Positions 1-64,000 of a stretch of DNA of 64,000 nucleotides are shown here, piece after piece. The notes under the pieces are model-generated. The model had not been told where the DNA came from. It made no database searches and saw only the letters and a list, made by a program, of their open reading frames with translations. Source of the DNA: Kangiella koreensis DSM 16069. GTDB taxonomy: Bacteria; Pseudomonadota; Gammaproteobacteria; Enterobacterales; Kangiellaceae. Where the stretch lies: the NCBI RefSeq assembly GCF_000024085.1, contig NC_013166.1, forward strand, positions 1,488,001-1,552,000, in the 5' to 3' direction. Position 1 is the stretch's first letter. Each line of letters begins with the position of its first letter. The position numbers and the translations under genes were made by a program.

Positions 1-657
1 GAACAATGTGCGATTAGGCAGGTTGGTCAACTCATCATGATAAGCCAGATAACGCGCTTCTCGTTCCTTAAGTTTAAGATCAGTAATATCTTTAATCGTC
101 CAAACCAATCCTTGAGTTTGCCCATCCAATTCCAAGGCTTTGGCTTTGCACTCAAAAAAACGACCGTCATTATGCTCTACGAGAATATTGCCACTGTCAT
201 CTTGTTTCATCAGAGCCTTGCGCAGCTGATTAATAACAACTTCTGGGTTTTTAATATTCTTAAAGAGGTGTTGACAGATTTTGCGGTAGCTTAAAGACTG
301 GAGTTCTCTTGCTGTCAGATTGAGCATTTTAAGTACGGTATCATTATAGGCCGTCGGAATGCCGTCGGAATTGACTTGCACTATACCATCATAACCGGCA
401 TCCATGGTGACTCTCAGCTTACGAATACTCTGCTCAAGTTCGCTTTTTACTTCCTCAAGCTCAGTCAATTTGCTTTGTAACTGATTAAAGCGTTGACGCG
501 ACTCGCCAGAATTTAATGATAAAGAACGCTCATACCAAAGACGTTCTTCTTCAGCCCTGTTATAAGCTTCATCAATCGCCTTTAGAAAACTTTTTGGCAG
601 AAGGTTATGATCACCATTTAAATAATGTTGAATTTGACGATTTAATAATTTATGCAT
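1..657 (-). CDS. PAS-GGDEF signalling protein, 3' part outside window
   Basis: Partial gene reading off the left edge; I translated 219 codons on the minus strand from the ATG at 655-657. A GAGG-type ribosome site (AGAGGTAGGC) sits directly upstream. The first ~80 residues are charged and helical, probably coiled coil. A PAS-like sensor follows (around MDAGYDGIVQVNSDGIPTAY) and closes with WTIKDITDLK. The visible end, YLAYHDELTNLPNRTLF, is the standard opening of a GGDEF diguanylate cyclase domain; a further EAL domain cannot be judged. No membrane segment is visible in this part, so the protein is probably cytoplasmic and acts in cyclic-di-GMP turnover. It lies 8 bp after a small membrane ORF and is probably co-transcribed with it. 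Confidence 0.85.
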   Translation of the reverse strand, partial: MHKLLNRQIQHYLNGDHNLLPKSFLKAIDEAYNRAEEERLWYERSLSLNSGESRQRFNQLQSKLTELEEVKSELEQSIRKLRVTMDAGYDGIVQVNSDGIPTAYNDTVLKMLNLTARELQSLSYRKICQHLFKNIKNPEVVINQLRKALMKQDDSGNILVEHNDGRFFECKAKALELDGQTQGLVWTIKDITDLKLKEREARYLAYHDELTNLPNRTLF

Positions 658-665
658 GCCTACCT

Positions 666-872
666 CTAAAGATATCGTTTGTAGGTAGAGCTTGCTTGAC
701 GCTTTACTTTACAAAAATCAGGAGGGGCATGGTCACGACTATGACGAACATAACTGTGTTGTGATAATAAACGGGAACTAAAAGGGATTAAGGCAAGCAG
801 TATTGCAAGCCCCACAAAGAATGGCGATAACTCCGTCATCCAAGCCATAGAAATAACCCCATAAAACTCCAT
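666..872 (-). CDS. small single-pass membrane protein, hypothetical
   Basis: A 68-residue ORF just ahead of the PAS-GGDEF gene, ending 8 bp before that start. It has one hydrophobic segment (about residues 16-32, FFVGLAILLALIPF) followed by a basic, His/Arg-rich tail. An internal ATG at 848 is preceded by GGGG about 12 bases upstream and may be the true start; the ATG at 872 has no clear ribosome site. I do not recognise a family. The position suggests co-expression with the cyclic-di-GMP gene, under the palindrome at 952-975. Confidence 0.4.
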   Translation of the reverse strand: MEFYGVISMAWMTELSPFFVGLAILLALIPFSSRLLSQHSYVRHSRDHAPPDFCKVKRQASSTYKRYL

Positions 873-897
873 CTATAGGTTATTTCTACCACTTCAC

Positions 898-975
898 ATT
901 TGCATTGTCAATTTAATGAGACACTGCAAACCCCTTTATTTTAACAGGATTTGACAATGCAAATTTGCATTGTCA
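898..975. promoter_or_regulatory. 24-bp perfect palindrome plus separate half-site
   Basis: Positions 952-975 are a perfect 24-bp palindrome whose left half is TGACAATGCAAA. Thirteen bases of its right half (ATTTGCATTGTCA) recur exactly at 898-910, 65 bp away, about six helical turns. No T-run follows on the minus strand, so a simple terminator for fadH is unlikely. The location, after fadH and before the small membrane ORF and PAS-GGDEF gene, fits an operator for a dimeric repressor with an auxiliary half-site. The regulator is not identifiable from this window. Confidence 0.5.
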
Positions 976-980
976 GAGTC

Positions 981-3056
<2,076 letters not shown>

Positions 3057-3123
3057 TCAAGGCAATCCCCTGCAATAATCCTAAAGTACATATTTGATTA
3101 CAAATTGAAAGAATAGCGAAGCC

Positions 3124-3136
3124 CTTGTAATACAAG
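3124..3136. repeat. short palindrome in fadH-sppA divergent region
   Basis: CTTGTA-A-TACAAG is a 13-base perfect palindrome in the 235-bp gap between the divergent fadH and sppA starts. It could be a binding site for a dimeric regulator of either gene. No confident -35/-10 pair could be assigned here, so this is only a candidate. Confidence 0.25.
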
Positions 3137-3237
3137 AGGTTATAAAAACTAATTAAATTCAACACTAGTCATAAAACAAACAATTTGTATAGAATGTCGC
3201 CAGGTAAAACTATTTTAACTAGAAAAGGTACTTTCAC

Positions 3238-5115
3238 GTGTCACAACCTAACTCAATGATCGGTAAATTCTTTTATCGTGTATGGAAAACAGTCGATGTA
3301 GCTGGCCGTTTAATGATCGGTCTTATTGCTCTGACAATTTTTATCTTATTTGTTCGTGGTTGCGCAAGTGGCCCTGACCTACCCAAGGTAGACGATGGCG
3401 CTGCGCTGATTCTTGCTCCCAAAGGCATTATCGTTGAACAAGAAACTTACCTCGACCCAGTGGCACGAGCCATGCAGGAAGCGCAAGGCACTGCTCCCAA
3501 TGAGACCTCGATTTATGACTTGCTTGATGCTATTGAGTACGCCAAAAATGATGACCGCATCAGTGTTATGGTTATCAACGTCAATAGCCTACAAGGCGTT
3601 TACGCAGGTATCAGTAAATATCAGGACCTTCGCAGAGCAATCGACGACTTTAAAGAAAGCGGTAAAAAAGTAATCGCGGTTGGTGACTATTATATGCAAG
3701 GTCAATACTACCTCGCCTCTTCTGCCGATGAAGTTTACATGAATCCATTTGGCATGTTGATGTTTGAAGGTCTTGGCCGCAACGGCACCTACTTTAAATC
3801 AGCGTTAGATAACCTTGGTGTTAAAGTTCATGTTTTCCGCGTGGGTACCTTCAAATCAGCCGTAGAGCCATTCATTCGTGACGACATGTCTGAAGCTGCT
3901 AAAGAAGCTAACTTAGAATGGTTAGGCGACTTGTGGACACATATGAAGCAAGATCTTGCTGCATCACGCAATATGTCAGTTGAAGAGTTTGATTCGTTCA
4001 TTGAGAACTATCTGGTCAAATTCGAAGCAGCCAATGGCGATAGCGGTGAACTTGCCGTGCAAGAAGGTTTCGTCGACAAATTAATGACCCGCGGTGAATT
4101 CCGTCAATACATGATTGATATGGTTGGTCTTAATGAGAAGAAAGATTCTTATAAAGCCATCAGTCACAAAAACTATTTAAAATCTGTTAGACCACTGGTT
4201 GAGCTTCCAAGCAACAAAGACACGGTCGCTGTTATTGTTGCCAAAGGTGAAATTGTCGATGGTAGTCGTAAAGAAGGTGTTATAGGTGGCGACAGTACAG
4301 CTCGCTTAATCCAAAAAGCCCGTCTTGATGACAAAGTAAAAGCGATTGTGTTGCGTGTCGATAGCCCAGGAGGCAGCGCCTTTGCTTCTGAAGTGATTCG
4401 CAGTGAACTAGAACGAGCTCAGAACGAAGGTAAAATTGTTGTTGCTTCTATGGGCGGTGTCGCTGCATCTGGTGGTTACTGGATTTCAGCAACTTCTGAC
4501 GAAATTTGGGCGCACCCAACTACCATTACTGGCTCAATTGGTATCTTCGGTATGATTCCAACTTTTGAAGAGCCTCTGAATAAACTAGGGGTTTATCGTG
4601 ATGGTGTAGGCACTACTAAGTGGACATTAGCCTTCGATCCAATGGATGGTATCTCACCTGAAATTGCTCAGCTCATTCAACGCAGCATCGAACGTGGCTA
4701 TGAGCGTTTCTTATCACTTGTTGGTGAAGGTCGTAACATGACCATAGAAGAGGTGGATCAAATCGCACAGGGCCGAGTATGGTCGGGCGAAGATGCGCAC
4801 CGTTTAGGTTTAGTTGACCAACTGGGTGATCTGGAAGATGCAATTGAATCAGCCGCCAAACTTGCCAACATTGGTGATGACTATGCGGTTAAATTCATCA
4901 AGCGCGAACTTAGTGCTGAAGAAATTTTCATCCGCAACCTGCTTGATCAAGCAAAAGCGGAAGGCAAGCTTGATGCTGTGATTGCACAACTTAAAGATAG
5001 CGAAACTGATGTTATTGGCCACGTTTTAGGACGCGCTAAAGGCATCGTTAATATCTTTAACAACTTCAACGATCCAAGCCATGTCTATGCACACTGTATG
5101 TGTGTTGACCTATAA
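3238..5115 (+). CDS. sppA: signal peptide peptidase SppA, 67K type
   Basis: 625 residues (E. coli SppA is 618). Membrane-anchored serine protease that degrades cleaved signal peptides. One N-terminal transmembrane anchor (about residues 20-42) precedes two tandem S49 domains. The catalytic pair is visible: Lys206 in the N-terminal repeat (GTFKSAVEPF) and Ser411 in the C-terminal repeat (GGVAASGGYW). The start is GTG at 3238, preceded by AAAGGT about 10 bases upstream. The gene is monocistronic and ends in a strong terminator. Confidence 0.96.
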   Translation: MSQPNSMIGKFFYRVWKTVDVAGRLMIGLIALTIFILFVRGCASGPDLPKVDDGAALILAPKGIIVEQETYLDPVARAMQEAQGTAPNETSIYDLLDAIEYAKNDDRISVMVINVNSLQGVYAGISKYQDLRRAIDDFKESGKKVIAVGDYYMQGQYYLASSADEVYMNPFGMLMFEGLGRNGTYFKSALDNLGVKVHVFRVGTFKSAVEPFIRDDMSEAAKEANLEWLGDLWTHMKQDLAASRNMSVEEFDSFIENYLVKFEAANGDSGELAVQEGFVDKLMTRGEFRQYMIDMVGLNEKKDSYKAISHKNYLKSVRPLVELPSNKDTVAVIVAKGEIVDGSRKEGVIGGDSTARLIQKARLDDKVKAIVLRVDSPGGSAFASEVIRSELERAQNEGKIVVASMGGVAASGGYWISATSDEIWAHPTTITGSIGIFGMIPTFEEPLNKLGVYRDGVGTTKWTLAFDPMDGISPEIAQLIQRSIERGYERFLSLVGEGRNMTIEEVDQIAQGRVWSGEDAHRLGLVDQLGDLEDAIESAAKLANIGDDYAVKFIKRELSAEEIFIRNLLDQAKAEGKLDAVIAQLKDSETDVIGHVLGRAKGIVNIFNNFNDPSHVYAHCMCVDL

Positions 5116-5133
5116 CTGACAAGGCTAGCAAAT

Positions 5134-5160
5134 AAAAGGCGCTATTCATTAGCGCCTTTT
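5134..5160 (+). terminator. terminator of sppA
   Basis: Perfect stem AAAAGGCGCTA / TAGCGCCTTTT with a 5-base loop and a T-run, 19 bp after the sppA stop. Confidence 0.9.
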
Positions 5161-5287
5161 TTATGCCTGCTATCAATTTATTTAACCCCTCCTAAAGCTC
5201 TTCCAACGTCTGCTTACAAATTGTAAACACAGTTCATAAATACCTCATTTAAAATAAAAACTATACAAATACATTTCAAGGCTCTCT

Positions 5288-5732
5288 ATGAAATCTTTAA
5301 TAACTACTCTAGCAGTTTGTTTTATATCAACGACATCTTATGGTAATGCTTTGCAAACAGCTGATGAAGCGTTTAACAAAGAAATCCAGGCCATGGATAA
5401 GCAGCTATTTGATATAGCATTCAATCAATGCAACATTAAGCTTTGGAAAGATATTGTTTTATGACGACAGAACAGGCCTTAATACCTCTTTTGAAAAAGA
5501 AGTCAGATCTTTCGAAGATAAATGCTCAAAACCTTTTGATGTTACCCGGCAGTTGGTCTCATCTGAAGTCCATCAGCTGGGTGATTACGGCGCGTTACAA
5601 ACTGGGAAACACAACTTCTATGTCGATGGTAACTTAGTCGAGAAAGCAGAGTTTATTGTAATTTGGGAACGCACAGCCGACAGCTGGATGGTTAAGAGAG
5701 TCGTTAGTTATGACCATCAAGCTGTGGAGTAG
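5288..5732 (+). pseudogene. frameshifted DUF4440/SnoaL-like secreted protein
   Basis: Two overlapping frames make one apparent gene. The first (5288-5464) starts at ATG and encodes a signal peptide (MKSLITTLAVCFISTTSYGNA) plus the start of an NTF2-like fold (FDIAFNQCNIKLWKDI), then stops at TGA. The remainder continues in another frame, open to 5732, as FYDDRTGLNTSFEKEVRSF and ending WMVKRVVSYDHQ, typical of the C-terminal half of DUF4440 proteins. About six residues usually present between these halves are missing, so a small deletion that is not a multiple of three fits. It could be a sequencing error, but the missing residues favour true decay. An ATG- or TTG-initiated fragment of the second half may still be translated. 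Confidence 0.6.
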
Positions 5733-5758
5733 TGAAGCACATGTCGGTTCTGATATAA

Positions 5759-5809
5759 GATGGGTTAGCATTTATGCGTAACCCATCGTTTAATTGATTG
5801 ATGGGTTAC
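5759..5809. repeat. hairpin plus direct copy after the pseudogene
   Basis: GATGGGTTA (5759-5767) pairs with TAACCCATC (5779-5787), and a further GATGGGTTACG copy lies at 5799-5809, giving two alternative stems. It may be a degraded terminator for the frameshifted gene; only a weak T-run follows. Confidence 0.4.
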
Positions 5810-5978
5810 GACTATGCCTACCCCACTCTATGACTTTTAATCAACTGCAAAAAGCGCTGGGATTCATGACATTCATCCCAGCCTACAAATTGCGTTAACT
5901 TAATTCTTAACGCTTCTGAGAAAGTAGGGCCTGCCCCAAGGAAGGTCCCCCTTAAGTAATAACTCCTACCAAAAGGGC

Positions 5979-6007
5979 TGTCATCCTGAATTTAATTCAG
6001 GATCTGC
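5979..6007. repeat. REP-like palindrome (TCATCCTGAA type), copy 1
   Basis: Palindromic repeat with arms TCATCCTGAA and TTCAGGATC, followed by TGCTCTTA. Two more copies are at 35173-35201 (opposite orientation) and 35320-35348. Copies share flanking bases beyond the palindrome, so this is a dispersed repeat family. Between 5733 and 6100 I see no gene. Confidence 0.75.
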
Positions 6008-6068
6008 TCTTAGCTCTGTCAGACTCCTCGAAGATTATATTCTTCAATGCCAGAAACTACAGGCACAA

Positions 6069-6095
6069 AAAAAGCCTGCTCGAGGCAGGCTTTTT
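6069..6095 (-). terminator. distal terminator after tRNA-Asp repeat unit
   Basis: Stem AAAAAGCCTGC / GCAGGCTTTTT with loop TCGAG. Read on the minus strand it has a T-run. It is nearly identical to the proximal terminator at 6253-6278, so the terminator is part of the duplicated unit. Confidence 0.8.
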
Positions 6096-6101
6096 AAATA
6101 G

Positions 6102-6252
6102 TGGCGGAGCGGACGGGACTATCAATTACATCCCTGTAATTGACCACTTCGTGGCCATCGTCACTTCGTTCCGATGTTCAAAATCGTTCCAGACGATTTT
6201 GTCGAACACCGCTCTCGCGGGTTCTTCGTCCCTATAAAATTGGGGGATAAAA
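6102..6252 (-). ncRNA. RtT-like repeat element downstream of tRNA-Asp
   Basis: Positions 6102-6120 (TGGCGGAGCGGACGGGACT) exactly copy the last 19 bases of tRNA-Asp, whose true end is at 6286, giving a 184-bp period. Between them is a structured segment. A hairpin at 6176-6207 has a GTTC...GAAC outer pair around AAAATCGT/ACGATTTT. A short CCGC-CGCGG stem and GGTTCTTCGTC follow. Smaller TTC-loop hairpins lie near 6145-6165. The 27 bases at 6177-6203 recur exactly near tRNA-Ser and at 61660. The architecture matches the E. coli tyrT repeats that give RtT RNA, recalled from literature. Function unknown. Confidence 0.7.
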
Positions 6253-6278
6253 AAAAGCCTGCTCGAAAGCAGGCTTTT
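6253..6278 (-). terminator. proximal terminator of tRNA-Asp
   Basis: Stem AAAAGCCTGC / GCAGGCTTTT, 7 bases after the tRNA CCA end on the minus strand, with a run of T. It is a near-copy of the terminator at 6069-6095. Confidence 0.85.
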
Positions 6279-6285
6279 AGGATAG

Positions 6286-6362
6286 TGGCGGAGCGGACGG
6301 GACTCGAACCCGCGACCCCCGGCGTGACAGGCCGGTATTCTAACCAGCTGAACTACCGCTCC
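6286..6362 (-). tRNA. tRNA-Asp (GTC)
   Basis: 77 nt on the minus strand. It has acceptor GGAGCGG pairing with CCGCTCC, D-arm GTTCAGCTGGTTAGAAT, anticodon loop CTGTCAC (anticodon GTC), T-loop GGGTTCGAGTCCC and an encoded CCA. Confidence 0.97.
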
Positions 6363-6433
6363 GCAGTATTTGTTAGGTCTCTTGCGAGTCTTAACAGGTG
6401 TTTCGCTGGTGACCTCATCGGTCGACGGAGCGC

Positions 6434-6462
6434 ATATTACTTTCGTTCATAGGGTAGGTCAA
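6434..6462 (-). promoter_or_regulatory. promoter of tRNA-Asp
   Basis: On the minus strand TTGACC (6457-6462), a 17-bp spacer and TAATAT (6434-6439), followed by a GC-rich GCGCTCC discriminator. This is the usual sigma-70 and stringent-control layout of stable RNA promoters. Confidence 0.8.
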
Positions 6463-6529
6463 CAACTTTTTTAGAAAAACATTTAACTTTTTAAAAATAC
6501 GCTTAAATGCTATCCAATTTGGTTATATT

Positions 6530-6982
6530 TCAGTCGGATAGAGGTATCCAGGAGATGATCCGGTCTTCAACTTCTTCAGCGGTAAGCTTTGTTTCGGAAA
6601 TAACTTTACCTTTAATGCTGTGCCCTTTCTTATGCACTAACTGTTTGTCACCAGAAATTAAATAATGCCAATCAGGAAGATCTTTACCCTCTGCTACCAG
6701 CCGATAAGCACAGGTATCTGGCAACCAAAAGTATTCTTCGATGGTGTCTGCAGTCAGTTGAACACAGTCAGGGACTTTTGAAGTACGATGCTCATAGTCA
6801 GTACAAGCTAAACTTTTAGTGTCGAGTAAGCGACAGGAAACATCGGTTTGCATCAAAAGGTCATCATCGTCGTCGATAAACTGCACACAGCAGCATTTGG
6901 CGCACCCGTCGCACAGTGATTCCCACTGCTCATGCGTCATGTCTTTTAACGCTGTGGTGAGCCAAAATTTATCGACACTCAT
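6530..6982 (-). CDS. ycgN: YcgN family cysteine-cluster protein
   Basis: 150 residues (E. coli YcgN is about 153). The family is UPF0260 and its biochemical role is unknown. An N-terminal cysteine cluster (CDGCAKCCC) and a second set (CRLLDTKSLAC, VPDC) look like metal or Fe-S ligands. The C-terminal region WHYLISGD...VHKKGHSIKGKV is conserved in the family. It starts 2 bp after the stop of ycgL, as in other gammaproteobacteria, so the two are probably co-transcribed. Likely cytoplasmic. Confidence 0.93.
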   Translation of the reverse strand: MSVDKFWLTTALKDMTHEQWESLCDGCAKCCCVQFIDDDDDLLMQTDVSCRLLDTKSLACTDYEHRTSKVPDCVQLTADTIEEYFWLPDTCAYRLVAEGKDLPDWHYLISGDKQLVHKKGHSIKGKVISETKLTAEEVEDRIISWIPLSD

Positions 6983-6984
6983 AG

Positions 6985-7251
6985 TTATTTTTTACCAGCG
7001 ATAAGTTGTGCAATTTCTTCTTCACTTGGTGGCATTTGCAGGAAGTAGCCCTCTTCTTCCAGTTTAGCTTTAACTTCGGCTATATCACATAGCGCCAGAC
7101 TCTGGCGTTCATTCAAATCCAAATGCATAACAAGTTCAGGCTCGCCCCAAACCTGGATCAAGCCTTCTGGCAAATCTTCGAAATCTGTCTCATAAGGAAC
7201 ATAAAGATAAGTATCTGGTTTCTTGGCGCTTTTATAAATACTGCACATCAT
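6985..7251 (-). CDS. ycgL: YcgL domain protein
   Basis: 88 residues. MMCSIYKSAKKPDTYLYVP and the C-terminal GYFLQMPPSEEE match the small YcgL family (UPF0745); function unknown. It lies between rnd and ycgN in the conserved order fadD-rnd-ycgL-ycgN. Two adjacent ATG codons make the exact start uncertain by one residue. Confidence 0.93.
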   Translation of the reverse strand: MMCSIYKSAKKPDTYLYVPYETDFEDLPEGLIQVWGEPELVMHLDLNERQSLALCDIAEVKAKLEEEGYFLQMPPSEEEIAQLIAGKK

Positions 7252-7340
7252 AATAAGGTTTCTCGCAAAACTTTGGGTTGAAACAAAAAATGGTTAGGCT
7301 CTAAGCTTTGAACTCTAAGTTCTGAATTCTAAGTAAAAAG

Positions 7341-8495
7341 CTAGATAAATTCTTGCATGGCCTGTTTAAATGGCTCTTCAAGCAGGCGCTGGCGCCAGCT
7401 GTTCCAGAATCGATTAGGACGTCCCTTAAAGCCTAACGTCATCTTTATATAGTACTCGATCAGACGTCGATTACATAAAGCCTCTGCCGGAATACTGTTC
7501 AGGTTTGCTACTTTTTCAACCTCAGCTTTCAAGGCATTGAACATGGCTTTACTTTTGGGGATCTTATGGAAAGGCTGTAGTGGCTCTGGCCACTGCTCTT
7601 TATCCACCTGGTCAGCCAGTTCAATTTGATGAATCATCTCGGCCCCATACTTTCGTATACTGCCACGATGACAGCCCATAGAAAGCAAATCACCAATACT
7701 TGTTTTTTCTTTCTGACTAACCTCAATTAGATGATGGTCACGAAATACAAAGGTCTTAGGAATGTTGTTATCGCGTGCAAGTGTTTCGCGCCATTGCGCT
7801 AGTTTTTGCAAACGATTGAGCTGGAATTGATTTAAACGAAAAGCGCCTTTAACTTTAAGATAAGCTTCAGCATAATCATCCGCTTGAATAATGGCTGCGA
7901 AAATACTGTTCACATCTTCAATGACACATTCAAACAAGCCTTTTTCTAACAAGCTATCGCGCAGTCGATAATAGACCGGCATCAGGTATTGAACATCCTG
8001 CGCGGCATACACCCTCTGCTCTTGACTTAATGGGCGTTGCAGCCAGTCGGTTTTGGTATGTTCTTTATCTAACACAACACTGAGGAAGTGCTCAACAATA
8101 TTGCCATAACCTACACTTAAACCTATACCATCAAGTGATGCTGCAATTTGCGTATCGAACACCTGGTTAAACTCAAAGCCATACTGATGGTAAAGTGCTT
8201 CCAGATCCTCACTACAACTATGCAGAGCCTTGACTACCGATGTTGAAGCAAACAACTCGGTTAATGCTGATAAATCATCAAATGCTAAAGGATCAATCAG
8301 GTAAATTTCCTTGCCATCGTAAATCTGGATCAGCGCAAGACGGTGAAAATAGGTATTAGTTCTATCAAACTCAGTATCGACGGCCAGCTCTTTAAGGGCC
8401 AACCACGACTGACAAAGCTCTTGTAAACGTTCAGGATCAGACACAGTTTCAACATGAACTGAGTCTTGGTGTTGCTCTAAATGAAATCGTGCCAA
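7341..8495 (-). CDS. rnd: ribonuclease D
   Basis: 384 residues (E. coli 375). 3'-5' exoribonuclease that trims tRNA precursors and other stable RNA. The DEDD exonuclease domain begins with Asp40 and Glu42 (AVDTEFDRTNTY), continues through QIAASLDG and closes with the YAAQDVQYL motif. An HRDC-type helical domain (residues about 205-300) follows. The start is TTG, supported by a good AGGAG seven bases upstream; no in-frame ATG lies nearby. fadD precedes it, as in E. coli. Confidence 0.95.
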   Translation of the reverse strand: MARFHLEQHQDSVHVETVSDPERLQELCQSWLALKELAVDTEFDRTNTYFHRLALIQIYDGKEIYLIDPLAFDDLSALTELFASTSVVKALHSCSEDLEALYHQYGFEFNQVFDTQIAASLDGIGLSVGYGNIVEHFLSVVLDKEHTKTDWLQRPLSQEQRVYAAQDVQYLMPVYYRLRDSLLEKGLFECVIEDVNSIFAAIIQADDYAEAYLKVKGAFRLNQFQLNRLQKLAQWRETLARDNNIPKTFVFRDHHLIEVSQKEKTSIGDLLSMGCHRGSIRKYGAEMIHQIELADQVDKEQWPEPLQPFHKIPKSKAMFNALKAEVEKVANLNSIPAEALCNRRLIEYYIKMTLGFKGRPNRFWNSWRQRLLEEPFKQAMQEFI

Positions 8496-8564
8496 TGTTA
8501 TGCTCCTGACGCTCGTCTATGAGCGTCATGGGATGAAAGATTATTTGCGCAATTATTCGCGTAA

Positions 8565-10223
8565 CTATTTACGCAATTCTTTGCGAAGGATTTTACCGAC
8601 ATTGCTCTTAGGAAGTTCATCTCTGAATTCAACAACTTTAGGGATCTTGTATCCGGTCAAGTGCTCGCGAGCATGTTTGATAACATCCTCTTCGGTTAAA
8701 GTGCTGTCCTTTTTAACTACAACCACTTTAACCACCTCTCCTTTTACTTCGTCCGGCTCACCAATTGCAGCAACCTCAAGCACACTTGGATGCAAAGCAA
8801 CGACATCTTCAATCTCGTTCGGATAAACGTTAAAGCCAGAGACAAGAATCATGTCTTTCTTACGATCAACAATTCGTAGATAGCCTTTGTCATCAATAGT
8901 CGCCATGTCGCCCGTGGCTAGCCAGCCATCCTCTTTTAGAACCTCTGCGGTTTCTTGTGGACGATTCAAATAACCTTTCATAATCTGTGGGCCTTTGACC
9001 CAAAGCTCGCCAGGTTGACCAATATCAACTTCGTTACCCTCTTCGTCTCGAACCTCGACATCCGTAGACGGAATCGGCAAACCAATTGTACCGTTATAGG
9101 ATTCTAAATCGAGCGGGTTCATGCTAACTACGGGTGAAGTTTCGGTTAGCCCATAGCCTTCAAGTAAAGGTGTTTTAGTTAGTTCTTGCCATCTTTCGGC
9201 AACTGACTTTTGCACAGCCATACCGCCGCCGACAGAAAGTTTTAATTGACTGAAATCTAGCTCGCGAAATGCTGGCGTATTGAGCAAACCATTAAATAAG
9301 GTATTAACTCCAGTTAATGCCGTAAATGGAAACTTTCTCAAGGTTTTACAGAAGTCTTTCATGTCGCGCGGATTAGTAATATAAATATTATGCCCACCCG
9401 CCTTGGTAAAGAGCAGACAGTTCACGCATAGAGAAAAAATATGGTAAAGAGGAAGCGCTGTAATAATTGTTTCTTGTCCTTCATCAAGGAATGGCCCCAT
9501 CCAGGCATGAGTTTGTAACACGTTGGCAACCATATTGCGATGCGTCAGCACTGCCCCTTTTGAGACACCGGTTGTTCCTCCGGTATATTGCAAAAAGGCG
9601 GTATCCTCAGCGGTAAGCTCAACAGGCTTAACTTCTTTAGCAGCTCCTTTTGTCATGGCATCAACAAAGCTATGAGCCTGCTCTAGATTAAAGTTCGGTA
9701 CCATTTTTTTAAGATACTTAACCACAAAATTAACAATAAATCGTTTGGGCTGCGGACACATATCGCCAACCTGAGTGACAATAATATGTTTCAAATTAGT
9801 TTTCTCGACAACGCTCTGCAAAGTATCGCCAAAGTTGGCCAATATAACGATAGCGTTTGCTTCACTGTCATTGAGTTGATGCTCAAGCTCACGCGGCGTA
9901 TATAAAGGATTAACGTTAACCACAGCCAGCCCAGCACGGAAAGCGCCGAACAAACACACAGGATATTGCAATAAATTCGGCATCATCAAAGCAAGCTTGT
10001 CGCCTTTTTGGAGCCCTAATTCATTTTGCAGGTAGGAAGCAAAATCTCGAGCCTTCTGATCAAGCTCTCGGTAGGTTAAGGTGACGCCCAAATTAGTGAC
10101 GGCCGGTCTATCACCGAATTTTTCGACACTTTCATCGAAAATGGCCATCAGGCTTGAATATTGTTCAGGATCAATCGTTTGCTGAACTTCTTTTGGGTAA
10201 TGCTTTAACCAGATTTTGTCCAT
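8565..10223 (-). CDS. fadD: long-chain fatty acid-CoA ligase
   Basis: 552 residues. Activates imported fatty acids to acyl-CoA at the inner membrane, the entry step of beta-oxidation. The adenylate-forming signatures are present in order: P-loop [24 protein letters not shown], the hinge [22 protein letters not shown], and the C-terminal catalytic lysine region [15 protein letters not shown] start with AGGAAG eight bases upstream. Followed by rnd 69 bp downstream. FadH at 981-3002 and the acyl-CoA dehydrogenase at 19988-21685 belong to the same pathway. Confidence 0.96.
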
Positions 10224-10359
10224 GTAGCTTCCTGTTTATAGCTATGATTAATAAATTTTATGGCCAAGAAAAGTAACCGATCGTATTGAATAAGGCAACT
10301 TTTAACAGCCAGTTGTCGTATTTTGAGCGTGATTTTCCAATAACTGGTTACCTTTCCAT

Positions 10360-11226
10360 CTAACCCTGATTAAATTTTGCCCAGAATTTCAATACAGACT
10401 CCGCCACCGATTCAGGATACTGCATATGCAAATGATGGCCACCCTCAAGGTCGATCCATTCAGACTGTTGAAGATAAGAGAGCCTTCTCTCGATAGCCGG
10501 CTTTTCCTGCAACATCCCTTGCTTACCACGAATAAACAATACTTCAGCTGCTACGTTATTCATCAAGGCTTCGAGTTGTGGCTCAGTCATGCGTATCCAT
10601 GAGGCATTCTTTAGACGCGCGTCACTGGACCACTGATAACCTCGGTCGCACAAGGTTACGCCGCGTTCAATTAAAGGTAACAAAGTCTCTGCGCTCAGCT
10701 CACTTACTTGTGCACGCGCATTCGCCGCTTCTTCAATAGAGTTAAAATAACGTTTCTGACTACGTTTAGCTTTTCGCTGGTCTATAGCTTGCGCCAATTG
10801 CTCAATGGTTTGATGAGGCGTGGATATAAAAGGACCCAGCGCATCAATAGAAACCAGGCTTTTAACACGATTAGGCACCGCTCCGGCATAAATCATGGCT
10901 AATGCAGCGCCCATAGAATGACCTAATATATGGCATTTATCGATATGAAGAACATCCAGCGCACCATCAATGATCGAAATCCCTGAAACAAACTGATAGT
11001 CCGCATCTTCCGACAAATGCTCAGACTGGCCATGCCCCGGAAACTCAATGGCAATCAGGCGGTATTTATCAGCTAAATAAGGAGCAAGATAGTGAAAAGT
11101 TGCCGCATTATCGAGCCAACCATGCAGACAGAGAATGGGTTCGGCTTTAGGATCGCCCCACTCTAAAACAGAAACTTTATTGTGGTGTATTTGGAAGTGG
11201 TATTCCTGATCAAATTTGACGTGCAT
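10360..11226 (-). CDS. alpha/beta hydrolase
   Basis: About 288 residues. Alpha/beta-hydrolase fold: oxyanion strand ILCLHGWLDNAATF, nucleophile elbow GHSMGAALA (Ser), a cap region (residues about 135-215), a late-strand LFIRGKQGML and a catalytic His in EGGHHLHMQYP. Substrate unknown; an esterase or thioesterase is plausible beside fadD. I prefer the ATG at 11226 over an upstream TTG at 11241; neither has a strong ribosome site. Not clearly in an operon: 136 bp from fadD. Confidence 0.85.
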   Translation of the reverse strand: MHVKFDQEYHFQIHHNKVSVLEWGDPKAEPILCLHGWLDNAATFHYLAPYLADKYRLIAIEFPGHGQSEHLSEDADYQFVSGISIIDGALDVLHIDKCHILGHSMGAALAMIYAGAVPNRVKSLVSIDALGPFISTPHQTIEQLAQAIDQRKAKRSQKRYFNSIEEAANARAQVSELSAETLLPLIERGVTLCDRGYQWSSDARLKNASWIRMTEPQLEALMNNVAAEVLFIRGKQGMLQEKPAIERRLSYLQQSEWIDLEGGHHLHMQYPESVAESVLKFWAKFNQG

Positions 11227-11294
11227 AGTCTTATGTCTCAATCAATTGTTTCAAAACAAGTAACCATTGAAGAATAACATAGCGCATAAAAAAA

Positions 11295-11312
11295 GGGCCA
11301 TTTACATGGCCC
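11295..11312 (-). terminator. terminator of the six-gene operon
   Basis: GGGCCAT / ATGGCCC stem with a 4-base loop. On the minus strand it is followed by seven T. It lies about 200 bp beyond the metallo-beta-lactamase-fold gene; the DNA between (11313-11512) holds no ORF or other structure I can name. Confidence 0.8.
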
Positions 11313-11512
11313 ATATGAGGAAATAATTACTCATTAAAAGAGAAGTGACAATGACAACCCGGAAAACAATTCAGCAGTTTCGCGTTAAGCTGGGATTGCT
11401 TCATTGCTTTCCGTATATATTTTGAACAGTTGTCATGTATAAAGTTCCAATAAAGGGACATTTTTTTATTCAATTTCTCTAAATTAGTGTCAGTAATTAA
11501 TGAAACAATAAG

Positions 11513-12379
11513 TTACATTACTCTGTTAACAAGATGCTTTAAATTTTCCTCGGTCGTAAAGCGCCCTTTTTCGTCTTTAGTGACCTTGCCGAGGCATGTT
11601 TCTGGGTCATGAGTAAAGTAAAGTTGCCCATTTTCCTCAATCAAGCGATCAAGTAACAGCTTCTTTTCCTCAATCAAATTCTCCGGGAAACGGTCATAAC
11701 CCATGGTGATCGGCAGGTGAACCCAAGGCACACCGGGAATTAAGTCAGCCGCGAATACAACTGGTCCCTGCTCTGTGGTGATTTCGGTAAGCAGCATTCC
11801 CGGAGTATGGCCATTCGAGACAAAAAATCGATAATCATCACCCAAAAGAGCACTGTGCTCCCCTTCGATCAGATGCAAACGACCGGTTTGCTCGATTAAA
11901 TCGGTAAGACCTGGAATAAAAGAGGCTTTATCACGAGGATGAGGATTATTGGCTCTCTCCCAGGCTTCTTTGCCAATGATAAATTCAGCGTTCGGAAACA
12001 ATAATTCAGGCTCTTTGTCTTCTTGCCACTTACTGAGCAAGCCACCAGCATGGTCGAAATGCAGGTGAGATAAAACTAGAATGTCGATATCCTCATGACT
12101 AACACCTGCATCAGCAAGTGATTGTAGCAGCACATGCTCATCTTCCTGCACCCCATAACGATCTTTAAACTTAGGCTCAAAGAATGCTCCGATACCGGTT
12201 TCAAATAGAAGGTTTTTGTCACCATCTTTAACCAGTAACGCACGGCACACCAAGTCAATCCGGTTCTGCTCATCCACTTCCACCCAGCGCTGCCATAGAG
12301 CTTTTGGCGCGTTACCAAACATGGCACCGCCGTCCAGTTTCTGTGAGTTTCCAAGAATCGAGTAAAACTGTTTTGTCAT
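11513..12379 (-). CDS. metallo-beta-lactamase-fold hydrolase
   Basis: 288 residues. Zinc motif HLHFDH (His105, His107, Asp109, His110), then GHTPGM, an Asp in AADLIPG and a late His in FTHDPE complete the two-metal site. The family includes lactonases such as N-acyl-homoserine lactonase and other hydrolases; the substrate cannot be told. No signal peptide, so cytoplasmic. I start it at the ATG at 12377-12379 (AAAAGG upstream). A longer frame extends into the transglutaminase gene but has no support. It begins 1 bp after the preceding stop and is the last gene of the operon. Confidence 0.87.
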
Positions 12380-12380
12380 C

Positions 12381-13844
12381 TTATAACCTTTTTGTTTGAT
12401 CTGTGGTTTCGCCTTTATAGTGGATTTCCTCCACTCGAAAAGCAAACCTGTCATTAGTTTTGCTAAAATCAGCGCCATCCAAATTGATGGCTACTGGAAT
12501 ATGAGTGCTGGTAACCTGAGTCAGGTTCCAGGTTGGATCAACGGCAATCCAGTGTCCATCAACCAGAACCTCCACCCAGACATGGCCCCCAAAGCGTTTT
12601 TCGTGATCACCTAAATAGACCAAGCCATTGACTTCTCGTGCCGGAACTTGAGCAGCCGATAGCATCTCAATGAGTAGTTGAGCATACTCGGTGCAATCAC
12701 CAATTTTGTTATCTAGGATATCATCAATATTGAAACCCGCTGGAACTGGTTGATAATTGAGGTAGCCGTAAACAAAGCTCACCAAAGTCTCTACTTTCTG
12801 CCAATCATTATTCGACTTTGAAACGGCCTCCAATGCCAACTCGCGTGCAATCGGATTGAGCCGCTTAGTAGCACCCTTACCGATTGAGACTATATCCTCA
12901 CTTGATGCCTTATATCGACTACCAGGCTTTAACTGAATAGTCTGCTGGTCATCATTAATAGTGACCGTCGGGTAATGCTCAAACCAATCAAGACGACCAT
13001 TCTGCAAACCCAGCGTTAGCGATTGGATATTATTAGCGCCTCCAAGGGGCTTATCCACCGCAACACCGCTGTTTAAATAAAGATCACTTTGCATTTCAGG
13101 ACTAAGGGTCACTTGCCGGCTGCTGGCGACATACTCCATTCCGTTTGAAAACGTATGAAGCTTCGGTTGACCCTCTTTTGACAGCCTGTGCCAACTGATT
13201 TCATTGTTAGGATGCTTTTGCTGCAAAGCGATATAGGACTGACTAGACTTAGGCTTTAGTACTTGATAATGACTTGTTTCAACTTCAAAGCTGCGTGTAT
13301 TCAAGCTTTTAACATCAAAAGTGCCTGCTGGTATCGAAACTGACTGCTCAATCAGACTCGATACCATAATGTAATCGCTTAGGTGATAGTCCACAGGCGG
13401 CAGCGTTTTGCGATAACTCTTATCATTGCGGTTTTCAGTAACCGTAAGCTCTTCATCATTGATAAAAGATGTTTCCACTCGCAACTGTGGCTCTTCTGAA
13501 TAGAGTCTCCCGCCGAGTAGTTCATAGGGAGCCTGGTTAGCGAAGTATAACTCTCGGACGTAACGAAACTGAAAGCGACGACCTTGAACTCGCCCTTCCA
13601 TAAAGTCATCCTCTATAACCGTATATTGATCGCCTTGCTCAAGAAGCTCAACGCTTGCTCGACCTACAGCCTGATTATGCCAATTGATTTGATACCACTG
13701 CTTGAAAGGTTCGATGGTGGCTAAGTCATAGCGGTATTTAGGAGAGGATTCTCGCAGTCCCAGCCACAATAGGGCTGCAACTGCGAGTATTAATACACAG
13801 AACGTAAAAGAGCGATGTTTAAATTGCGTCGTTGGCCTCATCAT
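12381..13844 (-). CDS. membrane-anchored transglutaminase-like protein
   Basis: 487 residues. One N-terminal membrane anchor (about residues 12-29), then an extracytoplasmic beta-rich domain (40-310) and a transglutaminase-like cysteine protease domain (330-455). The papain-like triad is visible: Cys384 ([12 protein letters not shown]), His421 (GGHVWVEV) and Asp436 (AVDPTWN). Bacterial members act as peptidases or cross-linking enzymes in the periplasm; the substrate is unknown. The start overlaps the nhaC end by 26 bp, indicating translational coupling. Confidence 0.85.
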
Positions 13845-15279
13845 GTGGGGCTATTTTAAAGTTCAGCATCCCATAAATAAAGGAAACTATAGGATTTACC
13901 AGGTTAAAGAAGGCATAAACCCAGTAAGCACCGGTTGCGACACCTAAGGTGGCCGCCATATAAGCACCACAAGTATTCCATGGAATCAATGGCGAGGTAA
14001 TGGTTCCGGCATCCTCGAGGGTTCTCGATAGATTTTTAGCATCCAGCCCGCGCCGCTTAAATTCAGCACGATACATACGTCCGGGCAGAACAATGGCAAT
14101 GTACTGATCTGCGGCAATAATGTTCATACCGATACAGGTCAATAGAACCGAACCGATTAAAGAGCCGGTGGATTTAGCCATACCAATAATGGAATAAACC
14201 AGTTTATGCAACAAGCCTGTTTTCTCCATAGCCGCACCGAAACTCATTGCACAAATAATCAACCAGACCGTATTGAGCATGCTTGTCATGCCGCCACGGC
14301 TTAATAGTCCATCAAAGATCTCATCTCCGGTACTAATGGAAAAGCCGCTAAACATCGCTGTCCAGACCGCAGAGACATATTGCATGGCCACGGATAAATC
14401 GCTGTTATTGACAAACTTGGTAATCACATCGCCTTGAGTCAACATGGCGAATATACCACCAAGCAAAGCACCGATTAGAATCGTCGCAACCGCAGGCACT
14501 TTTTTGATAGCCATGGCAAATACAGCAACCAACGGAATCAAAGACCAAAGTGTGATATTAAAATTGGCGTCGAGTAATGCAAGCGTTGACTCAAGCTCTA
14601 AATTTTCAGCAGGCACATCACTAGTTAACCCGAAATAAGTAAAAAGTATTAACGCTATAATTAAAGATGGTGTTGTTGTCCAGACCATGTGGCGAATATG
14701 AGTAAACAAATCCGTACCGGTCACAGCAGGCGCGAGGTTAGTGGTATCTGAAAGTGGCGACATCTTATCACCAAAATAAGCTCCAGAAATAATCGCACCA
14801 GCGGTTATTGCTGGGTCTAATCCCAAGCCCTGTGAAATACCGATAAGGCCAATACCGACCGTACCTGCAGTAGTCCAGGAACTACCAATACTCACTGCAA
14901 CAATGGCACAAATAATACAGCTTGCCACATAGAAATAATCGGGCGACAAAATCTGCAAACCGTAATAAATCATGGTAGGAACAGTACCTGCCAAAATCCA
15001 TGTGCCGATTAAAGAACCCACCATTAATAGAATCAGCATTGCACCCATGGCTAAGCTAATGCCATCAACAATACCAGCTTCCAACTCCTTCCAAGTCTGG
15101 CCATTAAACAAACCAATTAATACTGCGATAGCAGCACTTAAAATTAGAGCTATCTGATTGGCCCCATAAGAGGAGTCGCTACCGAATAATTTTACGGAGA
15201 AAAAAAGCAGTACAATTAAAAAAACTACAGGCACAAGAGCCTGTAGCATACTCGGCTGTCTATCCGATGAATCAACCAT
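13819..15279 (-). CDS. nhaC: Na+/H+ antiporter NhaC family
   Basis: 486 residues with about 11 transmembrane segments. The NhaC signatures GSSWTTAGTVGIGLIGI and GAIISGAYFGDKMSPLSDTTNLAP are present. It exchanges cytoplasmic Na+ for H+ in the inner membrane. Within an operon that starts with a Na+-coupled amino acid transporter, it may expel the sodium brought in (inference). ATG with AGGA eight bases upstream. Starts 27 bp after the amidohydrolase stop. Confidence 0.92.
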   Translation of the reverse strand: MVDSSDRQPSMLQALVPVVFLIVLLFFSVKLFGSDSSYGANQIALILSAAIAVLIGLFNGQTWKELEAGIVDGISLAMGAMLILLMVGSLIGTWILAGTVPTMIYYGLQILSPDYFYVASCIICAIVAVSIGSSWTTAGTVGIGLIGISQGLGLDPAITAGAIISGAYFGDKMSPLSDTTNLAPAVTGTDLFTHIRHMVWTTTPSLIIALILFTYFGLTSDVPAENLELESTLALLDANFNITLWSLIPLVAVFAMAIKKVPAVATILIGALLGGIFAMLTQGDVITKFVNNSDLSVAMQYVSAVWTAMFSGFSISTGDEIFDGLLSRGGMTSMLNTVWLIICAMSFGAAMEKTGLLHKLVYSIIGMAKSTGSLIGSVLLTCIGMNIIAADQYIAIVLPGRMYRAEFKRRGLDAKNLSRTLEDAGTITSPLIPWNTCGAYMAATLGVATGAYWVYAFFNLVNPIVSFIYGMLNFKIAPHDEANDAI

Positions 15280-15306
15280 AATCTTTCCTAGTTAAAGTTC
15301 TCAGGG

Positions 15307-16611
15307 CTACTTTCTGTAACCGGTATTTTTATCTGTATCTAAGGCTTTATAACGATCACGAAGCTTGGTCGAACGATTTTCCATGCTGGTGGCTTTGCCA
15401 TCAATCCAAACCTGTTCAGACAAAGTCGTCACTTCAAGTGGATCTCCACTCCAAAGAACCAACTCAGCTTTAAAGCCTTCTGCAATCTTGCCGTAAGCAT
15501 CGTCGCCACCAAAATAGCTGGCAGGCATTGTAATCATGGCTGCTAACGCCTTGTCGTAGTCCATGCCGTAAGCAACTGCATTCCCTGCAGATTGGCGTAC
15601 TGTATAAGCGTTATGACTATCAAGGAAACCCTGGCCCAGGAACATCACCTTAACACCTGCTTTTGACAAGATAGCTGCGTTATCGTAACGCTTGCCCAGC
15701 GATTCAAAACTGCTTGGAAGGTTATCCATTGGGTCAACAAAAACCGCCGCGTCAGCTTCGGTGATTTGCTTTGCTACGCGCCATGCTTCGGCCGCACCAG
15801 CGAACGCAATGTTAATATTCTGCTGTTTAGCAAAGTCGAGTAATGTTAATAAATCACTTTCGCGATTAGCTGAAATGATCAGAGGCACTTTTTTATCAAT
15901 CACGGCCTGCAAAGCACGCAGGTCGTCGATGCTATAATGAAGCTCGCGGAATTCACCCAACTCAATAGCAGAACGATTATTTTTATAAATTCGTGCTTCA
16001 TCAAGAGCTTGATTCAACTGGTGCAAAGTGCTGGCTCTCGAACCGCCAGACATATCCGCCGCTCTCTCACCAAAGGCAGCAAAAATGGCGACATCTTTAG
16101 CAATTAGCGCGTTATAGTCCCCATCTAAAGACATGATAGCGCCGCGTCCTGCAAAGATATAATAGCCAAGGCTCGGAGCGATCAATGTACGGGTAACACC
16201 ATTCGAGCGGTTAACGGGAATTAAAGTTGAGTTGTGGTTGAAGACCTTATCCACTCTGAAAGAAGCGCCCTGCTCTTCGTTTTCGGTTGCCATATCGGCT
16301 GTTTGGTCAAGCGACCCTAACTCTACTAAACCAATCTGGTTAATCAGGGCAAATATGCCAGGAGTAAGGACTTTACCTTTACCGTCTATTATATTGTCAG
16401 CTTGCATCGACAAGTCATCAGCAACTGATTTAATAACACCATCTTCAATTAACACATCACCGGTTTCTAAAACGCCCTGTGGTGACATGGTGTGAATCTT
16501 AGCGCCTTTGATTAAAGTTGTTTCAGCATTAGAAACAGAAACCATCAGACTGATCACACTCAAGGTGGCGACTATCGGCTTTATTAATGTTTTAGCTGTT
16601 AATAAACTCAT
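15307..16611 (-). CDS. secreted amidohydrolase-like protein lacking metal ligands
   Basis: 434 residues with a signal peptide (cleavage near SNAET). The overall fold follows the amidohydrolase superfamily: N-terminal TLIKGAKIHTM, C-terminal GKIAEGFKAELVLWSGDPLE. The essential HxH after strand 1 is absent; the stretch normally reading TPGLIDxHxH is TPGIFALINQIGL. The usual later His positions are also replaced (PLIISANRE). It is probably not a normal metal hydrolase and may be a structural or regulatory partner of the intact paralogue, whose stop it overlaps by 4 bp (ATGA). Confidence 0.82.
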   Translation of the reverse strand: MSLLTAKTLIKPIVATLSVISLMVSVSNAETTLIKGAKIHTMSPQGVLETGDVLIEDGVIKSVADDLSMQADNIIDGKGKVLTPGIFALINQIGLVELGSLDQTADMATENEEQGASFRVDKVFNHNSTLIPVNRSNGVTRTLIAPSLGYYIFAGRGAIMSLDGDYNALIAKDVAIFAAFGERAADMSGGSRASTLHQLNQALDEARIYKNNRSAIELGEFRELHYSIDDLRALQAVIDKKVPLIISANRESDLLTLLDFAKQQNINIAFAGAAEAWRVAKQITEADAAVFVDPMDNLPSSFESLGKRYDNAAILSKAGVKVMFLGQGFLDSHNAYTVRQSAGNAVAYGMDYDKALAAMITMPASYFGGDDAYGKIAEGFKAELVLWSGDPLEVTTLSEQVWIDGKATSMENRSTKLRDRYKALDTDKNTGYRK

Positions 16612-18035
16612 TGTGCGCCTCCCTCTTGTGCTTTAACTTCAAAGTCGTACTGACCCAACTGGAAATCACTTACCGGCTGATACTTTTCATCATGGCGGTC
16701 ATACATAAGCGCACCATCAATAAAGACTTTTTCGGCCTTGGTATAAACACTGAAAGGATTACCATCCCAAAGCACAATGTCAGCCATTTTACCGGCTTCA
16801 AGAGTTCCGGTTTGCTCACCGATACCCATTGATTTAGCAGGGTTGATAGTGATCCATTCAATCGCTTTCTCAGGAGTGATATTCATGCCCATGGCATTTC
16901 CAGAAGCCATCGATTTAGCAGCATCTTTATTCAGATGCTGAATCCCTGTTGGCGAATCCGAGTGTACAATCGCACAGGCACCCGCTTTTTCAACTAAAGC
17001 AACATTTTCAGGAACCATATCGAAAGCTTCCTGCTTGAAACCCCACCAGTCAGACCAAAGTGCTGAGCACACATTGTTTTCAGCTAATTTGTCAGCGATT
17101 TTGTAAGACTCAACCGCATGGTGGAAAGTGGAAATCTGGAAATCAAACTCTTCAGCAATTTCCATCATTAATGCCATTTCATCGGCACGGTAACAGTGGT
17201 TATGAATAAGAATTTCGCCCTTTAAAACGCCTGCCAGCGTTTCCATTTGTAAGTCACGCTTAGGAGCTTTGCCGTTACCCTCACCATTCTCATAATCTTC
17301 CCACTGTTTTTTGTAGTCAGCTGCTTTTATCCATGCATCGCGGAAGCCTGCAATATTCGCCATACGAGTCATCGGCGAGCGACCTTTGTTACCATAAACA
17401 CGCTTTGGATTTTCACCGCAAGCCATTTTTAGGCCATGAGGTGCACCGGGAAACTTCATCTCCATCACTGAACGAGCGGGAACATTCTTTAAAGTCACCG
17501 TACGACCACCGATCAAGTTGGCGGAACCCGGTAGAATTTGCATAGAAGTGACACCGCCAGCCAGCGCCAATTCAAATTGAGGATCATGCGGCCAGACTGA
17601 ATGTTCGGCCCACACTTCTGCAGTCACCGGCGCAGTCATTTCATTACCATCGGCTGCAGAGTCCACCCCCGGTGACGGATAAACACCTAGATGGGAGTGC
17701 ACGTCTATCAGACCTGGTGTAACCCACTTATCTTGAGCATCAATTACTTCAAGATTATCATCAGCCGGTGTTTCAATATCAGTTCCGACAGCAACAATTT
17801 TGCCATCTTTAAATAACACAGAACCATTATCAATTCTGTCACCAGCGGCAGTGAGTACAGTAGCATTCTCGATTAAAACTGGATGATGACTGTGTGCCTG
17901 ATAAGTGGATTCGAATGCTGTGTTCGGCTCTTCTTTTTTCTTCTCATCAGATTGCGGTTGTTCGCAAGCAGACAAAAAAGCAGCGCTAATGAGCGCTGCC
18001 AGAATGAGCCGGGGTTGTGCAGGAAACTTAATCAT
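16608..18035 (-). CDS. lipoprotein amidohydrolase (metal-dependent)
   Basis: 475 residues. Signal peptide with lipobox LSAC (Cys24), so probably anchored to an envelope membrane. Amidohydrolase superfamily with all metal positions visible: HxH in DVHSHLGVYPSPG, IHNHC, TFHHAVE and VHSDSP. The closest general resemblance is to the imidazolonepropionase-like and peptidase-like secreted members; the exact substrate is unknown. I use the ATG at 18035 (GGGAG upstream) because it gives a proper signal peptide. 22 bp after the transporter gene and coupled by a 4-bp overlap to the degenerate paralogue. Confidence 0.88.
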   Translation of the reverse strand: MIKFPAQPRLILAALISAAFLSACEQPQSDEKKKEEPNTAFESTYQAHSHHPVLIENATVLTAAGDRIDNGSVLFKDGKIVAVGTDIETPADDNLEVIDAQDKWVTPGLIDVHSHLGVYPSPGVDSAADGNEMTAPVTAEVWAEHSVWPHDPQFELALAGGVTSMQILPGSANLIGGRTVTLKNVPARSVMEMKFPGAPHGLKMACGENPKRVYGNKGRSPMTRMANIAGFRDAWIKAADYKKQWEDYENGEGNGKAPKRDLQMETLAGVLKGEILIHNHCYRADEMALMMEIAEEFDFQISTFHHAVESYKIADKLAENNVCSALWSDWWGFKQEAFDMVPENVALVEKAGACAIVHSDSPTGIQHLNKDAAKSMASGNAMGMNITPEKAIEWITINPAKSMGIGEQTGTLEAGKMADIVLWDGNPFSVYTKAEKVFIDGALMYDRHDEKYQPVSDFQLGQYDFEVKAQEGGAQ

Positions 18036-18057
18036 AGTGCTCTCCCGAAACTTAAAA

Positions 18058-19458
18058 TTAACTAATAATAACAACGCCAAAGAAGCGGTCTAATATGGTC
18101 ACGACTGTGATTAAGCCTAGTACAACTGGGCAGAAGAAGGTAATCGCAAAATCAATGTATTTTGATACCCACTTCCAACCACCCTCACGGCCAATAGCAA
18201 TTTCAGCGTTAAGATTATTTTTCTTCCAAACATAAGCCACGAATATAGAAATTAAGGCACCGCCTAATGGCAAGAAAGTATCACTGGCAATCGCCTCAAC
18301 AAAGTCCATAAAAGTTACGTATTGCCATTCTGCATTTTTGTTCATCTGTACAAATTGAGTCAGACTATCTACAGAACCATTGCCTAGAAGTGATGGAATA
18401 CCAATTATGAAGATTAAAGCTGCCATGCCCCAAACAGCAACTGGACGTTTGATTTTCTTTTCATCAACCAGATAAGAAACAGGCACCTCGAGCAATGAAA
18501 CGGTAGAGGTTAATGCAGCAAAACATAACAGCAAGAAAAATAAAGCCCCGACCACAACCCCAAGGGTTGGTCCAAAACTTGCGAAGACACCTGGCAATGT
18601 TGCAAAAATCAAACCAGCGCCGCCATCAACACCTTCCATTGTGCCTTGAGTTAAATAGGCAACAAACGGGAAGATCATCAAACCGGCAAGGAATGCTATA
18701 GAAACGTCAGTTAAAGTGATTAAAGCAGCTGACTTAACAATATCTTGTTTCTTTGACACATAACTACCGTAAGTAATCAAAGCACCCATACCCAAAGAAA
18801 GCGAGAAGAAAGCCTGTCCTAGAGCAGAATAGATGACTTCACCGTTGATCTCTGAAAAGTCAGGAACCAGATAGTACTCAATACCGACACCAGCCCCATC
18901 TAGAGTCATCGCATAAATAATCAGGCCGACTATCATCAAGAATAATGTTGGCATTAAAATCGTAGCGGCTCGTTCAATACCGTCATGAATGCCGCGAGAA
19001 ACGATGAATGCGGTTATCGCCATAAAGACTAAACCATAAAGACCAATTTTCTGCCAATCCGTGATAAAGCTTCCGAATTCTTCGCCAATACCGAAGTTGC
19101 CCTGAATCATTTCAAGAAAGTAACCAAAAGCCCAGCCAGCAACGACGTTATAGAAGGATAAAATTAATACGCCGGCCAAAACGCCCATAAATCCAATAAT
19201 AGCCCAGTTTTTATGGCCTAACTTTTTAAAAGCTCCCACTGGGTTTAAATTAGTTTTACGACCAATAGCGATTTCAGAGACCATAACAGGGAAACAAAGA
19301 AGGAAACAGAAAGCGAGATAAATGACAACGAAAGCCGCACCGCCCCCTTCTCCTACTTCAAATGGAAACTTCCAAATATTACCAAGACCCACTGCCGAAC
19401 CAGCAGCTGCGAGAATAAAACCTATGCGAGTATTAAAATGACCGCGATCTGTTGCCAT
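18058..19458 (-). CDS. neurotransmitter:sodium symporter family transporter
   Basis: 466 residues, about 11-12 transmembrane helices. The LeuT-type opening GFILAAAGSAVGLGNIWKFP carries the Na+ and substrate site; the family imports amino acids with Na+. First gene of a six-gene minus-strand run reaching 11513, with gaps of 22, -4, 27, -26 and 1 bp. Substrate cannot be read from sequence; the following secreted amidohydrolases may generate it. Confidence 0.93.
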   Translation of the reverse strand: MATDRGHFNTRIGFILAAAGSAVGLGNIWKFPFEVGEGGGAAFVVIYLAFCFLLCFPVMVSEIAIGRKTNLNPVGAFKKLGHKNWAIIGFMGVLAGVLILSFYNVVAGWAFGYFLEMIQGNFGIGEEFGSFITDWQKIGLYGLVFMAITAFIVSRGIHDGIERAATILMPTLFLMIVGLIIYAMTLDGAGVGIEYYLVPDFSEINGEVIYSALGQAFFSLSLGMGALITYGSYVSKKQDIVKSAALITLTDVSIAFLAGLMIFPFVAYLTQGTMEGVDGGAGLIFATLPGVFASFGPTLGVVVGALFFLLLCFAALTSTVSLLEVPVSYLVDEKKIKRPVAVWGMAALIFIIGIPSLLGNGSVDSLTQFVQMNKNAEWQYVTFMDFVEAIASDTFLPLGGALISIFVAYVWKKNNLNAEIAIGREGGWKWVSKYIDFAITFFCPVVLGLITVVTILDRFFGVVIIS

Positions 19459-19573
19459 GTGATTTACCGAATTATATGTATGTTATTTATGATGGAATTT
19501 GCCCCAGCCGCTAATAACATCATAATTATTATCATCACTCAAGCATCTGGAATAATATAATTACAATTTTTTT

Positions 19574-19586
19574 AATGATTCTCATT
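19574..19586. promoter_or_regulatory. possible Fur-like inverted repeat
   Basis: AATGATTCTCATT matches the core of the Fur consensus (AATGATAATCATT) at 11 of 13 positions. It lies in the gap between the divergent symporter operon and the DUF4282 gene. The region is AT-rich, so chance is likely. Confidence 0.25.
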
Positions 19587-19694
19587 AGCTGATTAAATAC
19601 TAATCACTATATCAATTGACCTGTTAAATTAGCTGACATAGGATTAAAGAGCTCTATGGGGGGGCAAAATACGATAATAGCAAGGAGATACACA

Positions 19695-19958
19695 ATGAAA
19701 GATATCTTAAACTTTAACAAAATGGTCACACCTATCATTATTCAAGTTATTTTCTGGGTTGGTGTTTTAGGTATTTTCATCACAGCATTCCAATATAACT
19801 TTCTTCAAGGAATATTAATGATAATTTTTGGAACTCTAATCTGGCGTGTTTACTGTGAACTGATGATTGTTATATTCCAGATAAACAAAAATGTGCGTAT
19901 TCTCGCTGAAGGCAAAAGCAGTAGTGGTAACAGTCCGAGCGATTCTGAAAATATCTAA
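19695..19958 (+). CDS. DUF4282 small membrane protein
   Basis: 87 residues. MKDILNFNKMVTPIIIQVIFW and the C-terminal YCELMIVIFQINKNVRIL are the DUF4282 pattern: two hydrophobic helices and a short polar tail. Function unknown. I choose the ATG at 19695 because AAGGAGA lies just upstream; an earlier in-frame ATG at 19656 has none. Only gene on the plus strand in this part. Confidence 0.85.
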   Translation: MKDILNFNKMVTPIIIQVIFWVGVLGIFITAFQYNFLQGILMIIFGTLIWRVYCELMIVIFQINKNVRILAEGKSSSGNSPSDSENI

Positions 19959-19987
19959 AGATCAGGCCTTACAAAGCAAGCTGGGGC

Positions 19988-21685
19988 TTAAAGCCCCAGC
20001 TCGTTTTCAATACTCTTCTTAAGACCATAAGCCCTCGGCAATAATCGATTAAAGAAGAATTGCATAGATTCTTTCTTGCCATCCTTACCGGTTTCAGCCA
20101 TTTTCAACCACAAATAAGCGTATAAGCTCAATGCCATATAGTGCAGGTAGTCGCAGGCGATATATTGCTGCTTGTCCTGATCCGCTGAAAAATGCTCAAC
20201 AATCTTAATAGACAGACTTTCCAGCTCTTCCAGCTGCGAGGCTAAGATTACTTTATGTGACGTATCCGAAAAGCTTTGCATATCATCGCGCATATCGGTT
20301 AACAATTCTGACAGAAACGCCCCTTTATTAGAGACAATCTTGCGACCGATTAGGTCTAGCGCCTGGATACCATTTGTGCCCTCGTAGATTTGGGCAATTC
20401 GCGCATCACGCACATGCTGCTCCATGCCCCACTCTCGAACATAGCCGTGGCCACCAAAAACCTGCTGGCCAATAGTACACACCTCATAACCAATATCGGT
20501 AAAGAATGCTTTTGCAACAGGCGTTAATAATGCTGCCATGTTTTGGGCTTTGCTAACTACGGCCTCATCCTCTGAATGAAAAGCTTCATCAAGCCATGCG
20601 CCAAGCCAGACAGCCAAGGCTCTACCGGCTTGTGTATATGCTTGCATGGTTTTAAGCATGCGCTGGACATCGCCATGCCTGATAATGGGAGCTGTACCTT
20701 CTACGCCTTCAGCTCGGCCCTGTAGTCGGTCATTGGCATAATCAAAAGCCTGCTGGTAAGACATTTCACCAAGTCCAACACCTTGCAGACCAATTGAAAG
20801 GCGTTCCAGGTTCATCATAGTAAACATGCAACGCAGGCCCTGGTGTGGGCCGCCGATAATAAAACCAGTAGCATCATCCATATTGATGACGCAGGTTGAT
20901 GAAGCCTTAATGCCCATCTTGTGCTCTATCGAGCCGCAACGAATGCCATTACGTTCACCTAGCGAACCATCATCATTAACCATAAATTTAGGCACTAGAA
21001 ACAGGCTAATCCCTTTGGGACCAGCTGGCGCATCTGGCAAACGCGCCAATACCAGATGGATGATGTTGTCCGTCATATCATGCTCACCGCCGGTAATGAA
21101 TATCTTGGAACCACTCAGCTTATAGGTGCCATCTTCTTGTGGTTCAGCCTTAGTTTTTAAAATCCCAAGATCAGAACCTGCATGGGCTTCCGTTAGACAC
21201 ATTGAACCTGACCACTCTCCACTGATCAGTTTCGCTAGATATTGATCTTTGATGACATCATCAGCATGAGCCTGTAATAAGTGGTAAGCGCCAGCGGTTA
21301 AACTGCCGTAGAGACAAAAAGAGCTATTGGCTGAATAGAACATTTCTTCTACCAGAACATGCAATGACTTGGGCAAACCCTGTCCACCGTATTGAGCACT
21401 CGCCGTTAACGACTGCCAGCCACCTTCAACATAGGCCTGGTAAGCTTCCTTAAAACCTTTTGGGGTCGTAACCACACCATCGTCAAATTGGCAGCCTTCT
21501 TCATCACCTGAGCGATTGATCGGTTGCAATATACCTGTAGCAAACTTACCCGCCTCTTCAAGAATAGCGTTATACAGCTCTGCGTCGAACTCAGAGAAAT
21601 CTGCAATACCTTTCAGTCGATTTTCCAGATCAAAAACGTCTTTAATTAAAAACATCATGTCGTCAACGGGGGCTTGGTATTGCAT
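19988..21685 (-). CDS. acyl-CoA dehydrogenase
   Basis: 565 residues, the long acyl-CoA dehydrogenase type with a C-terminal extension. FAD-dependent first step of beta-oxidation. Signatures: MCLTEAHAGSDLGILKTKA and GGHGYVREWGMEQHVRDARIAQIYEGTNGIQ. Strong ribosome site (CTAGGAGAAGC) before the ATG. Monocistronic; the upstream symporter has its own terminator. The specific chain length cannot be assigned. Confidence 0.93.
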   Translation of the reverse strand: MQYQAPVDDMMFLIKDVFDLENRLKGIADFSEFDAELYNAILEEAGKFATGILQPINRSGDEEGCQFDDGVVTTPKGFKEAYQAYVEGGWQSLTASAQYGGQGLPKSLHVLVEEMFYSANSSFCLYGSLTAGAYHLLQAHADDVIKDQYLAKLISGEWSGSMCLTEAHAGSDLGILKTKAEPQEDGTYKLSGSKIFITGGEHDMTDNIIHLVLARLPDAPAGPKGISLFLVPKFMVNDDGSLGERNGIRCGSIEHKMGIKASSTCVINMDDATGFIIGGPHQGLRCMFTMMNLERLSIGLQGVGLGEMSYQQAFDYANDRLQGRAEGVEGTAPIIRHGDVQRMLKTMQAYTQAGRALAVWLGAWLDEAFHSEDEAVVSKAQNMAALLTPVAKAFFTDIGYEVCTIGQQVFGGHGYVREWGMEQHVRDARIAQIYEGTNGIQALDLIGRKIVSNKGAFLSELLTDMRDDMQSFSDTSHKVILASQLEELESLSIKIVEHFSADQDKQQYIACDYLHYMALSLYAYLWLKMAETGKDGKKESMQFFFNRLLPRAYGLKKSIENELGL

Positions 21686-21724
21686 TGCTTCTCCTAGGTT
21701 GTCTGTGCTGATTTATTACAGGCA

Positions 21725-21773
21725 TAAAAAAACTCTGGTGACCACGAGCGCAACGCCGTGGTCAGACCAGAGT
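21725..21773 (-). terminator. terminator of alanine/glycine symporter gene
   Basis: Long hairpin with ACTCTGGT...ACCAGAGT outer arms and GACCACG...CGTGGTC inner arms. Read on the minus strand it ends in seven T. Confidence 0.88.
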
Positions 21774-21807
21774 CAGTATAGAAAAAACCTAAAGAGTTTG
21801 TCTAGCC

Positions 21808-23493
21808 CTAATCGGCTTGATCTTGTTTAAAGTTTTTCCAGTAGTCTTTAACCGTATTCTTCATGTCTTTATGCAATAAAGTAATACCAATCAAGTTAGG
21901 TATCGTCATCAGAGCCACCGTGACATAAGCCAATGTCCAGACAACTGTTGAGTCAACGATTGCGCCCAGGAAGAACAAGGCGACAAATGCAATTCGATAC
22001 GGCATAACCGCTTTAGGGCCAAATAGGTAAATCGATGCCCTGTCACCATAATATGACCAGGCAATGGCCGTGGTGAACGCGAACAGCAATAAGCCTAGCG
22101 ACACAATATACTTACCGCTTTCGCCCATGTATCCCTTCGTGAAAGCTAATGCCGTTAAGTTTGCAGAGTGAATCAAAGACTTACCCTGAACGGTAATGGA
22201 TGAATCTTCAAGTCTACCCTCAGAAACAGGAATCTCACCGGTGAGAGGATTGCCTTCACTATCCAGATAGGTCACCTCCTCAGCAACTGAACGAGAGTTT
22301 AATAGTGTGAAGCCATCAGAAATCACTTTTCCCTCTTGCAGCGAGATTGTTCCGGTGAATGGCTTAATCTCAGAAGGTACTGAACGTTTTTCATCGAGGT
22401 GAATCATCAGCTTTTTCACATGCTCTTCATTGGAGTCAGTATAATCACCAACCACAAATTCCATATCCGCACGATCAAACTTATTGAAGTGCTTTTCACT
22501 CCAAACACCCGAAGACAGAATTACTAAGCCAGTCAAGGTACAAATAATAATGGTATCAATAAAAGGCTCTAGCAGTGACACCATACCTTCAGATGCTGGC
22601 TCTTTACCTTTAGCTGCTGAGTGCGCAATAGCTGCCGAACCCTGACCAGCTTCGTTCGAGAATAGGCCACGGTTAACACCACGATCCATAGCGTAAGCAA
22701 AGCTTGCACCCAAGAAGCCGCCAACCGCTGAAGAACCAGAGAAGATACTACCGAAAATAGCTTGGAATGAAGGAAGAATATTCTCATAGTTATAAGCGAT
22801 GACCAGTATGGCACCGACAACATATACAACCGCCATGAAAGGTACGACTTTCTCTGCCACTTTAGCGATCCGTTTAATACCGCCAATAATAACCATGGCT
22901 AATAAGATCGCAAGAACGCCACCAGTAATCCATTTTTCAATATGGAAGGTGGTACTCATTACCTCAGCGATGTTATTGATTTGCGGCATATTACCGCTAC
23001 CGATGGAACTGATGATAGTCGCCATCGCAAACAGCACCGCCAACCACTTCATGTTTAATTTCTTTTCCATGAAATACATCGGGCCACCAGCCATGGTGCC
23101 GTCTTCTGTTTTCTCACGGTATTTATGAGACAGTGTGACCTCAACGAATTTGGTCGTCATACCAAAGAATGCTGTCACCCACATCCAGAATAGCGCTGCC
23201 GGACCACCAATGAAGATAGCCAAGGCTACGCCACCAATATTACCGGTACCGACGGTGCCGGATAAGGCTGTGGTTAATGCCTGGAAGTGAGAAGTGTCGC
23301 CTGGGGAATCTTTTTTAGCATATTGGCCACGGACAATTCGAGTTGCTTGGCCAAAGTAGCGAATTTGTGGAAAACCTAGATATAGCGTGAAGAAAACACC
23401 TACACCTATTAATAAATAAGGAAAATATCCTGCTGAGCCCAAGTAACCATCTATAAAAGTGAGCGCATCATTAATCGTCTCGACAATCTCCAA
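21808..23493 (-). CDS. alanine/glycine:cation symporter with extra loop domain
   Basis: 561 residues; typical members of this AGCS family have about 450-480. Signatures [20 protein letters not shown] and [19 protein letters not shown] mark a Na+-coupled alanine or glycine importer. Residues about 331-444 are a hydrophilic insertion between two transmembrane helices, just after LSSGVW; the transporter resumes at [11 protein letters not shown]. The insert reads like a beta-rich extracytoplasmic domain ([16 protein letters not shown]). Start is TTG with GGGGA upstream; no in-frame ATG is nearby. Confidence 0.9.
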
Positions 23494-23571
23494 AATCGAA
23501 TCCCCATTGTTAATTTGTTAGAATCTGTTAAGTGGCATAACCTTACCACAAGTGTAAAAACCTTGGCTAGA

Positions 23572-24681
23572 CTACCCAAAATCATCGTCTAAGTCACTAT
23601 ATTCTAAGGGCAACTGTATAAAGTTAGTGGACTCAGAAGCTTGGAATCGAACGCCAATTCCCAATAATCGCACTGACTTTTCACGTCGATAAAAGCCTTC
23701 TTCCATCAACTCATAAAACAAATCATCATTAATTCCGAAACTGGTTCGCTCGACGGTCGTGGCAGTGAAGTCATTGAATTTTAGCTTGGCAAACAGCTTA
23801 TTTACCGGAGCTCCAACCCCCGATCTGGCCACTCTCCGTTTTAATGTTTGTAATAGATGAGGGAGCTCTTCAAGGCACTCTTCCAAGGTCACCAAATCTT
23901 GATCATAAGTATTTTCGACGCTTAATGACTTTCTGGGGTAATGAGTAATCACCTTTCGATTATCAATACCGCGCGACAGTTCGTACAAACGTTGGCCAAA
24001 ACTGCCAAAGGTTTTGCTGAGAGTTAACAGATCGACTTCTCTCAGCTCTTTGCAGGTTTCAATGCCCATACGCTGAAATTTTTCAGCCGTTTTCTTACCC
24101 ACGCCATGAATTTTATTGACCGGCAAACGCTCAACAAACCCTTCAACCTCGTCAGGGGTTAACACAAACTGTCCGTTAGGCTTATTCCAGTCTGAGGCGA
24201 TTTTAGCCAGAAACTTGTTCGGCGCAACGCCTGCAGATGCAGTCAGCTGAAGTTTCTCAAAGATTTGATAGCGAATGGCTTGTGCAATATAAGTAGCACT
24301 ACCTTTGTATTCTGTGCAGTCGGTAACGTCTAGATAGGCTTCGTCCAGCGATAGAGGCTCAATCAAATCCGTATATTGGGCAAAGATATCTCGAATGACT
24401 TTTGAATCATGCCGATACTTATCGAAGTTGGGGGGTACGATTATCAGTCCAGGACACAGACGCCTGGCATAAGCAGAAGGCATCGCCGAACGAACTCCAT
24501 AGGAGCGAGCTTCATAATTGCAGGTCGCGATAACACCCCGCCTGTCCGGCGATCCGCCAACTGCAATGGGATGGTTCTGAAGAGAAGGATCGTCCCGCAT
24601 CTCAATAGCCGCATAATAACAATCCATATCAACATGGATGATTTTACGCATGGGCTGTGTATCAGATACGGGATCAGGCAT
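23572..24681 (-). CDS. dinB: DNA polymerase IV
   Basis: 369 residues. Y-family translesion polymerase. Catalytic motifs IHVDMDCYYAAIE and SLDEAYLDVT, then GVAPNKFLAKIASDWNKPNGQ and the helix-hairpin-helix region (HGVGKKTAEKF). No beta-clamp motif could be fixed with confidence in the tail. The family usually begins at MRKIIHVDMD (ATG at 24651); the upstream ATG at 24681 has a weak AGGG, so the start is uncertain by 10 residues. No LexA-type box seen upstream. Confidence 0.95.
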   Translation of the reverse strand: MPDPVSDTQPMRKIIHVDMDCYYAAIEMRDDPSLQNHPIAVGGSPDRRGVIATCNYEARSYGVRSAMPSAYARRLCPGLIIVPPNFDKYRHDSKVIRDIFAQYTDLIEPLSLDEAYLDVTDCTEYKGSATYIAQAIRYQIFEKLQLTASAGVAPNKFLAKIASDWNKPNGQFVLTPDEVEGFVERLPVNKIHGVGKKTAEKFQRMGIETCKELREVDLLTLSKTFGSFGQRLYELSRGIDNRKVITHYPRKSLSVENTYDQDLVTLEECLEELPHLLQTLKRRVARSGVGAPVNKLFAKLKFNDFTATTVERTSFGINDDLFYELMEEGFYRREKSVRLLGIGVRFQASESTNFIQLPLEYSDLDDDFG

Positions 24682-24789
24682 ACCCTATTATATTCTGGCT
24701 GTATCTCATTGTCTTTTAATCACAAAAGATTAGTGAGTCATAGCTTGCAGAAAACCACACCGAAAGAACATTATGTAACCATCAGTCTG

Positions 24790-25512
24790 TTAATTTGAAT
24801 CTGCAACAACTTCCAAGTTAGCACATTTACCCAATGTTGGCTCATATCGTGAAGGGTCATCGTCATCGAATAAATCAATTGTTGTCACTGTCTCTGGCAA
24901 AACAAGGAAAGCGACAACTTTCTTCCGGCTCTGACTAAAAGCCGCGCAAAGTCTAATCTGATTCTCTGAGGTGTTATTGATTAAAAACCTTACACCGCTA
25001 CGTTCAAGCTTATCATTACTTCTTTGCTCATATTCGTTATATCCCATACCGGGGTTTGCCTCTAACCACGGCATATGTGGTAACCATATCAACTCTTCAA
25101 TAATTAACGTATTCGTACTGTTACCAAGCTCAGATTGAGCCGCTAACCGATCCTCTTTCATATCCCTAACCTTTTGCTCGGTAAACTTAAATGTTTCCAT
25201 ATCATAGAGATGGCAAAACGTTCGGAATTCAAGGTTCCCGCTTGAGCTATAAGGGATGTCTACCTTAAAACTTGATTTGCCTTCCAAAGCGAATGTTAAA
25301 GAACTTTCACCATCGTTGTAAGCTAGAGCACAGAAAGCAATATCATCTTCACGTTTAAATTGAATCTTGTACTCTAAGCCAACTTGATGGCCTTGAATAT
25401 ACTGTTCTTCAGTAGAGATTTCTAAAACATCGTCGGAGTTAGCAAAAGAGCTGGTAGAAAAGAATACACCCATAATCAGCGCAGCAAAAATAGATAATTT
25501 ATAACTCATCAT
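24790..25512 (-). CDS. secreted protein, hypothetical
   Basis: 240 residues. Clear signal peptide (FAALIMGVFFSTSSFAN). The mature part is mixed alpha/beta, contains three Cys and has no recognised motif. GAGGA lies just before the first of two adjacent ATGs. It is 48 bp after the histidine kinase gene and could be the last gene of that operon. I do not recognise the family. Confidence 0.75.
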   Translation of the reverse strand: MMSYKLSIFAALIMGVFFSTSSFANSDDVLEISTEEQYIQGHQVGLEYKIQFKREDDIAFCALAYNDGESSLTFALEGKSSFKVDIPYSSSGNLEFRTFCHLYDMETFKFTEQKVRDMKEDRLAAQSELGNSTNTLIIEELIWLPHMPWLEANPGMGYNEYEQRSNDKLERSGVRFLINNTSENQIRLCAAFSQSRKKVVAFLVLPETVTTIDLFDDDDPSRYEPTLGKCANLEVVADSN

Positions 25513-25560
25513 TTTGTCCTCATCATATAACCCAATATCACTGAGTTGAATAGAGTGCGC

Positions 25561-26922
25561 TTAACCATTGAAACTCACTTTTATCAAAGCTCCACCCAAG
25601 TCACTAACATCAACATCAATATCACCGCGATAGGCATCGATAATTTCTTTAACCACTGACATACCGATGCCCTGCCCATCCACAGACTCATCCAATCGCT
25701 TTCCACGCGAAAGGACAGCATGACGAACCTCTTCTGCAATACCCGGACCATCATCTTCAATGCAGATAGTCGTTTTCAAGCCATTTCGGCTAGCGCTGAC
25801 TATGACCTGCTGTTTCGCCCATTTACAGGCATTATCCAGCAGGTTTCCGCAAACCTCATAAAGATCGCCTTCATTCAGCAATACTTGAATCGATTCAGGG
25901 ATATCAATGCTAATTTCAATCGCCTTGTGTGAATAAACCTTCTCCAAGCCTTTTACTAATTTAGTCATCGCAGGTTTTAAAGAAATAGATTTCATCATAA
26001 CCTGCGGACCGCTGGTGGCACGTTGTAGCTGATAGCCAACAATCTGGTTCATTCGTTGCAACTGCTCACCACACACTCTTGCCAGATCTTTCTCGTCCGC
26101 ATCATTTTGTAATGCCGCCTGCATAACTGCCAATGGAGTTTTTAAACTATGCGCGAGATTACCCAGTGTTTCTTTGTAGCGCTTACTTTGGTGCCGCTCA
26201 TTACTGATGAAACGATTAATATTATGTGTTAACAGACGAATCTCCTGAGGATAACGATCAGATAATTTATCCAGCACTCCCTGCTCCACTTTGTGCAGCT
26301 CTTTAACCGCATGCCTGATAGGTTTTAAAGTCCAACGCAATACCACAAAAAGAATCAGTATAAGAGAAGCAGCCAATCCAGCAAGCCACATCCACAAAGT
26401 ATTTCGATAGGCTTCAATGACCTGATTAAAGGGGCGTTTATTTTCGAGCACCACAAAATGGTAGAGTGAGATTTCACCCTCTTCTGATTCCCATTCAGCA
26501 ATGTAATGGAATTGAAAAAAGCTTTCATCACCCAACGTGACAGATTTGAGCGTTTCTTCTCCAGGCATACTTAACGGCAGGGAGATTTTGCCCTGCTCTA
26601 TATCATAAGTGGCCGATAGTGATTGCCAGATGAGACTTTCTGTTTCGTCATAAACAAGTGCCGAGATGCCGCTTCCATATTGATTGAATCGCTTATCCGA
26701 AGGAATTTCTTCGGGCAAATAGAGTTCGCCGGGTTCTAACTGATCGGCAACAGATAATAAACTGTAAAACTGTGCATAAAGACGCTCAAAGGTAGCCTGC
26801 CGTATGCCAGTTTTATACGTATTAAGTAGAATAAAACTCATTGCGGCAATAAAAAATACCAGCACAATACTGGTATTTAATAATATTCGCTTTTGTAAAG
26901 AGTAAGATTTTTTTAAATTCAC
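25561..26922 (-). CDS. PhoQ-like sensor histidine kinase
   Basis: 453 residues. Two membrane helices (about 15-35 and 176-196) flank a periplasmic sensor of about 140 residues. A HAMP-like linker, the phospho-acceptor His258 in GNLAHSLKTPLAVMQ (close to the PhoQ H-box) and an HATPase domain (NLLDNACKWAK, EDDGPGIAEE, GQGIGMSVVKEI) follow. The start is GTG overlapping the regulator stop by 4 bp (GTGA), so the pair is translationally coupled. The signal sensed is unknown. Confidence 0.93.
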   Translation of the reverse strand: MNLKKSYSLQKRILLNTSIVLVFFIAAMSFILLNTYKTGIRQATFERLYAQFYSLLSVADQLEPGELYLPEEIPSDKRFNQYGSGISALVYDETESLIWQSLSATYDIEQGKISLPLSMPGEETLKSVTLGDESFFQFHYIAEWESEEGEISLYHFVVLENKRPFNQVIEAYRNTLWMWLAGLAASLILILFVVLRWTLKPIRHAVKELHKVEQGVLDKLSDRYPQEIRLLTHNINRFISNERHQSKRYKETLGNLAHSLKTPLAVMQAALQNDADEKDLARVCGEQLQRMNQIVGYQLQRATSGPQVMMKSISLKPAMTKLVKGLEKVYSHKAIEISIDIPESIQVLLNEGDLYEVCGNLLDNACKWAKQQVIVSASRNGLKTTICIEDDGPGIAEEVRHAVLSRGKRLDESVDGQGIGMSVVKEIIDAYRGDIDVDVSDLGGALIKVSFNG

Positions 26923-27593
26923 AGATCAGCTCTTAATCGGTAACCTCTTCCACGCAATGTATCAATCGGTTGAATGGTACCGTCCGGATCGATTTTTTTG
27001 CGTAAGCGGCCAACAAAAACCTCCAGGACGTTGGAGTCACGATCATAGTCTTGCGCATACAGGTGCTCGGTAAGCTCAGTTTTTGAAACCACTTTATCAG
27101 GATTAAGCATCAAGTATTCTAATACCTTATACTCGTAAGCGGTTAAATCCATTACCTCGCCATTAACCTTTACCTCTTGTTTCAAGCTATTCAGGCTAAT
27201 AGGTCCTTTGACAATTTCAGGCTTGGCATAACCGGAAGCACGACGCAATAAGGCATTAATCCGTGCCAACAATTCTTCGGTTTGGAATGGCTTAACCAGA
27301 TAGTCGTCAGCTCCTGCCGCCAACCCATCAACCTTATCCTGCCAATGACCACGGGCGGTTAAAATAAGAACTGGAAATTGTATGTCTTCGTCGCGCAAAC
27401 TAGTGATCACGTCCATACCCGAGATATCAGGCAGGCCCAGGTCAAAAATCCCTAAATCAAACTCATATTCTCGCGCCAGATAAAGCGCCTCTTCACCGTT
27501 TGGAGCTTCTTCTACAACGTAATTTTGTGCTTTTAATGCGCTAACTAGTTGTTCACGCAATGCATCATCATCTTCGACTAATAAAAGTTTCAT
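26919..27593 (-). CDS. PhoP-like response regulator
   Basis: 224 residues, OmpR/PhoP family. Receiver domain with phospho-acceptor Asp51 (GIFDLGLPD) and conserved Lys in DYLVKPF, then a winged-helix DNA-binding domain (LTAYEYKVLEYLMLN, VLEVFVGRLRKKI, RGRGYRL). ARGHWQDKVDGLAAGADDY closely follows E. coli PhoP. A PepSY-like and a glycine-zipper gene lie upstream on the same strand, so this may be an envelope-stress or cation regulon (inference). Confidence 0.93.
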   Translation of the reverse strand: MKLLLVEDDDALREQLVSALKAQNYVVEEAPNGEEALYLAREYEFDLGIFDLGLPDISGMDVITSLRDEDIQFPVLILTARGHWQDKVDGLAAGADDYLVKPFQTEELLARINALLRRASGYAKPEIVKGPISLNSLKQEVKVNGEVMDLTAYEYKVLEYLMLNPDKVVSKTELTEHLYAQDYDRDSNVLEVFVGRLRKKIDPDGTIQPIDTLRGRGYRLRADL

Positions 27594-27650
27594 ACGCTTA
27601 TCTACACCCCACTCCTGACTTACCTTCCACTATGGAAGCTTTTTTCTTTA

Positions 27651-27941
27651 TTAACGGATAACACGTCCGTTACATGCGTCGACTAAAACATAGCTCACGC
27701 GTCCTGAAGAACTTAATACTTTGACTCGATAAACTGGCGGCCTGCGATTCATGTTCAATGAAGCCGACAGCACTCTTCCATTGGTGTGTTGTGCGGCTGC
27801 ACTCATTGCCGCGCTTTTACCAATGGGCACACAAGCCTGCTCTTTGCGCTCAATTTTTGTATCCAGCCGAACGCCAGCAGCTTCAGCAGTACCGAGCAAA
27901 AGTGCTGACGTTGCCAAAAAGATGAACAATATATATTTCAT
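27651..27941 (-). CDS. PepSY-like small secreted protein
   Basis: 96 residues with signal peptide (ILFIFLATSALLLGTAEA). The C-terminal YRVKVLSSSGRVSYVLVDACNGRVI resembles the PepSY fold seen in small periplasmic proteins encoded beside two-component systems. It lies 57 bp ahead of the response regulator gene on the same strand. Possible modulator of the sensor kinase; function not established. Confidence 0.75.
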   Translation of the reverse strand: MKYILFIFLATSALLLGTAEAAGVRLDTKIERKEQACVPIGKSAAMSAAAQHTNGRVLSASLNMNRRPPVYRVKVLSSSGRVSYVLVDACNGRVIR

Positions 27942-27968
27942 AATAACCTTTATTTAATGCTATGAAAT

Positions 27969-28520
27969 TTAATGTCTATAACCACGGCCAGGGGTGACGT
28001 TGACTTCAACATCAATCCAACGACCTGGATCATAGTCCATAAAAGTGGTGTATCGCTGGCCTTTATATTTATAGGTGACATTATAGCCAATAATAGCGGC
28101 ATGACCATATCGGCTTTCTGGGACCTCACAGTGGTAGCGAGTATCGCGTCCTTTATCAGCCACAGACTGACCAATCACAGAGCCTACCACAGCACCAGCG
28201 ACTGAACCAATACGCTTATCGCCTCGATCGCCACCCAATTTATAGCCTACAACACTTCCCACAACGGCGCCGACAATGGAACCTTTACGGCGATCACGAT
28301 CTGAACTTACGGTATAGCAGCGCTCTCTTGGGTAGCGACTTTCACTGTAGCCTGAAATTGGCTCAACATGCACCACTTTAGCGCGTGCATAGCGAGTATT
28401 CTCGTAGCGAGAGGAGTCGTAGCGAGAACCTTCATATCGCCGCTCATCATGACCAGCTTGGGCAGTGCTAACTAAACTCAAGCTAACTAGAATTGATGTG
28501 ATTAATAATGGGCTTTTCAT
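27969..28520 (-). CDS. glycine-zipper 2TM outer-membrane-type protein
   Basis: 183 residues. Signal peptide, an Arg/Tyr/Ser-rich segment (YEGSRYDSSRYENTRYARA) and a double glycine zipper (GSIVGAVVGSVVGYKLGG and IGSVAGAVVGSVIGQSVADKG), as in the rickettsial 17-kDa antigen family. Probably outer-membrane associated. I choose the ATG at 28520 with GAGG about eight bases upstream; the longer frame begins with TTG. 27 bp ahead of the PepSY-like gene, so part of the same run. Confidence 0.85.
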   Translation of the reverse strand: MKSPLLITSILVSLSLVSTAQAGHDERRYEGSRYDSSRYENTRYARAKVVHVEPISGYSESRYPRERCYTVSSDRDRRKGSIVGAVVGSVVGYKLGGDRGDKRIGSVAGAVVGSVIGQSVADKGRDTRYHCEVPESRYGHAAIIGYNVTYKYKGQRYTTFMDYDPGRWIDVEVNVTPGRGYRH

Positions 28521-28542
28521 ACACAATACCTCATATTGTGGA

Positions 28543-28565
28543 CGGGGCCTGCTCAGCAGGTCCCG
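28543..28565 (-). promoter_or_regulatory. hairpin in leader of glycine-zipper gene
   Basis: CCTGC/GCAGG stem extended by CGGG/CCCG across one mismatch, 22 bases ahead of the glycine-zipper start codon and close to its ribosome site. No T-run. It could be the end of the GlsB transcript or a leader structure affecting translation. Confidence 0.4.
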
Positions 28566-28634
28566 TAGATTTAAGGTAAGTGTATAAAAATCAAGCTGAA
28601 TGCTTTCTGAACTTGATTAAGAAGAGTGGATATT

Positions 28635-28886
28635 TTATTTTTTAGCGAACATTCTTTGCAGTACGAGCAAAATAACAGCTCCAAGAGTGGCCGTCAGTAA
28701 GGTTTTGATATTAAAGCCTGATATCTCGCCGAAGCCCAAAAGACTTCCGACATAACCGCCAAGAATGGCACCAACGATACCGATCACAATGGTCATAATG
28801 ATGCCAGCACCTCTAGCGGCAGGAATAATTGCACGAGCTAAAAGACCAGCGATTAAACCAACGACAATCCACGTTAAGATTCCCAT
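28635..28886 (-). CDS. GlsB/YeaQ/YmgE family membrane protein
   Basis: 83 residues, three hydrophobic segments with GLIAGLLARAI, GIVGAILGGYVGSLLG and a final LVLQRMF. This is the transglycosylase-associated (GlsB/YeaQ) family of small inner-membrane stress proteins; molecular role unknown. Strong AAGGAG nine bases before ATG. Confidence 0.92.
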   Translation of the reverse strand: MGILTWIVVGLIAGLLARAIIPAARGAGIIMTIVIGIVGAILGGYVGSLLGFGEISGFNIKTLLTATLGAVILLVLQRMFAKK

Positions 28887-28935
28887 AACAAGATACTCCT
28901 TCAGTTTGTCAGTGAGTTAACATCGGTTATTCAGG

Positions 28936-30576
28936 TTAATCCCAAATAATCATTTCTTGCTTTTTGTAGTGCTTCTCAATGATGGCCTGATAGCGCTTTT
29001 CCACTTGCTGACGACGGATTTTTAAGGTCGGTGTAATCAATCCATTGTCAGTTGTCCAAGCCTCATTAACAAATATGAGCTTAGTCAAACGCTCATGTTT
29101 TTCAAGCTGATTATTAAGCTTTTGCAAAGTTTGTTCGGTTTCTTGGGTAAATGCAGCACGGTCTTTGATCGTTTTATTATATATCGAAGCAATTGCGACA
29201 GGAGACGGCAATCCATCTCCAATAACGCACAAGTGCTCAACCCCAAGTTCTGGTTCAAGTTTTGCCTCAATAGGTGCTGGCGAAACATACTTTCCTTTTG
29301 ATGTTTTGAAAATATCTTTCACACGACCAGTAATAAACAAGAAACCATCGTCATCAATCATGCCAATATCGCCGGTATGAAAGTACCCTGCTTCATCAAT
29401 AACTTCTGCTGTCTTAAGAGGTTCTTTATAATAGCCTTGCATCAGACATGGGCTTTTAAGAAGTATCTCGCCACTGTCGGCAAGCTTAGCTTCTGCGGTT
29501 GGCATGCAAACACCCACCGAGCCTTTTTTACGACGCTCTGGTTTGCTGGCATGTGAGAAAGCCATCGTTTCAGTTAGTCCGTAAGCCTCGCAAATTTCTA
29601 ATCCCAGGCTATCGAAAAAATCCATGGTCGCCTTGGGCAAGGCTGCTGCGCCAGATAAAACAATCTTTGTCTTATCTAGTCCAAGACCTTCTAACACTTT
29701 GCGTCTGATAATAGTTTTTATAATAGGTAGTTTAAGCAACAACCACAATTTTCTCTTGCCGACTTTTTCCTCAATGCCCTGCTGGAACTTGAGCCAGATC
29801 CTAGGCACACCGAAAAATATGGTTGGTCGGACTGAGACAATGTTTTCCTGAAAGCGATCCAAGGATTCAGTAAAGGAAATGACACTACCAGTATGAATAC
29901 TGATGATTTCGGTCAACTCACGCTCAGCGCAATGTGCCAATGGTAGGTAGGAAAAAGCGCGCTCTTGTTCTATATCCACAAACTGGGCAGCTGCGGCAGC
30001 TCCATTAGACAAAGCTCGATAGTCGATCATGACACCTTTCGGGATGCCCGTTGTGCCCGAGGTATAAACAATAGTCGCAAGCTCATCAAGACTTGGAACC
30101 GGTGACTCAACCATCGGTTCAGTTTCAGCAATGATTTCATCCCACTCTTTAATACCTGAGTGAGGTTGGTAAAAACTGATTTTGGGTAGGTCATCGGCAA
30201 CCGCTTCATTCTTAGCTGCCCAGTCAGGCATCTTACCCACGAAAAGCAACTTGGACTCGCTGTGCTCCAAGATAGTCGTAATCGTTTCTTTACCAGCAGT
30301 CGGATAAATTGGAACCGATATATGGCCTGCCATCATGATAGCCAGATCTGCCATGACCCAGTGCGAACAGTTTAAGGACAAAATTGCAACCTTGCTTTTG
30401 GGGGGTAATGTCGTCTTAAGGTGCTGAGCCATCTTTCGAACCTGCTGCCCAACCTCACGCCAGCTGTATTCCTTCCAGTCATTACCAAAGGGCTGTCGCA
30501 AAAAAGCATTGTCAGCGGCAGCTGTTTCCCAATGATAAAAGGCCTTAAGTGTTGGTTCCAAGTTTGACTGACTCAT
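28936..30576 (-). CDS. AMP-dependent acyl-CoA synthetase
   Basis: 546 residues, adenylate-forming enzyme of the long-chain (FAA1-like) type. Motifs: IVYTSGTTGIPKGVMIDY, CEAYGLTETMAFSHAS, FHTGDIGMIDDDGFLFITGRVKDIFKTSKGKYVSP. The last motif is characteristic of the Faa1/AMP-binding family rather than FadD. Probably activates a fatty acid, perhaps for lipid synthesis rather than degradation. A GNAT acetyltransferase gene lies 11 bp upstream on the same strand. Confidence 0.9.
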   Translation of the reverse strand: MSQSNLEPTLKAFYHWETAAADNAFLRQPFGNDWKEYSWREVGQQVRKMAQHLKTTLPPKSKVAILSLNCSHWVMADLAIMMAGHISVPIYPTAGKETITTILEHSESKLLFVGKMPDWAAKNEAVADDLPKISFYQPHSGIKEWDEIIAETEPMVESPVPSLDELATIVYTSGTTGIPKGVMIDYRALSNGAAAAAQFVDIEQERAFSYLPLAHCAERELTEIISIHTGSVISFTESLDRFQENIVSVRPTIFFGVPRIWLKFQQGIEEKVGKRKLWLLLKLPIIKTIIRRKVLEGLGLDKTKIVLSGAAALPKATMDFFDSLGLEICEAYGLTETMAFSHASKPERRKKGSVGVCMPTAEAKLADSGEILLKSPCLMQGYYKEPLKTAEVIDEAGYFHTGDIGMIDDDGFLFITGRVKDIFKTSKGKYVSPAPIEAKLEPELGVEHLCVIGDGLPSPVAIASIYNKTIKDRAAFTQETEQTLQKLNNQLEKHERLTKLIFVNEAWTTDNGLITPTLKIRRQQVEKRYQAIIEKHYKKQEMIIWD

Positions 30577-30587
30577 ATATTGTTCTC

Positions 30588-31046
30588 TTATTGAAATGTA
30601 TAGGACATAAAGTAGTGCGGACCGATGCCTTCGATCACGAACTCTTCACCCTTTATATCAAAATTCAGCTTACTGTAAAATGGTGCAGCAGTGGTTCTTG
30701 CATTACACCACAACACCTGAGCCCCCTTTTCTCTACATATGCGCAAGCCTTCTCTTAGTAGCTCAGCGCCATATCCCTTTCCCTGGAATTCAGGGTCAGT
30801 AGCCATGCCACGAAGACGCCAAGCACTATCACTGCCAGATTTAGGGGCGGTGTCTAGATTAGGGTGAGACTCCAGATAAAAAGATGCAATAGAAACCAGC
30901 TGCTTATCAATTAAGGCAGCCAAATGAAAACATTCCTCCCTATTGTCTTCTTCGTAATAACAAGATTCTATAGGCTGCCCTGCTCTCAAAACAGAGTGGC
31001 GAAGAGGAATTATGGTGGCTTGGGGTACTGACTTAATGGTTAACAT
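30588..31046 (-). CDS. GNAT family N-acetyltransferase
   Basis: 152 residues. GNAT fold with the acetyl-CoA loop RGMATDPEFQGKGYGAELL and the late strand CNARTTAAPFYSKLNF. The substrate is unknown. It ends 11 bp before the acyl-CoA synthetase start, so probably co-transcribed. ATG without a strong ribosome site. Confidence 0.88.
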   Translation of the reverse strand: MLTIKSVPQATIIPLRHSVLRAGQPIESCYYEEDNREECFHLAALIDKQLVSIASFYLESHPNLDTAPKSGSDSAWRLRGMATDPEFQGKGYGAELLREGLRICREKGAQVLWCNARTTAAPFYSKLNFDIKGEEFVIEGIGPHYFMSYTFQ

Positions 31047-31174
31047 TTGATAGTTCTTGGTAATTGGTGATTCTTAATAATCAATTCTGTTCAAAACTTT
31101 TACTTTTATATCATTCCTACTTAATTACTGATAGTAAAAACAATACAGGCATGAAATTGTCCAGGCATAAAAAA

Positions 31175-31194
31175 AGCCACTCAATTGAGTGGCT
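31175..31194 (-). terminator. terminator of acidic lipoprotein gene
   Basis: AGCCACTCAA / TTGAGTGGCT, a perfect 20-base palindrome followed by seven T on the minus strand. Confidence 0.85.
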
Positions 31195-31218
31195 TCTAAT
31201 ACTACATTAACGACTCGA

Positions 31219-31605
31219 CTACTGGTCGTCTTCAATTTCTTTTTCAACTTTCTCTTCCGCTTCTTCAAGCTCTTCTTCGGCAGAGTGCATCATTTCTTCC
31301 GCTTCTGCTTCAGCGTCTTCAACCATTTGATCGGCTTCAGCTTTAGCTTCATCTACCATTTCTTCAGCTTCAGCTTTAGTTTCTTCATAATTTTCTTCAG
31401 CAGCTTCCTGCAAAGAGCTCACTGTTTCTTCGGTAGTCTCAGTAGTATCTTCAACCGCTTTTTCAGTCGCCTCAACAGCATCTGCTGTTGCTTCTTTTAC
31501 TGACTCAACTGCTTCCTGTGCTTCTTCTTTCGCAGAATCTTGCTTGTCATCACTACAAGCAACCGCAAGTGTTGATGCTAAAAGTGCAATAGCTAAACGT
31601 TTCAT
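31219..31605 (-). CDS. acidic, coiled-coil, probable lipoprotein
   Basis: 128 residues. N-terminal signal with a lipobox-like LAVAC, then about 105 residues of almost only Ala, Glu, Lys, Thr and Val in short repeats (EEAQEAVESVKEATADAVEA; EAKAEADQMVEDAEAEAEEM). It predicts a long, very acidic helical rod. Very strong ribosome site (GAGGAGGAGA). Role unknown; possibly an envelope spacer. Composition alone gives weak homology signals, so naming by similarity would be unsafe. Confidence 0.75.
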   Translation of the reverse strand: MKRLAIALLASTLAVACSDDKQDSAKEEAQEAVESVKEATADAVEATEKAVEDTTETTEETVSSLQEAAEENYEETKAEAEEMVDEAKAEADQMVEDAEAEAEEMMHSAEEELEEAEEKVEKEIEDDQ

Positions 31606-31729
31606 TCCTATCTCCTCCTCGGATTATTTACTTATAAGTAAGGTTTTAAAATTTCATAACCTTTTTATAAAGCTTGGGTAAAAAGCCAGGTGGCGGTTAC
31701 CCAAGCGCTCAATAATATAACAAGATAGA

Positions 31730-34099
31730 TTACTTTTTCCCTAGGAAAAGCCACGTTTCGAGAACTGTGTCAGGGTTTAGTGATACGCTATCAATGCCCT
31801 GCTCCATCAACCACTTAGCCAAGTCAGGGTGATCAGACGGGCCTTGACCACAGATGCCAATGTATTTATTGGCTTTTTTGCAGGCCTTGATGGCATTGGC
31901 TAGCAACACTTTAACCGTTGGGTCACGCTCATCAAATAGATGCGAAATAATACCTGAGTCACGATCCAGACCTAGTGAAAGCTGAGTCAGGTCATTTGAA
32001 CCCACTGAGAAACCATCAAAGTGCTTCAAGAATTCCTGAGCCAAAATAGCATTCGATGGTAGCTCACACATCATAATGACGCGTAAACCATTATCGCCTC
32101 GACGCAGACCATTCTCTGCCAGTAGTTCAATCACTTTTTCCGCCTCGCCTAAAGTACGCACAAACGGGATCATCACTTCAACGTTATTGAAGCCCATCTT
32201 GTTACGAACGCGTTTAATCGCTTCGCACTCAAGCTCAAAGCACTCACGGAACTCTTTGGAAATATAACGAGAAGCACCACGGAAGCCCAACATTGGGTTT
32301 TCTTCATGCGGCTCGTATAAATGACCACCGATCAAGTTTGCGTATTCGTTCGACTTGAAGTCAGACATACGAACAATCACTTTTTCCGGTGCAAAAGCAC
32401 AGGCAATGGTCGAAATACCTTCTACTAATTTACTGATGTAGAACTCTTTTGGATTTGGATAACCCGCCATTTGCATGGCAATGGTCTTTTTCAAGCTTTC
32501 ATCTTCAAGCTTGTCATAATCCAGCAATGCTTTAGGGTGAACACCGATCATGCGGTTAATAATAAACTCTAAGCGAGCCAAACCAACACCAGCATGAGGC
32601 AAATGAGCGAAATCAAATGCGCGATCAGGATTACCCACGTTCATCATAATTTTGAACGGTAATTCAGGCATATCATCAACTGAGTCTTTGCTGATTTCAA
32701 AGTCCAGCAGCCCTGAGTAAATCATGCCTGTATCGCCTTCAGCACATGATACGGTCACTTCCACGCCATCTTTGATACGGTCAGTAGCATCACCACAACC
32801 AACCACTGCAGGAATACCCAATTCACGAGCAATAATTGCCGCATGGCAGGTACGGCCGCCACGGTTAGTCACGATAGCAGCCGCGCGCTTCATCACTGGC
32901 TCCCAATCTGGGTCAGTCATGTCAGTAACCAGAACATCACCCGGTTTTACGCTGGCCATTTGATCTATGGAGCTGATCACACGTGCCTTACCTTTGCCGA
33001 TCTTCTGACCAATCGCACGACCAGTCGCCACCACATCAGAAGTATTCTTCAGGCGGTAACGCTCAATAATATTCTTATCTGAGCGACTCTTAACCGTTTC
33101 AGGACGCGCCTGAACGATATAAATTTTGCCGTCGGCGCCATCTTTGGCCCACTCGATATCCATTGGACGCTGGTAATGCTTTTCAATGATCATGGCTTGC
33201 TTGGCAAGCTCCTGAACTTCAGCATTATTGATACAGAACTGCATCCGTTCATTAACACTAACATCCACCGTATCCACAGATTTACCATGCTCGGTATTGT
33301 CGGTGTAAATCATTTTGATCGCTTTGCCACCAAGGGTCTTACGAACAATTGATTGACGACCTTCGTCTAAGCCCGGCTTATACACATAAAACTCATCAGG
33401 ATTAACGGCACCCTGAACCACGGTTTCACCTAAACCATAAGCGCCGGTAATAAAGACCACATCGTTAAAGCCTGACTCAGTATCCATCGTAAACATCACG
33501 CCACTGGCAGCAATATCACTACGAACCATTTTTTGAACACCGGCAGAAAGCGCCACTAAAGCATGCTCGAAGCCTTGGTGAACGCGGTAAGCAATCGCGC
33601 GGTCATTGAACAATGAGGCAAACACTTCTTTAAGCGCTTTCATCACATTGTCCAAACCGCGAACATTCAAGAAAGTCTCTTGCTGGCCTGCGAATGAGGC
33701 ATCTGGCAAGTCTTCAGCAGTAGCAGAAGAACGAACGGCAACCGCAAAGTCATCGTTTGCGTCACCTTTTAATTTGGCATACGCCTCAGTGATAGCTTGC
33801 TCCATTTCTGGAATAAACGGAGTATCCATCACCCAACCACGGATTTTTGCACCAACTTCGGCTAACTTTGTCACATCATCAACATCCAGGCTGGAAAGCT
33901 CGTCGTTGATGCGCTTGTTCAGGCCACTTTGCTCAAGGAAAGCGCGGAAAGCATCGGCCGTAGTAGCAAAGCCATTAGGAACACTAACGCCCATATTGCT
34001 CAAGTTGCTGATCATCTCGCCCAGTGACGCGTTTTTACCGCCAACGCGCTCAACGTCACCCATCCCAAGTTGGTCATACCAAAGTACGTAATTATCCAA
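31730..34099 (-). CDS. ppsA: phosphoenolpyruvate synthase
   Basis: 789 residues (E. coli 792). Makes PEP from pyruvate and ATP for gluconeogenesis. The N-terminal ATP-grasp domain ([36 protein letters not shown]), the phosphohistidine domain with His419 ([15 protein letters not shown]) and the C-terminal PEP/pyruvate TIM barrel ([35 protein letters not shown]) are all present. The start is TTG with GGAG nine bases upstream. Divergent from ppsR, which controls it by phosphorylation. Confidence 0.97.
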
Positions 34100-34243
34100 G
34101 GTTCTAATCTCCAGTTTATAAATTTGGAATTACCACAAACCGCCCATTTTTGACTGATGTTCTTGCCGATAGTGAGCGTAAATGCTTAAATTCACGAACA
34201 AAGTGGTCTTTGTGGCCGCTATTTTACTGATAAATGAGCAAAT

Positions 34244-35065
34244 ATGAAACGCACAGTCTTTTTTATTTCCGACAGAACCGGTATTACCTCAGAAATGCTC
34301 GGTCAATCGCTGACTTCCCAGTTCGAAGGCGAGGTAGAATTCACCTACCACACCATTCCATTCGTTGATGATGTGGACAAAGCTAACGCTGCCGTTTCTC
34401 GGATCAATCAGACTGCAATTCGTGATGGCCACAAGCCGATTGTCTTTGAAACCATCGTTAAACCGGACATTCGTAACATCATCACTTCCGCCAATGCACT
34501 ACTAGTGGATTTTTTCCACACCTACATTGGCCCTCTCGAAAAAGAACTGGGCGTACACAGCTCTTTCCGTGTAGGTAAGTCGCACTCCACTGATGATAGA
34601 CAGGCTTATGATACGCGCATGAGTGCGGTCAACTTTGCTTTGAATAATGATGATGGAGCTTCCACCAAGCATTACAACCAGGCCGATATCATTCTGGTGG
34701 GGCCATCGCGTTGCGGCAAAACGCCTACTTCGCTTTACATGGCGATGCAGTTTGGCATCTTCGCAGCCAACTATCCTTTTACAGAAGAAGACCTGCCGAA
34801 TATAAAATTGAAACAGGGCTTAGCGCAGAATAAACACAAGCTATACGGACTCACCATAGACCCAATGCAGTTGCATGAGATCCGAAACAAGCGCCGCCCC
34901 AACAGTAAATATTCAGCGCTCAATCAGTGCATGCTAGAAGTTCGAGAAGTTGAATCACTGTATCGAAGAGAAAACATTCCCTTTATCGACACCACATCCC
35001 GCTCGGTTGAAGAGCTAGCAGTCAAGATCATGGCCGATAAAGAAATCCTGAGAAAAATCTTTTAA
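34244..35065 (+). CDS. ppsR: PEP synthase regulatory protein (kinase/pyrophosphorylase)
   Basis: 273 residues, DUF299 family. Inactivates PEP synthase by ADP-dependent phosphorylation of a threonine and reactivates it by phosphate-dependent dephosphorylation. MKRTVFFISDRTGITSEMLGQSL is the family start; the P-loop-like GPSRCGKTPT spans residues 153-162. Divergently transcribed from ppsA with 144 bp between, as in enterics. Confidence 0.96.
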   Translation: MKRTVFFISDRTGITSEMLGQSLTSQFEGEVEFTYHTIPFVDDVDKANAAVSRINQTAIRDGHKPIVFETIVKPDIRNIITSANALLVDFFHTYIGPLEKELGVHSSFRVGKSHSTDDRQAYDTRMSAVNFALNNDDGASTKHYNQADIILVGPSRCGKTPTSLYMAMQFGIFAANYPFTEEDLPNIKLKQGLAQNKHKLYGLTIDPMQLHEIRNKRRPNSKYSALNQCMLEVREVESLYRRENIPFIDTTSRSVEELAVKIMADKEILRKIF

Positions 35066-35172
35066 AACAGGGTCGTTTTAAATTAAGTTAATTGAGAGCG
35101 TTAAGAACAGGCTCTAAGAGGTTCCATGAACTCAAGGTACTCGTCTGAATATTTTCTACAAAAAGATCAAAA

Positions 35173-35201
35173 GCAGATCCTGAATCAAGTTCAGGATGAC
35201 A
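35173..35201. repeat. REP-like palindrome, copy 2 (inverted)
   Basis: GCAGATCCTGAA and TTCAGGATGACA arms around TCAAG; the reverse complement of the copies at 5979 and 35320. Confidence 0.75.
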
Positions 35202-35319
35202 ACTTTCTGTAAGTCTGATATCCAGAAGGTTAGATACATTGAGCGCTCCGATCATAGGGAGGTTGATTACCGTCCTATTAAGAGCTCGATTCTATCAATA
35301 AACCAATTTCCTAAAAGCC

Positions 35320-35348
35320 TGTCATCCTGAACTTGATTCAGGATCTGC
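35320..35348. repeat. REP-like palindrome, copy 3
   Basis: TGTCATCCTGAA and TTCAGGATCTGC arms around CTTGA, followed by TCTTA as in copy 1. With copy 2 it forms a 176-bp head-to-head pair. Confidence 0.75.
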
Positions 35349-35444
35349 TCTTAAGGTTTTTAAAAGCTCCGTAGCTTATAAAGTGTGGGACGAATAGTTT
35401 TCCACTAGCGCTTCTCTTTGAGTTACAGTTAGTAGTTTAATTGA

Positions 35445-36473
35445 CTAACCCAAACTCACCGGCTCTATCAGCAAGGCCATTCTTTGCCCCATCGGAACTT
35501 TATTATTGGGGAAAACAATGGCCTCACCATCTGACTCCACAACATAAGGCTCTTCAGGATCAGACAGCAGTTCAAAGCCCTGTTCAAACTCGGTGAAGTT
35601 CGCCAGGTCATCGTCCACATTGAGATGAGAATCATCAGAAACGCGCAACAACTCTTTCTTCACCGCAAACAGATTTAACTCATCGGTAGAACGATCATTA
35701 TTGAAGTGATAGTTGGCAGCGACCAGCTTGCGCAATTGGTTTTCAGATTGCTTAAAATCATCACGGTTATTTTCGCCAAACGGTTTCACTTTCCCGAGCT
35801 CGACGGTAAATGCATCGGCTTTAAAATGATGGCTGCTGTGATAGGAAAAAGTAGAACTTGGTTTGTGATACAACAAAACCGTATTAACACCACAGTCTTG
35901 CATAAAAGCTAATTGCTCGGCCTTAGCATCGCGCCCATCAAGATAAGGGTAAATAGCAAAGCGCTGATGTTTAGAAGCTCGAATCGCGGTGTGAAGGTCG
36001 TAATGATAACGACGCGCATCCCCAGGTGACTTTTCAAAGAAATCCTGAACCGCACTTTCTAAACGCTTTGCGCGCAGAGCTTCATAACAGTTTGGATCAG
36101 CTTCCAGGTACGATTTCCAATGATGGTTAAACATGCGATTCAAGTTAAATTCCAGGAAGCGCTCCTGTTGCAGCATGGCTTTAGGATTGCCCAGCAATAT
36201 CAGAAGATTAACCTGTAATGACTGAACTCCAACAAGAATATCGCGTACTATGTCGCTGACAATTTCCATCGGCGCTGTTTCATTTCCATGCACACCGCAG
36301 GAGAGACACACATATTGATCGCTGGTTTGCTTAGGAATAAATTCGAGGATGCCAGCATCATGGAAGATGGCCTTACCCTGCTCGATATCTAGCTCAAAGC
36401 GCTCATGCTGATCAGGATTCTGGCAAACAAAATCGATAAAGTTAAAAGTATTAAAATCTTGTGTCGTTAACAT
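35445..36473 (-). CDS. astE: succinylglutamate desuccinylase
   Basis: 342 residues. Last step of the arginine succinyltransferase pathway: N-succinylglutamate to glutamate and succinate. Zinc ligands and catalytic residues of the AstE/aspartoacylase family are visible: CGVHGNETAPMEI, YHYDLHTAIR and the catalytic Glu in FTVELGKVKPFG. Other ast genes are not in this window. Ends 11 bp after the M23 peptidase stop on the same strand, so it may be the last gene of an rmuC-peptidase-astE run. Confidence 0.93.
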   Translation of the reverse strand: MLTTQDFNTFNFIDFVCQNPDQHERFELDIEQGKAIFHDAGILEFIPKQTSDQYVCLSCGVHGNETAPMEIVSDIVRDILVGVQSLQVNLLILLGNPKAMLQQERFLEFNLNRMFNHHWKSYLEADPNCYEALRAKRLESAVQDFFEKSPGDARRYHYDLHTAIRASKHQRFAIYPYLDGRDAKAEQLAFMQDCGVNTVLLYHKPSSTFSYHSSHHFKADAFTVELGKVKPFGENNRDDFKQSENQLRKLVAANYHFNNDRSTDELNLFAVKKELLRVSDDSHLNVDDDLANFTEFEQGFELLSDPEEPYVVESDGEAIVFPNNKVPMGQRMALLIEPVSLG

Positions 36474-36484
36474 AAATAGTGGGG

Positions 36485-37351
36485 TTACTTAGGTTCTGAT
36501 TTAGTTTTTGATTGAGTTTCTGTTTCTTCAAAAGGCGGAACCACTAACTGTGGATCCAGGCGGTGATGCAACCAGTTGATACGCCAATCGAGATGTGGCC
36601 CAGTTGCTCGACCGGTAGCACCAATTCGACCAATAAAATCGCCCTGCTTTACCGATTCTCCCACTTCAACATCGACACTGCTTAAATGTAAAAAAGTAGA
36701 ATTCACGCCAAAGCCATGATCGATAATGATAGTGCCTCCTGAAAAATACATATCAGGATGCACCAGACGAACAACGCCATCAGCAGGCGCAACCACTTCA
36801 GTACCAGTGGGCGCAGCCACATCAACGCCGAAATGAGGGCGTTTCGGATCGCCATTTAATACACGTTGGCTGCCGTAAAAACCACTCAAGCGCCCTTTTG
36901 CTGGCCAGATAAAATCCTGCATGAAATATTTAAAATCAGTGATTTCTGCTCTAGCTTCAGCAACCAATGCCGTTTCACGCTTGATACGTTCAAGTACTTC
37001 TGGCTTTCGCGGCGTTACCTTTGATGGAGGAAGTCCGTCAATACGCTCAATGTTGTATTGTCTTTTACTGATGGTAATCGGTTGCGTCTCTGTCTGCTCA
37101 CTCTTGGAAACTTTCAAGCTAGCCGTTTCTGGCATATCACGATGAAAACCAAATACAAAATATCCATCTTCAGAAACTTTGACTTCCTGACCGTCAAACT
37201 CGACTTTAGCACCAGGAACCGCCTGACCGATCACCAGTCCACCTTGAGTAAAGTCACCTTTTAATGACAATATCAAGGGCTCCTGAGCACCTAGTTTAGA
37301 AGCACTAAGACCAGTCGCTAATAATAAAACCAAAACAATCAATTTTTTCAT
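36485..37351 (-). CDS. M23 family peptidase (LytM-type)
   Basis: 288 residues with signal peptide. A central beta domain (residues 30-100) is followed by a LytM/M23 zinc endopeptidase domain: HFGVDVAAPTGTEVVAPADGVV supplies His and Asp, and FLHLSSVDVEVG the HxH-type site. Acts on peptidoglycan cross-links in the periplasm or regulates such enzymes. 9 bp downstream of rmuC. Confidence 0.92.
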   Translation of the reverse strand: MKKLIVLVLLLATGLSASKLGAQEPLILSLKGDFTQGGLVIGQAVPGAKVEFDGQEVKVSEDGYFVFGFHRDMPETASLKVSKSEQTETQPITISKRQYNIERIDGLPPSKVTPRKPEVLERIKRETALVAEARAEITDFKYFMQDFIWPAKGRLSGFYGSQRVLNGDPKRPHFGVDVAAPTGTEVVAPADGVVRLVHPDMYFSGGTIIIDHGFGVNSTFLHLSSVDVEVGESVKQGDFIGRIGATGRATGPHLDWRINWLHHRLDPQLVVPPFEETETQSKTKSEPK

Positions 37352-37360
37352 TTCATCAAC

Positions 37361-38866
37361 CTACTCAGAATCTTTTTTGTTTTCAATCTTGGCGGTAGCT
37401 GCCACTTCTATAGAGTGCTCATGATCCTCATGGTTCAACTCAACCTGCTCAATTTTCTCAAATCGGCTACTGATCTTATCAGCGGAGATAGTCACTTTCT
37501 TAACATCATCAGACACGTTATTAATGTGTCGAGCCAAATCACTCATACGCGTTCTAAAACGGCCGAAATCCTTCGACAGATACCCTAAATGTTCCTGAAT
37601 AATATGGACCTGTTTGCGCGTCGCTTCATCTTTCAGAACAGCACTGGCCGTAGTCAACAAGGCCATCATGGTGGTTGGTGACACCATCCACACCTTTTGT
37701 TGCTGAGCAAACTCAACCAGCTCTGGGTGATGCGCATGAATTTCAGCAAACACTGCCTCAGCCGGAATAAACATCACAGCACCAACAGCAGTTTCCTGGT
37801 CGATAATGTATTTGCTGGCGATATCATTAACATGCTTTTTAATGTCTTTAATAAAAGCTTTATGCGCCTGATCACGCTCTGGCCCTGAACGCTCGACGTC
37901 AACCATCTTCTGATAATTTTCCAGCGGAAATTTGGCATCAACGCCAATCACACCCGTTGGCTCAGGCAAAAACAAAGCGCAATCAACAATTTTGCCATTA
38001 CTAAAAGAATGCTGAAATTTGTAATGGCTGGTTGGCATAACGTTGGAGACTAAAGACTCCAGCTGTACTTCACCGAAAGCACCACGCGAGCGCTTGTCAG
38101 AAAGAATTTCCTGCAAGCTAACCACGTTACTGGACAGCTCGGTAATCTTTTTCTGCGCATCATCAATCAGCGCCAGACGCTTTAATACATCCTGGAAGGT
38201 CTGAGTGGTTTTCTCAAAGCCATCAGCCAAACGCTTCTCAACCTGACCACTGATTTCTTTAAGGCGCTCGTCGGTGGTTTTGGTCAAGCCAGACATGTTT
38301 TTCTCAAAATTTTCAGCCTGAGTTTTCAGATTCAGCGTAATCTCTTCGCGAACATCTTTCATGCCGCGACGGAACTGCTCCTGCAACATAGCCAAAGCTT
38401 CTTTTTGATTCAGCTCAATCTGATCCTTGAGTTGTAGAATATTCTTCTGCAGAGTCTCTTTGAACTGATACAGCTCTTTTTGTTGGCTAACCGTATTGTC
38501 GTTAACCTTCTGGCCAAGATTGTCACTAAACTTATTGAAACCGCCCTGCACCAGACTTTGGAACTGTTGAAAGGATTCAGAAAGCTTAACCTGATTACCC
38601 GCCAGCTTTTCAACCATGCTATCGGAAGCACGCTGATTCTGTTCAACTAAGCGATTAAAATCGTTCTTAGTCTGCTCAAAGGTATGGCTCTGACGAGAGT
38701 CCATGCTCTTCAACAAATCCCGCGACACCGACATATCATCAAGCAGCTGCTTGAAGGTATTCTTTTGACGAATCAAAGCCGCCATAAAAGCAATCGCCAA
38801 AATGACAATGATGACCAACAAAATGATTTCAATCGGATACTTAGACCAAAGAGTTTCTAATGACAT
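37361..38866 (-). CDS. rmuC: DNA recombination protein RmuC
   Basis: 501 residues. N-terminal membrane helix (residues 14-33), a long coiled coil (40-250), then the RmuC nuclease-like domain (GAFGEVQLESLVSNVMP, VDCALFLPEP, GVDAKFPLENYQ). In E. coli it limits inversions at short repeats. The PD-(D/E)xK-like Asp and Lys in GVDAKFP are visible. First gene of a minus-strand run with the M23 peptidase and astE. Confidence 0.94.
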   Translation of the reverse strand: MSLETLWSKYPIEIILLVIIVILAIAFMAALIRQKNTFKQLLDDMSVSRDLLKSMDSRQSHTFEQTKNDFNRLVEQNQRASDSMVEKLAGNQVKLSESFQQFQSLVQGGFNKFSDNLGQKVNDNTVSQQKELYQFKETLQKNILQLKDQIELNQKEALAMLQEQFRRGMKDVREEITLNLKTQAENFEKNMSGLTKTTDERLKEISGQVEKRLADGFEKTTQTFQDVLKRLALIDDAQKKITELSSNVVSLQEILSDKRSRGAFGEVQLESLVSNVMPTSHYKFQHSFSNGKIVDCALFLPEPTGVIGVDAKFPLENYQKMVDVERSGPERDQAHKAFIKDIKKHVNDIASKYIIDQETAVGAVMFIPAEAVFAEIHAHHPELVEFAQQQKVWMVSPTTMMALLTTASAVLKDEATRKQVHIIQEHLGYLSKDFGRFRTRMSDLARHINNVSDDVKKVTISADKISSRFEKIEQVELNHEDHEHSIEVAATAKIENKKDSE

Positions 38867-39306
38867 GAATAATAGGCTTGTGGTTGCAATCGTTTAGTTT
38901 CGTTATAGGCACTTATTATACACACAAGCCACCGCATCAAAAGTAGCATTTGCAGACCCCGCTCCTGTAGGTTGGATAAAGCTAAACCGCCATCCAACAG
39001 TCGATGCAACCAGCCCCCAGTCCTTTAGGGGCGAACTGCATTCGCCCTAAATTTTTTCATTCAGCGACACCAAGGCGAATCCCCCAGACGAAAGAAGCAC
39101 TGAAGTCACCCCGCAATGCAAAAGTGCATCAAAAGCGACCCAAATCACAGCCCGGGTACCGAAACCTGCCTACGCCTTGTTGTTTTTTTATACATTTCAT
39201 AGAGTGTTTTTTGCTGATTTGCTCGCTTTATTCAGCAATAGGAGTATTTGTTGTTTATTGAGAGAGTTGGTCGGCAATACAAAATGGAAATCTAAGGAGA
39301 AAGTTT
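38867..39306. other. gene-free interval with two hairpins
   Basis: 440 bp between divergent rmuC and the lipoprotein gene. It contains an inverted repeat GTTGGAT (38971-38977) / ATCCAAC (38992-38998) preceded by TGTAG, resembling a widespread gammaproteobacterial intergenic repeat. A second hairpin GGGCGAA (39029-39035) / TTCGCCC (39041-39047) is followed by a T-run. No believable ORF. Confidence 0.6.
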
Positions 39307-39846
39307 ATGAAAAAACTATTAGTAGGAAGCTTAATAGCGTCATCTCTCGCTATTTTAAGTGGTTGTGGGGCTGATGGAAGAGTGACAGGTGGTGGAACCA
39401 TGCACTCAGCCGGCGGCGATGGAAAAACCGTCTTCACAATCAATGCCAGCCGATGTCCCGACTCCTCTGGGGAAAGCGTTGTAAAAGGAAAAGTTCAATT
39501 ACACGATAAAACAGCCATTGACTTCGAAAATACAGGCGGTGTCAGCTTGCATGCTGACGTCACTTCAGCCATGTATTGCTCAGATGACCCAGCCGATGAC
39601 AGCGGTGAATACTGCTTACAATGCCAGTCAGCCGGATATTTCGAAGTTGAGTTTGCTTATAACTCTCAAAACAACCAGAACCCAGGCGAAGGAAGCGGCT
39701 ATATGTGTATCGCCGATGCAGGCTCAGGAAATGGACTACACGGGATCGCCATCGTTCAGGTTACTTCTGGACCATACGACGGCTACACCAACCTCGGTGG
39801 AGTCAGCGGTAACGTACAAACTCACGAATGCGACACTCAAGAGTAA
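39307..39846 (+). CDS. Cys-rich lipoprotein, hypothetical
   Basis: 179 residues. Signal peptide with lipobox LSGC (Cys20). The mature part is Gly-rich with VTGGGTM and a C-terminal beta-strand pattern (GIAIVQVTSGPYDGYTNLGG), faintly like the VTGGG-starting domain found after surface proteins. It has at least six further Cys, likely disulphides. Good ribosome site (AAGGAGAAA). The next gene, a protease, starts 14 bp after its stop, so the two form an operon. Confidence 0.8.
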   Translation: MKKLLVGSLIASSLAILSGCGADGRVTGGGTMHSAGGDGKTVFTINASRCPDSSGESVVKGKVQLHDKTAIDFENTGGVSLHADVTSAMYCSDDPADDSGEYCLQCQSAGYFEVEFAYNSQNNQNPGEGSGYMCIADAGSGNGLHGIAIVQVTSGPYDGYTNLGGVSGNVQTHECDTQE

Positions 39847-39860
39847 AGGGAGTTTATAAC

Positions 39861-41105
39861 ATGAAATTAAATAAAATCAGTCTAGCAACCCTTGCTGCGG
39901 TAGGATTAGCTATTTCATCAGCAGCTGCAGCGAACACCTTGGTTCATAAACGCTTTATAGTTGAATACCCAACGCAAAAAAAAGCGGAAGTGATTCAAAA
40001 ATTAAATGAAGCCGGTGCAGAGATTAAACTGGAACTCGACTCGCTGGATACCATCGCCTTTGAAGTGGATTCACTGGAAACTTTACGAAACTTACGGGCA
40101 AGTTCCAATCTAAAAATCGAGATTGATCCTGTCAGAACCGTAACACCTTCAGATGTCACACAGATTGAAGACCACACGGATGATCCTTTAAAGACTCACC
40201 CTTCGCTCTACGGTATTCATATGGTGCAATCCGGTGACTTTCCAAATGGAGCGGCAGCAAACCCTTCTAAAATCTGTGTGATTGATACCGGCTACGATAT
40301 TGCTCACGAAGATTTGCCCAAAAACGCAATGGGCTCAAATGATCTGAGTGGCCCCTGGTATGGCCCACTGCCAGAAGATTTGCACTATCATGGCACCCAC
40401 GTTGCCGGCACGATTGGCGCGATAGGTAATAATGGTATTGGTGTGTCCGGCGTTATTCCCAATGTTGAAGACACGGGCGGTTTCTATATCGTTCGATATT
40501 TTGACTCGGAAGGCGGTGTTGCCTACGCTTCAGGTCTTGCCGGAGCGATTGAGGAATGCGCAAATAACGGCGCTAACGTCATCAATATGAGTTTAGGTGG
40601 ACCAGTCTATTCCAAAGTGGAAGAAAGAGCCTTTGAACGTGCTCGTAAGGCAGGTGTTTTGAGTATCGCCGCCGCAGGTAATGATGGAGTTTCGACTCAT
40701 AGTTACCCAGCTTCTTACGACTCGGTCATGTCTGTGGGAGCGCTCGACTCGGCAAAAGTCATTGCTGATTTCTCGCAAACCACTTCACAGGTAGAAATCT
40801 CTGCCCCCGGAGTTAGTGTTGGCTCAACAGGTCCCGGTAATGAATACATAATCGCCAGCGGAACCTCAATGGCAACGCCACACGTCGTCGGAGTCGCAGC
40901 ACTAGTCTGGAGCCATTATCCACACTGCTCAAACTTCGACATCCGCACCGCACTTAAAGCTTCAGCGGAAGACCTGGGCGAACCAGGCCATGACTATGCC
41001 TATGGCGCAGGACTCGTTCAAGCCAAAGCAGCCTATGATTATCTTGCAACCAACGGTTGCACAGGCAGAGTCTGCAAAGGTAAAGAATGCGACCCTGCAA
41101 AATAA
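39861..41105 (+). CDS. secreted S8 (subtilisin-like) serine protease
   Basis: 414 residues. Signal peptide, an I9-like inhibitory propeptide (RFIVEYPTQKKAEVIQKLNE to about residue 95), then the S8 domain with Asp142 (VIDTGYD), His177 (HGTHVAGT) and Ser336 (GTSMATPH). Short Cys-rich tail (CTGRVCKGKECDP). Start ATG at 39861 with AGGGAG upstream; a longer frame begins inside the lipoprotein gene. Exported protein-degrading enzyme, fitting an organism that lives on protein. Confidence 0.94.
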   Translation: MKLNKISLATLAAVGLAISSAAAANTLVHKRFIVEYPTQKKAEVIQKLNEAGAEIKLELDSLDTIAFEVDSLETLRNLRASSNLKIEIDPVRTVTPSDVTQIEDHTDDPLKTHPSLYGIHMVQSGDFPNGAAANPSKICVIDTGYDIAHEDLPKNAMGSNDLSGPWYGPLPEDLHYHGTHVAGTIGAIGNNGIGVSGVIPNVEDTGGFYIVRYFDSEGGVAYASGLAGAIEECANNGANVINMSLGGPVYSKVEERAFERARKAGVLSIAAAGNDGVSTHSYPASYDSVMSVGALDSAKVIADFSQTTSQVEISAPGVSVGSTGPGNEYIIASGTSMATPHVVGVAALVWSHYPHCSNFDIRTALKASAEDLGEPGHDYAYGAGLVQAKAAYDYLATNGCTGRVCKGKECDPAK

Positions 41106-41124
41106 TCACCTACTCACCAACCTA

Positions 41125-41151
41125 AAAGGCGGCCTTAGCCGCCTTTTTTTA
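41125..41151 (+). terminator. terminator of protease operon
   Basis: AAAGGCGGC / GCCGCCTTT stem with loop CTTA and a T-run on the plus strand, about 20 bp after the protease stop. Confidence 0.88.
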
Positions 41152-41240
41152 TGAGTCTCATCAAATCAAAACTCCATTTCTATAGAGAGCGAATAAATAC
41201 AGTTTTATAGATCTGAATTGAGTTTTCTGCAGGCAATAAA

Positions 41241-41263
41241 AAACCCCGCATAGTGCGAGGTTT
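41241..41263 (-). terminator. distal terminator after tRNA-Arg repeat unit
   Basis: AAACC-CGCA / TGCG-GGTTT stem with one mismatch and loop TAG; on the minus strand it runs into T6. It closes the transcript that includes the second copy of the tRNA-Arg 3' end. Confidence 0.75.
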
Positions 41264-41272
41264 CTTGAATAA

Positions 41273-41412
41273 TGGCGCGCGTGGAAGGATTACTGCGTCG
41301 CTACGCTCCTTGCCCTTCGGGCCGTCGTCGGCTACGCCTCCAACGTTCAAAGCACTTCGTGCTTTGTCGAACTCCTTCGGAGGTTCTCATCATTTTCTTT
41401 GATACAACGAAA
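41273..41412 (-). ncRNA. RtT-like repeat element downstream of tRNA-Arg
   Basis: Positions 41273-41291 (TGGCGCGCGTGGAAGGATT) copy the last 19 bases of tRNA-Arg exactly; six flanking bases (GAATAA) are copied too. The period to the true end (41448) is 175 bp. The segment between contains CCCTTCGGG, a GTTC-AAAGCAC-TTC-GTGCTTT-GTCGAAC hairpin at 41345-41372, a TCCTTCGGA stem and GGTTCTCATC at 41382-41391. The stem differs in sequence from those of the Asp and Ser elements but keeps its pairing, a sign of RNA-level constraint. Confidence 0.72.
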
Positions 41413-41440
41413 AAAGGCTTCCGGTTTAAGGGAAGCCTTT
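41413..41440 (-). terminator. proximal terminator of tRNA-Arg
   Basis: AAAGGCTTCC / GGAAGCCTTT stem, 7 bases after the CCA end on the minus strand, followed by T6. Confidence 0.85.
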
Positions 41441-41447
41441 CGAATAA

Positions 41448-41524
41448 TGGCGCGCGTGGAAGGATTCGAACCTCCGACCGCCTGGTTCGTAGCCAGGTAC
41501 TCTATCCAGCTGAGCTACACGCGC
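41448..41524 (-). tRNA. tRNA-Arg (ACG)
   Basis: 77 nt on the minus strand. Acceptor GCGCGTG pairs with CACGCGC, anticodon loop CTACGAA (anticodon ACG, wobble A normally edited to inosine), T-loop GGTTCGAATCC and an encoded CCA. Confidence 0.97.
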
Positions 41525-41542
41525 ATCTCGTTGTCGGGCGGT

Positions 41543-41570
41543 ATTATGCCACCAGACGATGATATGTCAA
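41543..41570 (-). promoter_or_regulatory. promoter of tRNA-Arg
   Basis: On the minus strand TTGACA (41565-41570), a 16-bp spacer and CATAAT (41543-41548), followed by a GC-rich ACCGCCCG discriminator. Confidence 0.8.
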
Positions 41571-41672
41571 CGCCCTTTTGTAAATTTTTCCAGAATATTT
41601 CAATAAAATATCTAACTGATTGTTTATCAAACAAATCTGGTTCAAATAGTAGTCAAATTCAATGACTCTTAG

Positions 41673-43019
41673 TTATAATTTTTTTGACTCTTTCTTATCT
41701 TCATACATCATTAAATCAGCTTTGTGTACGAGCTCTTCCATATCATCTGTATCGTAAGGGAACAAGCCGTATCCCGCGCTTAGGGATAGATTTAAGTTAT
41801 GCTGCTCAAATTTGAAGCTCCGTTCATTAACAGCCTTTTTCAGTTTATGAATAACGCTTTCAACCTCATTCTTTTTGTAAACCCTTGGCAATAAGATTAA
41901 AAATTCATCTCCTCCGAGACGACAACAGATATCTGTTTGTCTTACATTATCAAGAATAATATTTGCAACCTCGGTTAGTACATAATCCCCGGCTTGATGG
42001 CCGAAATTATCATTTATGTCTTTAAAACCATTTAAATCAATAGAAATTACAGCGAAAGGCTTCTTCTTTTGATCCTCTGTAAGCTTTTCAAGCAAAATAA
42101 ATGCAAACCTTCTATTGCGCAGCCCTGTTAGTTCATCAAGCATTGAAGCTCTATGAGCTAAATGGTAAGAGCGGTATAGCAGCATGACTAAGAGTAAAAT
42201 TAAGACTATAAGGCCATAACCCATTACTCTATATATTATTAAGCTATTAAGAAATGTATTAGATGGGGCTTTCATCATGCTACCTGTCATTACCCAGCTA
42301 CCACCAGGTATTTCAATGACAGAAGTAATATCCGCCTCATCAAAAACCTTTTTATTACCTATAAAAAATGGTCCTTCTCCACCAGTTCCATTCAGGCCCC
42401 TAATAGCCACATCAAACTTATTAAGCAGCCTGTAAAGTCCAGCATCTTCAAAAAGCTTTTCAACATCAATTACAATGCTTACCCCACCCCAATAATTGGA
42501 ATTTAGGGGAACGTCATCAAATACTGGGAAGCGGGCAATAATGGCTTGACCACCTTGCACTAACTCTAGTGGGCCAGCCATAACAACAGACTTAGTAAGA
42601 CGTGCATTTTCTACCGTCTTGAACTGCTCAGGCTTGCTTCTGAAATCAAAGTCAATTGCCTTTTCATTGCCTTTAAATGGATAGACCTTTGAAATTACAT
42701 AACCTTCAGAAATTCCGATGTTTCGTATATAACGACCATTTTGGATCAGGGTTTTAGCAAATGCATCAAAATTATCAAGTGCCAACTCTTTATTTACCGA
42801 CAACACTGTCACTAAGCCGTTAGCTATAAATACATCTGAATACAAGGCAGATTCAACATTAGCTCGAACCAAAAGAAATTCTTCAGTCAAATGTTGCCGA
42901 GCCTCTCTATTTATATCTTCTTCGTATGATTTTAAAAAAAACTCAAACAGAATAGTTGTTATTACCAAATAGAAAAAACAAGCTAAAATAACAGCTAGAT
43001 TAATAACCTTTTTTTTCAT
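41673..43019 (-). CDS. CHASE-domain diguanylate cyclase
   Basis: 448 residues. Membrane helices at about 7-29 and 263-284 enclose a periplasmic CHASE sensor (IGISEGYVISKVYPFKGNEKAI, GGVSIVIDVEKLF). The cytoplasmic GGDEF domain has an intact active site GGDEF (369-373) and an RxxD inhibitory site (RQTD, 360-363) five residues before it, so it should make cyclic-di-GMP and be product-inhibited. No EAL domain. Monocistronic. The ligand sensed is unknown. Confidence 0.93.
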   Translation of the reverse strand: MKKKVINLAVILACFFYLVITTILFEFFLKSYEEDINREARQHLTEEFLLVRANVESALYSDVFIANGLVTVLSVNKELALDNFDAFAKTLIQNGRYIRNIGISEGYVISKVYPFKGNEKAIDFDFRSKPEQFKTVENARLTKSVVMAGPLELVQGGQAIIARFPVFDDVPLNSNYWGGVSIVIDVEKLFEDAGLYRLLNKFDVAIRGLNGTGGEGPFFIGNKKVFDEADITSVIEIPGGSWVMTGSMMKAPSNTFLNSLIIYRVMGYGLIVLILLLVMLLYRSYHLAHRASMLDELTGLRNRRFAFILLEKLTEDQKKKPFAVISIDLNGFKDINDNFGHQAGDYVLTEVANIILDNVRQTDICCRLGGDEFLILLPRVYKKNEVESVIHKLKKAVNERSFKFEQHNLNLSLSAGYGLFPYDTDDMEELVHKADLMMYEDKKESKKL

Positions 43020-43128
43020 AACCTATCTCTCGTATAAACTATTCGCTTATTTTTAATTAGCTGCTCGTTACTATTTTATATTTTTGCTGACAATTTAATC
43101 TGATTAAAAACTAATCAGCACCTGAATC

Positions 43129-44331
43129 TTACCGTTTTCTTGGTGTCACTGAAACCCCATCTTCAATTTCTTCGCTGGGGTTATAAATTAAGTCTTCCCC
43201 TTCGCTAACACCACTCAAAACTTCAGCTTCCAGTCCATTAATCGCCCCTATCTGCAAAGTGCGTTTGGTAGCAACTCCATCTTCAATCGCAAAGGTTACC
43301 CACTGATTACCTTCGCGAACCATGGCAATAACCGGAACAATCAGGCTGTTCGGTTTATCGGCCAGTATAATATCCACATCCAGCTGGTAGCCATGTCCGA
43401 GTTTCAGCCATTGCTCCTGAGGACTTGTGAAATCTATGTAAACATTAACTCTCTGCTCTTCAATTCCTAATGCGGTTACTTTCTTATATGCCATGGGCTC
43501 AACCTGCCTGACGAAGCCTTCAAGAACCGTATCGCCGCCCCAACCTTTCATCCGGACCTTCTGTCCCTTGACGACTCTAACTGCTTCGGTTGAAATCAGC
43601 TCAACTTTAATATCTAGGTTAGTGGGATCGCCAACATCCATGATTGGCTGAGCTGCATTAATTACACCCGCACTTTCACGGTAGCGAGTTAATACCACGC
43701 CGTCAGCTGGCGATAACACCTGGCTGCATTCACACTTAGGCAGGAACTCAGATAATGAGGTATCCAGCAAGGCCTGAACACGCTCCAGCTCTGCTCTTCT
43801 GAGTTGTAACGTTGCCTGAGTAGCCTGTAGCTCCTGTTGTAAACTTTGATAAATTTTCTTAGCAGTATCATACTCACGTTCGGAAATCGCCTGGTCTTTA
43901 TATAAACTATCAGCTCTTTCAAGATCACTTTTGGCAAAGCTTAATTCGTTTTGCACCTGTCTCAATTTAGCCTGAGTCATTTCCAGTGCGGATTGGGCTG
44001 CATGCAACTCGGCAACGGCCTGTTTTTCACTGCGCGGATCGAGCGGCTGCGAACGTAACGGCTCGATTTCAGCAACAACGGTTGTATTTGCTTCAACGGG
44101 ATCACCCACCTCCAGCTCAACGCGACGCAAATAACCAGTTATTGGTGCTGACACCTGGTAAATATTTTTAACCCGAGTCTCGCCGACTTCAGACACCACT
44201 TCATAAAATTGGCCTTTAGTAACCGTTACTGCTTCGACTTCAATCGCTCTTGGCCAAAAGCCATAAGCCAGCAAAGCAACCAAAATCGCCACTAACACAA
44301 TCCATAACTTAAATCGCTTATTGATACCCAT
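43129..44331 (-). CDS. HlyD-family periplasmic adaptor
   Basis: 400 residues. N-terminal membrane helix (residues 9-26), split biotinyl-lipoyl domain (VSAPITGYLRRVELEVGDPVEA; LSPADGVVLTRYRESAGVI) around a coiled-coil hairpin (about 95-195), then beta-barrel domains. Membrane-fusion subunit linking an inner-membrane ABC permease to an outer-membrane channel. It starts 6 bp after the permease stop; the three genes form one operon. No outer-membrane factor gene is here. Confidence 0.92.
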   Translation of the reverse strand: MGINKRFKLWIVLVAILVALLAYGFWPRAIEVEAVTVTKGQFYEVVSEVGETRVKNIYQVSAPITGYLRRVELEVGDPVEANTTVVAEIEPLRSQPLDPRSEKQAVAELHAAQSALEMTQAKLRQVQNELSFAKSDLERADSLYKDQAISEREYDTAKKIYQSLQQELQATQATLQLRRAELERVQALLDTSLSEFLPKCECSQVLSPADGVVLTRYRESAGVINAAQPIMDVGDPTNLDIKVELISTEAVRVVKGQKVRMKGWGGDTVLEGFVRQVEPMAYKKVTALGIEEQRVNVYIDFTSPQEQWLKLGHGYQLDVDIILADKPNSLIVPVIAMVREGNQWVTFAIEDGVATKRTLQIGAINGLEAEVLSGVSEGEDLIYNPSEEIEDGVSVTPRKR

Positions 44332-44337
44332 GAATAG

Positions 44338-46704
44338 TTATTCCTTGGTCTTTAATACTTCGATAAGGTCGAGGTGATGAATTCTTTTTACCACAAACAG
44401 CGCAGACATCACTGAAGCTATGATCGCCACAATCACGGCATAGCTATAGGTATGGGGGTAAATAATGATCGGGATCCTGAATAATTCAGTTTCAAATGCA
44501 TAGCCCAATAACTGAGTCAGTCCCCATCCGACAAAACATCCTAAAGCCAATCCGATCAATGTCAGTAACCCCACTTCACATAACAAAATATAAGAGGTTT
44601 CACCTTTAGTAAAACCCAAAACTCGTAATGTGGCCAGCTCGCGTCCTCGCTCTGAAAGAGAAATTCGAATCATGTTATAGGAAACCCCAAACACCAGAAT
44701 TGAGGATAGAACTATAAATATAAACATAAACACCAGCATACTCTCAGCGACCGTTTCATTAAATGCATCAAGCAACGATTGCTTCGTCATCAAGGCCGTA
44801 ATAGCCGGAGACTCCTTAACTGCTTTATAGAGCTCGTTGTAATGTTGCGAATCAACCACAAGGTTAAGCATAAAATACTGGCCGACTTCCCCAAGCTCCC
44901 GATTAAGTGTTTTGAGGTTCATATAAGCTGGCAAGCCAATAAAAGTATCGAATATTCCAACAACGGGGTAATCTCGCCGCAAACCGGACTTATCCAGAAA
45001 CTCAACATAAATCCGATCGCCAACGCCAATATTTAACTTCTCAGCCAAAATGCTTCCTATGACCATACCCTCTTCAGGCAATGTGACGACTTGTTCTGAA
45101 TAGGTGTCGTAAATAGGCTGCAAGGTAGCATCCGATTCTAATCCTGTGATAGAACCGCGGTGAGTTTTTGTGCCATTAATAAACTCTACGGAAACATAAC
45201 GAATTGGCTCTGCTTCAATGACGCCAGGAAGCCGCTTAACCTGATACAAAGCCTCCTGCTTCTGGTTCTCATAAAAAGCCAAGGTCATATCTTGGCGTTG
45301 GGCGTCATTAAAAAATGAAATCCCTAAATACTTAATCGCATCTGACATCTGAATGGCTAACACCATCAGACCCACAGCAAAAGAAATTCCGATAACCGTA
45401 AAACTGGCTCTGAGCGGCTTACGAATAATTTGACGAACGGCAATTCGGGTTGGCTGATCGAGCCAATGCTTAATATAAGGAGTATCGACAAAACTTTTAT
45501 GGTAGATATCAGGGCTTGGCGGAACCATCGCGACGGCAGGCGGTAATTGAACCACTCGAGCTATCGATCCAACAATTCCGGAAAGTGCAGCTAAAACACT
45601 AACTCCCGAACTGGCTATAAACGAGATAAATGAAAAATCATAAACCAGAAGTGGGAAACGGAAAAACTCCGCATACATTTCAGTATTCGCCTGACCAAGA
45701 TAAGCGCCCGCGGCTAAGCCAATAACAGCCCCCACTAAGCACATGACCAACACCATCTTGAAGTAATGAGCACCGACTTGAAGGTTGCTATAACCAAAGG
45801 CTTTTAATAATCCAATTTGCTCACGCTCATTGGTAATCATCCGGCTTAGTACCATGTTCGTAAGAAATGCCGATACCAGCAGGAAAATCACCGGAAAGAT
45901 GATTGAGGTGGTTTTTAATTGCTGTATTTCATTATTAACGAACCAATAAGAAATCTGGTCATCACGTAAATAAGAATTCCTGCCACCGTAAGGCTCAAGA
46001 ACCATATCAATCTGTTTTAATAAAGCCTGATGATCTGACGCCGCGTCGAATTTGAAAGCAACATCATTAAATGCACCTTTGAGGTCAAAGGCAGCCTCAA
46101 GTGAGCTTTGCCCCGCCCATAAAATTCCGTAGCGTGCGTCATCAGGCATCAAGGAACCCGGAGAAATTGAGTAGATATACTCAGGGCTTAGCGCAATACC
46201 AACTATCCTGAAATAACGCTTTTTGCCATTCATCACAGCCGAAATCCTGTCACCCAAATTCAAGTTGTGTGCTTCGGCAAAAGGTTCATTCACAATCACC
46301 TCGTCCGAAGCTCCCGGAGCAATCCAGCGCCCTTGCCTCAGGGCTAGCTGATTAAGCCTCGGTTGCCCCTGGTCGGGAATGGAAGTCAGTAATCCCATAA
46401 CGGGTTCATTGAAATCCGGCATATCCAGACTGGCATATTTCTTGATACGAGTTTCAACTAAGCTGATACCCTGAATCGCTTCTAATCGCTGCTTAACTGT
46501 ATTCGGAACTCGCACAGCGCTAACAAAAGCATCGGCAAACTGATAATCGGAATAATACTGCTCGGAAGTTTTTTTCAAGGATTCTAAAGTGGTCAAAGCC
46601 ATACTCAAGGTTGCAATACCCGATGCAATGACTAAAGCCACAGCAATGACCTGGCCTTTGACATGCCATAAGTCACGCAACAATTTCAGGTTCAGCGCGC
46701 GCAT
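44338..46704 (-). CDS. FtsX/MacB-type ABC transporter permease
   Basis: 788 residues, two FtsX-type repeats. The N-terminal helix is followed by a large periplasmic domain, three helices (about 270-385), a second periplasmic domain and three more C-terminal helices. This is the 10-helix double-FtsX arrangement. RELATLRVLGFTKGETSYILL and EREQIGLLKAFGYSNLQVG are the two FtsX coupling motifs. Substrate unknown; members export lipids, peptides or drugs or drive mechanotransmission. 1 bp from the ATPase gene. Confidence 0.92.
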   Translation of the reverse strand: MRALNLKLLRDLWHVKGQVIAVALVIASGIATLSMALTTLESLKKTSEQYYSDYQFADAFVSAVRVPNTVKQRLEAIQGISLVETRIKKYASLDMPDFNEPVMGLLTSIPDQGQPRLNQLALRQGRWIAPGASDEVIVNEPFAEAHNLNLGDRISAVMNGKKRYFRIVGIALSPEYIYSISPGSLMPDDARYGILWAGQSSLEAAFDLKGAFNDVAFKFDAASDHQALLKQIDMVLEPYGGRNSYLRDDQISYWFVNNEIQQLKTTSIIFPVIFLLVSAFLTNMVLSRMITNEREQIGLLKAFGYSNLQVGAHYFKMVLVMCLVGAVIGLAAGAYLGQANTEMYAEFFRFPLLVYDFSFISFIASSGVSVLAALSGIVGSIARVVQLPPAVAMVPPSPDIYHKSFVDTPYIKHWLDQPTRIAVRQIIRKPLRASFTVIGISFAVGLMVLAIQMSDAIKYLGISFFNDAQRQDMTLAFYENQKQEALYQVKRLPGVIEAEPIRYVSVEFINGTKTHRGSITGLESDATLQPIYDTYSEQVVTLPEEGMVIGSILAEKLNIGVGDRIYVEFLDKSGLRRDYPVVGIFDTFIGLPAYMNLKTLNRELGEVGQYFMLNLVVDSQHYNELYKAVKESPAITALMTKQSLLDAFNETVAESMLVFMFIFIVLSSILVFGVSYNMIRISLSERGRELATLRVLGFTKGETSYILLCEVGLLTLIGLALGCFVGWGLTQLLGYAFETELFRIPIIIYPHTYSYAVIVAIIASVMSALFVVKRIHHLDLIEVLKTKE

Positions 46705-46705
46705 A

Positions 46706-47470
46706 TCACCACTTTAACTCGCTCGGAGACAAACGGTTTGAATTGGATTGGATATCAGAAACCTTGCCATCGCGAAGCGTCACCACGCGATCAGCAATGC
46801 CGCCCACCGACGTATTATGGGTAATCACCACCGTCGCAGTACCCAGCTCACGATTGACCTGCTCAATAGCTTCCAGCACCAAAATACCGGTCTGATGATC
46901 CAAAGCCCCGGTCGGCTCATCGCACAACAGAATTTCAGGTTGCTTGGCGATCGCCCTGGCAATCGCAACGCGCTGCTGCTCGCCGCCCGAAAGTTGCCCA
47001 GGGAAATGATCCTTTCGCGGTAACAAACCGACCAAATCTAACGCTTCTTCAGGCTTAATAGGATTTTTAGCAATCTCAGTGACTAAAGCGACATTCTCTA
47101 AAGCCGTAAGACTCGGAATCAGATTATAAAACTGAAACACAAACCCCACATGCTCGCGACGAAAACTGGTCAAAAGCCCCTTACTGTCAGAGCTAATCAG
47201 CCGGTCTTTGAAATACACCTCACCCGAAGTCGCCACATCCAGACCACCGAGAATATTCAGCAGCGTCGACTTGCCGCTTCCAGACTCCCCCAGCAAAACC
47301 ACCATCTCATGCTCAAACACCTGAAAATCAACGCCATCCAACGCCTTAACCTCAACCTCCCCGGTCTTATAAACCTTAGTCAGATTGTGCGCATGCAACA
47401 CAGGCTTTGACTGAGTTGATGATGAATCACGAGTTTCTTCTTTAGTAGATAGTATTTCAGACAAGCTCAA
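46706..47470 (-). CDS. ABC transporter ATP-binding protein (LolD/MacB type)
   Basis: 254 residues. Walker [10 protein letters not shown] (61-69), Q-loop [15 protein letters not shown], signature [14 protein letters not shown], Walker [14 protein letters not shown]-loop VVITHN. This subfamily pairs with FtsX-type permeases. Start is TTG with AGGGA just upstream; the first ~25 residues are polar and possibly untranslated. First gene of the ATPase-permease-adaptor operon. Confidence 0.93.
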
Positions 47471-47630
47471 ATCCCTGATTAAAAAACAAACACCTTTGAT
47501 TCATAGTAAGAATCGAACCGAAAGATAGCAACAGAATTTTAAAGGGAATGGGGGTTGGTTGATTTATGTCAGCTGGGTAAGAGCGTTTGGGTCTGAAGTA
47601 GCTAAATGCTAGGAACTATTCAATCCAATG

Positions 47631-47647
47631 TTTGTGGGTGTCCAATA
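47631..47647. repeat. 17-bp direct repeat, left copy
   Basis: TTTGTGGGTGTCCAATA, identical to 49150-49166. The pair flanks the DUF3644 gene 1519 bp apart. Confidence 0.8.
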
Positions 47648-47680
47648 CTTTTTCATGTGGAATGTCTCCCTTTTATGGAG

Positions 47681-47752
47681 TTAATGGGGTCAGAGTATAT
47701 TTCAAAGCAAAACCATCACACTAACTTAATTAATTTACTCTGACCCCATTAA
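47681..47752. repeat. REP/MITE-like inverted repeat (GGGGTCAGAGTA)
   Basis: TTAATGGGGTCAGAGTA (47681-47697) is perfectly repeated inverted at 47736-47752, with a 38-bp AT-rich spacer. The GGGGTCAGAGTA motif is one I associate with REP elements and their tyrosine transposases (RAYT) in gammaproteobacteria. No transposase gene is here. A 16-bp piece of the right half recurs at 51999-52014. Confidence 0.7.
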
Positions 47753-47815
47753 TTCGGCTAACATTAGCGACGAAGGAACGCAAGCCAAGCGTTTTGCGTC
47801 CTTTTGAGTAACGTG

Positions 47816-49081
47816 TTAAATGGCTTGTGCTTTCACCTCTGCCATCTTTTGTTTGTTCTTTAATTGTTTAATTAGGAATTTTACCCACCTCATTGAATAT
47901 AAGTAATGATCAAACCCTTCGATAAAACTCGAGTACTCACCTTTAAAGCCTTCTTCGACTTCTCTTGGTCTTGCCTCGTAAAATTTCCAGCACTTTGTAT
48001 GCAAGGTCATATTAAAGCCTTTAACCTTCTTCTCTACCAACTCAACCACTTTTGAGGGCTTCAATTTAAATGGGTTCTCTATGCCTTTTATAAACGCAAC
48101 CCCCTGCTCATAATTTTCTATTTCTTCATCACTCAAGTTGCTTACGTTCAAAAACTCTACTGCGATATCGGATGATTTTGCATGATTTCCCAATTTAGGT
48201 ACCAAGAATGCGCGAATCCGATATTTTTGGCTTTGGACAATGTCGTCGTTAAGATCATTTCTATAAGTTTCCATATATTCACGAACAACCTTATAGTTTT
48301 CTTTTTGAAGTTGTTTTAATGAGTCGACTTGGGCTTGCTCGCTAATTCTAGTTAATTGCATTGCAATGGCTAAATTAGCTGTAAGAGCGTGGTCGTCACC
48401 AAACTCTTCAACAAGTAAAGTTTCAAAGTTACTTAACGCAGACTGACACTCCCCACATACAGCCAAATCGATTGCTGGTAAACTACGATGTTCAATTTTA
48501 TTTCTTAAACCAATCAAAAATTTAATATTGGCTTTTTCTGCATTTGTCTCTCCTTGCCAAAACGCATCACAACACTCGCTTAGCTCCCAAGCTTTCTCTT
48601 CACCATCGATGAATATTGGCTCTCCATTTTCGTCTAAATGGAAGTAATTAGAACCACGCTTTTCGAAAATAGCATGAAAAAGTGAAGTATAAGCAATAAC
48701 AATGTTTACAATAAAGCCGTAAGTTTTGAATTCTGTATAAGGGTTGTTGTAGGTTGATACAGCAAGTAAGGCGAACTCTTTTGCTTTATGAACTAGGATT
48801 CCTTTAGTTGAAAAATCTTCGGTTTTTTGCAGTTTTTGGCTATGTACACTTCGAAATTCTTCTTTACTTAAATATGAAACCCCTGAACTTGAGTACTGAG
48901 TTCCATCTTTTGCCACATATTGATGCCAACGCTTAGAAGGGTATGTACTGCATGTACCTGTGCTCCACCCCGTAGCTTCTGCTAACTGCGCAATTGTAAA
49001 AGTCTCGGTTTCTTTTTCTTTGGCTACCAAGAATTCGTAAGCCAAATCAACTTTATCATATCTACTCATGCGCGATTCCAT
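47816..49081 (-). CDS. DUF3644 HEPN-type protein, possible toxin RNase
   Basis: 421 residues. The N-terminal 75 residues look like a winged-helix DNA-binding module (YEFLVAKEKETETFTIAQLAEATGWS). The next part fits DUF3644, which belongs to the HEPN superfamily. It has the R-x4-H motif of HEPN ribonucleases, RNKIEH at Arg193-His198. The C-terminal 180 residues are helical and end in a basic tail. HEPN proteins act in toxin-antitoxin and abortive-infection systems. The start may be the second ATG at 49069 (residue 5). It lies between two 17-bp direct repeats. RNase activity is inferred from one motif. Confidence 0.75.
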   Translation of the reverse strand: MESRMSRYDKVDLAYEFLVAKEKETETFTIAQLAEATGWSTGTCSTYPSKRWHQYVAKDGTQYSSSGVSYLSKEEFRSVHSQKLQKTEDFSTKGILVHKAKEFALLAVSTYNNPYTEFKTYGFIVNIVIAYTSLFHAIFEKRGSNYFHLDENGEPIFIDGEEKAWELSECCDAFWQGETNAEKANIKFLIGLRNKIEHRSLPAIDLAVCGECQSALSNFETLLVEEFGDDHALTANLAIAMQLTRISEQAQVDSLKQLQKENYKVVREYMETYRNDLNDDIVQSQKYRIRAFLVPKLGNHAKSSDIAVEFLNVSNLSDEEIENYEQGVAFIKGIENPFKLKPSKVVELVEKKVKGFNMTLHTKCWKFYEARPREVEEGFKGEYSSFIEGFDHYLYSMRWVKFLIKQLKNKQKMAEVKAQAI

Positions 49082-49149
49082 TTGCCATTTTAAAGTTAAT
49101 GAGGATTCAAAGTTAATTCTCTAAACCCATTAATTTTCCTATACTGAAA

Positions 49150-49166
49150 TTTGTGGGTGTCCAATA
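49150..49166. repeat. 17-bp direct repeat, right copy
   Basis: TTTGTGGGTGTCCAATA, identical to the left copy at 47631. A degenerate TTAATG...CCCATTAATT structure lies just before it (49098-49135), like the inverted repeat near the left copy. Confidence 0.75.
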
Positions 49167-49174
49167 ATTTAGTT

Positions 49175-49501
49175 TTAACTTTCAAACTTCTGAAAGCTAA
49201 TTTGATTTGAAGTGTAAATTGGCTCACCTCTCAAAACCCCTCTATTTGGCAAGCATATTTTATATGGCTGACCGGCTGAACTGGGAGGGAAGATTGCCTG
49301 AACCTCTGGGGCCGCCTCTTTATAATACTCATCGACAGACTCACCTACTGTGGCCACCATAGTCTTTCCATTGTGTTTATAAGTAAGTGAGTAGATCATT
49401 TCTTCTGGCTGAGGACTGGAGTTACCAATAAACTTTGCAATGCTATCTATTACACTTAATGCTTCTTCGGTGCTTTGTGTGTGTGGAACAAAAAATTTCA
49501 T
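49175..49501 (-). CDS. hypothetical protein, 108 aa
   Basis: No recognised family. One compact domain: MKFFVPHTQSTEEALSVIDSIAKFIG, then beta-strands (MIYSLTYKHNGKTMVATVGES) and a Pro/Gly-rich end. AAGGA about 10 bases before ATG. It sits between the HEPN-type and TIR-like genes, 104 bp downstream of the latter, and could be an accessory component. Confidence 0.65.
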   Translation of the reverse strand: MKFFVPHTQSTEEALSVIDSIAKFIGNSSPQPEEMIYSLTYKHNGKTMVATVGESVDEYYKEAAPEVQAIFPPSSAGQPYKICLPNRGVLRGEPIYTSNQISFQKFES

Positions 49502-49604
49502 ATTTTCATCCTTGCTTTAGTTTTGAAATATAATACTGACAGTACCGGACAATATGGAACGTAGGGTAAATATCGTTCGGTGTGACTGCTAATGTTATAC
49601 ATAG

Positions 49605-50702
49605 CTACTTAAATTGATTAAATGTTTTAAGTAGCTTCATTGTTGCTTCATAATCCAATGCGTCACCTTCGTACTCTGAACGATATAACCCTTGGAGGTT
49701 GGAAGGAAGCTTAACGCCCTTTTTTACAAGTAACACAAAGTTCTTATTATACAATGCAATAGCTGCACCAATTTCTATAAGAACATTTTCATTAATTTTT
49801 GAGTGCTTATTGCCCTCAGGGTCAAGAAGTTCCTGCTCTGCCTCTAAATGTATAACCGCAGCCGAGCACTCTCGCATATCCTCGAAAACCTTCTCTGGGA
49901 CGGGTATCGAGGCAGTTTCTTTCTCAACCGAGACAACCGGGTTAAACTTGCCAAAAGTCAAAAGTTCTTTTAGCTGCTGCACAACTTTTTTGTTCTTGCC
50001 ATGGCTTATGAAAACATTGCTATTTCGCTGTACAGGCTTTACTGGTTTCGGCTCACTCTCATTATTTTCCGCAATCCTCCTAGCAAAATGCTCTTCATCT
50101 TCCTCAGCATGTCGATCCAACAAATCTTCGTCATCAAGGCTATCGTTTATGTTTTCATCTTCTATTTTTGGCGGAGATGCTGGAGAGCCAAGAGCCACGA
50201 ACAAACCTGTTTTAGTCTCCTTTAATATCCCTGTATAAATACCATTTTCACGAATAATTTCGACTGACTTTTCAGCACGCTCTTTCGGAAGACCCATTCC
50301 AACCAATACGTTTTGAGCAATATTTTCTTTTGGAAACTTGGCCTTGTTATACTTCTTTAGAAATTCACCCATCTTGGTTGGCTGCAAGATAGCCTCAACT
50401 CTAGCGAGATCATCGTCTCCATCATCTTCAGGAGCTACAATTCGCCTACCGAGATCAGTTAAAATAATTTCGTTAGCATTGTAACCGCCTTCCGTGAGAC
50501 CATAAGCAATTGAGGTACCACAAAGGCTACGCCATCCACCGCTAGTTGGAGACAACCCCAAAGCAAGTGCTATTTCGTGTGGCGCAGCTCCTTTACCCGC
50601 GAAGTTTTCCCATATAGCTTCTCCTATCACCAGAGCCTTAGCTAGAGTCTCTCTGGGAAATTCTTTTTGACTAAGCTTTGCTCTCTTTTTGCTCTCTGAC
50701 AT
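49605..50702 (-). CDS. wHTH plus TIR-like nucleotide-binding protein
   Basis: 365 residues. N-terminal residues 15-170 form a DUF5343-like pair of winged-helix modules (GKGAAPHEIALALGLSP, WRSLCGTSIAYGLTE). An acidic linker spans 180-225. Residues 228-345 match the TIR-like nucleotide-binding domain (PF10137 type): NVFISHGKNKKVVQQLKELL, an Arg/Glu-rich middle and NENVLIEIGAAIALY with Glu310 at the usual catalytic position. Such domains are NAD+-cleaving effectors in several anti-phage systems. AAGGA before the ATG. Function here is inferred. Confidence 0.8.
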   Translation of the reverse strand: MSESKKRAKLSQKEFPRETLAKALVIGEAIWENFAGKGAAPHEIALALGLSPTSGGWRSLCGTSIAYGLTEGGYNANEIILTDLGRRIVAPEDDGDDDLARVEAILQPTKMGEFLKKYNKAKFPKENIAQNVLVGMGLPKERAEKSVEIIRENGIYTGILKETKTGLFVALGSPASPPKIEDENINDSLDDEDLLDRHAEEDEEHFARRIAENNESEPKPVKPVQRNSNVFISHGKNKKVVQQLKELLTFGKFNPVVSVEKETASIPVPEKVFEDMRECSAAVIHLEAEQELLDPEGNKHSKINENVLIEIGAAIALYNKNFVLLVKKGVKLPSNLQGLYRSEYEGDALDYEATMKLLKTFNQFK

Positions 50703-51025
50703 TTCAAATCCTTCTAAAGGTACACATTGTATAACCGGAATTTCAACGATAATCTTATGATTTAAAGTGATATATTTTTATATATCCGTTTTATGACTAA
50801 CACCCTATAAAAAGCGGTCATTCCTGCTCAGTTATCTCTTCCAAGATCTCAGCTTAACTACTCTTTTGTGACATAGTTAACACCTTATAATAGTTTGGTT
50901 TTCGAGTATTGCAATGACTTTATTGGTTGAATATTAATCAATACTATATATGCAGGGATAAATTACAGGCATAAGAAAACCTGCCGAAGCAGGTTTAAGT
51001 AGTCTAATAGCAGAATTAAGTACGG
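50703..51025. other. AT-rich gene-free interval
   Basis: 323 bp upstream of the TIR-like gene and downstream of the S4 gene. It contains the S4 gene terminator and two loosely similar blocks (CTAACACCCTATAAAAAG near 50796, TTAACACCTTATAATAG near 50878), either of which could hold promoter elements for the TIR-like gene. No ORF. Confidence 0.5.
50977..50996 (-). terminator. terminator of S4-domain gene
   Basis: AAACCTGC-CGAA-GCAGGTTT, read on the minus strand with TTTTCTTA after it. Almost the same hairpin occurs at 52776-52795. Confidence 0.75.
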
Positions 51026-51238
51026 TTACTTCAGTAAAACTTTGAACTCATCGTCCATAAATTTAATAACGTCACCTGACATGATTTTCTTTCGTTTTCT
51101 CTTCTCTATCTCACCGTTGACTAACACCTGACCGTCATCGATTACAGCCTTTGCCTCACCGCCACTACTTACAATACCTTCGAACTTTAGTATTTTATAA
51201 AGCTCAACAGGCTCTTTTGTAATTTCTACTATCTTCAC
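51026..51238 (-). CDS. S4 RNA-binding domain protein (YbcJ-like)
   Basis: 70 residues. A single S4 fold: LYKILKFEGIVSSGGEAKAVIDDGQVLVNGEIEKRKRKKIMSGDVI (shown in parts: FEGIVSSGGEAK, VLVNGEIEKRKRKK). Likely binds structured RNA such as rRNA. Start is GTG with AAGGGG eight bases upstream. Confidence 0.9.
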   Translation of the reverse strand: MKIVEITKEPVELYKILKFEGIVSSGGEAKAVIDDGQVLVNGEIEKRKRKKIMSGDVIKFMDDEFKVLLK

Positions 51239-51298
51239 TACATGTCCCCTTCTGTATCAATTAATCACATTACATCATATTAACGGACAACAGCGCTT

Positions 51299-51928
51299 TT
51301 AGCCGCTTGCCCGCTGCAGTGCTTTATTTTTCGCAATGTTGAATCGCAACCGCCACTCAGCAAACACAATGTTCGGTACCCAGCAAAGCCAGGCAATGAC
51401 CATATACGCTTTGGTAAATTCGAATCCAGCAACCATTGAGGCTGAAAGGTATATCCGCAGTGTTACCGCCGCAAGGGTGAGGGAGAAATTACGAATCATC
51501 CATTTGCGGTGCTCAGAAATGTCACCACGACGAACAGCAAGATACGCACTCAAACCAGTATACAGCCAGAGCAAAGCAAGTGACGCAAAACCCAACTTGC
51601 CCACTAGACCGCCGAATGCAAACTGAGACATATAAAGACCCGAAACACCGCCGATAAGGATGCCCACACCTAAATACACACGCCCGAGCCAGCGGTGAAC
51701 ATTGGTGTGCTTTTGCCTGAGTTTGGTGGAAAACTGGAGCGGTCCAATTACTAGAGCAACAGAAGAAGCAAATATATGGGAATAAATACCTATTTTATTC
51801 GCCATAAAACTCACTTTCATTTCTGGGTGTACTAAAGACCCTAGTGGTAGAAAGCTATAAACAAAAACAGCGTAACCAGCCACACCGAGAACCATAAGAT
51901 AAAACAGTCCATTTCTAATTATGCGCAT
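51299..51928 (-). CDS. DUF2306 membrane protein
   Basis: 209 residues with about six transmembrane helices. The family signatures are an early SHIFASSVALVIGPLQFSTKLR, HRWLGRVYL and HRKWMIRNFSLTLAAVTLR. Conserved His and Arg on the membrane faces suggest a haem- or quinone-linked role, but the function is unknown. AGAAG before ATG. Confidence 0.87.
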   Translation of the reverse strand: MRIIRNGLFYLMVLGVAGYAVFVYSFLPLGSLVHPEMKVSFMANKIGIYSHIFASSVALVIGPLQFSTKLRQKHTNVHRWLGRVYLGVGILIGGVSGLYMSQFAFGGLVGKLGFASLALLWLYTGLSAYLAVRRGDISEHRKWMIRNFSLTLAAVTLRIYLSASMVAGFEFTKAYMVIAWLCWVPNIVFAEWRLRFNIAKNKALQRASG

Positions 51929-51998
51929 TTAATTCTTCTTTTAGTTGTGAGTTAAGGATGTCTGAGTACATTCCAACACCAAATCCATCATTCGAATC

Positions 51999-52014
51999 TA
52001 ATTAATTTACTCTG
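51999..52014. repeat. partial copy of GGGGTCAGAGTA element
   Basis: TAATTAATTTACTCTG matches 47727-47742 exactly; the remainder of the arm has been lost (GGGCTTAA replaces ACCCCATTAA). It marks the far side of the accessory segment. Confidence 0.55.
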
Positions 52015-52034
52015 GGCTTAACATTGACTCATGA

Positions 52035-52646
52035 TTACTTTGTAAACTGTTTATCAATGATTGACCCATCTTCTTCGGATATCTTGCATAGAAAACCTTC
52101 CCATGAGTTTGAATACAATTCATTTTCATTATAGTAAGGTGAATTTGAGTAAATATCTTTTTTAGAGGGTAATTCAGCTCTCCATATGATTTCGCCTTTG
52201 AGGCTTACCTTTGCAATATTTCCTTTCCCGAAACTAGACACAAAGTCGTAATACCCATTGTAAACAATTATTGCATCGTTACCTTTGGTCGAAAGAATCT
52301 TGTATATAGGAGTGTTTCCTGTACAAACCCTCCATATTTCCTCTCCAGTTTCGGGAGAAATACAAATGGTTGTATTTGATGCTGCAAAGAAAAGTAAATC
52401 ATTAACAATCTCTGCCAAATGAATACCATTCCATGCTCCTGTCGGCATTTCAATGTTCCCCAGACTTCGTTCCCACTCTAGTTGCCACGGACTACTTTGA
52501 CAATGTTGGTTAACTTTCGATAGAAGCCTAATTTTTACATCAGTATTGGATGGATTCCCTTTGCCTACCTCACCCCCTCCATTGAATGATAACTCAATCG
52601 ACCAGCGCTCAGATTCAGACTTAGTAATATATCTTACTTCGTTCAC
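52035..52646 (-). CDS. PQQ-like beta-propeller repeat protein, hypothetical
   Basis: About 203 residues. Repeats of the type TTICISPETGEEIWRVCTG, NIAKVSLKGEIIWRAELPS and FLCKISEEDGSIIDKQF resemble blades of PQQ-like beta-propellers, but there are too few for a full propeller. No signal peptide. I choose the GTG at 52646 (AAAGGA five bases upstream) over a TTG at 52661. Function unknown; lower GC than the neighbours, consistent with acquired DNA. Confidence 0.65.
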   Translation of the reverse strand: MNEVRYITKSESERWSIELSFNGGGEVGKGNPSNTDVKIRLLSKVNQHCQSSPWQLEWERSLGNIEMPTGAWNGIHLAEIVNDLLFFAASNTTICISPETGEEIWRVCTGNTPIYKILSTKGNDAIIVYNGYYDFVSSFGKGNIAKVSLKGEIIWRAELPSKKDIYSNSPYYNENELYSNSWEGFLCKISEEDGSIIDKQFTK

Positions 52647-52775
52647 GGCATTCCTTTTCAATCAGCAGTTTAAGTAAAAAATTATAACACCTACAAACCA
52701 TACGTCATGCTTATCTTTAAGGTTAATTAAACCTTTAAAGTATTACACCACACCAGATAAATTATAGACATAAAA

Positions 52776-52795
52776 AAACCTGCCGAAGCAGGTTT
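52776..52795 (-). terminator. distal terminator after tRNA-Ser repeat unit
   Basis: AAACCTGC-CGAA-GCAGGTTT with seven T on the minus strand. It is the last element of the tRNA-Ser transcript. Confidence 0.85.
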
Positions 52796-52810
52796 GAAGA
52801 ATATTTTTTT

Positions 52811-52930
52811 GTGAGGGAGGGATTATAAAATACATCCTGTATTTTACCCTTCGGGCCAGCGTCGCTACGCTTCGCTGTTCAAAATCGTTCCAGACGATTT
52901 TGTCGAACCTAAAGGTTCTCATCCTTCCAT
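52811..52930 (-). ncRNA. RtT-like repeat element downstream of tRNA-Ser
   Basis: GTGAGGGAGGGATT (52811-52824) copies the tRNA-Ser 3' end; the last five bases of the expected 19-mer (TGGCG) are lost. The period to the true sequence (52976) is 165 bp. The segment contains TAAAATACA...TGTATTTTA, CCCTTCGGG, the GTTC...GTCGAAC hairpin at 52877-52908, a CCTAAAGG stem and GGTTCTCATC at 52914-52923. The 27 bases at 52878-52904 are identical to those near tRNA-Asp and at 61660. Confidence 0.72.
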
Positions 52931-52932
52931 CT

Positions 52933-52971
52933 GATTACTTTAATTAAGACAAATGTCTAAATTAAAGTAAT
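52933..52971 (-). repeat. long hairpin between tRNA-Ser and its repeat element
   Basis: ATTACTTTAATTAAGAC and GTCTAAATTAAAGTAAT pair almost perfectly around AAAT. It sits directly after the tRNA CCA, where the Asp and Arg loci have a GC-rich terminator, and may act in 3' processing or termination. Confidence 0.6.
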
Positions 52972-53061
52972 GGCGGTGAGGGAGGGATTCGAACCCTCGA
53001 TACCGGATTAGGGTATACTCCCTTAGCAGGGGAGCGCCTTCAGCCGCTCGGCCACCTCACC
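52971..53061 (-). tRNA. tRNA-Ser (GCT)
   Basis: 91 nt on the minus strand with a long variable arm. Acceptor GGTGAGG pairs with CCTCACC, anticodon loop CTGCTAA (anticodon GCT), T-loop GGTTCGAATCC and an encoded CCA. The csrA-tRNA-Ser(GCT) order is conserved in gammaproteobacteria. Confidence 0.97.
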
Positions 53062-53076
53062 TTTAGTGCGGACGGA

Positions 53077-53104
53077 ATGTTACCTTATTTTAGATAAATT
53101 GCAA
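53077..53104 (-). promoter_or_regulatory. promoter of tRNA-Ser
   Basis: On the minus strand TTGCAA (53099-53104), a 16-bp spacer and TAACAT (53077-53082), followed by a TCCGTCCGC discriminator typical of stable RNA promoters. Confidence 0.7.
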
Positions 53105-53122
53105 CACTCCTTTTCCACTTTT

Positions 53123-53338
53123 TTAATAATATTCGTTATCGTCTGATGAACCGCCTTGATAACCTTCCATTTGCTTTTCATGTTGAATGCGCAAATAGAT
53201 TTCTTCGCGGTGTACAGCGACTTCTTTAGGTGCGTTGATACCGATACGAACCTGGTTACCTTTAACGCCTAGAACAGTTACGGTGATTTCATCACCGATC
53301 ATAAGTGTCTCACCGACACGACGAGTTAAGATTAACAT
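53123..53338 (-). CDS. csrA: carbon storage regulator CsrA
   Basis: 71 residues. RNA-binding dimer that controls translation of carbon-storage, motility and biofilm mRNAs. [16 protein letters not shown] and [10 protein letters not shown], with Leu4 and Arg44 in the RNA-binding surface, are intact. Good AGGAGA ribosome site. Located between alaS and tRNA-Ser as in other gammaproteobacteria; no aspartokinase gene intervenes. The 247 bp upstream probably hold its own promoter. Confidence 0.97.
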
Positions 53339-53542
53339 TCCAATCTCCTACATTTCCTGTAGCTCAGAAACTCTGCAATCATTGCTAATTCCTTCGCCAT
53401 CTACAAATCGACTGTATAGATTACATACAAAGTTGAAGCGACGGATTCTATCAATATTCCTCGCACAACTCTACTTTTTTGTGAGTGGACTCACAAAGTT
53501 ACCTAACTAGGATAATCCGATACAGATTATTTGTATAGCGAT

Positions 53543-53560
53543 AGGCCTGGGATCAGGCCT
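53543..53560 (-). terminator. weak terminator after alaS
   Basis: AGGCCTG-GGAT-CAGGCCT stem 26 bp after the alaS stop on the minus strand, without a real T-run. Partial read-through into csrA is possible. Confidence 0.4.
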
Positions 53561-53585
53561 TTATCTGTTCTGAACTTGTTTAAGT

Positions 53586-56219
53586 CTAGTTTAAACGCTC
53601 AGCGACCCAAGGCTTAACGCTATCAAGGGCTGCCGGTAGTGCTGCTGGGTCTTTACCGCCCGCCTGGGCCATGTCTGGACGTCCACCGCCCTTGCCGCCC
53701 ACTTGCGAGGCGACCATGTTGACCAGCTCCCCTGCTTTCACTTTGCCGGTTAGGTCTTTGCTGACGCCGACAATAATGCTGACCTTGTCTTCTTCAGCGA
53801 TGCCTAGGACGACAATACTGGAACCCAGCTTGTTTTTAAGCTGATCCTGTATGTCGCGCAATGCTTTGGCTTCTACGCCTTCTAATTTAGCAACCAGCAA
53901 TTTTATACCATTTAGGTCTTCGGCCTGGCTCGCTAGATCGCTGCCTTGCGAAGACGCTAACTTGCTTTGCAGTGCTTCGATGGTTTTCTCAAGCTGACGA
54001 CTCTTGTCCATCAATTGATTCACTTTCTCAGCAACTTGCGATGGCTCTGATTTAAGCAATTTGCCAATCGATTGCAGGCTGGCTTCGGTAGACTGCATCC
54101 AGTTCACCGCTCCGGCTCCAGTGGTCGCTTCGATACGGCGAATACCGGCGGCAATGCCTGACTCGGAGAGAATCTTGAAAGCGCCGATGTCACCAGTACG
54201 TTGCACGTGCGTACCGCCACACAGCTCAACCGAGAATGGCGACATGGTTAGAACACGAACTTCATCGCCGTACTTCTCGCCAAACAAAGCCATTGCGCCA
54301 TGCTCTTTGGCTTCATCCATTGACATGGTTGCCGCTTCGACAGCATGGTTCTCATAAATCTTCTGATTGACTAAAGCTTCGATTTGGCGAAGTTGTTCCT
54401 GCGTGACTGGCTCTGGATTGGAGAAGTCAAAACGCAAACGCTCTGGGCCAACCAATGAGCCTTTCTGGGTTACGTGAGTGCCTAGAATGTCGCGCAGTGC
54501 GGCGTGTAATAAGTGAGTCGCGGAATGGTTACGCATGGTGTGCTGACGACGTTCTGCATCAACTTCCGCGGTCAGTTCAGCGTCATTGCTGAATGAGCCT
54601 CTTTGCACATAGCCGATATGGGCTATCGCATCGCCCAGCTTCTGGGTGTCTTCAACGATAAAGGTAGCGCCACAACCAAACAAACGGCCAGTATCGCCGA
54701 CCTGACCACCGGCTTCGGCATAGAATGGGGTTTTCGCTAAAATCACCACACCCTTCTCGCCCTGGTCCAATTCCTTAACTTCGTCTTCGCCTTTGAGCAA
54801 ACGGGTAACCACCACATTCTGTTGGGTATAGTGATAGCCGGTAAATTCTGAACGCTCGTCAATGCTAAAGTTATCATTGTAATCCGTGCCAAAGTTACTG
54901 GCGGCACGCGCACGCTCTCGCTGCTGATTCATGGCTTTCTCGAAACCATCCCAATCCACTTCGAGACCTTTTTCGCGCGCGATATCGGCGGTTAAATCCT
55001 GCGGGAAACCGTAGGTGTCATACAGTTTAAAAACGGTATCGCCAGAAATGGTTTTACCATTGGTTTCAACTAAGTCGGCGATATCCTGATCCAGGATTAA
55101 CATACCTTTATCTAGAGTACGGGCGAAAGCTTCTTCTTCTTTCGCCAATACTTTTTCAATCAATTCTTTTTGCTCAACCAGAGCTGGATAAGCCTCGCCC
55201 ATGACTTCGATCAGCGGCTGCACTAACTTAGCAAAGAAAATGCCTTTAGCGCCCAACTGATGGCCATGGCGAACGGCGCGACGAACGATACGGCGCAACA
55301 CATAACCACGCCCTTCGTTGCTTGGCACAATGCCATCCAATATTAAGAAAGCGCAGGAGCGAATATGATCCGCGATCACGCGCAATGATTTGTTATCGAG
55401 GTCTTTAACCTTTAATAGGTCAGCAGTAGATTTAATCAGGTGTTGGAACAGGTCAATTTCATAGTTGCTGTGGACGCCTTGCAAGATTGCTGCAATACGC
55501 TCCAGCCCCATGCCGGTATCGACCGATGGTTTCGGCAGGCGCTCCATGGTGCCGTCTTTCTGACGGTTGAACTGCATGAATACCAGATTCCAGATTTCGA
55601 TAAAGCGATCACCATCTTCTTCAGGCGTGCCCGGAGGGCCACCCCAGATTTCTTCACCGTGATCGTAGAACACTTCGGAGCAAGGACCGCAAGGACCGGT
55701 ATCACCCATCGCCCAGAAGTTATCGGAAGCGTAACGCTCGCCTTTGTTGTCGCCGATGCGGCTGATGCGATCGGCTGGAAAGCCAATATCGTTCACCCAG
55801 ATATCGAAAGCTTCGTCGTCTTCTTCGTAAACCGTGACCCACAGCTTTTCTTTAGGCAGCTTGAACTCTTCGGTCAATAGCTCCCAGCAATAGGCAATCG
55901 CTTCTTTCTTGAAGTAATCGCCGAAGCTGAAGTTACCAAGCATTTCAAAGAAGGTGTGATGACGCGCAGTATAACCGACATTTTCCAAATCGTTATGCTT
56001 ACCACCGGCGCGCACGCAACGTTGCGACGAAGTGGCGCGTGTGTAGCTACGCTTATCTATGCCTAAAAAGCAGTCTTTGAATTGCACCATGCCTGCATTG
56101 GTAAAAAGCAGGGTTGGATCATTGGCGGGAATTAAAGGGCTGCTATCAACGATGTGATGGCCTTTGTTTTCAAAGAACGTTAGAAAAGCGTTACGAATTT
56201 GGTTAGTTGTCATACTCAC
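53586..56219 (-). CDS. alaS: alanine-tRNA ligase
   Basis: 877 residues (E. coli 876). Charges tRNA-Ala. The class II catalytic core ([33 protein letters not shown] in parts; [19 protein letters not shown]), the editing domain with [13 protein letters not shown] and CGGTHV, and the C-terminal glycine-rich DHHA1 domain ([17 protein letters not shown]) are all present. It follows recX on the same strand with a 62-bp gap. Confidence 0.98.
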
Positions 56220-56281
56220 GGTGATAACCTATTACCTTATTTGATACTTTAATTTATTTTCTTAACTATTTGAAAGTTAAG

Positions 56282-56752
56282 CTATTCGTCGCTCTCAATT
56301 GAGGTGCGAGATAAAATTCGGTTGATTGTGTCGAAATCAAAACCGCGGTACTGCATGAAACGAGCCTGTTTGGCTTTCAGTTTCAGGTCATTACCGGGCA
56401 GTTGATTATATTTCTTTTGCCAGATTGATAAAGCGGTTTTATACCAATCTATGTCCATTTCTTCGAATAACAAGCTGATCTGGTGTTCATCAATGCCCTT
56501 TTTCTTGAGCTCTTGTTGAATACGAAGGGGGCCGTAACCGGTTTCAATACGCACTCGCATGAAGCTGCGGGCAAACCTTTGGTCACTTTGTAGATTACGC
56601 TCTGCCAGTCGGTCAAGATAAGCTTCGACCTCCTCGCCTTCGAAACCACGAACTTTCAGCTTATCCAAAAGCTCACGCCGGGAATGTTCCCGGCGTGCTA
56701 ATAAGTCCATCGCGATCATTTTGTAATCGCGTTTAGGCTTCTCTTTCTTCAT
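56282..56752 (-). CDS. recX: regulatory protein RecX
   Basis: 156 residues. Inhibits RecA filament growth. Three-helix repeats with AMDLLARREHSRRELLDKL, the central YGPLRIQQELKKKGI and the C-terminal KQARFMQYRGFDFDTI. It begins 15 bp after the recA stop and is almost certainly co-transcribed with it. Confidence 0.95.
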   Translation of the reverse strand: MKKEKPKRDYKMIAMDLLARREHSRRELLDKLKVRGFEGEEVEAYLDRLAERNLQSDQRFARSFMRVRIETGYGPLRIQQELKKKGIDEHQISLLFEEMDIDWYKTALSIWQKKYNQLPGNDLKLKAKQARFMQYRGFDFDTINRILSRTSIESDE

Positions 56753-56767
56753 TCAGTGCTGTAAACG

Positions 56768-57808
56768 TTAGGCTTCAACTTCCGGCACATCTGCTTCATC
56801 ATCAGCTGGCTTTTTCGCAGTGACAAGAAGCTCTGAGCGAAGTTTGCCTTCAATTTCTTCTTTAATGTCTGCGTTGTCTTTCAGGAACTGAATAACATTC
56901 TGTTTACCCTGTCCGATCTTGTTGCCATTGTATGAATACCAGGCGCCAGACTTTTCAACCAGGTCATGCTTAACCCCCCAGTCTAGAATCTCGCCTTCTA
57001 GCGAAGTACCTTCACCATAAAGAATCTGGAATTCTGCCTGTTTAAAGGGCGGAGCCACCTTGTTCTTAACCACTTTGACGCGAGTTTCGTTGCCGACAAT
57101 CTCGTCGCCCTGCTTGATTTGGCCAATACGACGAATGTCCAGACGAACTGACGCGTAGAACTTCAATGCGTTACCGCCAGTAGTCGTTTCTGGCGAACCA
57201 AACATGACACCAATCTTCATACGGATTTGGTTAATGAAGACACACAGCGTATTCGAGCGTTTAATGTTAGCGGTCAATTTACGCAAAGCTTGCGACATCA
57301 ATCGAGCCTGCAAGCCCATGTGCGAGTCACCCATTTCGCCTTCAATCTCTGCTTTTGGCGTTAATGCTGCCACTGAGTCAACCACCACGATATCTACCGC
57401 GCCTGAGCGCACTAGCATATCGGTGATTTCCAATGCCTGCTCACCAGTATCCGGTTGCGAAACGATAAGGTCATCAAGATTCACACCAAGCTTCTCGGCA
57501 TAAGTCGGATCCAATGCGTGCTCAGCATCAACGAAAGCTGCTGTGCCGCCATCTTTCTGGCAACTGGCGATAGCTTGTAGCGCCAAAGTTGTTTTACCAG
57601 AAGATTCAGGACCATAAATCTCAACCACACGACCTTTTGGTAAGCCGCCAATGCCCAACGCAATATCAAGCCCTAATGAACCAGTCGAAATTGTTCCAAT
57701 GCCTCGAGCTGCGCTGTTGTCACCCAAACGCATAATTGAGCCTTTACCGAATTGGCGCTCAATCTGTGTTAAAGCCGCACCAAGAGCTTTCTTTTTGTTG
57801 TCATCCAT
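56768..57808 (-). CDS. recA: recombinase RecA
   Basis: 346 residues. Homologous recombination and SOS co-protease. Walker A GPESSGKT at residues 66-73, MAW-type catalytic Glu in VDAEHALDP, Walker [13 protein letters not shown], and loop L2 with the [19 protein letters not shown] motif (here [15 protein letters not shown]). Acidic C-terminal tail. No CTG-N10-CAG LexA box is seen in the 138 bp upstream; an ATCACAG/CTGTGAT inverted repeat is there instead. Confidence 0.98.
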
Positions 57809-57879
57809 CTTACGGATACCTACCTAATCGTTTTAAGAGTTAAAATTCGCTTCGAAAATAAAGCCCCGATTATTCCACA

Positions 57880-57905
57880 ATCACAGCTGAAAAGTAACCT
57901 GTGAT
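57880..57905. promoter_or_regulatory. inverted repeat upstream of recA
   Basis: ATCACAG (57880-57886) and CTGTGAT (57899-57905) separated by 12 bp, about 75 bp ahead of the recA start. It may be a regulator site; it does not match the gammaproteobacterial LexA consensus. Confidence 0.35.
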
Positions 57906-57946
57906 CACTGACAACTCATAGAGAAATTGTCATTCGTAAGCTAGAG

Positions 57947-58444
57947 CTATTTCCTACTTAACCAGCTTACTAGCATACTGCCTAATACGTCATTTAATGT
58001 CGCAGAACGAATTTCTGCTCGAGAACCGGTTAATTGCAGCAATCGCGAGTGAACAGCTTTGCCATCAAACAAGCCAATCCAGACCGTGCCAATGGGCTTT
58101 TCAGGCGTGCCACCCTCTGGCCCGGCGATGCCACTGACTGAAACGGCGATTCGGTTGTTACTACCTGATGCGATATATGCACCACGCGCCATGGCCTCGA
58201 CGACTTGCTGGGACACGGCACCATATTTATCGATAATATGAGCCGGTACACCAAGCATATCCTGTTTCGATTGATTGGAGTATGTGACGAAGCCACGATC
58301 AAACCACTGCGAGCTACCCGCTTGTTCCGTACAGGTTGCCGCGATTAAGCCACCGGTGCAAGACTCGGCGGTGACCAATAAAAGGTTTTTCTCTATCAAT
58401 AAGTTAGAAACTTTTTTTACCAATTCACTTGAATGTTCAGTCAT
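57947..58444 (-). CDS. pncC: nicotinamide-nucleotide amidase (CinA C-terminal type)
   Basis: 165 residues from the ATG at 58444, equal to E. coli PncC. Deamidates NMN to nicotinate mononucleotide in the pyridine nucleotide cycle. LLVTAESCTGGLIAATCTEQAGSS and the VSVSGIAGPEGGTPEKPIGTVW stretch (in parts) contain the active-site Ser and Lys of the family. A TTG 8 codons upstream would lengthen it but has no support. Lies ahead of recA as in many gammaproteobacteria and is divergent from mutS. Confidence 0.95.
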   Translation of the reverse strand: MTEHSSELVKKVSNLLIEKNLLLVTAESCTGGLIAATCTEQAGSSQWFDRGFVTYSNQSKQDMLGVPAHIIDKYGAVSQQVVEAMARGAYIASGSNNRIAVSVSGIAGPEGGTPEKPIGTVWIGLFDGKAVHSRLLQLTGSRAEIRSATLNDVLGSMLVSWLSRK

Positions 58445-58554
58445 AGGTTTTTTATGATTTTGCGGCAAGCTTGGCCTACCTCTTTATCGTCAGATCCGTT
58501 AAGCTATGCGAAAGTTTATATCCTACTCGTTTAAAATAACAATAGACATATTTT

Positions 58555-61149
58555 ATGGGCATGACAGAACAAGAAACCTCCCCAAAACATCTCGATCAAC
58601 ACACGCCCATGATGCGCCAATACTGGCAGCTCAAACAGGATCATATGGATTACCTGTTGTTTTATCGCATGGGGGATTTTTATGAGCTTTTTTATGACGA
58701 TGCCAAGCGAGCAGCTGAATTACTCGATATCACTCTGACCAAGCGCGGTAGCTCTGCCGGTGAACCGATTCCGATGGCAGGCGTGCCCTTTCATGCGGTT
58801 GACTCTTATCTGGCTCGTATCGTTAAGCTTGGCGAGTCAGTGGCTATCTGCGAACAGATTGGCGATCCGGCGACCAGCAAAGGTCCGGTTGATCGCAAGG
58901 TAGTTCGCATCGTCACGCCGGGCACTCTGTATGATGAAAACCTTCTGGATGCCCTCTCCGATAAACTATTGGCCGCTGCCTATAAAAAACGCAACCATTA
59001 TGGTCTGGCTTGTCTGGATATGGCCAGTGGTCGTTTCTGGTTATCCGAGTTTGATAATAAGAATGCCTTTCAGGCCGAGCTGTTTCGGATTAAACCGGCA
59101 GAATTAATTCTTGCCGACAATCAACAGGAACTTACCCAGGGCTTAACGACCGCCAACAAATGGCAACCGGACTGGGCCTTTGATTTCGAGCAGAACCGCG
59201 ACAAACTGTTAAATCACTTTGCCGTACAAAGCCTGGCGTCTTTTGGTTGTGAGGATTATGAGCTGGCAATTTGCGCCGCCGGCGCTGTGTTGGATTACGC
59301 TAAAACCACTCAGCTCAATAACCTGCCCCACATTCACCTGTTACAAAAACTCGAACACAGCGATCAGCTGGTGCTTGATCCGGCCACTCGCCGCAACCTG
59401 GAACTGACCGAGAATATTCAGGGTGGCCAAAACAACACCCTGTTCGAGGTAATGAATTCGACCAAAACGGTGATGGGAGCACGCCTGTTAAAACGCTGGT
59501 TACACGCGCCTCTTAGTTCCCATGACAATGTGCAGAAACGGTTGGATAGCGTTGAGAATCTAACTCACGATCATGCCTTTGTGTCGATTCAGCCGATTCT
59601 GTCTGAGATTGCGGATATCGAACGGATTGTCACCCGAATTGCTCTGGCCAGCGCCAACCCTCGCGATTTAAAACGCCTGCAACAGGGTTTAACCCAATCA
59701 ACACTGTTGCTCGATGAATTGCAGCAACTTAATATCAAACTCGACCAGGCCCAATACATTCAGCCGCTGCCTGAGTTGCAGCAACTGCTTGAGCACGCCT
59801 TAGTTGAACAACCACCGATGGTCATTCGTGATGGTGGCGTGATTGCTCAGGGCTTTAATGCTGAGCTGGATGAATTACGTTCACTGGCCGATGATGCCAA
59901 TGAATTCATGTTGTCTTTGGAGCGACGAGAAAAACAAGAGTCCGGCATCAATACCTTAAAAGTTGGCTATAACAAGGTGCATGGTTTTTATATCGAGATT
60001 TCTCGCGCGCAAAGCCATCAGGCACCGGCGCATTATATTCGCCGCCAGACTTTAAAAAATGCTGAGCGTTTTATTACACCGGAATTAAAAGAATACGAAG
60101 AAAAGGTTTTAACCAGTAAAACTCGAGCATTAGCACTTGAGAAAAGACTTTATGATGAGCTGATCCAGGAACTGCAACAGCATGTGGCGAAGATTCAATC
60201 GACTGCCAGCGCGATTGCCGAAATTGATGTGCTGGCCTGTTTTTCTGAGCGGGCAACCAACCTTGGATTTAATCGCCCGACATTAAGCAATAAAGACGGC
60301 ATTGAAATCAAACAGGGCCGGCACCCAGTAGTTGAGTTCCACAGCAAAGAACCCTTTATTCCGAATAACCTCAATATCAACAATCAGGAACGTTCGCTGA
60401 TCATTACTGGCCCCAACATGGGCGGTAAATCAACCTACATGCGGCAAACCGCACTGATTACCCTGCTCGCTTACGTGGGTTCTTATGTGCCAGCAGAGCA
60501 TGCGGAAATTGGCCCAATCGATCGCATCTTTACTCGAATTGGTGCATCGGATGATCTAGCCAGCGGTCGCTCAACATTCATGGTGGAAATGTCCGAAACC
60601 GCCAACATTCTAAACAATGCCACCAGCAACAGCTTAATTCTGCTCGATGAAATTGGCCGCGGCACCAGTACCTTTGATGGCTTGGCATTGGCCTCAGCGA
60701 CCATTCAATATATCCATGAAAAATTGCAGTCCTACACCCTGTTCGCCACTCACTACTTCGAGCTGACGCAGCAGGCAGAACAATGGGACGCCATGGTTAA
60801 TTTGCACTTCTCAGCAACGGAGCATAAAGATGCTGGGCAGGAAAAACTGATCTTCTCGCATCAGATTCAAGCGGGACCCGCTAATCAAAGCTATGGTATT
60901 CAGGTGGCGCAACTAGCCGGACTACCAAAAACAGTGATTCAACAGGCGCGCCTACTGCTACAGCATTTTGAACAGCACGGCACTCATGAAACCGAACTGC
61001 CGCAGATTGAACTGGAACTCTTAGAATCAGCGCAATCTAATCCTGAACTGGAAGCAATGGCGGAACTCGTACAATCTGCCAACCTTGATGAGATGACACC
61101 ACGCGAGGCGCTTGAACTATTGTATAAGCTGAAAGAATCGCTACAATAA
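58555..61149 (+). CDS. mutS: DNA mismatch repair protein MutS
   Basis: 864 residues (E. coli 853). Mismatch-recognition Phe-x-Glu in the N-terminus ([13 protein letters not shown]), connector and lever domains, and an ABC-type ATPase with Walker [10 protein letters not shown] at 619-627, the [10 protein letters not shown] signature region, Walker [17 protein letters not shown] and the His in ATHYFELT. Divergent from pncC; fdxA follows 41 bp later. Confidence 0.98.
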
Positions 61150-61190
61150 CCGGCAGTTAGCTTGCCGTAGAAAATAGCTAGGAGAAACTA

Positions 61191-61514
61191 ATGGCATTCG
61201 TCGTAACTGATAATTGTATTCAATGTAAATATACCGACTGCGTAGAAGTCTGCCCGGTAGACTGCTTCTATGAAGGACCAAACTTCCTGGTCATTAATCC
61301 AGACGAATGTATTGATTGCGCATTGTGCGAACCAGAGTGCCCCGCCGAAGCGATCTTCGAAGAAGATGATATACCAGCCGGCATGGAACACTTCATTGAA
61401 CTCAACGCCGAACTCTCCGAAGAATGGCCCAACATCACCGAAAAGAAAGATCCCTTACCGGATGCCGAAGAATGGGATGGAAAGCCGAATAAATTGGAAC
61501 ACCTGGAAAAATAA
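61191..61514 (+). CDS. fdxA: seven-iron ferredoxin FdxA
   Basis: 107 residues. Low-potential electron carrier with one 3Fe-4S and one 4Fe-4S cluster: [17 protein letters not shown] and [13 protein letters not shown]-terminal helical extension as in Azotobacter/Pseudomonas FdI-type proteins. TAGGAGAAAC before the ATG. The mutS-fdxA order is common in this class. Confidence 0.97.
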
Positions 61515-61518
61515 TCAA

Positions 61519-61544
61519 AGCCCTCGAATGAGGGCTTTTTGTTT
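61519..61544 (+). terminator. terminator of fdxA
   Basis: AAGCCCTC / GAGGGCTT stem with loop GAAT, followed by TTTGTTTT on the plus strand, 5 bp after the fdxA stop. Confidence 0.85.
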
Positions 61545-61610
61545 TATAAAGTCACGTTTATCAGTCTTACCTATAAATCCAGCATCTTTCAATACAGAAA
61601 AATAGTCACT

Positions 61611-61735
61611 GGATTACAAAATACATACCTGTATTTTGCCCTTTGGGCTGGCTTCGCCATTCAAAATCGTTCCAGACGATTTTGTCCGCGGTTAGCGACC
61701 GAAGGAAGTACCTTTAGGTATCGCGGGATGACAAT
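61611..61735 (-). repeat. orphan RtT-like repeat without a tRNA
   Basis: GGATTACAAAATACATAC...GTATTTTG, CCCTTTGGG, TGGCTTCGCCA and then the 27-base core (61660-61686) identical to those beside tRNA-Asp and tRNA-Ser. The order of parts is the same as at tRNA-Ser, but no tRNA gene follows and the outer GTTC/GAAC pairing has been lost (ATTC/CCGC). A decayed or transposed copy. Confidence 0.65.
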
Positions 61736-61953
61736 GATTCACTTTGACTGAATCACTATCTTACAGGCTAGTACCAATAACCCCCTTAGATTGAGCTAAA
61801 TAGAAGCCAAGTCATAGCAATTCAAATCGTGGATGATTTGAATAGTAAAATTCGAGCCAGGGACGGCACGTATTTTACGGTGCGTTAAGTGGCTTGGCGG
61901 ATATGAAGGAAGTTTCGCTTGCGAAACCTCAATCTCGAGGCGCGCTTCTTTTT

Positions 61954-61988
61954 GCCTTCTTTTTCTTACGCGAATAAGAAAAAGAAGG
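61954..61988. repeat. long A/T-rich hairpin
   Basis: CCTTCTTTTTCTTA and TAAGAAAAAGAAGG pair perfectly around a short CGCGAA loop. T-runs are inside the arm rather than after it, so a standard terminator is unlikely; it resembles dispersed intergenic hairpins. Confidence 0.6.
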
Positions 61989-62088
61989 TCGCTGAGTAGC
62001 GAAAACTAAAGATAAGAAAGCCTATAAAATAAGGGCAGACACACAGGTCTGCCCCTACCGATTTATGACATTTCGTCATTTCAATAAA

Positions 62089-64000
62089 CTACAACTCAAA
62101 ATCCACTGACTTGGTAAAAGGTTTGACTCCGATCGCTTCATAAACTTCATCTGGCTTGTAGAGGTTTTGACCTTTGATAACCAAAGCGACTCGGCGGATG
62201 TGGTTCATGTCTTCTAGTGGATTGCCGTCGATGAAAACAAGGTCGGCCTGTTTGCCTTCTTCAATGGAGCCTACGTTTTCTTCATTGCCCACAACTTCGG
62301 CTGAGGTAATGGTTGCTAGTTTTAGGACGTCTGCATTGGAGATACCGCCTTGTGAATAGAGAATCAATTCGCGGTGCAGTGTGAAGCCTGCAATGCTGTC
62401 GGTTCCTGGGACGACGGTGACGCCTGAGTCATGCAGCTTTTTGACCATGGCGACCATGGCATCAGCTGACTTGTTATAGGCATCACGTTCTTCCGGTTTG
62501 ATGTCCATCCAGGCTTTTTTGAAGCCTCTGGCAACTGTCACTGGAAGGTGATCATAAATCGCGGCATTTTCCGGGTCAACTTTACCGGCCTCGCCCAATA
62601 ACAAACTTCTAAATACTGAAACAGTTGGATCGATTACTGTACCCTTCTCTTTAAGCAGCGCCATGAAGTCATTAACTTCTTTGCTGTTCAAATCAAGTTC
62701 ATGCGCTTTTTCACCGGGAATGGTGAAGCGTAGGCGCTGTCGAGTATCGATATTCTTGCCAAGGAAATTGAGGAAGATCATGTTGATATGTTGAATTTCA
62801 TCAAAGCCAGCATTGATTGCTTCTTCGGCAGTCATGAAAGCTGGGATATGGCCACTCAAACGCATCCCTTTACTGTGAATATGCTCAGCAAGAGGTTTTA
62901 TCCATTCGGGTTCCATTGAGCTGTAGGTTTTGATTTGTGGGTAGTCATGCTCTGCATACCAGTCCACAGCAGCCTTAGCGCTTTCAAGAGAATCAACGGT
63001 CTTGCCCATTTTCATGGCATAAGGACTTTCACGATCCATAAAGCCGGCGCGGTAAACATCGCCACCAATGATTTCATTGGCTTCACTCATACGTTCAATA
63101 TCAACAATGTTGTCGTGAGTATTGCCCATATCGCGCACATTGGTAACACCCGCTGGCATATTCAGCAATCCATCGTTCTTGCTTAAATGACCATGCATAT
63201 CCCACAGTCCTGGGATTAGTGTCTTGCCTTGCGCATTAACTTGGGTGTAATCGCCGTCTGGAATTTCAGTACCAATACGCACAACCTTGCCGTCCTGAAT
63301 CAGAATAGATTGGTCTTCGACCAGCTTGCCGGAAATGACATCTACATAATTGGCATTGGTGATGAAAATAGGTTTTTCGGAAGTGTGTATCAGCTGGCTC
63401 GCTAAATCCTTGAGGTATTGGTTATCGGCTTCTTTCTGAATATCTTGAAGCTGCTCCAGATGTTCACGACCCCAGCCTTCAGGAATAACCCCAAACCAGC
63501 CACCGCCATCGGTGGCAAAGAAGTTATAGTCATCATCATACCAGGCAAAGTCTGGGGAGAAGCCGAAGCCGGTAATGCCAATTAAATGAACGGTTTTCTC
63601 TTGCTGCCCATTACTTAGCGTTACAGAATCCAGCTTGATCATAGCCGCTTCGCCACTGGGTAATAGCTGCACCTTGCCGTTTTCAGAATTGCTAATCGCT
63701 TTTAGTAGCGCACTGTTAGCAACGCCAGTTCCGTCCATAGATACATAAAACTTTTTGCCATCAACTTTTTCTTCGCCTTGTTCGTTAGTACTTTTCCATT
63801 GGGCAATGCTGCCTTTCTGACTAAATGACTCATCAATTGGGGCACCAAACGCAGAAATACCTTTGACTGTTTGACTGGTAATGTAGCCCTGCTCATCAAC
63901 GGTTATCACTTCCTCAATTTTTATCTGCCGGTTGTTCCAGCCAAGTTCCATATCACTACTAAAGACATTGCCAGATTGCTGCACAGACAAAGAGCCTGCC
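62089..64000 (-). CDS. amidohydrolase, N-terminus outside window
   Basis: At least 637 codons; the frame stays open to the right edge (AGSLSVQQSGN), so the start and any signal peptide are missing. Residues before ISGKLVEDQSILIQDGKV form a beta-rich N-terminal domain. The amidohydrolase domain follows with metal ligands HxH (WDMHGHLSKN), the lysine region, HIPAFMTAEEAINAGFDEIQHINM and TDSIAGFTLHREL. The C-terminus SIEEGKQADLVFIDGNPLEDM is typical. Secreted imidazolonepropionase- or prolidase-like hydrolase; substrate unknown. Unlike the 15307-16611 protein its ligands are intact. Confidence 0.88.
   Translation of the reverse strand, partial: AGSLSVQQSGNVFSSDMELGWNNRQIKIEEVITVDEQGYITSQTVKGISAFGAPIDESFSQKGSIAQWKSTNEQGEEKVDGKKFYVSMDGTGVANSALLKAISNSENGKVQLLPSGEAAMIKLDSVTLSNGQQEKTVHLIGITGFGFSPDFAWYDDDYNFFATDGGGWFGVIPEGWGREHLEQLQDIQKEADNQYLKDLASQLIHTSEKPIFITNANYVDVISGKLVEDQSILIQDGKVVRIGTEIPDGDYTQVNAQGKTLIPGLWDMHGHLSKNDGLLNMPAGVTNVRDMGNTHDNIVDIERMSEANEIIGGDVYRAGFMDRESPYAMKMGKTVDSLESAKAAVDWYAEHDYPQIKTYSSMEPEWIKPLAEHIHSKGMRLSGHIPAFMTAEEAINAGFDEIQHINMIFLNFLGKNIDTRQRLRFTIPGEKAHELDLNSKEVNDFMALLKEKGTVIDPTVSVFRSLLLGEAGKVDPENAAIYDHLPVTVARGFKKAWMDIKPEERDAYNKSADAMVAMVKKLHDSGVTVVPGTDSIAGFTLHRELILYSQGGISNADVLKLATITSAEVVGNEENVGSIEEGKQADLVFIDGNPLEDMNHIRRVALVIKGQNLYKPDEVYEAIGVKPFTKSVDFEL

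Follow-up and report, generated by a model that had tools for sequence, protein, structure and literature searches.

The tRNA-Arg(ACG) gene of Kangiella koreensis DSM 16069 is followed by a repeat that ends in an exact copy of the tRNA's own last 19 nucleotides. Comparison across Gammaproteobacteria suggests how such a copy may arise: it was probably made when the T-loop of a partly duplicated tRNA-Arg gene, in tandem with the intact one, came to contain a hairpin module, here called M, giving an RtT-type tRNA-tail repeat. That M is found within duplicated tRNA genes, in their T, anticodon and D loops, offers a concrete and testable origin for tail copies. To our knowledge, those of the E. coli tyrT repeat have so far been without an explanation.

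The repeat downstream of tRNA-Arg

The window is a stretch of 64,000 nucleotides from the K. koreensis genome (G000), and coordinates refer to it. Read 5' to 3' on the minus strand, the Arg locus consists of the tRNA, a terminator-like hairpin, a 5' arm, a structured body and the exact tail copy. The scores below refer to R2, a model of M only that was built from 59 sequences.

41543..41570 (-), promoter-like TTGACA-16-CATAAT, 5' of tRNA-Arg; a consensus match only (1 found, 0.7 expected)
41448..41524 (-), tRNA-Arg(ACG), intact copy; tRNA gene prediction
41412..41441 (-), terminator-like hairpin T1, in the interval between tRNA-Arg and the element; a consensus match only (1 found, 0.5 expected)
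41368..41391 (-), 5' arm of the Arg element, GATGAGAACCTCCGAAGGAGTTCG: the tRNA's T-arm (GATnnGAACCTCCGA) copied in inverse orientation, then a T-arm remnant ending in TTCG; from sequence
41291..41367 (-), module M of the Arg element, ending ..GCAGTA; R2 33.4 bits, E 6e-6, with 41290-41367 among the 59 sequences from which R2 was built
41345..41372 (-), core hairpin (H2, GTTC/GAAC frame); sequence check
41273..41291 (-), 19-nt copy of tRNA-Arg nt 58-76; exact match
41237..41264 (-), terminator-like hairpin T2, 3' of the copy; read by eye and not reported by the terminator scan

A preliminary description of this DNA had reported the terminal 19-mer of tRNA-Arg and its flank to be duplicated 175 bp away, and the repeat is indeed exact. 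The 25-mer GAATAATGGCGCGCGTGGAAGGATT, which is made up of tRNA-Arg nt 58-76 (19 nt) and 6 nt of flank, occurs at 41267-41291 and at 41442-41466 with 100% identity and a spacing of 175 bp, where about 3e-13 such repeats would be expected by chance from base composition alone. The core hairpin also lies where it had been placed, and its inner stem is changed as described, reading AAAGCAC/GTGCTTT in the Arg element versus AAAATCG/CGATTTT in the elements that follow tRNA-Asp and tRNA-Ser. In the inverted 5' arm (for example 41368-41391, minus strand), GGATTCGAACC reads GGATGAGAACC, with tandem GA.

Further elements lie elsewhere in the window. For the Asp and Ser elements, the scores come from models trained on these very elements; the second model, R1, was built from 11 elements and includes the tail.

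6286..6362 (-), tRNA-Asp(GTC), intact copy; tRNA gene prediction
6102..6241 (-), Asp element, with M at 6120-6202 and a perfect 19-nt copy at 6102-6120; R1 138.6 bits, R2 70 bits
52971..53061 (-), tRNA-Ser(GCT), intact copy, with csrA upstream in the same orientation; tRNA gene prediction
52806..52934 (-), Ser element, with M at 52824-52903 and a partial copy at 52811-52824; R1 119.6 bits, R2 79 bits; Rfam RtT 37.2 bits, E 1.5e-5
53183..53338 (-), csrA (CsrA domain), PF02599 E 4.3e-26; genome position 1541183-1541338
61615..61685 (-), dispersed M module with no adjoining tRNA; R2 67.9 bits, E 5e-14, R1 47.1 bits; outside both training sets

Each tRNA carries a copy of its own 3' end, as had been claimed: the Asp copy is perfect, and the Ser copy comprises the first 14 of the 19 nt, with CGCCA lost. 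The tmRNA gene of the same genome (L064, C1:2185154-2186489) is likewise followed by an element whose terminal part reproduces the tmRNA 3' end exactly. M elements share stretches with tmRNA genes also in L239, L378 and L417. A TwoAYGGAY RNA (RF01731, 59.3 bits) lies at 61799-61905 on the plus strand, some 110 bp from the dispersed M module on the minus strand.

The fold of module M and its known relatives

M is a conserved module of about 70-100 nt with four hairpins, which begins with ACAAA in most members and mostly ends in GTA or ATA. R1 matches 18 of 20 genomes in the genus (E up to 0.01) and 113 of 295 in the order (E up to 0.001). The tail-repeat module recurs at many tRNA genes and at tmRNA, and the hairpin module is matched by R2 in 144 of the 369 genomes of a class-wide sample of Gammaproteobacteria (E up to 1e-4).

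The fold of M and of the element as a whole covaries strongly. In A3, an alignment of 142 R1 matches (116 distinct) whose fitting to R1 gives the slid and shuffled controls more weight than absolute values, 91.1% of cells are paired versus at most 39.7% with the partners slid by 1-3 columns. The compensatory stem changes proposed from the Arg element are real and general, since 39 of 40 pairs in A3 are changed on both sides. An M-only alignment of 59 modules, made with MAFFT and free of model fitting, gives 95.7% paired versus at most 46.6% when slid, with double changes in 14 of 18 pairs, and a third set of M sequences, fitted to R2, gives 96.5% versus at most 52.4% (17 of 18 pairs). Covariation by itself cannot tell an RNA fold from a DNA hairpin. 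The 91.8% pairing of the closing helix in A3 stems from the fitting of that alignment to its model. A closing stem around dispersed copies of M was rejected, as in the class sample the pairing of their flanks (-12.2 kcal/mol) stays within the range of shuffled flanks (-11.5 kcal/mol, best shuffle -12.5). The 5' arm of an element, compared in inverted orientation with the 3' half of its own tRNA, scores 12.07/16, versus 10.38 for shuffled partners and 9.49 in direct orientation (n=106).

Among known RNAs, RtT RNA (rttR) of E. coli tyrT likewise lies 3' of a tRNA, is repeated in units and has the last 19 nt of that tRNA at its end. The E. coli tyrT locus reportedly carries a 178-bp repeat present 3.14-fold. 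The RtT 5' arm (GGATGAGAACC), T-arm remnant (GGTTCGA), H3, H4 and tail can be aligned with the window elements, and in alignment A2 the E. coli tyrT/tyrV units (L012) align over their full length, including the start of the copy at A58; the E. coli unit is without the long H2 and the GGA loops of the Asp and Ser elements. The Rfam RtT model (RF00391) covers the whole Arg element at 29.3 bits, which, like the score of the Ser element, falls below the gathering cut-off of 45 bits, and relatives in L084 reach 48 bits. With a score below the cut-off and a full-length alignment to the E. coli units, the Arg element is called RtT-type only and is not a member of Rfam RtT. The set described here is also wider, covering 20 anticodons, tmRNA and tRNA-free sites. 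In Actinobacillus, members of the RtT family have been reported close to tRNA genes for Asn and Lys, and RtT sRNAs are described as being released from tRNA operon transcripts (PMC4986893); another study mentions covariation support and tandem GA for RtT RNA (PMC8250186). Among the papers listed in searches of an open-access library, at the level of titles and abstract openings, tRNA-tail repeats or T-loop insertions were not found treated as a general family.

Other likenesses are partial. AaHKsRNA22 (RF02902, described in Rfam as an Aggregatibacter sRNA) matches H2-H5 of the Arg element at 26.7 bits (E 0.004); in the elements of L087 and in one repeat unit of L089 it reaches 34.5-35.2 bits, and none of these matches attains its cut-off of 39.8 bits. 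REP/BIME sequences and repeats mobilised by RAYTs are likewise short, dispersed and palindromic in Gammaproteobacteria and occur in mosaic arrangements, and one study assigns an enterobacterial cluster similar to rtT to the BIMEs (PMC2965389). M differs from these in its four hairpins with conserved loops, its lack of GTAG, its sites in tRNA loops and its presence in genomes without a Y1 match. RNAs of the CsrB/RsmZ type also display GGA on one strand, in loops such as CAGGATG and CANGGANG; they have many such loops versus two per unit of M, which is dispersed and linked to tRNAs, and the Arg element is without GGA. TwoAYGGAY RNA has hairpins with GGA loops too, but a different architecture, and it does not overlap with the R2 matches in the window. 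A group I or group II intron was rejected, the gathering-threshold Rfam scan of the window having returned three tRNAs and TwoAYGGAY only.

Tail copies, interrupted tRNA genes and the origin of the repeat

Tail copies follow the neighbouring tRNA in other genomes. In a first sample, contigs were scanned with an H2-hairpin pattern that excludes the 19-mer, giving at least 119 loci, with 141 matches among those listed; the pattern begins with GTTCGAC and so favours T-loops, a bias of which the M-only sample is free. Among the matches listed, a same-strand tRNA lies upstream within 150 nt in 79 and within 600 nt in 99, while 42 are unlinked and include what look like chance matches in unrelated phyla. 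The 78 linked elements listed whose tRNA ends in CCA represent 20 anticodons, and their copies match the adjacent tRNA at a mean of 16.60/19 versus 11.59 for tRNAs with other anticodons, the best of 1000 permutations reaching 12.55. Perfect 19-mers number 39 among these 78, one of which (L305) is a further tRNA gene. A second sample comprised 80 places hand-picked from the R2 class matches, mostly one or two per genome, and yielded 96 matches after exclusion of two duplicate loci, 34 of them with a tRNA within 600 nt upstream; for the 31 elements with a tRNA within 150 nt ending in CCA, the means are 17.06 for the own tRNA versus 11.46 for others (best permutation 13.23). The 155 distinct R1 matches divide into 73 with a same-strand upstream tRNA in the stretch, 38 of these with a perfect 19-mer, and 82 without; since the tail is part of R1 and biases this set, tracking was assessed without it.

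Decaying copies keep mainly the T-stem side and lose the acceptor part. Among imperfect copies from both samples, identity is 0.71-0.91 at nt 63-68 and 0.31-0.57 at nt 69-76, a profile drawn from the 35 of 52 copies in which nt 58-62 are intact, the 17 without this 5-nt anchor being excluded.

At a number of loci M is found within a tRNA gene. It interrupts the T-loop of a near-complete tRNA copy beside an intact one at tRNA-Ser(CGA) in L344 and tRNA-Ser(GGA) in L375, and further T-loops with an intact copy adjoining are interrupted at tRNA-Gln(TTG) in L416, tRNA-Val in L300 and tRNA-Lys in L201. The anticodon loop is the site in tRNA-Ser(CGA) of L363 and L403, the latter with three tandem units, and the D-loop in a Ser-like tRNA of L348, with two units and an intact copy truncated where the contig ends. 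The sequence on either side of M corresponds to the intact copy in L344, L375, L363, L300 and L201, where insertion is clean after TCG and no target-site duplication was found, one A being assignable to either side. One base after M is altered in L403, and the right side is altered in L416, which has GGACTGCC instead of ATCCTGCC. In five pairs the 5' parts of the interrupted and intact copies are identical (72/72, 72/72, 36/36, 36/36 and 57/57). Taken together, the clean junctions and the identical 5' parts indicate that what follows M is the remainder of the tRNA itself. Decayed interrupted copies were recognised by eye in L199, L225, L232, L244, L256, L266 and L286. In the class sample, TCG directly precedes M in 11 of 11 matches internal to a tRNA (labelled by eye, from eight loci, of which L380 is degenerate), in 26 of 33 linked to a tRNA and in 5 of 50 others.

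The sequences flanking the two copies are informative as well. For 59 flank pairs in which the copy is perfect, with tandem arrays counted, the sequence 3' of the tRNA aligns with that 3' of the copy at a mean score of 35.3, versus 12.5 for shuffled pairs (maximum 15.0); 21 of the 59 score 40 or more, and the duplicated flank is often a terminator. This resemblance is consistent with local duplication. In the window the flanks score 46 at the Asp locus and 13 at the Arg locus, where they are alike only across TTATTC.

By this route M, which lies between TTCG and A58, would occupy the T-loop of a partial tRNA-Arg duplicate, and the distal 19-mer would be the tRNA's own nt 58-76 lying beyond the point of insertion. 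The intact upstream gene would survive because nt 58-76, and often the following terminator too, are present twice, and the form seen in Kangiella and E. coli would be an interrupted duplicate that has lost its 5' part. M presumably moved in as one unit, with duplication and insertion forming a single event, and unequal recombination between the 19-mers may later have reshuffled the tandem units. Such reshuffling is suggested by the Arg locus of another Kangiella genome, G019, where the two terminators stand in opposite order around the units.

Several observations do not fit this account easily. The Arg flanks are unlike beyond TTATTC, so that the duplication is not directly visible at the Arg locus and reshuffling must be assumed; among the loci compared, no clean pair of empty and filled Arg sites differing by M alone was found. 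The inverted 5' arm is not accounted for by simple insertion, and 45 of 50 tRNA-free copies of M are not preceded by TCG.

The element could instead be a functional RNA of tRNA operons in the sense of RtT, in which case the 3'-end duplicate would be retained because RNA processing or folding requires it, and selection or gene conversion would correct it locally. The strong covariation in all three alignments agrees with this, as does the annotation of E. coli rttR as a small RNA, and the better preservation of the T-stem part in imperfect copies would be expected if that part closes the fold; covariation alone, however, does not distinguish it from a DNA hairpin, and at the Arg locus hairpin T1 stands between the tRNA and the element. 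Most tRNA-Arg loci of the genus, moreover, lack the element or have it in decayed form. Among 20 genomes, the exact 19-mer copy is present in 2, nt 58-65 only in 6, and neither within 500 nt in 12; of 30 Asp gene loci, 6 have an exact copy, 1 only nt 58-65 and 23 neither, the element-bearing Asp genes of G008 and G009, both with full copies, lying outside this count. A functional RNA of this kind is on balance unlikely. The proposal in the preliminary description that the copy is made or corrected locally stands in so far as copies track the adjacent tRNA far above chance, but precise correction of the whole 3' end as a function does not hold, given the exact Arg copy in 2 of 20 genomes and the poorly kept acceptor part of imperfect copies.

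At orthologous loci of the genus the element may be intact, decayed or absent, and the order of units differs between G000 and G019. A second repeated insert, with hairpins ..GCTCCTGCAATTCTGG.. and ..CCGCCATCCATGGCGG.., was seen by eye to split the Arg tail copy after or near AATCCTTC in L158, L160, L161, L165, L167 and L174, and similarly in L171 and L175.

Integrases commonly use tRNA 3' ends and leave a displaced 3' fragment. The 19-mers might accordingly be read as attL and attR, left by a since-lost integrative element with an integrase acting at the tRNA T-loop; the repeat boundary does fall in that loop. This is very improbable: one small module occurs at many sites, the roughly 150 nt between the Arg repeats are too short for an integrase gene, insertions also occur in anticodon and D loops, where it is the 5' side that is duplicated, and many specificities would be needed to explain tracking at 20 anticodons.

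GGA loops and the mobility of M

The last hairpin of M, H5, has the loop consensus CA(N)GGANG, which is CANGGANG-like in most members and not in the Arg element. GGA is present in this loop in 53 of 59 M modules and in 88 of 91 in the M-only class sample; the search pattern of the first sample contains the GGA of H2 and not that of H5. The H5 stem columns 91-93/102-104 are nearly random (0.04-0.35 bit) yet covarying, and loop positions 95 and 97-99 are conserved (1.5-2.0 bit). In 149 distinct elements, predicted hairpin loops bearing GGA number 224 on the element strand versus 6 on the reverse strand. Within the window, the Asp and Ser elements have GGA in hairpin loops and the Arg element does not.

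From these features it is conceivable, though far from assured, that M RNA is a GGA-hairpin decoy bound by CsrA/RsmA, and that tRNA operons carrying M make small CsrA sponges. Members with GGA loops, which include the Asp and Ser elements and not the Arg element, may be bound in this way. The loops CAGGATG and CANGGANG agree with the repeat of CsrB, CAGGA(U/A/C)G, and with RUACARGGAUGU, the consensus from CsrA SELEX (PMC7652899). The frequency of GGA in H5 and its strand bias also speak for a decoy, as does the position of csrA in the window, upstream of tRNA-Ser(GCT) on the same strand with 121 nt from the CsrA domain to a tRNA that itself has an M element. Against it, both loops are without GGA in the Arg element and, in alignment A5, in the E. 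coli unit, and the H5 loop is without it in L195, L217, L225 and L234. No CsrA is seen in 14 of 144 M-bearing genomes, several of them incomplete, and its co-occurrence with M is weak (odds ratio 2.1, p 0.025, uncorrected for phylogeny). It also counts against a decoy that the models were trained on related sequences. Should CsrA indeed recognise the GGA loops, stable-RNA operons would be linked to a global regulator.

The clean insertion of M directly behind a short fixed target, the lack of target-site duplication and the hairpins near both ends are reminiscent of Y1-type transposition. A Y1 (RAYT/IS200-type) transposase might mobilise M, which would then be non-autonomous; this is rather doubtful. 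The junctions without target-site duplication agree with it, and Y1 genes are found in 109 of 144 M-bearing genomes versus 131 of 225 others (odds ratio 2.2, p 0.0008), with more element matches in genomes with Y1 within the genus (p 0.003), although these statistics are uncorrected for genome size or phylogeny. However, no match to PF01797 (Y1) was found in G000, the genome of the window, 35 of the 144 M-bearing genomes are likewise without one, and the stretches surrounding four Y1 genes gave no R1 match. Many known REPs begin with GTAG and M does not; neither this nor a similar REP tag was found at the foot of its hairpins.

A more far-reaching proposal, which is to be regarded as speculative and rather improbable as a whole, is that M is a class-wide mobile RNA-hairpin module. 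It would insert precisely at TCG^A in tRNA T, anticodon and D loops, settle beside tmRNA and survive through local tRNA duplication, its two GGA hairpins recruiting CsrA. Stable-RNA operons, the csrA-tRNA-Ser unit among them, would in this way come to act as small sponges for CsrA, and RtT of E. coli would represent a decayed form of the module.

Within the genus, element matches overlap on opposite strands, as head-to-head dispersed copies, in L026/L041, L074, L075, L077, L078, L080 and L082. In two genomes (G545 and G421), near-identical copies of M with common flanks occur in L345, L346, L352 and L353, where larger mosaics seem to have been amplified.
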